Assembly (NCBI GenBank): GCA_020721585.1
Contig: DYMK01000017.1
Location: forward strand, 1-34,914
Direction of reading: 5' to 3'
Length of the DNA stretch: 34,914 bases
From: Sulfuricurvum sp.
GTDB lineage: Bacteria > Campylobacterota > Campylobacteria > Campylobacterales > Sulfurimonadaceae
Position numbers and translations under genes: made by a program. A model generated the notes under the pieces. The model worked only from the letters and a program-made list of their open reading frames with translations, was not told the origin of the DNA and searched no databases. This document shows, in pieces, positions 1-34,914 of this stretch (the first letter of the stretch is position 1; every line of letters begins with the position of its first letter).

Positions 1-405
1 GCTCATGCCAACACAAGCGGAAACGAAGCTCATGCCAACACAAGCGGAAACGAAGCTCATGCCAACACAAGCGGAAACTATGCTCATGCCAACACAAGCG
101 GAAACGAAGCTCATGCCAACACAAGCGGAAACAAAGCTCATGCCAACACAAGCGGAAACGAAGCTCATGCCAACACAAGCGGATACAAAGCTCATGCCAA
201 CACAAGCGGAAACTATGCTCATGCCAACACAAGCGGAAACGAAGCTCATGCCAACACAAGCGGAAACGAAGCTCATGCCAACACAAGCGGAAACTATGCT
301 CATGCCAACACAAGCGGAAACGAAGCTCATGCCAACACAAGCGGATACAAAGCTCATGCCAACACAAGCGGAAACTATGCTCATGCCAACACAAGCGGAA
401 ACGAA
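1..405 (+). repeat. 27-bp tandem repeat tract (15 units)
   Basis: Fifteen contiguous 27-base units, each starting GCTCATGCCAACACAAGC. Units differ only in the last six to eight bases, giving four variants (ending NE, NK, NY or YK at protein level). The variant order NE-YK-NY-NE occurs at units 6-9 and again at 12-15, which suggests block duplication of several units by slippage or recombination. The period is a multiple of three and the tract lacks stops in several frames, so copy number can vary without breaking the gene. Confidence 0.95.
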
Positions 406-603
406 GCAATAGCATGTTCATTAGGCTGCCAATCAAAAGCTAAAGCGGTAAATGGATGGATAGTAATTGTAGATTGGCAATATGATGGAGAAAAATACTT
501 TATCAACAATATTCATTCAGCAAAAGTAGGTAAAAAAATCAAAAATACAACAATCAAGCCTGATACATGGTATTGGTTTGAAGATGGAAAATTAAAAAAG
601 TAA
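1..603 (+). CDS. DUF7666-like repeat protein, C-terminal part (continues from right end of window)
   Basis: The frame is open from base 1 to a TAA at 601-603. It encodes 15 tandem nine-residue units, AHANTSGN followed by E, K or Y (some units GYK), then a unique tail of about 66 residues that ends in WYWFEDGKLKK. No start is present. The same repeat in the same frame closes the right end of the window, so this is the 3' part of the gene that begins at 34270. The regular nine-residue, Gly/Asn/Thr-rich units suggest a beta-solenoid rod between an N-terminal DUF7666-like domain and this C-terminal cap. Function is unknown. Joining the two ends gives at least 27 units; the exact number cannot be known if the assembly collapsed the repeat. 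Confidence 0.75.
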   Translation, partial: AHANTSGNEAHANTSGNEAHANTSGNYAHANTSGNEAHANTSGNKAHANTSGNEAHANTSGYKAHANTSGNYAHANTSGNEAHANTSGNEAHANTSGNYAHANTSGNEAHANTSGYKAHANTSGNYAHANTSGNEAIACSLGCQSKAKAVNGWIVIVDWQYDGEKYFINNIHSAKVGKKIKNTTIKPDTWYWFEDGKLKK

Positions 604-614
604 AGGAGAAAACG

Positions 615-737
615 ATGCCTAAAATATATTGGTTAAACGCTTATGTTAAAGGCGATAAATGCGAAAAAGCGGTTATTTTGAGACACTTGGATAGTCAATA
701 TCCTGCTTCAAATTTAAATATTGAAAGGAAGATTTAA
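615..737 (+). CDS. small hypothetical protein (40 aa)
   Basis: Begins MPKIYWLNAYV after a good ribosome site (AAAGGAG at 602-608) that overlaps the stop of the DUF7666-like gene. Its TAA overlaps the next start (TAATG at 735-739), so it is translationally coupled on both sides. No signal peptide or membrane segment is visible. I do not recognise the family. It sits in the rightward early operon ahead of the recombination genes. Confidence 0.6.
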   Translation: MPKIYWLNAYVKGDKCEKAVILRHLDSQYPASNLNIERKI

Positions 738-958
738 TGCCGTTGGATGATTTTATGGTGGATTATTACCCACAAGGTTACGAGGTTTTAGTTGAGGCGA
801 GTGACCTTCAACAAATGATGCGAATGTTTAACGACTATGAAAAAATCATAGAACAACAGCAGCAGACAATCGACACGCAAAAGGTGTGCATCGAGTTTGT
901 TAAAAGTCAATTAGATGATTTTAGAAACGGAAAAAGAAAAGTAGATCTAAGAGGTTGA
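737..958 (+). CDS. hypothetical coiled-coil protein (73 aa)
   Basis: Starts at the ATG that overlaps the previous stop. The N-terminal 20 residues are acidic and aromatic (DDFMVDYYPQGYEV). The middle (about residues 24-65) is a Gln/Glu-rich helix with four consecutive glutamines, likely a coiled coil. It ends basic (NGKRKVDLRG). No enzyme motif is seen and the family is not recognised. It lies directly upstream of a hairpin and the recET-ssb genes. Confidence 0.65.
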   Translation: MPLDDFMVDYYPQGYEVLVEASDLQQMMRMFNDYEKIIEQQQQTIDTQKVCIEFVKSQLDDFRNGKRKVDLRG

Positions 959-994
959 GTTTTATTAAGCTGGCTCCAATCGTTAATAAAACTC
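957..994. terminator. 12-bp perfect inverted repeat between early genes
   Basis: GAGTTTTATTAA at 957-968 and TTAATAAAACTC at 983-994 are exact reverse complements around a 14-base loop. The stem is AT-rich and is followed by only three T residues. It may be a weak or processing-type terminator or an mRNA-stability hairpin rather than a strong stop, because recE follows 28 bases later with no clear promoter between. Confidence 0.5.
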
Positions 995-1021
995 TTTGAC
1001 ATTATATCAAAAAGGAAAAGA

Positions 1022-1807
1022 ATGACAAACGAAGCGTATCATCAAAGAGATGAAATAAGTTGTAGCCAAATCAAAACGATACTAAAAAATCCATATGAGT
1101 TTTTGGCAAAAGTGAAAAGAGACCCATCAAAGGCTATGGATTTTGGCTCATGCGTTCATAAGTTGGTTTTAGAGCCTGACGAGTTTAATAATGAGTTTGC
1201 AATTATGCCTGACATAGACAAGCGCACAAAAGAAGGGAAAGAGCTTTACGCACAGTTTATGATGCAACACGGAGGTAAAACGCTTTTAAACAATGAGGAC
1301 TATGAAAGGGCGAAATGGTGCTCGCAAATAGCATTAGAAATAGCGGGTACTTTTTTCAAAAATGGGAAAGCAGAACAAAGCTATTTTAGTGAGCTTGACG
1401 GCGTTCCTGTTAGATGCAGACCTGATTATTACATCGAAGATAAAGGCATTATCGTTGATGTAAAGACCACGGCAGACGCATCAAAAGATGGGTTTACAAA
1501 ATCAGTTGCCAACTTTGGATACCACATCCAAAACGCTTTTTATATTGACACTATGAGAAGCTTAGGATTAAAGGCTGATAAGTTTATGTTTGTGGCCATT
1601 GAGACAAAAGAGCCATTTATGATAGGGCTTTATGAGCTTGATGAAACATCAATAGAACACGGACGGAGCCAATATAAAAAGGCTTTAGAGCTTATTAGTA
1701 GTGGGAGAATCAACGAGTTTAAAGCCCCTATTTATAAAGACCAAAACGATTTAACAGTCGTTCAAACACTTACGTTACCAAATTACGTTTATTATCAAGG
1801 AGCATAA
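1022..1807 (+). CDS. RecE-like PD-(D/E)XK exonuclease (DUF3799 family)
   Basis: This 261-residue protein resembles the C-terminal nuclease domain of RecE (exodeoxyribonuclease VIII). The visible signature is GSCVHKLVLEP at residues 42-52, with His46 expected to help bind metal. E118 lies in the conserved helix-strand region, RCRPDYY (D135) is the first metal-binding strand, and IIVDVKTT gives D146 and K148. Such enzymes resect one strand of double-stranded DNA ends to leave a 3' overhang for an annealing protein. The next gene is that partner, RecT, and the two nearly abut. Start ATG follows AAAAGGAAAAG. Expected role: phage genome recombination, circularisation or repair after injection. Confidence 0.88.
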   Translation: MTNEAYHQRDEISCSQIKTILKNPYEFLAKVKRDPSKAMDFGSCVHKLVLEPDEFNNEFAIMPDIDKRTKEGKELYAQFMMQHGGKTLLNNEDYERAKWCSQIALEIAGTFFKNGKAEQSYFSELDGVPVRCRPDYYIEDKGIIVDVKTTADASKDGFTKSVANFGYHIQNAFYIDTMRSLGLKADKFMFVAIETKEPFMIGLYELDETSIEHGRSQYKKALELISSGRINEFKAPIYKDQNDLTVVQTLTLPNYVYYQGA

Positions 1808-1808
1808 A

Positions 1809-2603
1809 TTGAGCGCAATCGTAGAAAGAAAATCACAAATAACAAGGATGATGGAAAGTGGAGAGATTACCAATAGATTAAACTCTCTTTTTTCTGAAAA
1901 CAAGGACAAGGCGAGTAAGTTTAAAGCTACTCTTTTAAACATCGCTTTAGACAATAGCTTAAATGCGTGTACCCCCGCATCAATCGTCAAATCAGCGTTA
2001 ATGGTTGCAGAACTTGGACTGCCACTTGCCAAAGGATTAGGGCAGGCGTACATCGTAAAATACAAACAAGATGCGGAAGCTCAAATCGGCTACAAAGGAT
2101 GGTTAGCACTTGCAGAACGTAATGGAAAAGCAGTCAAAGCAAAGCCTATTTTCAAGTGCGATGAGTTTGAGTTAATTGATAATGGATTTGATGAAACCGT
2201 TGTCTTTAAACCAAATTATGACGAAAGAAAAGAGTTTCAGCCTTCCTGGGTAAAAGATAATTTAAAAGGTGTTTTAGTGGCGATTAAAGACATCAACACG
2301 GGAACAATCAGCAATACATTTGTAAGTGTTGGAAAGCTAAATCAAATAGCAGGAGTTAGCCCATCGGTTAAAAAAGGCAGTTACAGCCCTTATACAGATT
2401 GGGGCTTAGAGATGTTTCAAGGTAAAGCGATCAAATACGTTCTAAGCAAAACAGCGATGAACGAGGACTTAGGGCGAGCGGTTGAAATCGACAATCAAAT
2501 GGATATAAAAGCGATTGAAGATTTAAAAGAGAAAAAAGATGACATTGATTTAAACTCAATGTTTGAAGAAGCTGAAATTATCGAAGAGAAAGAAAATGTT
2601 TAA
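1809..2603 (+). CDS. recT: RecT-family single-strand annealing protein
   Basis: A 264-residue RecT homologue. Family features include [36 protein letters not shown] split around residues 52-86, the [14 protein letters not shown] segment, and [20 protein letters not shown] near residue 200. It starts with TTG, chosen because AAGGAG lies eight bases upstream and no ATG would preserve the conserved N-terminus. The last 25 residues are acidic ([10 protein letters not shown]). It anneals complementary strands exposed by the RecE-like nuclease encoded just upstream. Its 3' end overlaps the ssb start by eight bases, which indicates a recE-recT-ssb recombination operon. Confidence 0.93.
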
Positions 2604-3039
2604 TCGTGTTGTTCTACTTGGAAATCTAACACGTGACATTGAGCTTAGATACCTTCCAAGTGGTAGTGCAGTTGCAACGACTGGAATAGTCACAAACAGA
2701 AGATTTAAAAAGCAAGATGGCTCACAAGGCGAAGAGGTTATGTTTATCGACATAACCTTTTTTGGAAGGTCGGCAGAAATTGCCAATCAATATCTAAGCA
2801 GAGGTAAAAAGCTCCTAGTGGAAGGTCGTTTAAAACTCGACAGTTGGACGGACAATCAAGGGGCTAAACGCTCAAAGCATAGCGTTCACGTTGAAACTAT
2901 GCAGATGATTGACAGTAAGCAATCAGAAGAGCAACCACAACGAAACGCGCCAAAAGTTGAAACATACGATACGCAAGGCAATAAAACAGCCGAGTATGAT
3001 TTTCCTGATATAAATGACGATGAAGCTATACTCTTTTGA
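2596..3039 (+). CDS. ssb: single-stranded DNA-binding protein
   Basis: A 147-residue SSB. The OB fold occupies about residues 1-107 ([19 protein letters not shown], then [16 protein letters not shown] and [12 protein letters not shown]). A Gln/Asn-rich linker follows, then an acidic tip, DDEAILF, that corresponds to the DDDIPF-type tail used to recruit host replication proteins. I start at 2596 because that ATG aligns with the usual SSB N-terminus; the open frame extends 11 codons upstream inside recT without support. The start overlaps the recT stop. It protects single-stranded DNA during phage replication and works with RecT. Confidence 0.93.
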
Positions 3040-3047
3040 GGTGATAA

Positions 3048-3341
3048 ATGAGTGAAAACGAGATGCAAGAGCAAGCAAAGCAAACAGCCAAATATCTCGT
3101 TGCTTTTATGGGAGTTGAACTCAAAAGAATGATGTACCCAGTTGAATTAAAAGGTGACGCACTGGCAGGGCAACTTTTAGGTGTTACAGCAGAGGCAATG
3201 AAGCAACGAAGAGCAAGGGGTGTTTATCGTGACAAATACCACTATTATAAAAAATCTGATAAGATAGTGGTGTGGTTTAGAGATGCCTTGTTAGAAGAAT
3301 GGAGCTACCAAAATGGAAGTAAAGCTTTACTCTCGTCCTAA
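3048..3341 (+). CDS. putative excisionase / winged-helix DNA-binding protein
   Basis: A 97-residue protein with a strong ribosome site (GAGGTGATAA). Residues 40-85 (GQLLGVTAEAMKQRRARGVY, then YYKKSDKIVVWFRDALLEEW) look like a MerR/excisionase-type winged helix: a short HTH followed by a two-stranded wing. Its last 29 bases overlap the integrase start. The combination of small size, basic DNA-binding helix and immediate coupling to int suggests a recombination directionality factor (Xis), but this is mainly a context call. It could instead be a general regulator. Confidence 0.55.
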   Translation: MSENEMQEQAKQTAKYLVAFMGVELKRMMYPVELKGDALAGQLLGVTAEAMKQRRARGVYRDKYHYYKKSDKIVVWFRDALLEEWSYQNGSKALLSS

Positions 3342-4353
3342 CAAGGATGGTAAAAATATTCTTTATGTGGATTACACAGATAAGAAGGGCAAGAGGTTAA
3401 GAAGGTCACTTAACCTCTTGGAAACTAAGGCAAACATCGCGTATGTTTATAGACACATTATACCTGAAATTGAACAAAAGATAAAGTTTGGTGTTGAATT
3501 TCGAGAGTATAAAATGAGTGAATTTACAAGCGCAGTGTTGGATTATACAAAAAAGCATAAGAAGTTAAACACTTACACGGTTTATGAAAAAGGCGTGAGG
3601 CAATTTTTTAAGCACTTTGGGGATGTTAATATCGACTCATTAACACTGAGAGATATGGAGAACTACATCCAAAGGCTTGAAAAAGAGGGTTTAAGCGGTG
3701 CAACGACTAATCTGTATCTAGTGCCTATTAAGTTAGCTTTTAAAGAGGCTATGAGGCATGATGTGATACTAAGAAGCCCTTTAGCACTTGCAAGGAGACC
3801 TAAAACGGTTCATAAAATTAAAAAAGTGTTTAACCTAATGCAGATGCACAACATTCTAAATAATGCAGAAGGGGACCTTAAAACATTCCTCTATTTTGCA
3901 TTTTATACTGGCGCACGTCCAGGGGAAATATCAGCGTTACGGTGGGGCGATTTAGACCAAAAATCAATCTCAATCAATCGAACTGAAATACAGCAGCGCA
4001 AAAGTGAAAACCTACCAAAAAGCGGAAAAGTAAGAAAAATAGCCTTACTTAAACCACTCAAAGAGTACATCGACACACTTAAAAAAGACGATGAAAAGAT
4101 TTTCAGCTACATGTATAAGGTTTATGGTAAGCAGTTTAGAAAGCTTCTTTGTAGACTTGGGTATGAAGATAGAACACTTCACGCCATAAGACACACGTTT
4201 GCAAGTTTGCTTTTAAAAGCCAAAGAAGAGCCAACATTGGTACAATATTTCTTAGGTCATTCATCGCTTGATATGCTAAATAAAGTTTACGCGCATTACA
4301 TTGAGGATGAAAAAGATACCGACAGAATAGGAATATTCTTGGCACAATCTTGA
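3313..4353 (+). CDS. int: tyrosine recombinase / phage integrase
   Basis: A 346-residue tyrosine integrase. The N-terminal 60 residues form an arm-binding-like domain (YSRPNKDGKNILYVDY). Residues 65-160 match the SAM-like core-binding domain, and the catalytic domain follows. Catalytic residues are visible: R202 in YTGARPGEISALRW, H290 and R293 in HAIRHTFASLL, H316 in FLGHSS, and Tyr326 in KVYAHY. It inserts and excises the phage at attP. The gene is the last of the recET-ssb-xis group and is followed by 250 non-coding bases with repeats typical of an attachment region. The TGA stop lies inside the first arm-like repeat. Confidence 0.95.
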   Translation: MEVKLYSRPNKDGKNILYVDYTDKKGKRLRRSLNLLETKANIAYVYRHIIPEIEQKIKFGVEFREYKMSEFTSAVLDYTKKHKKLNTYTVYEKGVRQFFKHFGDVNIDSLTLRDMENYIQRLEKEGLSGATTNLYLVPIKLAFKEAMRHDVILRSPLALARRPKTVHKIKKVFNLMQMHNILNNAEGDLKTFLYFAFYTGARPGEISALRWGDLDQKSISINRTEIQQRKSENLPKSGKVRKIALLKPLKEYIDTLKKDDEKIFSYMYKVYGKQFRKLLCRLGYEDRTLHAIRHTFASLLLKAKEEPTLVQYFLGHSSLDMLNKVYAHYIEDEKDTDRIGIFLAQS

Positions 4354-4603
4354 CACAAAAAAAAGACCATGCTTCACGAACTCCGAAGCAATCGCTCTAA
4401 AGTTGTTAAGGTACATTAACACTTCATTGAAATTATAGGTTTTGATAGAAGTACGATTCTATCGCTCAAATATCGTATTTTAGGCATCTCTAACCACTTT
4501 AAAGATACCTACTTAACACCACTAAAACACCTTTTTAGTGTCACATTTTGGCACAAATCTGGCACACGACACAAATTTACAATCAAAAATCATAGGACTA
4601 ACT
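4339..4603. other. probable attP region with integrase arm-type repeats
   Basis: Non-coding stretch between int and the broken VRR-NUC gene. It begins with TTGGCACAATCTTGACACAA (4339-4358) at the int stop and ends with a related pair, TTGGCACAAATCTGGCACA at 4548-4566 followed by CGACACAAAT. Repeated GGCACA/GACACA hexamers on both sides of about 190 bases are what arm-type integrase sites look like. Between them lie a 7-bp inverted repeat (GATAGAA 4444-4450 / TTCTATC 4457-4463), an 8-bp hairpin (CACTAAAA 4520-4527 / TTTTAGTG 4533-4540) and a short stem, GCTTC 4371-4375 / GAAGC 4385-4389. The crossover core cannot be identified without the bacterial attB site. Confidence 0.55.
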
Positions 4604-4951
4604 ATGCTCAAAACCCACAAAAAAGGTTTAGGGATTAAGGTTAGCGAATCAGACATACAAAATTCAATACTTCAATATCTGAAACTCAAATAAATCTTTC
4701 ATTATCGCCAAAATCAAGCCGCGATAAAAACAGAAAAAACATTCTTTCGTGCTACTTCAATCAATGGCTTGCCTGACATAGTTTGCATTTTAGAAGGTAC
4801 ATACATTGGTTTAGAAGTCAAAACAGCAGTTGGAAGATTAAACGAGAATCAGATTGAAACGCATCGAAAGATAATCAGTGCGGGTGGGTTGGTTTATGTG
4901 GTGAGATCGCTTAATGACGTGAAAGCAATATTTGAAAAGAGTACAAAATGA
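4604..4951 (+). pseudogene. VRR-NUC nuclease interrupted by one in-frame TAA
   Basis: From ATG 4604 the frame reads MLKTHKKGLGIKVSESDIQ and onward to YLKLK, hits TAA at 4691-4693 (codon 30), and continues in the same frame as IFHYRQNQAAIKT to the TGA at 4949-4951. The two halves together form one VRR-NUC domain: the ESDIQ helix, the GLPDIVCIL metal-binding strand and the LEVKTAVGRL strand with the catalytic E-x-K. Only one base separates TAA from AAA (Lys), the residue type expected there. A downstream ATG at 4769 could restart translation but would lack the first helices. VRR-NUC proteins are usually junction or flap nucleases in phage replication blocks. The break may be real decay, a sequencing error or population variation. 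Confidence 0.8.
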
Positions 4952-5286
4952 TGCTATCAAAAAAAGAACAGACACGCAAAAAGAAAATACGTGACGATAA
5001 AAGACTAGAGGTAAAAGAGATGCAAAAGTATCTAAATTGGCTCAAAAAGAACTTTCCAAAGTGCCAAGCACAGCTAAACGGATGTGAACATCAAACAGTC
5101 GAAGCTCATCACGTTTTATTTGTAAGTTTTGGCGCAGACAAGGACGATAGGACATTGCGTTGCGTTTGTAGGGCTTGTCGTCAATGGGCGCACAAAAACA
5201 AGGCGTTAAGTCAAGAGCTTTTTTTACACGTTGCGCGCGAGAATTGGATGAAATACGGCGGAAGTGAGGACATTGATAATGGCTGA
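4948..5286 (+). CDS. HNH-like / zinc-binding nuclease-type protein (112 aa)
   Basis: Starts with ATGATG overlapping the previous stop. The N-terminal 35 residues are highly basic (KKEQTRKKKIRDDKRLE). The core has spaced metal ligands: CQAQLNGC, the EAHH pair, then LRCVCRACRQWAHKN. This resembles the beta-beta-alpha HNH motif, in which the last part is normally CRxCHxWAH. Here the usual His is Arg (CRACRQW), so catalysis may be altered. Its position between the VRR-NUC and replication initiator genes fits a recombination or junction-processing role, as for NinG-like proteins. The family is not certain. Confidence 0.6.
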   Translation: MMLSKKEQTRKKKIRDDKRLEVKEMQKYLNWLKKNFPKCQAQLNGCEHQTVEAHHVLFVSFGADKDDRTLRCVCRACRQWAHKNKALSQELFLHVARENWMKYGGSEDIDNG

Positions 5287-6010
5287 AAGACGAATGATGA
5301 GTAAGAAAATTATACATTCAGACGCATTTTTGGATTTACCTTCAACCACTCAAAATCTTTACTTTCATTTGCTCTTAGAGGCAGACGATGAGGGATTTGT
5401 GAACAGCCCTAAAAAGATACAAAGATTCATCGGTGCTAGTGACATTGATTCACAGCTACTTATTGACAAAAAATTCATCATTTTGTTTGAAAGTGGCGTT
5501 GTTGTGATTAAACATTGGCGGATACACAATTACATTCAAAGTGACCGTTTTAAGCCTACTTCGTACACAGAAGAGCGTTCAAAATTAAGCATAAAAGACA
5601 ACAATGTATACAAAATGTATCCAAATTGTACGCGTAGGATAGGAGAGGATAGGTTAGGTAAGGTTAGTTTAGGAGAGGATAGGTTAGAAGATACTATGTC
5701 GCCTAAAGGCTTGATTACATTTTGCGTTGATGTTGTTTTATACCTAAACAGTAAAGCAAAAACAAATTTTAAAACAGGAATTAAAAAAACAAACTCTTTA
5801 ATTGAAGCGAGAAGAAAAGAGGGATTTACGTTAAATGACTTCAAAAAGGTTATTGATATAAAAACCTCACAATGGCTCAATGATAAAAAGATGAGCGCAT
5901 ATCTAAGACCTGAAACGCTATTTGGTACTAAGTTTGAAGCGTATCTAAACGAGCAACAAATCATAGACGTTGATTGTTGGGCTGATAGTGAGGTGATAGA
6001 TGAGGCGTGA
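5279..6010 (+). CDS. phage replisome organizer / replication initiation protein
   Basis: 243 residues from ATG 5279, chosen for its GAGGA ribosome site and because MAERRMMSKKIIHSDAFLDLP is the conserved start of this family. An N-terminal winged-helix domain (about 1-95: QNLYFHLLLEADDEGFV, then PKKIQRFIGAS) binds DNA. A repetitive linker follows (RIGEDRLGKVSLGEDRLEDT). The C-terminal conserved phage domain (about 140-235) includes LIEARRKEGFTLNDFKKVID, WLNDKKMSAYLRPETLF and GTKFEAYLNEQ. Such proteins open the phage origin and recruit helicase. The start overlaps the HNH-like stop by eight bases. The linker DNA carries iteron-like repeats and is the likely origin. Confidence 0.85.
   Translation: MAERRMMSKKIIHSDAFLDLPSTTQNLYFHLLLEADDEGFVNSPKKIQRFIGASDIDSQLLIDKKFIILFESGVVVIKHWRIHNYIQSDRFKPTSYTEERSKLSIKDNNVYKMYPNCTRRIGEDRLGKVSLGEDRLEDTMSPKGLITFCVDVVLYLNSKAKTNFKTGIKKTNSLIEARRKEGFTLNDFKKVIDIKTSQWLNDKKMSAYLRPETLFGTKFEAYLNEQQIIDVDCWADSEVIDEA
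5603..5687 (+). other. iteron-like repeats within the initiator gene, candidate replication origin
   Basis: TAGGAGAGGATAGGTTAG occurs twice, at 5640-5657 and 5670-5687, exactly 30 bases apart, with a third AGGTTAG between them. Immediately upstream, AATGTAT recurs at 5603 and 5614 with a related ATTGTAC at 5625, about one helical turn apart. The tract is strongly purine-biased on the + strand. Origins located inside the initiator gene are known in lambda (within O) and several other phages. The repeats also simply encode the linker, so the origin role is an inference. Confidence 0.45.
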
Positions 6011-6620
6011 GAAGATAAAAAGCTTATTGCTTATGGTTGGAGCAGATGCGAGCGAATCTACAATCTCAATGGTTGATAGTTTGATAGATTTTGTACCTAC
6101 GCAATACCTAAAGCACTTCACGGAGTACGTTTTAAAAAACTACGATAAACACAAAAAGCAAATCGTAAACATCACAAGCGTATCGCAAGAGTACAAAAAA
6201 AGACTTCAAATAGCGATGATCCGCAAAGGCGAAATGAAATTGCAAACAGTAGAGGAAACAAAAGACTTTCTTTTTGAGTTCTTTAAAGGGCAAGAGATTT
6301 GCAATTGCGTGACTGGCATTTACCTTGATTTTGTGGTTATAGAGCTAAACGAAAAAGAGGAATTTGTTAATAAATACTCTTTTAAAAAGCTTGACAGTTT
6401 GGAAGTATCAGATTTTATTCATTGGTGCTTCTTAAATCAAGAGAGAATAGGCGAAGTTAGACTTTTACAAAGCGAAACCGTTAAAGCTATGATGATTGAA
6501 AATCAAAATAGGATAGAAAAGCTTAGTGTTGAGCTAAAAACGCCTAAAATTTCAACAAATGACACCTCAAACGACCAACGAGTTACCTCAACAGTTCAAA
6601 ACGCTTTAAAGACATTCTAG
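6000..6620 (+). CDS. hypothetical protein in replication operon (206 aa)
   Basis: ATG overlaps the initiator stop by 11 bases and is preceded by GAGGTGATAG. The protein is mostly helical. It has a small N-terminal domain (MVDSLIDFVPTQYLKHFTEYVLKNYDKH), a central mixed region with one pair of cysteines (EICNCVTGIYLDFVVIEL), and a disordered Thr/Asn/Ser-rich tail. No Walker motif is visible, so it is not an evident AAA+ helicase loader although it occupies that place in the operon. Family not recognised. Confidence 0.65.
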   Translation: MRREKIKSLLLMVGADASESTISMVDSLIDFVPTQYLKHFTEYVLKNYDKHKKQIVNITSVSQEYKKRLQIAMIRKGEMKLQTVEETKDFLFEFFKGQEICNCVTGIYLDFVVIELNEKEEFVNKYSFKKLDSLEVSDFIHWCFLNQERIGEVRLLQSETVKAMMIENQNRIEKLSVELKTPKISTNDTSNDQRVTSTVQNALKTF

Positions 6621-6625
6621 CACTC

Positions 6626-6642
6626 GTTTCCATTTTGGAAAC
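6626..6642. other. perfect 7-bp hairpin after replication operon
   Basis: GTTTCCA-TTT-TGGAAAC lies five bases after the stop at 6620. It is not followed by a T run, so it is not a canonical intrinsic terminator. It could be an mRNA 3'-end protection or processing hairpin between the replication genes and the methyltransferase gene. Confidence 0.4.
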
Positions 6643-6700
6643 ACCTCACAAAAAATATCAGTTGTCAAGTTTTTCTTTACAACACAAAAAGGCATAAAGC

Positions 6701-7501
6701 ATGAGCTTATTTGACGAGCCAAAAAACAACATATCAAAAATAAATCTGTTTGTAGATAAGAAAATTAAAACAGAGTTTTACAATGACAATTTTCAAAACT
6801 ACAAAAGATACAACATCAGAAAAGCACAGTTGGTTATAGCTGATATTCCCTACAATCTTGGGATAAACGCCTATGCCTCAAACCCTGTATGGTATGTCGA
6901 TGGTGACAATAAAAACGGAGAAAGCGCAAAAGCAGGAAAAGCGTTTTTTAACACCGACTTTAATTTCAACATTGCCGAATACATGCATTTTTGCTCAAAG
7001 CTACTCATCAAAGAGCCAAAAGAAACAGGCAAAGCACCAGCAATGATTGTTTTTTGTGCGTTTCATCAAATGCAGATGATTATCGACTATGGCAAAAAGC
7101 ACGGATTTAAAAACAGTTACCCCATCTTCTTTATCAAAGACTATTCCGCCCAAGTGCTTAAAGCCAATATGAAGATTGTCGGAGCGACTGAACATGCAGT
7201 GGTTTTATATCGTGAGAAACTTCCAAAATTCAACAACAATGGCGAGATGGTTTTTAACTGGTTTAAGTGGCAACGTGACAGTAAAAACATTCCAAAAATA
7301 CACCCGACGCAAAAGCCTGTGAACGTGATTGCAAACCTTATAAGAATTTTTACAGATGAAGGCGATGTCGTTATAGACCCATGCGCAGGAAGTGCATCAA
7401 CACTTAGGGCGTGTGCTGAATTAAATAGGCACTCATACGGCTTTGAGGTTTCAAAAGAAATCTATCAAAAAGCAAAAAAAGAAATGTTATTAGGAGTTTA
7501 A
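6701..7501 (+). CDS. orphan DNA adenine-N6 / cytosine-N4 methyltransferase, beta-class order
   Basis: 266 residues. Motif IV is ADIPYNLG (47-54), a DIPY variant of DPPY. A target-recognition segment follows, then HPTQKP (201-206) and DPCAGSAST (226-234), the AdoMet-binding FxGxG-type motif I. Having motif IV before motif I is the beta arrangement of N6_N4_Mtase proteins. It transfers a methyl group from S-adenosylmethionine to an amino base in a specific DNA sequence. No restriction partner is adjacent, so it is an orphan enzyme. Likely roles are protecting phage DNA from host restriction or regulating replication or gene expression. Specificity cannot be read from sequence. Confidence 0.9.
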   Translation: MSLFDEPKNNISKINLFVDKKIKTEFYNDNFQNYKRYNIRKAQLVIADIPYNLGINAYASNPVWYVDGDNKNGESAKAGKAFFNTDFNFNIAEYMHFCSKLLIKEPKETGKAPAMIVFCAFHQMQMIIDYGKKHGFKNSYPIFFIKDYSAQVLKANMKIVGATEHAVVLYREKLPKFNNNGEMVFNWFKWQRDSKNIPKIHPTQKPVNVIANLIRIFTDEGDVVIDPCAGSASTLRACAELNRHSYGFEVSKEIYQKAKKEMLLGV

Positions 7502-7502
7502 A

Positions 7503-7619
7503 ATGGAACTAGCATACGCAATTATAGCTGTACTTATAGCCGTTTACTTTATCACACGTAAACCAAAGAAAAAAGGAAGCATTGAGCCTATTAAAAGTGT
7601 TAAAAGGTTGAAGTTATGA
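7503..7619 (+). CDS. small single-pass membrane protein (38 aa)
   Basis: ATG lies one base after the methyltransferase stop, with AGGAG (7492-7496) upstream. The peptide has a hydrophobic N-terminal helix (ELAYAIIAVLIAVYFIT) followed by a basic tail (RKPKKKGS), as expected for one membrane segment with a cytoplasmic C-terminus. Its TGA overlaps the next ATG (ATGA at 7616-7619), which supports translation. Function unknown. Confidence 0.6.
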   Translation: MELAYAIIAVLIAVYFITRKPKKKGSIEPIKSVKRLKL

Positions 7620-8143
7620 ACTACATACCTCAAGGGCATATTAAAGTGCCGACAATAAAACACGAATGGGTAACAATAGCTAACCTTCCAAAAAATGTGA
7701 AACAGTGCGTAAGCGTCAATAAACACCTATACAAAGATGAAAAAGTGGACGAGAAAATCTATCGAGGCAGGAGAGTTGATACCGCTTACGTCAAACAGGC
7801 AGAAACATATCAATACAACTTAAACGCACTCCACAGCTACATCATGGATTTGTACTACGTCATTTCGCATTATCTAACCGATGCAGACATTGCAAAAATT
7901 ATAGACCATCTCTACGGTGGCGGTACGAGGATTTGGCATCAATGGATAAGCCTTGATATGTTGATGAGCGAAAGCTTCTCAAATAAGCACGTCAAGACTT
8001 TAAAAGCATTTCAGTACATCTTAACAAGCACACATTTGAAATTCAAGCGTAATCCTAAGTGTGAACAATGGTTTGAAGAAGAGCGCATCAACCTAAGCGA
8101 GACACGGAATGTGTTTTTAAAAGAAGAGAGAGGTGTAGCATGA
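7616..8143 (+). CDS. hypothetical phage protein (175 aa)
   Basis: Coupled to the membrane peptide upstream by ATGA and to the next gene by ATGA. It starts MNYIPQGHIKVPTIKHEWV and is a mixed, mostly helical soluble protein rich in Tyr, His and Lys (SYIMDLYYVISHYLTDADIAKIIDHLYGG split over the centre). No catalytic motif is visible. Family not recognised. Confidence 0.65.
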   Translation: MNYIPQGHIKVPTIKHEWVTIANLPKNVKQCVSVNKHLYKDEKVDEKIYRGRRVDTAYVKQAETYQYNLNALHSYIMDLYYVISHYLTDADIAKIIDHLYGGGTRIWHQWISLDMLMSESFSNKHVKTLKAFQYILTSTHLKFKRNPKCEQWFEEERINLSETRNVFLKEERGVA

Positions 8144-8340
8144 GCGACCTAATCATTGGTATTTTGGCGACATTAGCAATATGGACGCTACTGCTTTACG
8201 ATATAGAAACAAAACGAGAAATAAAGGAGCTAAGAGAGGTTAATAGCCTCTTGTTTAGCGAGGGTATGGCTATAACAGCTAGACTAAACCGATGCAAAAT
8301 GAGGAGTAAGAGATGCAAACATATACAACAGAAGAATTAA
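8140..8340 (+). CDS. small membrane-anchored coiled-coil protein (66 aa)
   Basis: Starts in the ATGA overlap with the previous stop. One N-terminal membrane segment (LIIGILATLAIWTLLLYDI) is followed by a charged helix (ETKREIKELREVNSLLF). The last 15 residues (MRSKRCKHIQQKN) are read through the ribosome site and start of the pentapeptide gene, in a different frame. That tail lies in the first copy of a 24-base direct repeat, so the natural C-terminus may have been replaced when the downstream cassette was acquired. Function unknown. Confidence 0.55.
   Translation: MSDLIIGILATLAIWTLLLYDIETKREIKELREVNSLLFSEGMAITARLNRCKMRSKRCKHIQQKN
8296..8319 (+). repeat. 24-bp direct repeat, left copy, carrying RBS and start of pentapeptide gene
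   Basis: Exact 24-base match to 9061-9084. It contains GAGGAG and the ATG at 8313. The two copies bracket the whole pentapeptide-repeat gene, with 741 bases between them. Confidence 0.95.
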
Positions 8341-9074
8341 AGATAGTTTTAGATAACCACAAAAGGTGGCTATATGATTTAGAGGGCATAAAAGAACCTG
8401 CAAATCTAAGTAATGCAAACTTATGTGAAGCAAATCTAAGTGACGCAAATCTAAATAATGCAAACTTATGTAATGCAAACTTACGTAACGCAAACTTATG
8501 TAATGCAAACTTACGTAACGCAAATCTAAATAACGCAAATCTAAATAATGCAAATCTAAATAATGCAAACTTACGTAATGCAAACTTACGTAATGCAAAC
8601 TTATGTAATGCAAACTTACGTAACGCAAACTTATGTGAAGCAAATCTAAATAATGCACACTTACGTAATGCAAATCTAAGTGATGCAAACTTATGTGATG
8701 CAAACTTAAGTGATGCAAATCTAAATAATGCAAACTTAAGTAATGCAAACTTATGTGAAGCAAATCTAAGTGATGCAAACTTACGTAATGCAAATCTAAG
8801 TGATGCAAACTTATGTGATGCAAACTTACATGGACTTAACGGTAATCTCCAACATATAAAATCTATTCAAACAGAAATATACCCTATAGCCTACACATCT
8901 AAAGTTATCCAAATTGGTTGTGAACAACACACTATTGAAGAATGGAAAAACTTTAGTGATGAAGAAATAAATGAAATGGATAAAAAAGCATTAACTTGGT
9001 GGAAAAAATGGAAGCCTATTCTAATGCAAATTATTGAAATGTCACCTTGTGAGGAAACCAAAAATGAGGAGTAA
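8313..9074 (+). CDS. pentapeptide-repeat protein
   Basis: 253 residues. After an N-terminal helical stretch (YTTEELKIVLDNHKRWLYDL), 29 consecutive pentapeptides of the form ANLxx run from residue 30 to 174 (xx is SN, CE, SD, NN, CN, RN). A C-terminal domain of about 80 residues ends WWKKWKPILMQIIEMS. Such repeats fold into a right-handed quadrilateral beta-helix; some family members mimic DNA and bind gyrase. The coding DNA is itself a 15-base repeat of few variants, so it can expand or contract. Start and stop codons both lie in flanking 24-base direct repeats. Function here unknown. Confidence 0.93.
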   Translation: MQTYTTEELKIVLDNHKRWLYDLEGIKEPANLSNANLCEANLSDANLNNANLCNANLRNANLCNANLRNANLNNANLNNANLNNANLRNANLRNANLCNANLRNANLCEANLNNAHLRNANLSDANLCDANLSDANLNNANLSNANLCEANLSDANLRNANLSDANLCDANLHGLNGNLQHIKSIQTEIYPIAYTSKVIQIGCEQHTIEEWKNFSDEEINEMDKKALTWWKKWKPILMQIIEMSPCEETKNEE

Positions 9075-9084
9075 GAGATGCAAA
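9061..9084 (+). repeat. 24-bp direct repeat, right copy
   Basis: Identical to 8296-8319. This copy holds the stop codon of the pentapeptide gene (TAA 9072-9074) and supplies GAGGAG plus the ATG at 9078 of the next gene. It is consistent with insertion or duplication of a gene-plus-ribosome-site module by recombination. Confidence 0.95.
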
Positions 9085-9209
9085 TAGGACATATAGTGCT
9101 TATGATATTAGGCTCTGTGCTTCTCGGTGTTGTTAGCTTTTGTCTATACAGGGCGAATAAAGCTTTGAATGATTTTTATAATGAGTTAATCAATAAGGAG
9201 AAACGATGA
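9078..9209 (+). CDS. small single-pass membrane protein (43 aa)
   Basis: ATG follows GAGGAGTAAGAG. The N-terminal 25 residues form a hydrophobic segment (GHIVLMILGSVLLGVVSFCLY), then a short charged helix (RANKALNDFYNELINKEKR). The TGA overlaps the next ATG (9206). It resembles in size and design the membrane peptide encoded at 8140, so these may originally have been neighbours before the pentapeptide gene arrived. Function unknown. Confidence 0.55.
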   Translation: MQIGHIVLMILGSVLLGVVSFCLYRANKALNDFYNELINKEKR

Positions 9210-9544
9210 ACATGTTTGAAAGATTAGAGGAATGGAGAAGAGAACGTGGGCTACAGAAGCAAATAGGCAATGTAGCAGGGAATATCTGTGAAGAACTTAC
9301 AGAGTATCTTAGAGCCACAACAGTTGAGGATGAGATAGATGCACTGTGCGATATGATAGTATTTGCTGTAAATGCCATTGAAGCAAAAGGCTATGACGCT
9401 GAAATCTGCATGGATGAAGTGATTACCAGCATTAGCTCACGCAAAGGTGATTTTGACCCTGCATTGAACAAGTGGGTAAAAAAGAAAACTCCCGAGGCTA
9501 TGGCTCTTTGGTATAACCCTAGTTTCAATAAGGCTATACGATGA
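9206..9544 (+). CDS. MazG / PRA-PH-like NTP pyrophosphatase
   Basis: 112 residues, preceded by AAGGAG. The all-alpha NTP-pyrophosphohydrolase signature is visible: EELTEYLRA (paired acidic residues on helix 1, about residues 31-39) and DEIDALCDMIVFAVNAIE (about 44-61). Together these give the EExxE...ExxD-type magnesium site. The C-terminal RKGDFDPALNKWVKK is common in phage members. It would hydrolyse nucleoside triphosphates or an alarmone-type nucleotide to the monophosphate, altering nucleotide pools during replication. ATG 9206 is used here; ATG 9212 is also possible. Confidence 0.7.
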   Translation: MNMFERLEEWRRERGLQKQIGNVAGNICEELTEYLRATTVEDEIDALCDMIVFAVNAIEAKGYDAEICMDEVITSISSRKGDFDPALNKWVKKKTPEAMALWYNPSFNKAIR

Positions 9545-9756
9545 GAACTACCATTGAGCTTTATGGAATAAACCCACTTGAACTTGCTGATATGCCGTAC
9601 AGACTAGCCCTTGTTGCTTGTAAGGAAGGTGCTAAACGTAGGCTATGGGAATTGATGCAAATCGACTTTACAGAAAGAGATGAGAGACTTGTATATGAGA
9701 TCAACAAAGCCGTTGATTGGTGCATTAAAAAACTTGATGAATTAGGAGAAAATTAA
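9541..9756 (+). CDS. hypothetical protein (71 aa)
   Basis: Coupled to the MazG-like gene by ATGA. A small, charged, mainly helical protein (MRTTIELYGINPLELADMPY at the start, then VYEINKAVDWCIKKLDELGEN). No motif recognised. It is part of a run of tightly packed accessory genes. Confidence 0.6.
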   Translation: MRTTIELYGINPLELADMPYRLALVACKEGAKRRLWELMQIDFTERDERLVYEINKAVDWCIKKLDELGEN

Positions 9757-9757
9757 A

Positions 9758-10018
9758 ATGACAACTATACCCCCAGCAGTAAGCCGTTACTTCACAGAGA
9801 AGGAAGATATTCGACCAAAACAATACCAAATAGGCATAGACACATTTGAACGAATGAAAGCAAACGCAACACTTGAAGAGGCTATGGGCTTTATTCGTTG
9901 GAATATTGACAAATACAACACACGCAAAAAAGGTCAGGATGTGAGCGATTACAAAAAGATTATTGACTATGCAAAAGAGGCTATTTGGTGGCTAAAAAAT
10001 AGCAAAGAAAAATGTTAA
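9758..10018 (+). CDS. DUF3310-like protein
   Basis: 86 residues after AGGAGAAAATTAAA. The pattern PKQYQIGIDTFERMKAN, GFIRWNIDKYNTRKK, and a final YAKEAIWWLK matches the DUF3310 layout: a helix starting after a Tyr-x-Ile turn, then an (F/N)xxKY helix and an aromatic C-terminal helix. The family is widespread in phage nucleotide-metabolism blocks, sometimes fused to nucleotide kinases, but has no established activity. Its neighbour two genes upstream is a MazG-like pyrophosphatase, in line with that context. Confidence 0.55.
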   Translation: MTTIPPAVSRYFTEKEDIRPKQYQIGIDTFERMKANATLEEAMGFIRWNIDKYNTRKKGQDVSDYKKIIDYAKEAIWWLKNSKEKC

Positions 10019-10494
10019 GCGGTGGTTTTATGTCAGAGCTTGCATTTCTTTATCTTGCGAGTGGATTGATTGAAACGAGCGAGGACGTTGAAGCAAAACC
10101 GCAAAGCTATGACGAAGTGGAAAAGAGAGGCAGTGATTATCACACAAATAAGAAAATATCAAGGCGTGTAAATAATCTAAAGAGTGAGATCGATACGTTC
10201 ATAACGAAATACCAATCAGTACATCAAAGAGGACGAGCAAAGCGTGAGGCATTACTAAGGCGAACACTTGCCAAAGCTAAGACATCGTTGCAACTTGATT
10301 ATCTTGCGTGTTGGGTGTTGTATCTTAGATTTCAACCAACGGAACGAACTCAACCGCTTTATGACGATTTTAAATGGATATGCGACAAAGAGGGTCAGTT
10401 GATGGGGGTCATTGACCTTCTATCGCAAACAGAGTGCGCGTCAAAGGATGGCGAAATGTACGATTTAGCGAATGAAATCGTGAGAGAACTATAA
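10012..10494 (+). CDS. hypothetical protein (160 aa), last gene of the early block
   Basis: Two starts are plausible: ATG 10012, overlapping the previous stop, and ATG 10030, which has GGTGG nearby (giving MSELAFLYLASGLIETSE). A basic helical middle (NKKISRRVNNLKSEIDTF, then RAKREALLRRTLAKAK) and a Trp/Tyr-rich segment (YLACWVLYLRF) are visible. Its position just before the late promoter would suit a late-gene regulator, but no DNA-binding motif is recognised. Confidence 0.6.
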   Translation: MLSGGFMSELAFLYLASGLIETSEDVEAKPQSYDEVEKRGSDYHTNKKISRRVNNLKSEIDTFITKYQSVHQRGRAKREALLRRTLAKAKTSLQLDYLACWVLYLRFQPTERTQPLYDDFKWICDKEGQLMGVIDLLSQTECASKDGEMYDLANEIVREL

Positions 10495-10517
10495 CCTTAA
10501 ATACATAGAATTTTAGG

Positions 10518-10523
10518 TATAAT
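10518..10523 (+). promoter_or_regulatory. -10 element of probable late/middle promoter
   Basis: TATAAT in the context TTTTAGGTATAATAATAC, in the gap after the early block. No TTGACA lies 17 bases upstream, but AT-rich DNA does; promoters of Campylobacterota often lack a conserved -35. Transcription would start near 10530 and read the regulator gene and the whole structural block. Confidence 0.6.
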
Positions 10524-10548
10524 AATACATATAATTCAAGGTGTGCAG

Positions 10549-10785
10549 ATGGAAATAAACATTGATAACCTCGATCCAAAGATGACAGTCAAAGAGATGG
10601 TGCAAATGTACGCGGGTTATAGAATATATATACCTAAGATAAAGTTTGAAAGGGAAATGATGCGCGAAGATTATCGACAACTAAAGCAAATGCAATTAGA
10701 ACATCACGCAATAGTTGAGCAACTATCATCAAAGTACCAAAAGCCACTAAAGACCGTTAAACTTATTTGCGTATGGTGCAGATAA
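10549..10785 (+). CDS. Mor-like / HTH regulator (78 aa)
   Basis: ATG 10549 is preceded by AAGG at suitable spacing; an in-frame GTG six bases earlier is too close to it. GYRIYIPKIKFE (about residues 23-34) resembles the dimerisation/YIPK segment of the Mu Mor activator family. The C-terminal HHAIVEQLSSKYQKPLKTVK resembles its helix-turn-helix. It would be a short Mor-like protein that turns on or tunes late transcription. It is the first gene after the promoter at 10518. Similarity is weak. Confidence 0.5.
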   Translation: MEINIDNLDPKMTVKEMVQMYAGYRIYIPKIKFEREMMREDYRQLKQMQLEHHAIVEQLSSKYQKPLKTVKLICVWCR

Positions 10786-11363
10786 TGAAAGTCGAATCAA
10801 ACGCTAAAGACATTCAGTCTTACATAGACAGCGCAGGGAAGCAATTACCATTCGCACTCTCAAAGGCTATCAACTCAACAGCAGACAAGATTAGAGAATC
10901 CACACTAAAGGGTGCGAGTGAAGTATTAACATTGCGCGGTACATGGTGGAAGCCACGAACTAAGTACGGTTTTAATGTCAAGCCATCAACGAAACGAAAC
11001 CTCATCGCAGAAATATACACAAAAGCTGATTGGTTGGCACAGCACGAAGATGGTGGCATTAAGACCGCTAAAGGGATGATAGCCATTCCAACGATAGATG
11101 TAAAGCGTAATAAGAAAGACATCATCACTAAAGGCAATAGACCACGCAACGTTAAAGGCACATTCAAAGTCACATCAAAGAACGGTAACGAGTTCATCGC
11201 TAAGAGAGTAAGAGGCAAGCTCGTTACATTGTATTGGTTAGAGAAGCAAGCGAAGATAGAAGGCGTTTATAAGTTCCACGACATAGCAAAGCAGACGTTT
11301 AGTGATAATTTCGTGAAGGACTTTAGCGATGTGGTTGATTATGCGTTGAGGACGGCGAAGTGA
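10785..11363 (+). CDS. gpZ-like minor tail protein
   Basis: 192 residues from ATG 10785, coupled by TAATG. Length and layout match lambda gpZ (also about 190 residues): an N-terminal amphipathic region (QLPFALSKAINSTADKIRE), a basic beta-rich centre with KRVRGKLVTLYWLE, and a C-terminal helix (FSDNFVKDFSDVVDYALRTAK). gpZ helps complete the tail end that joins the head. The unusual point is location: upstream of the terminase genes rather than between capsid and tail tube genes. Confidence 0.6.
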   Translation: MKVESNAKDIQSYIDSAGKQLPFALSKAINSTADKIRESTLKGASEVLTLRGTWWKPRTKYGFNVKPSTKRNLIAEIYTKADWLAQHEDGGIKTAKGMIAIPTIDVKRNKKDIITKGNRPRNVKGTFKVTSKNGNEFIAKRVRGKLVTLYWLEKQAKIEGVYKFHDIAKQTFSDNFVKDFSDVVDYALRTAK

Positions 11364-11503
11364 TAGCCCCCTACTCAAAAGGTACTGTGAGCGCGATTCC
11401 CACGTGGGTAACGAACCACCCCGATAAAATCTTAGTCACACAAAATTTTAAAGCTTTAGATTTACAAAAATCACCATCTTACCCCGTAGGGGTAGTTAAA
11501 TGA
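11360..11503 (+). CDS. small hypothetical protein (47 aa) with GTG start
   Basis: The gap between the gpZ-like and terminase genes is an open frame. GTG 11360 overlaps the preceding TGA (GTGA), GAGGA lies about seven bases upstream, and the TGA at 11501-11503 overlaps the terS ATG. The peptide starts VIAPYSKGTVSAIPTWVT and has no membrane segment. Coupling at both ends supports translation. The DNA also holds a 10-base palindrome, CCCACGTGGG (11399-11408), and a hairpin, ACCCC-GTA-GGGGT (11481-11493), which covers the terS ribosome site. Confidence 0.5.
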   Translation: MIAPYSKGTVSAIPTWVTNHPDKILVTQNFKALDLQKSPSYPVGVVK

Positions 11504-12015
11504 ATATTATAAAGAATGGGTACTTTAAAGATGATATTTATGTGCAAGTTTCACCTTTTAGCGCAATGATTGGCGTATCTACTATGCAAATTACAAACTA
11601 TGTTAAAGAAGGTATGCCATTTACTCATATAAACGAAAGTAAACAGCGAAGTTTCCCCATTAAAAAATGTTTTGAGTGGCTTATCCTCAATGGATACATG
11701 GAAATAAAATACGATAAGCAAACAGAAACCGAAGAGGACTTGGAAGAGCTACCGCCAAAAGAGCGAAAAGACTTAGCCGATGCGAGGCTTAAAGAATTAG
11801 AACTCGCAAAAAAGAAAAGCGAACTCATAAGCATTGAAGAAATCCGTAAAGAGAATGAGTATATTTTGACAGCATTTAGAAATAAAACATTAGGCGTTCC
11901 ATCAAAAATAGCTTCTGCATTGATTGGAATTGAAAGTGTTGCAGAAATTAAAGCAATATTGGAAGAGGTAATGTATGAGCTACTCGCTGAACTCTCACGA
12001 CTTGAAGACGTTTAG
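11500..12015 (+). CDS. terminase small subunit (Nu1-like)
   Basis: 171 residues. The N-terminal domain looks like a winged HTH for packaging-site recognition (PFSAMIGVSTMQITNYVKEG, then FPIKKCFEWLI). A Glu/Lys-rich helix follows (ARLKELELAKKKSELISIEE), as in Nu1. The C-terminal FRNKTLGVPSKIASAL segment is typical of Nu1-type subunits and contacts the large subunit. The ribosome site AGGGG lies in a small hairpin. The gene overlaps terL by 41 bases. Confidence 0.75.
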   Translation: MNIIKNGYFKDDIYVQVSPFSAMIGVSTMQITNYVKEGMPFTHINESKQRSFPIKKCFEWLILNGYMEIKYDKQTETEEDLEELPPKERKDLADARLKELELAKKKSELISIEEIRKENEYILTAFRNKTLGVPSKIASALIGIESVAEIKAILEEVMYELLAELSRLEDV

Positions 12016-13798
12016 CCTCTCATGGGTTACACCTCCGCCAAAGCTTAGTGTTTCGCAGTGGGCGGATGAATACAGACATCTATCAAGCGAAGCATCAGCA
12101 GAAAGTGGAAAGTGGAAAACATCACGTGCTGAATATCAGCGTGGAATTATGGATGCGTTTAGTGATCCGCTTATTCATACCGTAGTATGGATGAGTTCAG
12201 CCCAAGTTGGGAAGACAGAATGCCTCAACAACATCGTAGGATATTTTATAGACCAAGACCCATCACCAATGCTCTTTTTGCAACCTACATTAGAGATGGG
12301 TCAAGCATGGAGTAAAGACCGTTTAGCCCCAATGCTTCGCGATAGCCCTGCATTAAAAGGCAAAGTTCAAGACTCAAAATCGCGTGATAGTGGTAACACC
12401 ATCTTGCACAAAAGCTTCTCAGGTGGTCACATAACCATAGCAGGGGCAAACTCACCCGCTTCCCTTGCATCAAGACCTATTCGCGTTGTCTTAATGGATG
12501 AGATAGACAGATACCCTATGAGCGCAGGCACAGAAGGCGACCCGGTAAATCTAGCAACAAAACGAAGTACGACATTTTGGAATCGTAAACGAATGCTCAC
12601 ATCAACACCAACCATCAAAGGAATATCGCGTATCGAAAGAGCCTACGAAGAAAGCGATATGAGAAGGTATTATGTTCCATGCCATGCGTGTGGGCACGAA
12701 CAGCATCTCATCTTTGGAAACGTAAAATTTGATAAAGATGACGCAACAACAGCTAAATACTACTGTGAGAAGTGTGGTATAGGGTGGAGTGATGCGCAAC
12801 GATGGAACGCAGTAAAAAAAGGAAAATGGATAGCACATCAAACCTCTCACGGGGTAGCAGGGTTTCACCTTAACGAACTTTATAGCCCTTGGGTTAAACT
12901 CGATGATTTTGTGAGAAACTTCTTAGAAGCCAAGAAATCAAAGGAAACGCTTAAAACATTTGTAAACACCTCCTTGGGTGAAACATGGGAAGAAGAGGGC
13001 ATACAGCTTGACGATAATGAACTGATTGCAAGGCGTGAAGATTACATCAAAGTTCCTAGTGACGCGCTTGTTTTAGTTGCAAGTGCCGACGTGCAAGATG
13101 ACCGCATCGAGTTAGAGGTTAAAGGTTTTGGAGATGGGGAGGAATCATGGGGCATTGATTATAAAATCATTTATGGGGACCCATCAAAAGCCATAGTATG
13201 GAAAGACCTTGACGATGCTTTGCTTCAAACATACGAAAACGAAGATGGTTATACGATGAGAATAGCGTGCACTTGCATCGACAGTGGCGGTCACTTTACA
13301 AACGAGGTTTACAAGTTTACAAAAAATAAAGAGTCGCGAAGGGTGTACGCGGTCAAAGGAAGCTCATCAAGCGGTGCGCCTTTGGTAAACAGAGGCACAA
13401 GGTCAAACAAAGCGAATGTAAAACTCTTTGCAGTTGGTACAGACACAGCGAAAGAGCTTATCTTTGCACGTTTAAAGATTGAAGAGTTTGGAGCAGGGTA
13501 TATGCATTACTCAAAGCGATTTGATGAGGAGTATTTTAAACAACTCACAGCGGAAAAGATAACGACTAAGTTCATTCGTGGGTTTCCTTCACGCGTATGG
13601 ACGAAAACAAGGGCGAGAAACGAAGCTCTTGACTTAAACGTGTACGCTCTTGCGGCACTAGCGATTCTAAACCCAAATTGGAACGCATTACAAGCAAACG
13701 TGATTAAAAAGCACGAAGAAGAAACAATCCCTCAAATGCCAATCCCCCAAAGAATAAAACCCGTTAGACAAAAAGGCTCTTGGGCTACACGATACTAA
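11975..13798 (+). CDS. terminase large subunit (GpA family)
   Basis: 607 residues. ATPase motifs: Walker A-like SSAQVGKT at 74-81, VVLMDEID (Walker B and catalytic Glu) at 171-178, and the LTSTPT coupling motif near 210. A zinc-ribbon pair follows (CHACG and CEKCG). The nuclease domain shows SADVQDDRIELEV, CIDSGG and the late Asp in ALDLNVYALAAL. It cuts concatemers and pumps DNA into the prohead, working with the small subunit upstream. GpA-type enzymes usually make cohesive ends. Start ATG 11975 follows GAGGTAATGT. Confidence 0.95.
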   Translation: MSYSLNSHDLKTFSLSWVTPPPKLSVSQWADEYRHLSSEASAESGKWKTSRAEYQRGIMDAFSDPLIHTVVWMSSAQVGKTECLNNIVGYFIDQDPSPMLFLQPTLEMGQAWSKDRLAPMLRDSPALKGKVQDSKSRDSGNTILHKSFSGGHITIAGANSPASLASRPIRVVLMDEIDRYPMSAGTEGDPVNLATKRSTTFWNRKRMLTSTPTIKGISRIERAYEESDMRRYYVPCHACGHEQHLIFGNVKFDKDDATTAKYYCEKCGIGWSDAQRWNAVKKGKWIAHQTSHGVAGFHLNELYSPWVKLDDFVRNFLEAKKSKETLKTFVNTSLGETWEEEGIQLDDNELIARREDYIKVPSDALVLVASADVQDDRIELEVKGFGDGEESWGIDYKIIYGDPSKAIVWKDLDDALLQTYENEDGYTMRIACTCIDSGGHFTNEVYKFTKNKESRRVYAVKGSSSSGAPLVNRGTRSNKANVKLFAVGTDTAKELIFARLKIEEFGAGYMHYSKRFDEEYFKQLTAEKITTKFIRGFPSRVWTKTRARNEALDLNVYALAALAILNPNWNALQANVIKKHEEETIPQMPIPQRIKPVRQKGSWATRY

Positions 13799-13840
13799 AT
13801 TTTTCCAAAAAACATACCGCGCAACCGTTAAAGTTCTATT

Positions 13841-14335
13841 ATGAACAATTTAACTTTAACAAAAATATTCTCGGGAGATACCTTAGAGAAAACGGCTACA
13901 TTGTCAGAATACCCGTCAAATGAGTGGGTATTGTCTTATGAAATAGGTACGTTGGTGCTTACTTTCAACTCATCCCACATATTATCATCTATTGTCAATT
14001 TAGATAGTGGCGTGTATCAATATAGGCTACTTGCCACAAATATTGCAACACCTACACTCAAAAAAACACTTCTTAACGGTCAAGTCACAATCGTTGATTT
14101 GGAATACCGCTCACACGCTAGAAAAGTATTAGACGCTATTGAAGCGAACATTGAAGGACGCGCATCACAAGCACAAGCGGAAATGACAATCAATGGACGC
14201 TCAATCAAATACTACTCACCAGAACAACTAATAAAGTTAAGACAGACTTACCAAAGAGAAGTCGCTAACGAAATCGCACAAGACCGCTTAAACGCAGGAC
14301 TTGGATCGCGAAATAAAATTTTAGTGAGGTTTTAA
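13841..14335 (+). CDS. gpW-like head-tail joining protein with N-terminal Ig-like extension
   Basis: 164 residues. Residues 90-164 resemble small gpW-type connectors encoded just before the portal: HARKVLDAIEANIEGRAS, INGRSIKYYSPEQLIKLRQTY and the terminal ILVRF. The first 85 residues look like a beta-sandwich (TLTKIFSGDTLEKTATL, then GVYQYRLLATN). The TAATG overlap with the portal gene supports a structural role. The ribosome site is weak. The gpW assignment is tentative. Confidence 0.55.
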   Translation: MNNLTLTKIFSGDTLEKTATLSEYPSNEWVLSYEIGTLVLTFNSSHILSSIVNLDSGVYQYRLLATNIATPTLKKTLLNGQVTIVDLEYRSHARKVLDAIEANIEGRASQAQAEMTINGRSIKYYSPEQLIKLRQTYQREVANEIAQDRLNAGLGSRNKILVRF

Positions 14336-15771
14336 TGATTAGCTCACTTCTTAAAAGATTTGGATACTCAAAACAGAAACGAAACTACAATGGGGCAAAC
14401 GTAGGCAGATTATTTGCATCGTGGACAGCCCAAAACCAATCAGCAGATGAATCAATTAAAAGCTCACTCCCACTACTAAGAGCGCGAGCGCGAGAACTTG
14501 GACGTAATAACGATTATGTCAAAAAGTTTCTCTCAATGGTTAAAAAAAACGTGGTTGGAACGGGTGGCGTAGCGTTACAAGTCCGCGCAAAAGACACCAA
14601 CGGAACGCTTGACAAAATCGCAAACGATACCATCGAAACCGCATTTTATAAATGGGGTAAAAAGGGAAAATGTGACGTTACGGGTAAATTCTCTTGGCGT
14701 GATATTCAAAACCTCGTCATCTCAACCGTTGCACAAGATGGCGAAGTATTAGTCCGTATGTTATTTGACCGAAAAAAAGGATTACAGCTTCAATTAATAG
14801 AAGCGGATATGCTTGATGAAACACTCAACGACATCAATCGAAACATCTCAATGGGCGTGGAATACAACGAGAATGGCAGACCAATAGCGTATCACATTCT
14901 ACGTTACCATCCCGCATCACTTCAAACAACCGTACAAGGAAACCGAAGAGATCGGATACCAGCAGACGAGATACTACATTTATACGTATTTGACCGCATA
15001 TCACAAGGACGAGGCGTGACGTGGCTTAGAACGTCAATGACACGCTTAAAGATGCTAGAGGGTTACGAAGATGCAGAATTGACAGCCGCAAGAGTAGCCG
15101 CCGCAAAGATGGGATTTTACACATCCCCCGCAGGCGAAACATACAATGGAGATGGAAACGAAAATGGCACTCCATTAACAAGCGCAGAGCCAGGCGAATT
15201 TGAAGTTTTACCCGAAGGATGGGGATTTCAGCAATTCGACCCACAGCATCCCACAACAGCGTTTAGTGAGTTCATAAAATCAACACTTAGAGGCGTTGCA
15301 TCTGGGCTTGACGTGTCTTACAACTACTTGGCTGGGGATTTAGAGGGCGTTTCTTACTCTTCAATCCGTGCGGGTGTGCTTGATGAGCGTGACACATGGA
15401 AATCAATACAGCAATGGTTTATCGAGTCATTTCACGAAAAAGTATATGAAAAGTGGCTTGAATACGCACTTTTAACGAAGAATTTACCTTATCCCGTTGA
15501 AAAATACGACAAATTCAATAACACTCAATGGCAGCCAAGAGGCTGGGCGTGGGTTGATCCGCTTAAAGACGTGCAAGCATCAATTATGTCAATTAACGCT
15601 GGACTAAAAACATCCGCACAAGTTGTGTCAGAAGACGGACTAGACATCGAAGATACCTATATTCAACTCCAATTCGAGCAACAAATGAGAGAAAAATACG
15701 GAATTAAAACAGAATTTACATTAAAGCAGGAGGCAATCGATGCCCAAACAAATTTTAGCCAAAACGCTTAA
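14335..15771 (+). CDS. portal protein (lambda gpB family)
   Basis: 478 residues of the Phage_portal_2 type. Seen: LRARARELGRNNDYVKKFLSMVKKNVVG split over residues 48-75, the beta-rich wing (AQDGEVLVRMLFDRKKGLQ), DEILHLYVFDRISQGRGVTW and the late LDVSYNYLAGDLEGVSYSS. Twelve copies would form the ring through which DNA enters the head and to which the tail connects. It overlaps the protease-capsid gene by 32 bases. Confidence 0.92.
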   Translation: MISSLLKRFGYSKQKRNYNGANVGRLFASWTAQNQSADESIKSSLPLLRARARELGRNNDYVKKFLSMVKKNVVGTGGVALQVRAKDTNGTLDKIANDTIETAFYKWGKKGKCDVTGKFSWRDIQNLVISTVAQDGEVLVRMLFDRKKGLQLQLIEADMLDETLNDINRNISMGVEYNENGRPIAYHILRYHPASLQTTVQGNRRDRIPADEILHLYVFDRISQGRGVTWLRTSMTRLKMLEGYEDAELTAARVAAAKMGFYTSPAGETYNGDGNENGTPLTSAEPGEFEVLPEGWGFQQFDPQHPTTAFSEFIKSTLRGVASGLDVSYNYLAGDLEGVSYSSIRAGVLDERDTWKSIQQWFIESFHEKVYEKWLEYALLTKNLPYPVEKYDKFNNTQWQPRGWAWVDPLKDVQASIMSINAGLKTSAQVVSEDGLDIEDTYIQLQFEQQMREKYGIKTEFTLKQEAIDAQTNFSQNA

Positions 15772-17530
15772 ACCTCAATTTCGTACTTTCGAGATACGAG
15801 GCGTAAACGAGGAAAACAGAACAATCGAACTTTCTTTTAGTAGTGAAGAGCCTTATACACGTTATTGGGGAACGGAAATATTGGACCATTCGCCCACAAG
15901 CGTTGATTTAAGTCGCTTAAATAACGCCGCACCACTACTTTTTAACCATAATCCTGACAGTCAAATCGGAGTTATCGAGTCGGCAAGTATTTCAGCAGAA
16001 CGTAAAGGCGTGGCAGTCGTGCGTTTTAGTCGCGGGGAACACGGCGATGAGATATTTAAAGACGTAGTTGATGGCATTCGCAGGAATGTATCAGTGGGCT
16101 ATCGCATCGAAGAGATGATGCTAGAGTCGAGAAAAAACGATGAGGAAACGTATCGGGTAACAAAGTGGATGCCTTACGAGGTGTCAATCGTAACCATTCC
16201 CGCAGATACAACAGTCGGTGTTGGACGCGCAGACGAGTTGGAAGAGTTGGAAGTAAAAATAAACCACAAAGAGGAAGAAAAAATGGAAGAGATCAAAGAA
16301 GAAACCAAAGTCGAAGAAACTCCAACAGCGGATGTTTCTCAAATGCTTGGCGAAAGAAAACGAACGTCTGAAATCTTAGATATTTCAAAGCGTTTCGGTA
16401 TGGATGCAAACGAGGCTATTAAATCAGGAATGAGTACAGACCAATATCGAGCAAAAGTTATGGATGCACTCGAATTAAAATCAAAGGAAAATAAAGTGGA
16501 TACTACACCAAACACCGACATCGGATTAAGTACAAGTGAAAAAGAACAATACTCACTTATGAGAGCGTTGAGAGATGCTTCAATGGGTAAACGTGACACG
16601 TTTGAATTTAGAGTTGGCGAAGCGTCAGCAAAAGCGTCAGGCATTGAAGCAAGAGGGCTTTATATCCCCGCTGATATGTTATTGAGAACAATGTCAGTCG
16701 TTGATACGGGCAATGGTGGTAACACAGTTGCAACAAACATTCTTAGTGGCTCGTTCATTGACGCACTACGCGCACAATCAGTCATCATGCAAATCGCAAC
16801 TAAACTTGATGGCTTAGTTGGCAATGTACAAATCCCACGTCAAACTGGTACATCAACCGTTTATAAACCAGCGGAGAAATCAGCAATCACTCAAAGTGAC
16901 ATCACAACAGATTTCATTACTCTTGCCCCACAAAGATATGGTGCGAGCGTACCTGTTACAAAACAACTTTTGATGCAGTCATCTTTGGCAGTTGAAAACA
17001 TGATTAAAGTGGACATTGCAAAGCAAATCGCTTTAAAAATCGAAGCTGACATCATCGCTGACATTTTAAGTCAAGTAACACAAGTTGTGCCACTTGGAAC
17101 AAACGGACTAGCACCTACTTTGGCACACATGATTTCAATGGAAACATTGGTTAATGCATCAAATGCATCAATGGGTAACTTGAAATATATCTTTAACGCT
17201 AAAGGTAAAGGCACACTAAAAACAACTCCAAAAGTAAGCGGTTATCCTTCTTACATTATAGAAAGCGACATGGTAAATGGTTATGACGCGCTTATGAGCA
17301 ACTTAGTACCTTCTAACCTCACAAAAGGTTCAGGAACAAATCTATCAGCCGCAATCTTTGGTAACTTTGATGACGTGTTGATCGGTACTTGGGGCGGACT
17401 AGACATCGTTGTGGATATTTACTCACAAGTAGAAGAGGGCATCATCAACATTATAGCCGATCAGTTTGCAGATTACGATTTAAGACAAATCGCATCGTTT
17501 GCAACTATCAAAGACATGATTACAGCGTAA
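15740..17530 (+). CDS. prohead protease-major capsid protein fusion (HK97 fold)
   Basis: 596 residues from ATG 15740, which has AGGAGG upstream. Residues 1-165 form an HK97-type (U35) prohead protease with APLLFNHNPDSQ (His70), GIRRNVSVGYRI (Ser118) and YEVSIVTIPADTTVGVGR. A charged linker (about 165-200) and a helical delta-like region (200-260) follow. The HK97-type capsid protein starts near residue 270, with GLYIPADMLLRTMSVVDTG and a final DYDLRQIASFATIKDM. The protease presumably cuts itself and the scaffold-like linker off during maturation. No separate scaffold gene is seen. Confidence 0.92.
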   Translation: MPKQILAKTLKPQFRTFEIRGVNEENRTIELSFSSEEPYTRYWGTEILDHSPTSVDLSRLNNAAPLLFNHNPDSQIGVIESASISAERKGVAVVRFSRGEHGDEIFKDVVDGIRRNVSVGYRIEEMMLESRKNDEETYRVTKWMPYEVSIVTIPADTTVGVGRADELEELEVKINHKEEEKMEEIKEETKVEETPTADVSQMLGERKRTSEILDISKRFGMDANEAIKSGMSTDQYRAKVMDALELKSKENKVDTTPNTDIGLSTSEKEQYSLMRALRDASMGKRDTFEFRVGEASAKASGIEARGLYIPADMLLRTMSVVDTGNGGNTVATNILSGSFIDALRAQSVIMQIATKLDGLVGNVQIPRQTGTSTVYKPAEKSAITQSDITTDFITLAPQRYGASVPVTKQLLMQSSLAVENMIKVDIAKQIALKIEADIIADILSQVTQVVPLGTNGLAPTLAHMISMETLVNASNASMGNLKYIFNAKGKGTLKTTPKVSGYPSYIIESDMVNGYDALMSNLVPSNLTKGSGTNLSAAIFGNFDDVLIGTWGGLDIVVDIYSQVEEGIINIIADQFADYDLRQIASFATIKDMITA

Positions 17531-17781
17531 TGACTGACGTTGAAGCACTATTGGCATCGGCCATTGGAGAAAGTTGCACCATAGACGGAACGGACGTAAG
17601 GTGCATTTTTGAAAAGAACGGTGGGGGATATGAGGAGGGAGTTTTAACGCTCATCCTCTCGTCCAACACGTCAATCAGTGAGATTTCATCCGTTGTTATT
17701 TACGGAAAATCATACAGTGTCTTATCGTTTGACGATGATTTATTTGGAGAGCGTAGAGTCATTTTAGGAGATGTATTGTGA
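17530..17781 (+). CDS. putative head-tail attachment protein (gpFII-like position)
   Basis: 83 residues from ATG 17530 (TAATG coupling). A compact beta-rich protein (VRCIFEKNGGGYEEGVLTLIL, then SVVIYGKSYSVLSFDDDL and a final RRVILGDVL). It lies directly after the capsid gene, where lambda-type phages encode the FII head-tail joining protein. Identification is by size, strand pattern and position only. Confidence 0.5.
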   Translation: MTDVEALLASAIGESCTIDGTDVRCIFEKNGGGYEEGVLTLILSSNTSISEISSVVIYGKSYSVLSFDDDLFGERRVILGDVL

Positions 17782-18083
17782 GATATTTTACCGATGAAGT
17801 AGAAGCACGAACGGTTATTGCGGACATAATTCGTCCTATATATATGAACGCCCATCTCTTCATTGCTGAACGAAACGCAATTAACATCGGGTTAAGAGAG
17901 GTTACATTTGTGGCGCGTGTGAAAAAGGACGATACCAAAGCCAATGCGCTTATTGATGCGTTCTTTACCGCACAACTCTCACAATCCGAACGACTAGAAT
18001 GGCAAGGCACAAAAATAGACTTCTTAAACGATGAAGAAACCGAGTATATCATGATAAAGGCGGTAATCGAAAATGGCAACTAA
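17778..18083 (+). CDS. putative tail terminator / head-tail completion protein (101 aa)
   Basis: GTG start overlaps the preceding TGA (GTGA), with AGGAG seven bases upstream. Alpha/beta composition with EARTVIADIIRPIYMNAHLF, REVTFVARVKKD and a final YIMIKAVIENGN. Lambda-like phages place gpU-type tail terminators between the head-tail joiner and the tube gene, which matches this location. No motif makes it certain. Confidence 0.45.
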   Translation: MRYFTDEVEARTVIADIIRPIYMNAHLFIAERNAINIGLREVTFVARVKKDDTKANALIDAFFTAQLSQSERLEWQGTKIDFLNDEETEYIMIKAVIENGN

Positions 18084-18243
18084 AACATACGTTTTTAAAA
18101 AAGAAAACAGCACGCTTGTTTTTGGAGATAAAACGCTCAAAAGTGGTGACGAAATCACGATAAAGAGTGCCGATGAAATTTCAAAAGCAGATGAGTGTGT
18201 TTATTTAGAGGAGAAAAAAGATGGCAAATCAACAAACGCTTAA
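18073..18243 (+). CDS. small hypothetical structural-block protein (56 aa)
   Basis: ATG 18073 overlaps the end of the previous gene, and the stop lies 23 bases inside the tail tube gene. Starts MATKTYVFKKENSTLVFGDK. The pattern of short strands and charged turns suggests a small beta domain. Overlaps at both ends are typical of translated phage genes. Function unknown. Confidence 0.55.
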   Translation: MATKTYVFKKENSTLVFGDKTLKSGDEITIKSADEISKADECVYLEEKKDGKSTNA

Positions 18244-19129
18244 AAATACCGTGCTATTCAAACAAGGCGGGTTACCAACAGAAACGGAGGTAGTCACGCT
18301 TGATGGGTTGGTATTTATCAATCCAAAAGTAGCGGGCGGGGAATACGAGGACATAGGGAACGGACAACTTGGAAATAAAAAATCTTTCGTTGACGCGAAC
18401 AACGTCACAGCAGAGTTTGAAATCCCAGTCATCGGACGTGGTGGTGGAGCAGCAGGAACAGCCCCGAAGTTTGCGGAACTTTTAAAAGCGTGTGGATTAG
18501 CAGAAACTATCACCGCCGCAACAAAAGTTGAGTACAAAGCAGGGGGGTCACTTACCCCCGCACAATGTAAAGTGTTTACAGATGGCTATTCGCGTACTGT
18601 TACGGGCATCCTATGTGATTTAACCATTAGTGGAAAAGTGGGCGATTTAACGCGCTTTAAATTCTCACCAAAGGGTTACACCACAGCAAATTCAACCGTT
18701 GAAGCGAATCCCGCAGTAACGCTTGACACATCGAATGCCCCCGTAGTTTCAAACGCGACAGTGTTCACACTTGCAGGCGGAACGGTCAATATTTCAGAGT
18801 TTGAGTTTATGCTTGGCAATAGCATTCAATCACTCTATGCGATTGATAAAAAAGAGTATTACTTAGAGAACTTTGATTCATCAATCCGCATCAAAGCCAT
18901 CAAAACAAAAGGGAACGAAACCCATTGGGATGACCTTTTGGCGGGCAACGTGAAAGCAATCGTAATCACCGTTGGAACAACAGCAGGGCAAATCATACAA
19001 ATCGATGTACCTTTTGCAAAAGTAAAAGACGTATCAGAAACCGACCAATCAGGCGTTGTGGTTTTCGACCAGACTTTCAGATGTCAGTCAAGCGTAGGAA
19101 ACGATAACTTTACACTCGCCTTTAAATAA
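18221..19129 (+). CDS. major tail (tube) protein
   Basis: 302 residues with GAGGAG upstream. Starts with ANQQTLKNTVLFKQGGLPTE, a pattern seen in phage tube proteins of lambda-like phages, and is almost all beta strand with Gly/Thr/Asn-rich turns (FEIPVIGRGGGAAGTAPKFA, then ISGKVGDLTRFKFSPKGY). It stacks as rings to make the tail tube around the tape measure protein. The following genes, chaperones and tape measure, confirm the position. Confidence 0.8.
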   Translation: MANQQTLKNTVLFKQGGLPTETEVVTLDGLVFINPKVAGGEYEDIGNGQLGNKKSFVDANNVTAEFEIPVIGRGGGAAGTAPKFAELLKACGLAETITAATKVEYKAGGSLTPAQCKVFTDGYSRTVTGILCDLTISGKVGDLTRFKFSPKGYTTANSTVEANPAVTLDTSNAPVVSNATVFTLAGGTVNISEFEFMLGNSIQSLYAIDKKEYYLENFDSSIRIKAIKTKGNETHWDDLLAGNVKAIVITVGTTAGQIIQIDVPFAKVKDVSETDQSGVVVFDQTFRCQSSVGNDNFTLAFK

Positions 19130-19134
19130 TTGAT

Positions 19135-19152
19135 GGGGGTTAGCCTTCCCCC
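19135..19152 (+). other. GGGGG/CCCCC hairpin between tube and chaperone genes
   Basis: GGGGG (19135-19139) and CCCCC (19148-19152) flank an eight-base loop just after the tube stop. There is no T run. It may be a partial attenuator or an mRNA-stabilising hairpin that raises tube protein relative to downstream products, as the tube is needed in many copies. Confidence 0.4.
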
Positions 19153-19184
19153 TCCAAAAAGGCAAAATCACAAAAAGGCAAAAA

Positions 19185-19634
19185 ATGATTAGTACAAAGC
19201 ACAATATATCTATTTCTATTGATGATAAAACATTTAAAATCACAGCGCACGAAATCACAGCGCAACAGCAAAAAAAATTAGAATCAAAATTCAGCAAGCA
19301 CACGGACGAAATTAAGAACGTTCAAAAGCTATCAGGAAAACTTGCACGACTCAATGAGCGATACGGAATGCTCAAAGAAGCCAAAGAAACAAAAGAAGCA
19401 TTAGAAGTATTGACAAAAATAGAAGCAATTGAAGAAGAAATCGAGAAGGCAATGCCTACGCTTAAAACAGCAAGCGATGAAATCGAAACCATACTCAATG
19501 AAAGACTTTTGATGCTTATTGATGGCGATGACAAAGATGAGCTTTTCGAGTGTGTAAAAGAAAAAGGCATATCGAATAAAATCGTTTTTGATGAGATCGC
19601 AAAAGCCATTCAGGAATCAAAAGAAAAAAAGTAA
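19185..19634 (+). CDS. tail assembly chaperone, short form (gpG-like)
   Basis: 149 residues, mainly charged helices (EITAQQQKKLESKFSKHTDE, then EALEVLTKIEAIEEEIEKAM), between the tube and tape measure genes as for lambda G. The frame ends GAA AAA AAG TAA. This places the canonical -1 slippery heptamer A AAA AAG directly before the stop, so this is the in-frame product of a G/GT pair. It is expected to coat the tape measure protein during tail assembly and not to remain in the virion. Confidence 0.8.
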   Translation: MISTKHNISISIDDKTFKITAHEITAQQQKKLESKFSKHTDEIKNVQKLSGKLARLNERYGMLKEAKETKEALEVLTKIEAIEEEIEKAMPTLKTASDEIETILNERLLMLIDGDDKDELFECVKEKGISNKIVFDEIAKAIQESKEKK

Positions 19635-19918
19635 CAAGGCTTCGCAGATTTGCCAAAGAGTATGGCAAAGGGCAAAGCTTTATCCATTTACAAGAATACT
19701 TAGACCAAATGGACGAGGACGCAGTGATGCGACCTTTAGATGAGTGGGAGATGCTCGTTATTCAATGCTTCACCATCTCACTCGAATCGGGGATGAATGG
19801 AATCGAAACAAACTATCACGTTGTGCGTGATTTTTCCAAAAAATACGCATTCGATGTCATAGAATTGTATCAGATAATAAAATCAATGGCAGGAGAGCTT
19901 AACAGTGGCAGAAAATAA
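19185..19918 (+). CDS. tail assembly chaperone, -1 frameshift fusion (gpGT-like)
   Basis: If ribosomes slip back one base on A AAA AAG (19625-19631), reading continues GTA ACA AGG and onward without a stop to the TAA at 19916-19918, adding 95 residues (VTRLRRFAKEYGKGQSFIHL at the join, then DEWEMLVIQCF). The fusion is 244 residues. The T part has no ribosome site of its own; its first in-frame ATG (19709) is internal. The product overlaps the tape measure start. Lambda and many siphophages use this arrangement, where the T domain recruits tube protein. Confidence 0.82.
19625..19631 (+). promoter_or_regulatory. -1 ribosomal frameshift slippery site A AAA AAG
   Basis: The heptamer is in register (gaA AAA AAG) and followed at once by TAA, which enhances slippage by pausing. 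Downstream, GCTT 19639-19642 can pair with AAGC 19675-19678, enclosing the stem TTTGCC 19649-19654 / GGCAAA 19664-19669. This gives a possible stimulatory structure seven bases after the heptamer. Confidence 0.8.
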
Positions 19919-22900
19919 AGAGCTAAAAGTATCTATCAGCTCAAATCTTGACGCGACTGGCTTTAATCAAGCTCAATCAAAAATCAAAGACCTATCATCA
20001 TATACCGATAAGCTATCCGCATCATTTAAAACATTCGCAGGGTTAGCCGCTTCACTTGGGGCGGTCACACTCTTTAAACAACAAATCACGCAAGCGATAG
20101 ACTTCGCGGACTCACTCAACAAACTATCTCAAAAGACGGGCATCACAGCAGACGGACTTTATAGCCTAAGCGCGGCTGCTAAATTAAGTGACGTGGACTT
20201 TGCATCACTTGAAATCTCACTATCAAAGTTTAGCAAAGGTGTTGGCGAAGCGTCAATGGGGGCAGGAACAGCCAAAGACGCATTTGAGAGGCTTGGCGTA
20301 TCGATTAAAAATCAAGATGGAACGCTAAAAGATAGTTTCTCACTATTAACGGAATTATCAGACAAGTTTCAAGATATGCCAGACGGTGCAAGTAAAGCCA
20401 CAACAGCAATGGAGATATTTGGAAAGAGTGGCGCGCAAATGATTCCCCTTTTGAACAGTGGAAGTGCGGCACTCAAAGAGTATTTGGGCGTTATGGATAA
20501 CGATACTGGAAAAGCAGCAGAGGCTTTTAATGATTCAATGACAAAAATAGGTTTAGCATTTTCCAGTGTTAAAATGTCTATCATTAAAGATTTTTCACCC
20601 AGCATACAAGGTATGACAGAAGACATTGAATCCGTAGCAAAAAGCATTCAATCGTTTTCATCAAACAGTGACATCAATTATTATGAAACATTTAAAAAAT
20701 ACGCTGATGATGTAGCAGCTCTTGGGGTTGCACTATACGGAACTCCATTATTGATCAAAAGTACATCAAGCGCATTTTCTTCTCTTTCTAGCAGCACAAT
20801 GTTGGCAGCAGCTAAAATGGCACTTTATGGTAATGAGCTTGAAAGTGCTATTGCAAAAACACATATGGCAAAAAGTGCATTGGCAGGATTGTCAATGGCA
20901 TTTAAAACATTTGTTCCAACAGCTGCTTTATTTGCCATAACAGAGATATTTTTAAACTGGGATGAGATTACTGGGAAGGTATATGACAATCTTGGAAAAA
21001 TCTCAAACTTTAAAATTCAAGAGATGATTGACAAGCAAACAGAATACATAAAAACGCTTGAAAAAAGAAAGAACAATAAAGAAGACAGTAATGGATTTTT
21101 AGCATTTATGGGTGCTTCATGGACAAACATGGATGACAACACATTAAGATTTGCAAAACAAGAACTCCAGGTATTAGAAAGTCAGATAAGAAAAAATCAA
21201 GAAAAAGATAAAAATAATCAAGACAAAAAGAAAAATGATTATGGTGTTATTGACACAAAAGAATTTGATACTCAAGTAAAAGAATCCTTGAGCATCTATT
21301 CATCTTACTATGGAGCCATAGGAGATAAAGCGACAGCGTGGGCGATAAAAGAGCATGAACTTAGAGAAAAAAATAAAATTCTTTCAGAGGAACAAATTAA
21401 TTCACTCTTGGATGCTGAAAAGAAAAAATATTTTGAATTAAGTGGTGAAGCTAAAAAACACGCAGATGAAGCAAAAAAACTTGCCGAAGAAACAGCTAAA
21501 TTTAACGATGAACAATTTGCATTATTGGCCATAAACTCCGAAAAGTCATTCAGACAACTTGACGCAGTAAAAGACTTTGCAGAAGTTCAAAAAGAAGCTG
21601 ACAAAATAGCTATCAACTCCATTAAGAGTATGCAAGATGCAATGATTACCTATTACGAAGCCATAGGAGACACCCAAAGCGCATACTACGCAAAAGAAGC
21701 CAAACTTATCGATGAACTTAAAGAGCAAAAGCTCTTAACCGACACTCAAATAAACGCAATCATTTCAGCAAATCGTGAGAAGTTCAGAGATGAGCAGTTT
21801 GAAAAAGAGAACAAATGGCTCTACGATATGTTCGACAACATCAACAAAGCCCTTGATGAGTCTTTCTTTGACACAATGACAGGTAAGTTTAAATCCTTTG
21901 GTGATTGGCTAAAGGGCTTTTTTGGAAGCATAGGCGGTTCAATTGCAAGAGGACTTAGTAGAACACTTGCAGGAAGCCTCACAGATAGCTTACAAGGCGG
22001 TATCGTAAACTCCTTTAAGTCATATGGACTCTTTGGCGGTGCTTCTCTCGTTGGCTCAACACTTAGTGCAAGTGATATGAACTCTCTTATCAGTTCAGGG
22101 GCCACAGCATCAGGTGGGAAAATCACCACAGGTGGCGGTACGATTATCGACCAAGCAAGCGGAATGGTTACAAATCAAGGAAGCGATGCAATGTCATTGT
22201 TAAGTACGGCATCGTCACTTAAAACAGCTTACGGAATGATTACTACAGGGATAAGCGATAGCATCATAACAGGGTTTCAAAGTGCTTCAGGTCTTTTGGC
22301 GAACATGGGATTTGGAAGTGCGGCAAGTGGCATGATGAGCTTTGGCGCAGGTGTTGCTAATCCTTTCGCTTATGCAGGTATGGCTGGACTACCCACATCA
22401 ATGACCGTAGGCTCTGCGCTTAGTGGGGCATCACTTGGTGGTATAGGTGGCTATTTGGTTGGAAGCCTTGGAGATAAGATTTTTGGAGCAGATACTTACG
22501 CTGGAACTGCAGGTGCTATCGGTGGTGCTCTTGGTGGACTTGGCGCAAGTTTGGGTTTATTTGGCGGCCCTATTGGTATTATCGCAGGCAGTCTTTTAGG
22601 AAGCGTGCTCGGTGGATTGTTTGGAAAAAAAAAGGTAACAGGACAAGGTATCGATATCTTTGGAAATGCCACCGCGGATGATGTAGATGGTCGCTACTAT
22701 ACCAGCTATAAAAAGAAAAGCTGGTTTTCTTCTAAATCATGGGAAAATTATACAGGTTTCAATGCTAAAGAGCTAGAAGCCATCAAGCAAACAATTGGAG
22801 CGTACGATTATCTCTTGACTCAACTTGGGGAATACAATGATCTCGTTATTACAGGTGGACGCTTTTCAAATCTTCAATCGTTTTTAGATACCAATGTTGT

Positions 22901-23468
22901 TAAAACATTTTTAGGTTCTATCAACCCTCAAAACCTTGATACTATTTATCAGTCATGGGTGGACTATGCTGCACAAATTGATAAGACCATTACTGAAGCT
23001 ATCTCTACAGCCGTGGGTGGGTACACAACATACAAACGAGGTTATACAGAGTGGTTTTTAGGTAGCGGAACGACTGAACAATTGGAATTTACAGCAAATT
23101 ATTTACAGAAAGACTTCGAGGCTTTAGCTTCAAGCTTAGGTGCAAGTTCTGTCACCGTTGATAATTTTCTCTCTATGTACGATGAAGCCATTAAATCAAA
23201 CTTTACACAAGACACCATGACATCATGGGCAAGTCTTGGTGATGCGCTTATGAAGGCAACGGATGCAAACAAAAAGTATAAAGACAGTCTAACAAGCCTA
23301 AACGCAACGCTTTATCCACAAGATATGATGCTCAATAAAGGCACAGATGGCACAAAAGTCTTTCAACAAATCGCAAATGATAACGCAACGATGAAGCTCA
23401 TGTACGCTCAAATGCTCAAAACCATGAAAGATATTTTAACACTCCAACAATTTGGAGCGACAGCATGA
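19905..23468 (+). CDS. tail tape measure protein
   Basis: 1187 residues, the largest gene. GTG start with AGGAG nine bases upstream. Order: N-terminal helical region with FKTFAGLAASLGAVTLFKQQ and SLNKLSQKTGITADGLYSLS (a common tape-measure segment), a long Lys/Glu-rich coiled-coil centre (about 370-640), and a Gly/Ser/Ala-rich part. A strongly hydrophobic glycine zipper block follows (about 838-912, with GGYLVGSLGDKIFG and GGLGASLGLFGGPIGIIAGS), then a mixed C-terminal domain. It sets tail length and may form a channel in the host membrane. At the usual 0.15 nm per residue it would imply a tail near 180 nm. Confidence 0.92.
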   Translation: MAENKELKVSISSNLDATGFNQAQSKIKDLSSYTDKLSASFKTFAGLAASLGAVTLFKQQITQAIDFADSLNKLSQKTGITADGLYSLSAAAKLSDVDFASLEISLSKFSKGVGEASMGAGTAKDAFERLGVSIKNQDGTLKDSFSLLTELSDKFQDMPDGASKATTAMEIFGKSGAQMIPLLNSGSAALKEYLGVMDNDTGKAAEAFNDSMTKIGLAFSSVKMSIIKDFSPSIQGMTEDIESVAKSIQSFSSNSDINYYETFKKYADDVAALGVALYGTPLLIKSTSSAFSSLSSSTMLAAAKMALYGNELESAIAKTHMAKSALAGLSMAFKTFVPTAALFAITEIFLNWDEITGKVYDNLGKISNFKIQEMIDKQTEYIKTLEKRKNNKEDSNGFLAFMGASWTNMDDNTLRFAKQELQVLESQIRKNQEKDKNNQDKKKNDYGVIDTKEFDTQVKESLSIYSSYYGAIGDKATAWAIKEHELREKNKILSEEQINSLLDAEKKKYFELSGEAKKHADEAKKLAEETAKFNDEQFALLAINSEKSFRQLDAVKDFAEVQKEADKIAINSIKSMQDAMITYYEAIGDTQSAYYAKEAKLIDELKEQKLLTDTQINAIISANREKFRDEQFEKENKWLYDMFDNINKALDESFFDTMTGKFKSFGDWLKGFFGSIGGSIARGLSRTLAGSLTDSLQGGIVNSFKSYGLFGGASLVGSTLSASDMNSLISSGATASGGKITTGGGTIIDQASGMVTNQGSDAMSLLSTASSLKTAYGMITTGISDSIITGFQSASGLLANMGFGSAASGMMSFGAGVANPFAYAGMAGLPTSMTVGSALSGASLGGIGGYLVGSLGDKIFGADTYAGTAGAIGGALGGLGASLGLFGGPIGIIAGSLLGSVLGGLFGKKKVTGQGIDIFGNATADDVDGRYYTSYKKKSWFSSKSWENYTGFNAKELEAIKQTIGAYDYLLTQLGEYNDLVITGGRFSNLQSFLDTNVVKTFLGSINPQNLDTIYQSWVDYAAQIDKTITEAISTAVGGYTTYKRGYTEWFLGSGTTEQLEFTANYLQKDFEALASSLGASSVTVDNFLSMYDEAIKSNFTQDTMTSWASLGDALMKATDANKKYKDSLTSLNATLYPQDMMLNKGTDGTKVFQQIANDNATMKLMYAQMLKTMKDILTLQQFGATA

Positions 23469-24340
23469 ATATTTTAAAACCATCAGATTATACGTTGGTA
23501 TCATCAACCGTTGCAGACAGTGCCTATTCAGCATGGAACAGCGCAACAGCATACGCAATCGGTGCAAATGTAGTTTATACCAATCATGGGGAGTATAGAG
23601 CACTCACAGCCAATACCGATAAGACACCAAGCGATAACCCTACGGATTGGCAGTTTTTAGGCACAACGAATCGGTGGAGATTATTCGACCAATTTTTAAA
23701 CACACAGACAACCGCCACGACATCGATGCAATACGTTATTGATTCATATGATGTTCAAGCTATTTTTATCGGAAATTTAACCAATATCACGAGTGTTCGC
23801 ATTGAAGTTATCAGCAACATTGACAGCTCTATCTTAGAGGATGTTACGTTATCTGCAAGCCGTGAAGCCAAAGATTGGTACGAATATTTTTTCGGAACAT
23901 TAAGCGGAGGTATTTATCGAACACTTTTATATGAGCGAACAACGCTTGATAGAGATGTATCGGTAAGGGTTACATTTTCAGGCGCAGGAACGATAGGGAT
24001 TGGATTTTTAATTATTGGAACAAAAAAGCATATTGGATATTTACAGTGGGGCTTTTCTTTATCGTCGCTTGATTATTCAACGGTTATAACAGATACCGCA
24101 TCGGGCATCACATATTTAAACAAAGGAAATTCGGTCAAATTATTAACAGGCACAACATTTATTCCAACGAACTTATCTGACGCCTGTTACGATGATCTGG
24201 TAGAAATTCAGGGTATCCCCGCAGTTTTTTATGATTCTTTAGAATCAACACGCGTATATGGATTTATAAAAAAGTTTGAATTGCCAATCAAATCGCCAGT
24301 AGAGACACTCGTACAAATAGACATACAAGGACTTTTATGA
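23465..24340 (+). CDS. tail protein with CBM5/12-like carbohydrate-binding module
   Basis: 291 residues, ATGA-coupled to the tape measure gene. Residues 20-70 form a chitin-binding-type module (WNSATAYAIGANVVY, then GEYRAL and PTDWQFLG), followed by NRWRLFDQFLNTQT and a beta-sandwich (about 85-190). The C-terminal part is beta-rich and ends VQIDIQGLL. It probably belongs to the tail tip and contacts host surface sugars. Similar proteins follow the tape measure in many phages. Confidence 0.7.
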   Translation: MNILKPSDYTLVSSTVADSAYSAWNSATAYAIGANVVYTNHGEYRALTANTDKTPSDNPTDWQFLGTTNRWRLFDQFLNTQTTATTSMQYVIDSYDVQAIFIGNLTNITSVRIEVISNIDSSILEDVTLSASREAKDWYEYFFGTLSGGIYRTLLYERTTLDRDVSVRVTFSGAGTIGIGFLIIGTKKHIGYLQWGFSLSSLDYSTVITDTASGITYLNKGNSVKLLTGTTFIPTNLSDACYDDLVEIQGIPAVFYDSLESTRVYGFIKKFELPIKSPVETLVQIDIQGLL

Positions 24341-25233
24341 TTACTGAAACCATCACACCATTACCCATAGCACCAAGCACATCTGACCCGGTAAACTTTA
24401 GGGCAAGAGGCGATGCATTTTTAAGCGCATTAAACCAATTTGACGATGAAATGAACACCGTCATTTCAGAGATAAACAGTACCGCACAAACAATTAACGA
24501 TACTGAAACATCAGCAGTTCAAGCCAAAGATGCAGCGGTTTCGAGTGCTAATTTTCAAGGCACATGGTCAAGCGGAACAGCTTACACAGTAGGACAAAGC
24601 GTAGCTCACAATGGCATCATTTATCGTGCATTGCAAGCAGGAACAAATCAACAGCCTGACACACAAACGGCTTATTGGGTTTCAATAGCTACTGCATCAG
24701 AGGCTTTGCTTGCATTGATTAATCAGAAAGCCCCTTTAGCAAGTCCAACATTTACAGGTACTCCAACAGCACCAACGCCAACAACGGATTATCAAGTAGC
24801 TAATAAAAAGTATGTTGATGACAAAGTAAATAAACCTTGTTTTTCAGCATATAAAAATGATGAAAACCAACCTATTACAAGTGGCGTATCCACTAAGGTA
24901 ACTTTTACAACAGAAGAATATGGCCGAACTGGTGCTTATGACATTACAAACAGTAGATTTACGCCAAGTGTTGATGGAATATATCATGTTATCTCGCAAG
25001 CTGATGTTAGTGGAGGTACTGATGTTCAACTAAGGTTATATAAAAACGGTTCACCTGTTAGAGGGGCTAGAAGTACGTGGACGTTCACCGCAAACTCTAA
25101 ATTTCAGTTTTCATGTGATATTGAATTGGTTGAAAGCGATTATGTAGAAATGTATATAACAATTACTGGCAGTACTCCAGTTGTATATCCATCGAAATCT
25201 ACTTTCTTTCAAGCACACTATGTAAGGAGTTAA
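24337..25233 (+). CDS. tail fibre protein with CBM-like module and C1q-like tip
   Basis: 298 residues, ATGA-coupled. N-terminal helix region (FRARGDAFLSALNQFDDEMN, shared by many tail fibres), a second CBM5/12-like module (GTWSSGTAYTVGQSVAHNG, then IYRAL), and the fibre motif ASPTFTGTPTAPTPTTDYQ before VANKKYVDD. A C-terminal C1q/TNF-like jelly roll follows (FTPSVDGIYHVISQADVSGG, then VQLRLYKNGSPV). It most likely recognises the host receptor, so its tip should be the most variable tail region. Confidence 0.78.
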   Translation: MITETITPLPIAPSTSDPVNFRARGDAFLSALNQFDDEMNTVISEINSTAQTINDTETSAVQAKDAAVSSANFQGTWSSGTAYTVGQSVAHNGIIYRALQAGTNQQPDTQTAYWVSIATASEALLALINQKAPLASPTFTGTPTAPTPTTDYQVANKKYVDDKVNKPCFSAYKNDENQPITSGVSTKVTFTTEEYGRTGAYDITNSRFTPSVDGIYHVISQADVSGGTDVQLRLYKNGSPVRGARSTWTFTANSKFQFSCDIELVESDYVEMYITITGSTPVVYPSKSTFFQAHYVRS

Positions 25234-25234
25234 A

Positions 25235-25402
25235 ATGACAATTTACGAACAAATAGAGGCTAAATACCCAAATATAAAAGAGTTGCTTGATTTAGATGTT
25301 ATCATTCTTCAAAACGATAGTGATGGCAAAAGCGATTATATTGCGGTATGGGAATATGATAAGCCACTGCCAGATGGTTTGTCACTAGGTAAAAAGGAAT
25401 AA
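25235..25402 (+). CDS. small hypothetical protein after tail fibre (55 aa)
   Basis: Preceded by AAGGAG. Sequence MTIYEQIEAKYPNIKELLDL begins an acidic helix and strand protein ending PDGLSLGKKE. Small acidic proteins in this place are often fibre chaperones or XkdX-like accessory proteins, but no motif proves it. It is followed by the lysis-type cassette. Confidence 0.6.
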   Translation: MTIYEQIEAKYPNIKELLDLDVIILQNDSDGKSDYIAVWEYDKPLPDGLSLGKKE

Positions 25403-25404
25403 TT

Positions 25405-25986
25405 ATGATGTGGTTTTTGAATAGAGCAAGAGGTGGGGGGATTAAAGGGTCAGCACCTTTTATTGGTATGGCATTAGGTTGGTTTATAGCAATGGTGTTT
25501 GGTAATCCTTATGTGGGGTTTGCTGTTGCGGTGGGTTATATACTGGGTGAGAGCTTTGGTTGGGGTGAGTGGGTAGGTACATTATCCGTTCATCAAAAGG
25601 ATATCAAACGTGAAATGTACACAATGGAAGAAGGTAAGAATAACGGTATTGCTTGGTTAGCTTCTAAAGTTTTTAATCCTGAAACAAATTGGATTAATTA
25701 TTGCAGAGTAGCCCTATCAATTAGAGGTCTCTATTGGTGGTTACCAGTACTTGCCCCATTGCACTTTGTAGGTTTCAGCCCGTATTGTTTAGCTTTAGCT
25801 GTGGTTATACTTGGCGTAGGTTTCCCTATTGCGTGCGAGATTGGTTATAGAACATCAAAACTGTTTAGTATCAATAAGCCTTACTTTCAAATGACTGGTG
25901 GTTGGGAACATCAAGAGGTAGCTTATGGGCTTATTCAAGACCTTGTATTCATTGGATTAGGGGTAAGTTATGTCTTGGCTCACTGA
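25405..25986 (+). CDS. multi-pass membrane protein before holin (193 aa)
   Basis: Starts ATGATG after AAAGGAATAATT. Hydrophobic segments are visible at about 18-50 (PFIGMALGWFIAMVFGN, then GFAVAVGYILGE), 109-147 (YWWLPVLAPLHFVGF, LALAVVILGVGFPIAC) and 175-192 (LIQDLVFIGLGVSYVL). It overlaps the holin start by 17 bases. It may be an accessory lysis protein or an envelope-modifying protein. No known family recognised. Confidence 0.65.
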   Translation: MMWFLNRARGGGIKGSAPFIGMALGWFIAMVFGNPYVGFAVAVGYILGESFGWGEWVGTLSVHQKDIKREMYTMEEGKNNGIAWLASKVFNPETNWINYCRVALSIRGLYWWLPVLAPLHFVGFSPYCLALAVVILGVGFPIACEIGYRTSKLFSINKPYFQMTGGWEHQEVAYGLIQDLVFIGLGVSYVLAH

Positions 25987-26389
25987 TATATTCAGTTCAT
26001 CCGCATCAGCGATTGTGGACAGCGTAGGAAGTGCTATTGATAAGCTGGTTACCTCTGATGAGGAACGATTAGCAATGAAGAATGAACTCGTAAAGATACA
26101 GCTAGAGGCTACTCTAAAAGCTAATGAACAAGCTAATGAAGCTGAAGCACAAATTACCGAAAGGTGGAAGAGCGACAATGAACATCTTATTACACGTCTT
26201 GTACGCCCTCTTTCATTTGCTTGGGTTATTGCTTTATTTTCTGTTATTATCATTGGTGATAGTAATCTGGGATTTAGCGTGAAAGATGCTTATATCCCAG
26301 TGCTTGAGACTTTACTTGTTACGATGGTAATTAGTTATTTTGGTTCTCGTGGATTTGAAAAAGTATCAACTATAGTAAAAGGAAAGTAA
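25970..26389 (+). CDS. holin, 3TM gene-transfer-agent-release type
   Basis: 139 residues. A charged amphipathic N-terminal half (MKNELVKIQLEATLKANEQA) precedes two clear membrane segments (LSFAWVIALFSVIIIG and VLETLLVTMVISYFGSRGFE). The ERWKSDNEHLITRLVRPLSF stretch is typical of this holin family (Holin_3TM). It would form the membrane lesion that lets the endolysin reach peptidoglycan. It abuts the next gene with no gap. Confidence 0.75.
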   Translation: MSWLTDIFSSSASAIVDSVGSAIDKLVTSDEERLAMKNELVKIQLEATLKANEQANEAEAQITERWKSDNEHLITRLVRPLSFAWVIALFSVIIIGDSNLGFSVKDAYIPVLETLLVTMVISYFGSRGFEKVSTIVKGK

Positions 26390-26821
26390 ATGGACTATGA
26401 CCCTATTCAAGGACTTGTATCGGCTATAACAAGGATAGAGGCTAAGCTTGATAGACACGAGGATAAGTTTGACACTATTGTTGAAACACTGCAACTCCTT
26501 GTTAAAATTGATACAGAAAACAAGGAAATAAAAGATGCATTAAATCGTGCTTTTCACAGGGTGGAAATTATAGAACATAGCCAAAATAATGAAGGTTGTG
26601 TAGCACATAAGAACTTTATCAAGGTTAGAGACGAGCAACTCAAGGGTTATAATAAGATTGCAAGTGATTGCCACGAAAAACACGAAAAGCTGTTGGGACG
26701 TATCGTAGCTATAGAAAATGCACCAAAAGAGATGCGAGGCTTATTTCTAAAAGGTTTTTTAGGTGCATTAGGTTCAGGCTTTCTTGCTTGGGTCGTATGG
26801 TCAGTTTCACAGTTTAAATAG
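26390..26821 (+). CDS. coiled-coil protein with C-terminal membrane anchor, lysis-associated
   Basis: 143 residues. A long heptad-rich helix (ISAITRIEAKLDRHEDKF-like start: SAITRIEAKLDRHEDKFDTI) extends to about residue 110, with a Cys pair and several His (NNEGCVAHKNFI, SDCHEKHEK). A C-terminal hydrophobic segment follows (LFLKGFLGALGSGFLAWVVW). Design resembles XhlA/hemolysin-type lysis accessory proteins, and a spanin-like role is also possible. It lies between holin and endolysin genes. Confidence 0.6.
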   Translation: MDYDPIQGLVSAITRIEAKLDRHEDKFDTIVETLQLLVKIDTENKEIKDALNRAFHRVEIIEHSQNNEGCVAHKNFIKVRDEQLKGYNKIASDCHEKHEKLLGRIVAIENAPKEMRGLFLKGFLGALGSGFLAWVVWSVSQFK

Positions 26822-26834
26822 GTAAAGGATAGAA

Positions 26835-27302
26835 ATGAGTTTACAATTAGATATGGCAATAAAGTTAGTACAAGAGGCAGAGGGGTTTATCCCAAATAAG
26901 TACCTATGCCCCGCAGGAAAAGTGACACAAGGGTATGGAAGAAACCTAGAAGTACACCCACTAAGCGAAGAAGAATTAAAAGAGCTTAACGGCGATGGTA
27001 CCGTCAGCGAAACAGTGGCAGAAAAGTGGGCGTTGCATGAGTTGTTAGATTGCGAGATAAAGTTAATGGATAACATCATTTATAAAAACCAATCACCTGT
27101 TCGTAAAGCAGTCCTTCTTGATATGTGCTTCAACATAGGTTACACAGGGCTAATGAAGTTTAAGAAAATGTGGTTTGCACTTGGAAATAAAGACTATCCG
27201 CTGGCAACAAGAGAGATGAAAGACAGCTCTTGGTACACACAAGTAGGTAATCGTGGTAAACGTAACGTTGAAATAATGGCATCAAATCAGATGAAAGGAT
27301 AA
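26835..27302 (+). CDS. endolysin, T4-type lysozyme (GH24)
   Basis: 155 residues. The GH24 catalytic spacing E-8-(D/C)-5-T is exact: Glu16 in QEAEGF, Cys25 and Thr31 in LCPAGKVTQGYGR. A Cys at the middle position is known in P22/P1-type members. SPVRKAVLLDMCFNIGYTGL and SSWYTQVGNRGKRNVEIM are also family-typical. It cleaves MurNAc-GlcNAc bonds in peptidoglycan. There is no signal peptide, so release depends on the holin encoded upstream. Confidence 0.93.
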   Translation: MSLQLDMAIKLVQEAEGFIPNKYLCPAGKVTQGYGRNLEVHPLSEEELKELNGDGTVSETVAEKWALHELLDCEIKLMDNIIYKNQSPVRKAVLLDMCFNIGYTGLMKFKKMWFALGNKDYPLATREMKDSSWYTQVGNRGKRNVEIMASNQMKG

Positions 27303-27305
27303 CCT

Positions 27306-27683
27306 ATGATGACTAAAACTTATAAACAAGCTCTTTTGCAAGGGCAACACGCATTAACAGACACATTTAAAATGGCATTGTACAGCGCATCCGCAACTTT
27401 GAATGAGGATACGACAGCATACAGCGCAACAAATGAGATCACATCATCTGGATACACAGCAGGAGGATGCACGCTTGCAAATCCAACAGTAAGTGCAGAT
27501 GGTACAGGCTTCAAACTCGACTTTGATGCGTTCACTTATACCAATTGCGCCATCGTTTGCAGATACGCACTTTTATACAACGTCACCAAGGGTAAAGCCG
27601 TAGCGGTAAAGGATTATGGTAGTGATGTTGGCGTGGTTGGTAGCGGTACTTTTGTTGTTGATGCTAGTGTAAAGCTTGACTGA
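27306..27683 (+). CDS. phage structural protein (125 aa), function unknown
   Basis: Starts ATGATG two codons after the endolysin. Pattern FKMALYSASATLNEDTTAYS and SSGYTAGGCTLANP is familiar from small virion-associated proteins encoded near phage tail or decoration genes, rich in Thr/Ala and beta strands, ending GTFVVDASVKLD. TGATGC links it to the next gene. Exact role unknown. Confidence 0.6.
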   Translation: MMTKTYKQALLQGQHALTDTFKMALYSASATLNEDTTAYSATNEITSSGYTAGGCTLANPTVSADGTGFKLDFDAFTYTNCAIVCRYALLYNVTKGKAVAVKDYGSDVGVVGSGTFVVDASVKLD

Positions 27684-28666
27684 TGCCATTCGTTAAAGTA
27701 AAAGGTGCAGATAATGCACAAACGGATATAAACGTTGATAGTATTGGTGGGGCATCCACTCAAATTGTAAAGCTTCAAATGGGTGCAATCGGTGTTGATG
27801 ATGGGTTGGTAGATGATAGTAACCCATTGGCCGTTAAAGATGACCTGGTAAAGTCAATCCTTGAAGCTATTAACGCAAAGATAAGCACAAATGAAGATGG
27901 GCGTGTGATGGTCGCTTCAAAGCCCGCTATTTTTGATGTGCAAACCAAAGACATTACTGCAAACGCGCAAACATTCCCGATTGATGTCACTACGGTTTCA
28001 AATATTATGGTGCATTGTAAAGTTAATCCATCCGTCTCAGGCCATAACTGTACGTTTGAAGGCTCATTGGATAGTACAAATGGAACGGATGGCACGTGGT
28101 TTACCGTTCAGGCGGTACGTTCTAACGCGAACACTATCGAAACAGCAACAGGCGCATTGTCAGCAAATCCCATTTATTGTTGGGAGTTATCTGTTAATGC
28201 CTTAAAATGGTTTCGCATCAGAGCGACAGCGCACACATCAGGAACGATGAAATGGATGGTTCAGTGCGGAAGCTATGCCACAGAGCCAATCCCAGCCATT
28301 CAAACACATGCCATAAGTGGTACGGTGACAGCGAACATAGGAACAGTTGCGGGGGCGGTTAATGCGGACACCACAACCAACTTAGCAAGTGGTGCAACGT
28401 ATACGGGAACATCAAGAGATGCAGGCTCTACAAATGGCTATATGCGTTTTATTGCACGTGTTTACTCCGACCAATCGGGAACAATGAAAATACAAGACAG
28501 TACCGATAACAGCGTCTGGCGTGATGTTGTAAGTGCGCCTCTTGTAACAGGGATATGTACAGATTTGGGCGTGGAAGTTTTAGCACGATATTATAGAGTT
28601 TTAGTGATAAATGGTGGCGTTGCAACCACAGCGTTTAGAGTTATAAGCGCACTAAAAAGGATTTGA
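27683..28666 (+). CDS. phage structural protein, beta-sandwich (327 aa)
   Basis: Coupled to the preceding gene (TGATG). Starts MPFVKVKGADNAQTDINVDS. Two similar beta-rich halves are visible: CTFEGSLDSTNGTDGTWFTV with later WFRIRATAHTSGTMKW, and SGTMKIQDSTDNSVWRDVVS with YYRVLVINGG. This S(L/T)DxTDGxxW pattern is common in surface-exposed virion proteins. Probably a tail-side or head-decorating protein. Confidence 0.6.
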   Translation: MPFVKVKGADNAQTDINVDSIGGASTQIVKLQMGAIGVDDGLVDDSNPLAVKDDLVKSILEAINAKISTNEDGRVMVASKPAIFDVQTKDITANAQTFPIDVTTVSNIMVHCKVNPSVSGHNCTFEGSLDSTNGTDGTWFTVQAVRSNANTIETATGALSANPIYCWELSVNALKWFRIRATAHTSGTMKWMVQCGSYATEPIPAIQTHAISGTVTANIGTVAGAVNADTTTNLASGATYTGTSRDAGSTNGYMRFIARVYSDQSGTMKIQDSTDNSVWRDVVSAPLVTGICTDLGVEVLARYYRVLVINGGVATTAFRVISALKRI

Positions 28667-28667
28667 C

Positions 28668-28814
28668 ATGAATGAATCAATAGCACACCTTACATGTAAA
28701 TGCGGTCAAAAATTCCAAGTTCTAAAAACAGTTGTCAATGAAGATGGCGAAGAGTCTACCGATTGGGATGAAGAAGCAACAGCCAAAGCATTTAGTGAGC
28801 ACGTATGCTCTTAA
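28668..28814 (+). CDS. small putative zinc-binding protein (48 aa)
   Basis: ATG 28668 follows AAAAAGGATTTGAC. Ligand candidates are CKC at residues 10-12 and HVC near the C-terminus (residues 45-47), enough for a single zinc site, with an acidic middle (NEDGEESTDWDEE). Its end overlaps the next start by 10 bases. Role unknown. Confidence 0.55.
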   Translation: MNESIAHLTCKCGQKFQVLKTVVNEDGEESTDWDEEATAKAFSEHVCS

Positions 28815-29497
28815 CCCTTTACACACAATTAAGCGATGAAGCCTTTACGCTCACATTTGATGATAGCGTCACAGCATCAACAGACATTAGCGTATCGGTT
28901 TCGTGTGATATTGCGGTAAATGATGTCATAGGATTAAGTGACAGTGTTACATGTAACGCGCAAAATGGCTTAACCGTATCAAGTGAAGCAACGCTAAATG
29001 ATGATTTAAAATCATACGGATACATTCAAATCACTTTGAATGACACAATGGCTCTAAGCAGTGAGGTTACTCATACGATTTCAAGTGGTGTGAGCATAAA
29101 CGAGCTGATAGATACGATTTCATCTTGTGAGTGCTTTGGTGAGGTTTTAACGGTACTTAGCGAAACCATTGGAGTAAGTGATAGCTTTAGCGTTCAATCG
29201 CTTTCAGGGATTCATTGTGAGGCTCAAATCAGCACGTATACAGATGCGACAGCCTCATTCTTTAATGAAATACGTATGGATGAAGTCTTAACACTTGAAG
29301 ATTTACTCAAAGCGTTTCAGTATTTCAAGGTTAGAAATTGGAGCATTGCCGTCAAAAGCATCCCGTTCAAGAAAATTGAGAGAGCCGCACAGTTTTCAAT
29401 GAGTGAACGAAAAACAATAATGAACAAAAAAGAGAGGGTAAAACAATGGTCGTTGGTGAATCGAGATTCTTTAGCGTGGAAGCTCCTGGTGGCGTAG
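28805..29497 (+). CDS. repetitive phage structural protein (230 aa)
   Basis: Residues 1-150 consist of loosely repeated beta-strand units built on LSDSV/LND-type motifs (NDVIGLSDSVTC, LNDTMALSSEVTH, IGVSDSFSVQS). The last 60 residues are basic (FKKIERAAQFSMSERKTIMN). It overlaps the following gene by 52 bases. Likely an elongated virion or tail protein. No family assigned. Confidence 0.55.
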   Translation: MLLTLYTQLSDEAFTLTFDDSVTASTDISVSVSCDIAVNDVIGLSDSVTCNAQNGLTVSSEATLNDDLKSYGYIQITLNDTMALSSEVTHTISSGVSINELIDTISSCECFGEVLTVLSETIGVSDSFSVQSLSGIHCEAQISTYTDATASFFNEIRMDEVLTLEDLLKAFQYFKVRNWSIAVKSIPFKKIERAAQFSMSERKTIMNKKERVKQWSLVNRDSLAWKLLVA

Positions 29498-29706
29498 ATA
29501 TATCAGGCTATACAGCACGGTATGAGCTTAAAAAAGAAGGTACTGTTAAAAAGCAAGGTGATTTAACGAACAATGGAAGTAAGTTTGATGTTCCGATACA
29601 GACCGATGATTTAAGTGCAGGAAGTTATGAGGTTAGAGTTTTTATAACGGATCCGCTTGATGGGTTTGTTGAAGTTTTGAGAGATAGTTTCGTTTTGGAG
29701 AAGTAG
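29446..29706 (+). CDS. Ig-like beta-sandwich protein (86 aa), last late gene
   Basis: Preceded by GAGAGGG. A compact beta domain (GESRFFSVEAPGGVDISGYT, then AGSYEVRVFITDPLDG) similar in outline to the N-terminal extension of the gpW-like protein at 13841. The TAG stop immediately precedes a hairpin terminator. It may be a small virion surface or baseplate-type domain. Confidence 0.55.
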   Translation: MVVGESRFFSVEAPGGVDISGYTARYELKKEGTVKKQGDLTNNGSKFDVPIQTDDLSAGSYEVRVFITDPLDGFVEVLRDSFVLEK

Positions 29707-29726
29707 GGCGTAGATTTACGCCTTTA
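29707..29726. terminator. bidirectional intrinsic terminator
   Basis: GGCGTA-GATT-TACGCC (29707-29722) followed by TTTA and more T residues to the right, and preceded by AGTAG on the left. It lies between convergent genes and ends the long late transcript. On the opposite strand it would end the repressor-nuclease transcript. Confidence 0.8.
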
Positions 29727-30782
29727 CTCTTTCCCAGATTTTCGTTTTTCAGCCGATAAAATAAGCTCTTGTTTGTGGCTATAAAGCTCGTCAATGTTAT
29801 CAATAGGTATTTTAATTTCAGCCCCTTTATCGTCAGGAAATGAAATCATTCTTTGCTTACCGTTGAAATAAAAACGACAAATCCATTTAGTAACTTTCCC
29901 TTGATATAAAATTGTAAAATAACTCATCGTATCTTTAAAGCTAACATTCTGAACGCCTACATTCTCACCAACAATTGAACGCACTATGTAAAATCCATTT
30001 AGCTCTTCGTCTGTTGTAATGACTCGTTTTTCTTCTACGATTGCTTCTTCTTGTATTGCTTCAGTCGTTGGAACTGATAAAGTAGATTGAATGGCTTGAA
30101 TCTTATCATTTGCAATATCGTTTAAAACATCAGAAAAAGACTTTTTAATATAAGCTCTAAATTCTTCTATGATTTGAGATGTCATTCTTTTTTCAGTTAT
30201 TTTTTTAGCGAAGAATGTGACAAAGTCATCCGATGGATTTTCTATCTCAGATTTAAATATTGATTGGATTTCTCTATGATATTTTTTTGTGCTTGCCATT
30301 TGCAGGATTGCATCAGTATCTAATACATCTTTAGCAAACTTTGCTAGTTCCTTAATGTCTCTATCTCTTGCACTCTCAAGATTAATAGACAAGAAAGGGG
30401 CTTTATCCATTTTGTTTTTTTCTTCTAAATCAGAGAAAAATCTATACTCTATACCATTAGTTAGGATGCCAAATTTACAGTCAGTTACGTTGAAGTATCT
30501 TACAAGTTGATTATTGTGGTTATCTAGCTTCTCGGTATGGTTTTTTACTTCAATAATCATCACAGGTACGCCATCTCTCAAAATAGCGTAATCAACCTTT
30601 TCACCCTTTTTTGTGCCAATGTCGGCTGTGAATTCAGGAACAACAATAGTTGGGTCAAATACATCATAACCCAAAGCAGAAAGAAAAGGCATAACGAAAG
30701 AGTGCTTAGTTGCTTCTTCGGTAAGTATTTTATCTTTCATTGATTTAATTCTATCGCCTAATGCTCTAATCTTTGACTCCAT
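29724..30782 (-). CDS. stand-alone HsdR-N-type nuclease, probable lysogenic defence protein
   Basis: 352 residues. The N-terminal 100 residues match the nuclease domain of type I restriction subunits (HSDR_N): LTEEATKHSFVMPFLSALGY, PEFTADIG, KVDYAILRDG (D64), MIIEVKNH (E78, K80) and Q92 in NHNNQLVRYFN. No helicase motifs follow. Residues 130-240 are helical, and the C-terminal 90 residues form a separate beta-rich domain (FYIVRSIVGENVG). The gene starts 29 bases behind the repressor stop with AAAGG upstream, so it is probably co-expressed in the lysogen. Role inferred: cutting invading DNA or superinfection exclusion. Confidence 0.75.
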   Translation of the reverse strand: MESKIRALGDRIKSMKDKILTEEATKHSFVMPFLSALGYDVFDPTIVVPEFTADIGTKKGEKVDYAILRDGVPVMIIEVKNHTEKLDNHNNQLVRYFNVTDCKFGILTNGIEYRFFSDLEEKNKMDKAPFLSINLESARDRDIKELAKFAKDVLDTDAILQMASTKKYHREIQSIFKSEIENPSDDFVTFFAKKITEKRMTSQIIEEFRAYIKKSFSDVLNDIANDKIQAIQSTLSVPTTEAIQEEAIVEEKRVITTDEELNGFYIVRSIVGENVGVQNVSFKDTMSYFTILYQGKVTKWICRFYFNGKQRMISFPDDKGAEIKIPIDNIDELYSHKQELILSAEKRKSGKE

Positions 30783-30792
30783 AACTTTTCCT

Positions 30793-30802
30793 TTACATGT
30801 AA
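30793..30802. promoter_or_regulatory. TTACATGTAA palindrome before HsdR-N gene
   Basis: Perfect 10-base palindrome in the 29-base gap between the repressor and nuclease genes, next to the nuclease ribosome site. The 13-base context CTTTACATGTAAG is identical to that at 33979-33991, upstream of another leftward gene. Confidence 0.45.
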
Positions 30803-30811
30803 GTTTTATTT

Positions 30812-31453
30812 TTAGCGCAATCTTCTAATCACATTTACATTCATTACCACAAAGACCTCACCAACGAATCTTATCGTATCCATATCATACTCATTTATTT
30901 CATATTCTGGTGCACTTGAATTTTCACCTTTGAGCGTCAATCCTTTTGTAAGAGGGTTTTTAAATACTTTTTTACAGTACGTTTCACCATTTACATTTAC
31001 AATGTAGATATTTCCATCTCTCACAGAATCAAAAGGAACGACAAAGAGAATGTCGCCATCTTTAATCAATGGTTCCATGCTATTACCATCAGCAACAATC
31101 GCATGCACATCTTTAGCACATTTAATACCAAGATGATTTAAAAGATACGAGGTTGGGAATTTCATCTCTTGAATGTCATAATCTTCCGCAACGCACATAC
31201 TGCCATTTGCGCAAGATGCTTTTATGTTAGGGTAAAGCTTGATTGTGGTGTACTCTTCATCACTTTTATAGTTTAATTTCCCAAACTTTACTTCAAATTC
31301 TCTAATTCTATCCATTACTTCATCTGAAATTTTATCAGAGTTTTTTATTTTTGTAATGTATGATTCAACCACTCCAAGCTCTTTACTTAGGGCTTTTTGA
31401 TTCTTTACCTTACTTACTCTAATCATCTCTTCAATGATTTTTTCACCAAGCAT
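30812..31453 (-). CDS. CI-type repressor with S24 peptidase domain
   Basis: 213 residues. The N-terminal HTH (NQKALSKELGVVESYITKIK, residues 18-37) is of the phage CI type. The C-terminal LexA-like domain has the catalytic pair Ser125 in DGNSMEPLIKDGDILFV and Lys161 in GETYCKKVF. The hinge at the usual self-cleavage site reads KASCANGSM (79-86), where AG or CG would be expected. It should bind the palindrome upstream, blocking the early promoter. A ribosome site (AAAGGAT) is present. It is read leftward into the HsdR-N gene. Confidence 0.88.
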   Translation of the reverse strand: MLGEKIIEEMIRVSKVKNQKALSKELGVVESYITKIKNSDKISDEVMDRIREFEVKFGKLNYKSDEEYTTIKLYPNIKASCANGSMCVAEDYDIQEMKFPTSYLLNHLGIKCAKDVHAIVADGNSMEPLIKDGDILFVVPFDSVRDGNIYIVNVNGETYCKKVFKNPLTKGLTLKGENSSAPEYEINEYDMDTIRFVGEVFVVMNVNVIRRLR

Positions 31454-31464
31454 TATTCATCCTT

Positions 31465-31480
31465 TAGTAAATTTATTCTA
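31465..31480. promoter_or_regulatory. imperfect second operator candidate near repressor start
   Basis: TAGTAAATTTATTCTA is a degenerate relative of the main operator palindrome (same TAGT...AATT...CTA outline) and lies 12 bases before the repressor gene. It could mediate repressor autoregulation. Weak call. Confidence 0.3.
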
Positions 31481-31487
31481 AAAACAC

Positions 31488-31517
31488 TTGACAAATAGTG
31501 AATTAATTCACTATAAT
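31488..31517 (+). promoter_or_regulatory. early rightward promoter (PR-like)
   Basis: TTGACA (31488-31493) and TATAAT (31512-31517), both perfect consensus hexamers, with an 18-base spacer. Transcription would start near 31524 and read the early operon from 31586. It is the strongest sigma70-type promoter seen in the window. Confidence 0.85.
31495..31514. promoter_or_regulatory. repressor operator, 20-bp perfect palindrome
   Basis: ATAGTGAATTAATTCACTAT, centred between 31504 and 31505, lies between the -35 and -10 hexamers of the early promoter and overlaps the -10. A repressor dimer bound here would exclude RNA polymerase. Its location beside the divergent CI gene makes CI the expected ligand. 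Confidence 0.8.
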
Positions 31518-31585
31518 TCTCTCATCAAACCAAATCGACACAAATCGAAAAAGGCTTAGAACGCAACTTAAAACAAAGGCAAAAA

Positions 31586-32098
31586 ATGACACCTAGCCAA
31601 ACCGTAATATTAACCGCAATAAATAAAGCAAAAGAAGCCAAAAACTCCACAGTTTCTCTTTTGAAAATGCTTAATATGGATAAAAACGAAAATCAAACAA
31701 ACAATGTGTTTGACACAGTAATTGAAGAACTGAATAAAATTGAAGAGCGTCAGGAAATTATGATTGACAATCTTTTATCCATCCTTGCTCTATCAGTTCC
31801 AAACACCTATCATTTCCACTGTACCAAGGGCGACAACTCAAATGAGGGATTAGGTTGTTCCCATTCTGATGATAGACAATCTCGAACACAAAAACAAGAG
31901 AAGAATTTTCAATGTCACGCTCAAGTGCAATCACTTCACCAACGCGAGGCACAAAATCACACTCAATCTCAAACCGTTCACCATGAGGTAAAAGGGCGTA
32001 GTTTTTCGTATGAGGTACTATTATCAGCTTGCCCATTGCTAGAACTCCTTGATAGTTTACAAAAGTATAACACAAAATCAACACAAGAGGATAAATAA
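31586..32098 (+). CDS. early leader-gene protein of unknown function (170 aa)
   Basis: First gene after the early promoter, with AAAGG upstream. Residues 1-70 look like a normal helical protein (TPSQTVILTAINKAKEAKNS, then IEELNKIEERQEIMIDNLLS). Residues 73-135 are unusual, very rich in His, Gln, Ser and Asn. That part lies opposite a well-formed leftward gene (31758-32036), so its composition is probably set by the other strand. The stop overlaps the next ATG (TAATG), which favours translation to the end. Family unknown. Confidence 0.5.
   Translation: MTPSQTVILTAINKAKEAKNSTVSLLKMLNMDKNENQTNNVFDTVIEELNKIEERQEIMIDNLLSILALSVPNTYHFHCTKGDNSNEGLGCSHSDDRQSRTQKQEKNFQCHAQVQSLHQREAQNHTQSQTVHHEVKGRSFSYEVLLSACPLLELLDSLQKYNTKSTQEDK
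31758..32036 (-). CDS. antisense-nested small protein (92 aa)
   Basis: Leftward frame from the Met at 32034-32036, preceded on its strand by AAGGAG eight bases upstream. Composition is that of a real soluble domain: MGKLIIVPHTKNYALLPHGE, then VPRVGEVIALER and SSLVFVFEIVYHQ, ending WIKDCQS. A TTATAC-like -10 lies upstream on the same strand (about 32065-32070). The gene is fully inside the rightward gene at 31586. It would be transcribed leftward like the repressor and could be expressed in the lysogen. Function unknown. Confidence 0.6.
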   Translation of the reverse strand: MGKLIIVPHTKNYALLPHGERFEIECDFVPRVGEVIALERDIENSSLVFVFEIVYHQNGNNLIPHLSCRPWYSGNDRCLELIEQGWIKDCQS

Positions 32099-32301
32099 TG
32101 TCAAAAGTTATGGATGTAGAAAAAATCAATAGGGACTTTGCAAATGAGACAGCTTTTTGTAGAGAGATGGGAATATCAAGAAATGTTTACAACCATCTAA
32201 AGCGAAAAAAAGCGACTTATTTCAGAGAAGGGAGCGATGCGTACAACGCATCAATCAAGATAGAAAAAAGAGGATACATGAAAGAAAGGGAGATAGCATG
32301 A
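32098..32301 (+). CDS. small HTH-like regulator (67 aa)
   Basis: ATG overlaps the previous stop; GAGG lies upstream. Residues 14-40 (NETAFCREMGISRNVYNHLK) look like a short helix-turn-helix, and the remainder is basic. It occupies the place of a Cro-like or antirepressor-type early regulator. It overlaps the next gene by four bases (ATGA). Confidence 0.5.
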   Translation: MSKVMDVEKINRDFANETAFCREMGISRNVYNHLKRKKATYFREGSDAYNASIKIEKRGYMKEREIA

Positions 32302-32858
32302 ACGACATCGTAAAAATAACAGACGATAGAGAGCTAGTTGTTTCACTTGAAGATGTTGCAAGTGCAACGGATAATCAAGTTTCATCGATCATTACATTGA
32401 TTCAAAAATACAGTGATACTTTTGATGTTCAAATCCCTAAAGGTTCGTATAAGGATTTGAAATCCTTATGTCTAGCTGAAAAAGATACCTACAAACTATT
32501 AGTGTTAATGGGAAATAGTAAAAAGGTTATTGAGTTCAAAATAGCACTCGTTGATGAGTTTTTTAGAATGAGGGAATTTTTGCGAAATGGTCTTGTCATC
32601 AATGATGAACTCAAAAAACACATAGAGCAGTTTATTCCTAAAGGTGGGTACCTTGAAGAGAACGCAAACGGAGAGTTAAAAACAAAACCAATTAGAGGTT
32701 ATTTCAGAGTTGATAAGTTTAGCAACTACGCAATTTTGCTTAACAAAAAATACCAACTTCAAAAAAGAGTAAACAGCCTTTTGAGAGAAGAGTACGAACT
32801 AGAAATAAAAATGGTTGAAATCGAACTAGCAGAAATTGAAAAGGAGAATGTAGCATGA
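32298..32858 (+). CDS. Rha-family-like regulator, first of tandem pair
   Basis: 186 residues, ATGA-coupled. Residues 10-95 follow the Rha pattern in degenerate form: LVVSLEDVASATDNQVSSI corresponds to the DVA..F...H..VLRDI helix, and YKLLVLMGNSKKVIEFKIAL with DEFFRM corresponds to the FLVMGFTG.KA..FK...I..FN.ME block of the next protein. The C-terminal part contains RGYFRVDKFSNYAILLNKKY and a final helix. Rha-type proteins are early phage regulators, in some cases interfering with host or lysogenic functions. Confidence 0.55.
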   Translation: MNDIVKITDDRELVVSLEDVASATDNQVSSIITLIQKYSDTFDVQIPKGSYKDLKSLCLAEKDTYKLLVLMGNSKKVIEFKIALVDEFFRMREFLRNGLVINDELKKHIEQFIPKGGYLEENANGELKTKPIRGYFRVDKFSNYAILLNKKYQLQKRVNSLLREEYELEIKMVEIELAEIEKENVA

Positions 32859-33544
32859 GTGCATTAGTTATCAACAACATAGAGGTAAGTTTAATCTCTA
32901 AAGATGGAAAAGTGTTTGCAACGAGTTTGGACGTTGCTAAGGTTTTTGAAAAAGAACATAAGAATGTCTTACGAGATGTTTCAAATATGAGCGAAAGAGC
33001 ACGGCTCAATTTTGAGCTTAAGTCTTATCTAAGTTTGAACAATAAAGAAATGCCAATGTACGAGATGAATCGTGACGGTTTTTCATTTCTTGTTATGGGC
33101 TTCACTGGCGAAAAGGCTGAAAACTTCAAGCTTGATTTTATTGACGGGTTCAATCAGATGGAAAACGCATTAAGAGAACAACAATCCATGGTGCACCTCA
33201 CACCGCAATCATTTACTATGAAAGCCATAGCAGAAATGGCAAATAGCTTTTTAGGTGTTGAAAATCAAATCAAAGAGGTAAAAGGCGAAATCGCAGAACT
33301 CAAAAACAGCACTACGATTGATTACGCACAACAACAAAAAATACAAAAACAAATTGCAATCAGGGTAGCGGAGTTAAGAAATACTCACTCACTCGAATCA
33401 AGCTACCAAAGAAAAATATTTCAAGGGCTACATAGGGTACTAAAGGAAGTCTTTCAAGTTGGAAGCTACAAAGACATCGCTAAAGTACGCTTTAATGAGG
33501 CAATTCACATTATACAGAATTCTAAATTAAATTTATCTATTTAG
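32855..33544 (+). CDS. Rha-family regulatory protein with ORF6C-like C-terminus
   Basis: 229 residues, ATGA-coupled. The Rha domain spans about 1-105 (ATSLDVAKVFEKEHKNVLRD, MYEMNRDGFSFLVMGFTGEK, FIDGFNQMENAL). A helical linker (LGVENQIKEVKGEIAELKNS) and an ORF6C-like C-terminal domain follow (QQKIQKQIAIRVAELRN, FQGLHRVLKEVFQVGSYKDI). Proteins with this order act as phage antirepressor-type or early regulators. It is the second of two related genes in tandem. Confidence 0.85.
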   Translation: MSALVINNIEVSLISKDGKVFATSLDVAKVFEKEHKNVLRDVSNMSERARLNFELKSYLSLNNKEMPMYEMNRDGFSFLVMGFTGEKAENFKLDFIDGFNQMENALREQQSMVHLTPQSFTMKAIAEMANSFLGVENQIKEVKGEIAELKNSTTIDYAQQQKIQKQIAIRVAELRNTHSLESSYQRKIFQGLHRVLKEVFQVGSYKDIAKVRFNEAIHIIQNSKLNLSI

Positions 33545-33565
33545 ACCATTCATAGAGGATAGACA

Positions 33566-33667
33566 ATGATACAAATTACACAAGGAGACTATGTCCTTCT
33601 CCTTATGACATTGATTATTTGTGGCTTTTGGCTTGGGATACAAATCAAAAAAGGTTTTAAGAGATGA
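33566..33667 (+). CDS. small membrane protein (33 aa)
   Basis: ATG with GAGGATAGACA upstream. A single hydrophobic helix (YVLLLMTLIICGFWLGIQI) and a basic end (KKGFKR) are visible. It overlaps the end of the convergent leftward gene at 33657 by 11 bases. Function unknown. Confidence 0.5.
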   Translation: MIQITQGDYVLLLMTLIICGFWLGIQIKKGFKR

Positions 33668-33932
33668 GTTTACATTTGGAGTTTACAAGTTCACATAAAC
33701 ATCCTTTTTGTGTGAAAAATGGACATGAGACACTGACACATTTTCCATTACGGTATATGCGTCCCATCTCCATGCTACCACGCCATCCAGTTTTATCGCT
33801 GGCTGCAAATGTGTTGCAGTGAGTTTTATCTTGTGAGATGGTCGGAGCTTGGACTTTATATCCAACTCCGATACCAACTCCAAAAGCACCGATAAGTGAA
33901 CTTATAAATATCCATATAGGGAGTTCAATCAT
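33657..33932 (-). CDS. membrane-anchored Cys-rich protein (91 aa), probable lysogeny-expressed moron
   Basis: Leftward gene with AAAGGAC upstream and its own -10. The N-terminus is a membrane anchor or uncleaved signal (LPIWIFISSLIGAFGVGIGV); the outer part has six cysteines, five of them clustered at the end (CVSVSCPFFTQKGCLCELVN, then CKLIS), suggesting disulphides or metal binding in the periplasm. Orientation opposite to the early operon and an independent promoter are typical of genes expressed in the lysogen. Superinfection exclusion is a plausible role, not shown. Confidence 0.6.
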   Translation of the reverse strand: MIELPIWIFISSLIGAFGVGIGVGYKVQAPTISQDKTHCNTFAASDKTGWRGSMEMGRIYRNGKCVSVSCPFFTQKGCLCELVNSKCKLIS

Positions 33933-33949
33933 AGAAGTCCTTTTTTAAA

Positions 33950-33955
33950 ATTATA
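33950..33955 (-). promoter_or_regulatory. -10 element (TATAAT) of leftward promoter
   Basis: TATAAT read on the minus strand, 18 bases before the start codon of the Cys-rich protein. No TTGACA is at the expected distance. The TTACATGTAA palindrome at 33981-33990 is centred about 42 bases upstream of the expected start, a classic activator position. Confidence 0.55.
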
Positions 33956-33980
33956 ACATAGTTCAATAGAGCTTTACTCT

Positions 33981-33990
33981 TTACATGTAA
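33981..33990. promoter_or_regulatory. TTACATGTAA palindrome upstream of leftward membrane gene
   Basis: Second copy of the 13-base CTTTACATGTAAG (33979-33991), identical to the copy ahead of the HsdR-N gene. Other TTACATGTAA copies lie in coding DNA at 28690-28699 and 28947-28956. Confidence 0.45.
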
Positions 33991-34269
33991 GGCTCTCTTG
34001 AGTTGTATTACAACGATGGGCGAGAGCCTCCGAAAGGGAATACCCAACCACTTAGGTGCTGATGGGGATAAGGGGTGGCAACCAAAGAGCCAAGACGTGC
34101 AGTTTGATATACGTCTTTAAAAAATAGTATCTATGACCTTTAGGCAAGGTGTAAAACTGCCTATTTTCTAAAGCACACAACGAATACAGCGGAACACTGA
34201 TCCATCGGTCACGAGCATTGACAACGGGGTGACGGTTGTGGTTTTGGAAAACTTTAAAAAGGAGAACGA
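33991..34269 (+). other. non-coding leader with many stems, candidate structured RNA
   Basis: No convincing gene lies between the leftward promoter and ATG 34270. Stems seen: GGCTCTC 33991-33997 with GAGAGCC 34022-34028, enclosing GTTGT-ATT-ACAAC (34002-34014); GGG-AATA-CCC (34036-34045); AAGACGT 34092-34098 with ACGTCTT 34111-34117; and TAGGCA 34141-34146 with TGCCTA 34158-34163, followed by TTTT. The part from about 34000 to 34250 is visibly richer in G and C than its surroundings. It could be a phage regulatory RNA, a leader controlling the DUF7666-like gene, or a small RNA ending near 34167. No Rfam family is recognised. Confidence 0.4.
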
Positions 34270-34914
34270 ATGAAAGGTTATAAAGGTTTTGACAAAGATT
34301 TATCATGTCGTGGTTTCAAATTTAAGGAGGGTGAAACATTTGAAGAAAATGTCAAACCTAGTACATGTAAGCAAGGGTTTCACTTTTGTAAAAATCCTCT
34401 TGATGTATTTACTTACTACCCACCGCTTACTGGGGCAAAGTACGCAGAGGTTGAAGCATTGGGTGATATTGACGAAGAGTCGGACAAAGTATCTACTAAT
34501 AAGCTAAAAATAGATTCATCCATCAGCATAGGCGATATGTTCAAGGCGCATTTTAAAATGGTATATGAGAAGCTTACCTATTCCGATACTGCCAACACAA
34601 GCGGAAACGAAGCTCATGCCAACACAAGCGGATACAAAGCTCATGCCAACACAAGCGGAAACAAAGCTCATGCCAACACAAGCGGAAACGAAGCTCATGC
34701 CAACACAAGCGGAAACAAAGCTCATGCCAACACAAGCGGAAACGAAGCTCATGCCAACACAAGCGGATACAAAGCTCATGCCAACACAAGCGGAAACGAA
34801 GCTCATGCCAACACAAGCGGAAACGAAGCTCATGCCAACACAAGCGGAAACTATGCTCATGCCAACACAAGCGGAAACGAAGCTCATGCCAACACAAGCG
34901 GATACAAAGCTCAT
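34270..34914 (+). CDS. DUF7666-like repeat protein, N-terminal part (runs off right end)
   Basis: ATG with AAGGAG upstream (about 34258-34263). The N-terminal 105 residues have the DUF7666 look: KGYKGFDKDLSCRGFKFKEG, then CKQGFHFCKNPLDVFTYYPP and YAEVEALGDI. This is followed by 12 nine-residue units (the first begins DTANTSGNE) up to the window end. The frame is unbroken and matches that at base 1, so the gene spans the junction. At the join one Ala-His pair is present on both sides, so either six bases overlap or one unit is incomplete. The family is phage-borne with unknown function. Confidence 0.78.
   Translation, partial: MKGYKGFDKDLSCRGFKFKEGETFEENVKPSTCKQGFHFCKNPLDVFTYYPPLTGAKYAEVEALGDIDEESDKVSTNKLKIDSSISIGDMFKAHFKMVYEKLTYSDTANTSGNEAHANTSGYKAHANTSGNKAHANTSGNEAHANTSGNKAHANTSGNEAHANTSGYKAHANTSGNEAHANTSGNEAHANTSGNYAHANTSGNEAHANTSGYKAH
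34585..34914 (+). repeat. 27-bp tandem repeat tract, right part (12 units plus 6 bases)
   Basis: Twelve units then GCTCAT. Variant order at protein level is NE, YK, NK, NE, NK, NE, YK, NE, NE, NY, NE, YK. Same family as the tract at 1-405. Confidence 0.95.

Follow-up and report, generated by a model that had tools for sequence, protein, structure and literature searches.

The window analysed here, the whole stretch of 34,914 bp, is contig C67 in its entirety and belongs to a 2.29-Mb assembly. Both of its ends lie inside a single tandem-repeat gene, with the 5' half at 34271–34914 and the 3' half at 1–603, and we found no host DNA anywhere in the window. It therefore reads as a phage circle cut within the repeat. 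The 27-bp repeat array (GCTCATGCCAACACAAGCGGAAACGAA and variants; 34590–34914 and 1–410), inside which the contig ends, is intragenic and encodes AHANTSGNE repeats. Head and tail genes occur together with a repressor, Rha-like genes, recE-recT-ssb, a small gene overlapping an integrase gene, and a DnaD-like helicase loader, a content best explained by a temperate tailed phage. A metagenome-derived viral contig found via terminase relatives (L098) holds a 16-kb identical fragment of this phage, without the att region.

A CI/LexA-type repressor gene (30812–31453, minus strand; Peptidase S24 domain matches) is divergent from the early operon. The early promoter (TTGACA-18-TATAAT, 12/12; 31488–31517, plus strand) is the sole perfect consensus promoter of the window and has a homologous 12/12 promoter in the related phage G587. 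Its spacer contains a putative repressor operator, the 20-bp perfect palindrome ATAGTGAATTAATTCACTAT (31495–31514), which is unique in the window: a search with its 18-bp core, allowing as many as 3 mismatches, gave no second copy. An AAATCGA motif recurs in the early transcript leader (31518–31562), and the G587 leader is similar despite its different operator and repressor. From the promoter, the plus strand reads through two Rha-like regulatory genes (32298–33544; a Phage_pRha match on 32298–32858 falls below the Pfam cut-off, and the second ORF matches its G587 counterpart), a recE-like nuclease, recT and ssb (1022–3039; DUF3799/PDDEXK for recE, RecT matches, ssb by sequence), a probable excisionase (xis; 3048–3341) and a tyrosine integrase (int; 3313–4353), followed by attP, an HNH gene and the DnaD helicase loader. 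The small xis gene overlaps int, has no family match and is conserved beside int in three relatives; we infer its role.

Between the Rha genes and recET we also observed a structured non-coding RNA at about 34168–34250 (plus strand), present in G587 (31481–31560) and in the stretch of relative G116 (36807–36881). The copies are 81–83% identical over 80 nt, and the closing stem differs between the window and its relatives in a way that looks compensatory. It matched no Rfam family and is a candidate antiterminator or leader RNA.

Across attP, the first frame is a VRR-NUC homologue (4604–4951, plus strand) that is broken or split, codon 30 being an in-frame TAA. The first post-att gene in G587 resembles it over the first ~14 codons but is otherwise different. 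An HNH-type protein follows (4948–5286, plus strand; domain match, 61% to G587) and overlaps the start of the gene for the DnaD-like helicase loader (5264–6010, plus strand; domain matches), the first replication gene across attP. Further replication and methyltransferase genes and all head, tail and lysis genes continue on the same strand (6000–29706). The gene order that a sequence-only reading of this DNA had drawn on the circle is thus as described, except that its VRR-NUC gene is interrupted.

The same reading had placed an integrase and arm-like repeats inside the early operon, and both are borne out. The integrase is full length (Pfam Phage_integrase 1.6e-17; PHROG integrase 1.8e-60), with catalytic residues R202, H290, R293, H316 and Y326 invariant in 6 relatives and K236/K239 present. 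Two pairs of arm-type repeats flank a 190-bp gap after int, the first (TTGGCACAATCTTGACACA; 4339–4357, plus strand) overlapping the int stop codon and the second (TTGGCACAAATCTGGCACA) at 4548–4566 (plus strand), so that attP (4339–4566) is intergenic. The att sites of G116, G060 and G587 carry the same repeats. A terminator-like hairpin on the minus strand (4370–4390), just after int, is placed to block transcription entering int from the attR side.

For att mapping we chose G116 and G060 as relatives with the same small gene and int module. In G116, a complete genome with an int 59% identical to that of the window, feoA and an aguB-like gene flank the prophage, which has the 18-bp duplication ATTAAAAGCTCATTAAGG at both ends. 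Contig C136 of G060 (int 54%) carries both prophage ends and the 17-bp duplication TATATAATTTAACTTTA. In both exactly mapped relatives, arm 1 is separated from the core by 55 bp and the core from arm 2 by 101–104 bp. Applied to the window, this spacing predicts a core at about 4406–4446, inside the 4354–4603 interval proposed earlier for the crossover. The predicted attP crossover segment begins with a 10-mer, TTAAGGTACA, that is also found in the mapped G116 attB (reached by 58/2000 shuffles), and is overlapped by GTTGTTAAGGT, common to the attL end of G587 (28/2000 shuffles). The window attP position is accordingly a prediction by homology with mapped relatives. A third arm-type pair (TTTGGCACAATTCTTGGCACAA) lies in the reverse complement of G060 C136 at 30756–30775, inside the prophage but at a distance from att, in the stretch that separates the repressor region from the early genes.

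The order of the integrated phage is best seen in relatives. Opened at att, the window circle is collinear with G587 (IMG/VR 3300027373_000203; 35,970 bp; int 64%), which runs from an attL arm and the GGACTAACTATG leader through HNH, DnaD, methyltransferase, head, tail, lysis, repressor, Rha, recE, recT, ssb and the small gene to int, the record ending exactly at the int stop. Identities to the window reach 86% for recE, 90% for recT and 88% for the small gene. The same virus is present in a second, independently trimmed record (3300005403_000163), which opens precisely on an ORF start close to the left end of the first. IMG/VR record G061 is identical to the G116 stretch 9503–47028 (37,526 bp) and ends precisely on the int stop, beyond which G116 continues with host DNA; this indicates that IMG/VR trims proviruses at gene ends. 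Given this trimming and the collinearity with the window opened at att, G587, known from trimmed provirus records, is very probably an integrated prophage in the order that the sequence-only reading had predicted, beginning with the replication genes and ending with int. In G116 and G060, too, int is the last prophage gene, with arm 1 just after it. The same prophage order is strongly supported for the window phage. From the att position and the order seen in relatives, integration would leave the DnaD-type replication genes cut off from the one early promoter under repressor control.

These observations suggest a model of excision-coupled read-through. The int-attP module would lie midway in one continuous rightward transcription unit, and the integrase would join attP, by crossover at about 4406–4446, to a host site. 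The resulting prophage would read attL, HNH, DnaD replication genes, late genes, repressor and early promoter, recET-ssb, xis, int, attR. In the lysogen, the repressor would close the early promoter; once open, that promoter would express recombination and excision functions only, because the replication genes would be at the other prophage end, upstream of it. Excision by Xis and Int and circularisation would place the early promoter upstream of attP again, and read-through past int would transcribe the helicase loader and the genes beyond. From this layout, we infer that replication-gene mRNA would come mainly from read-through and that the replication genes would be off in the lysogen. The switch is plausible and unproven, and we hold the model as a whole tentatively, at a little under an even chance. 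That entry into replication is physically gated by excision, with no lysogen promoter, the early transcript across attP as sole source and possibly the help of a canT-like RNA, we consider rather doubtful.

Several features of the window fit read-through from the early promoter. Between 4354 and 5290, the best promoter score was 9/12, which most shuffled sequences attain; a missing sigma-70 consensus is weak evidence in these bacteria. No terminator-like site was found on the plus strand between int and 9149, and the HNH/DnaD overlap leaves DnaD without a gap of its own for a promoter. The earlier interpretation is partly supported: its crossover position and the prophage order that follows from it stood, while the silence of the replication genes in the lysogen is conjectural.

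The other relatives limit how far this reading can be extended. G587 retains the early promoter, but has a different operator motif, of which three copies lie within or close to its repressor gene; its first 24.9 kb, with the replication and late genes, are free of it. It also has a TTGACA-17-TATAAT promoter (12/12; 1500–1528) after a small HTH gene and before the replication genes, between att and DnaD, a score reached by 1/200 shuffles of the region. A strong independent promoter for the replication genes had been named beforehand as grounds for rejecting the switch, and G587 possesses one, whereas the best candidate in 4354–5290 of the window is the 9/12 site. The replication genes of G587 therefore need not wait for excision, and conservation of the coupling is not strict. 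In G116 and G060, the replication and late genes are on the opposite strand, so integration disconnects nothing there. Both prophages appear seated between divergently transcribed host genes, with host promoters reading away from both ends. Because G587 has its own promoter and the replication genes of G116 and G060 are on the opposite strand, excision coupling would be a property of this gene arrangement, possibly of the window phage only, and not of the integrase family.

The same comparisons bear on a reading in which att is as placed but the replication genes are served by a promoter of their own, near 4578 or of an unrecognised kind, and the order is a by-product of modular exchange with no switch: an int-attP cassette joined to recET would have landed by chance ahead of a co-oriented replication module. 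Such a by-product is quite possible, though we lean against it. It would account for G587, where the same order coexists with a 12/12 promoter just upstream of the replication genes, for G116 and G060, which hold the same xis-int-attP cassette with oppositely oriented replication and late genes, and for the mosaic-looking boundary just after attP, where ~14 codons common to the window and G587 give way to different proteins. However, the window lacks an above-chance promoter there, as well as the additional stretch between HNH and DnaD on which the G587 promoter lies. Excision-coupled read-through could also act on top of local expression, a weak constitutive or phage-activated promoter providing a basal level that post-excision read-through boosts, so that the order tunes rather than gates. 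Continuous orientation without a terminator agrees with this, as does G587, which retains the read-through path together with a local promoter. The candidate in the window is TACAAT at 4578–4583, ahead of the first post-attP gene and, among the forms scanned, the only -10-like hexamer in 4354–5290, but it has no -35 element, and we regard the combined reading as improbable.

We give very little weight to the remaining alternative, that integration in the present host is rare or absent and the phage exists as a circle or lytically with int little used, so that the order would have no regulatory meaning. In its favour, no attL or attR was found elsewhere in the window's assembly and the contig runs through attP, indicating that the sequenced DNA is overwhelmingly unintegrated. 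Against it, the integrase, the small overlapping gene and the arm sites are intact and conserved, close relatives are integrated, and the contig is probably mis-binned, in which case the assembly says little about the real host. Tetranucleotide usage of the window correlated with pieces of the assigned genome (G000) at r 0.51–0.58, compared with 0.97–0.98 for these pieces among themselves and 0.87 for the window against the G116 chromosome. Given this mismatch with the assigned genome and the match to the G116 host, the contig is probably mis-binned, or the phage is adapted to another host.

Mis-binning would also explain the absence of attB in G000. A BLAST search of G000 with the att region gave a best match of 25 bp at 88% (E 0.14), at chance level; a 13-mer search with 2 mismatches gave chance-level sites only, the reversed control pattern matching more often; and the aguB neighbour, as at the G116 attB, had no matching att in G000. 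The exact attP 30-mer had no match among viral contigs. The search for the prophage in host genomes, proposed earlier as a check, thus yielded mapped ends in G116 and G060 and no lysogen of the exact phage: at E<=1e-45 and apart from the named relatives, there were none among 228 family genomes, 399 order genomes and 44 genomes of the G116 family.

Several known systems share features with the window arrangement. In lambda, integration removes sib, and the replication genes O and P, in the pR operon, stay with their promoter on integration, unlike the replication genes of the window. Lambda int is transcribed towards attP, as in the window, and is retroregulated by the downstream sib, an element beyond attP (PMC5300877). 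A similar logic is that of Tn916, a tested switch of excision-coupled expression, in which a promoter reads through xis and int towards the element end and the next-stage genes, at the other end, come to lie behind it only once the circle has formed (PMC11658703). The window map and the G587 provirus order likewise part next-stage genes from their driving promoter by integration. Tn916 is, however, a conjugative element rather than a tailed phage, and has an insulating terminator and the canT antiterminator (PMC11658703), whereas no plus-strand terminator was found at the left prophage end of the window, and its early-operon RNA is a candidate antiterminator. In mycobacteriophage BPs and its relatives, which show integration-dependent immunity, the placement of attP similarly lets integration itself change prophage expression (PMC4557955). 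The BPs attP is inside the repressor gene and changes its product, whereas the window attP is intergenic and about 8 kb around the circle from the repressor, which is untouched. In ICEKp1, end-joining in the circle also changes which promoter serves a gene, the int promoters switching between states with the use of host tRNA-asn and 3'-end promoters (PMC13023037); int itself is switched there, and the replication genes would be the gated set in the window. Campylobacter phage DA10, the nearest annotated recT relative, likewise has recT and an exonuclease in an early operon beside replication genes in one direction, but these gene sets are contiguous, with no annotated integrase between them in the stretch of DA10 examined. 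A literature search of partial coverage found no tailed-phage case of an excision-coupled switch.

By analogy, the kind of logic seen in Tn916, BPs, ICEKp1 and lambda is plausibly at work here in a tailed phage, the genes that it gates being those for replication. Were the excision-coupled model true, a tailed phage would be using Tn916 logic, and its lysogen would be unable to replicate in situ. The damage from phage replication firing inside the chromosome would thus be avoided, and induction, excision and replication would be ordered by geometry alone. Even if the coupling is not strict, one int-attP cassette is found in two regulatory contexts, with integration disconnecting replication in one and not in the other.
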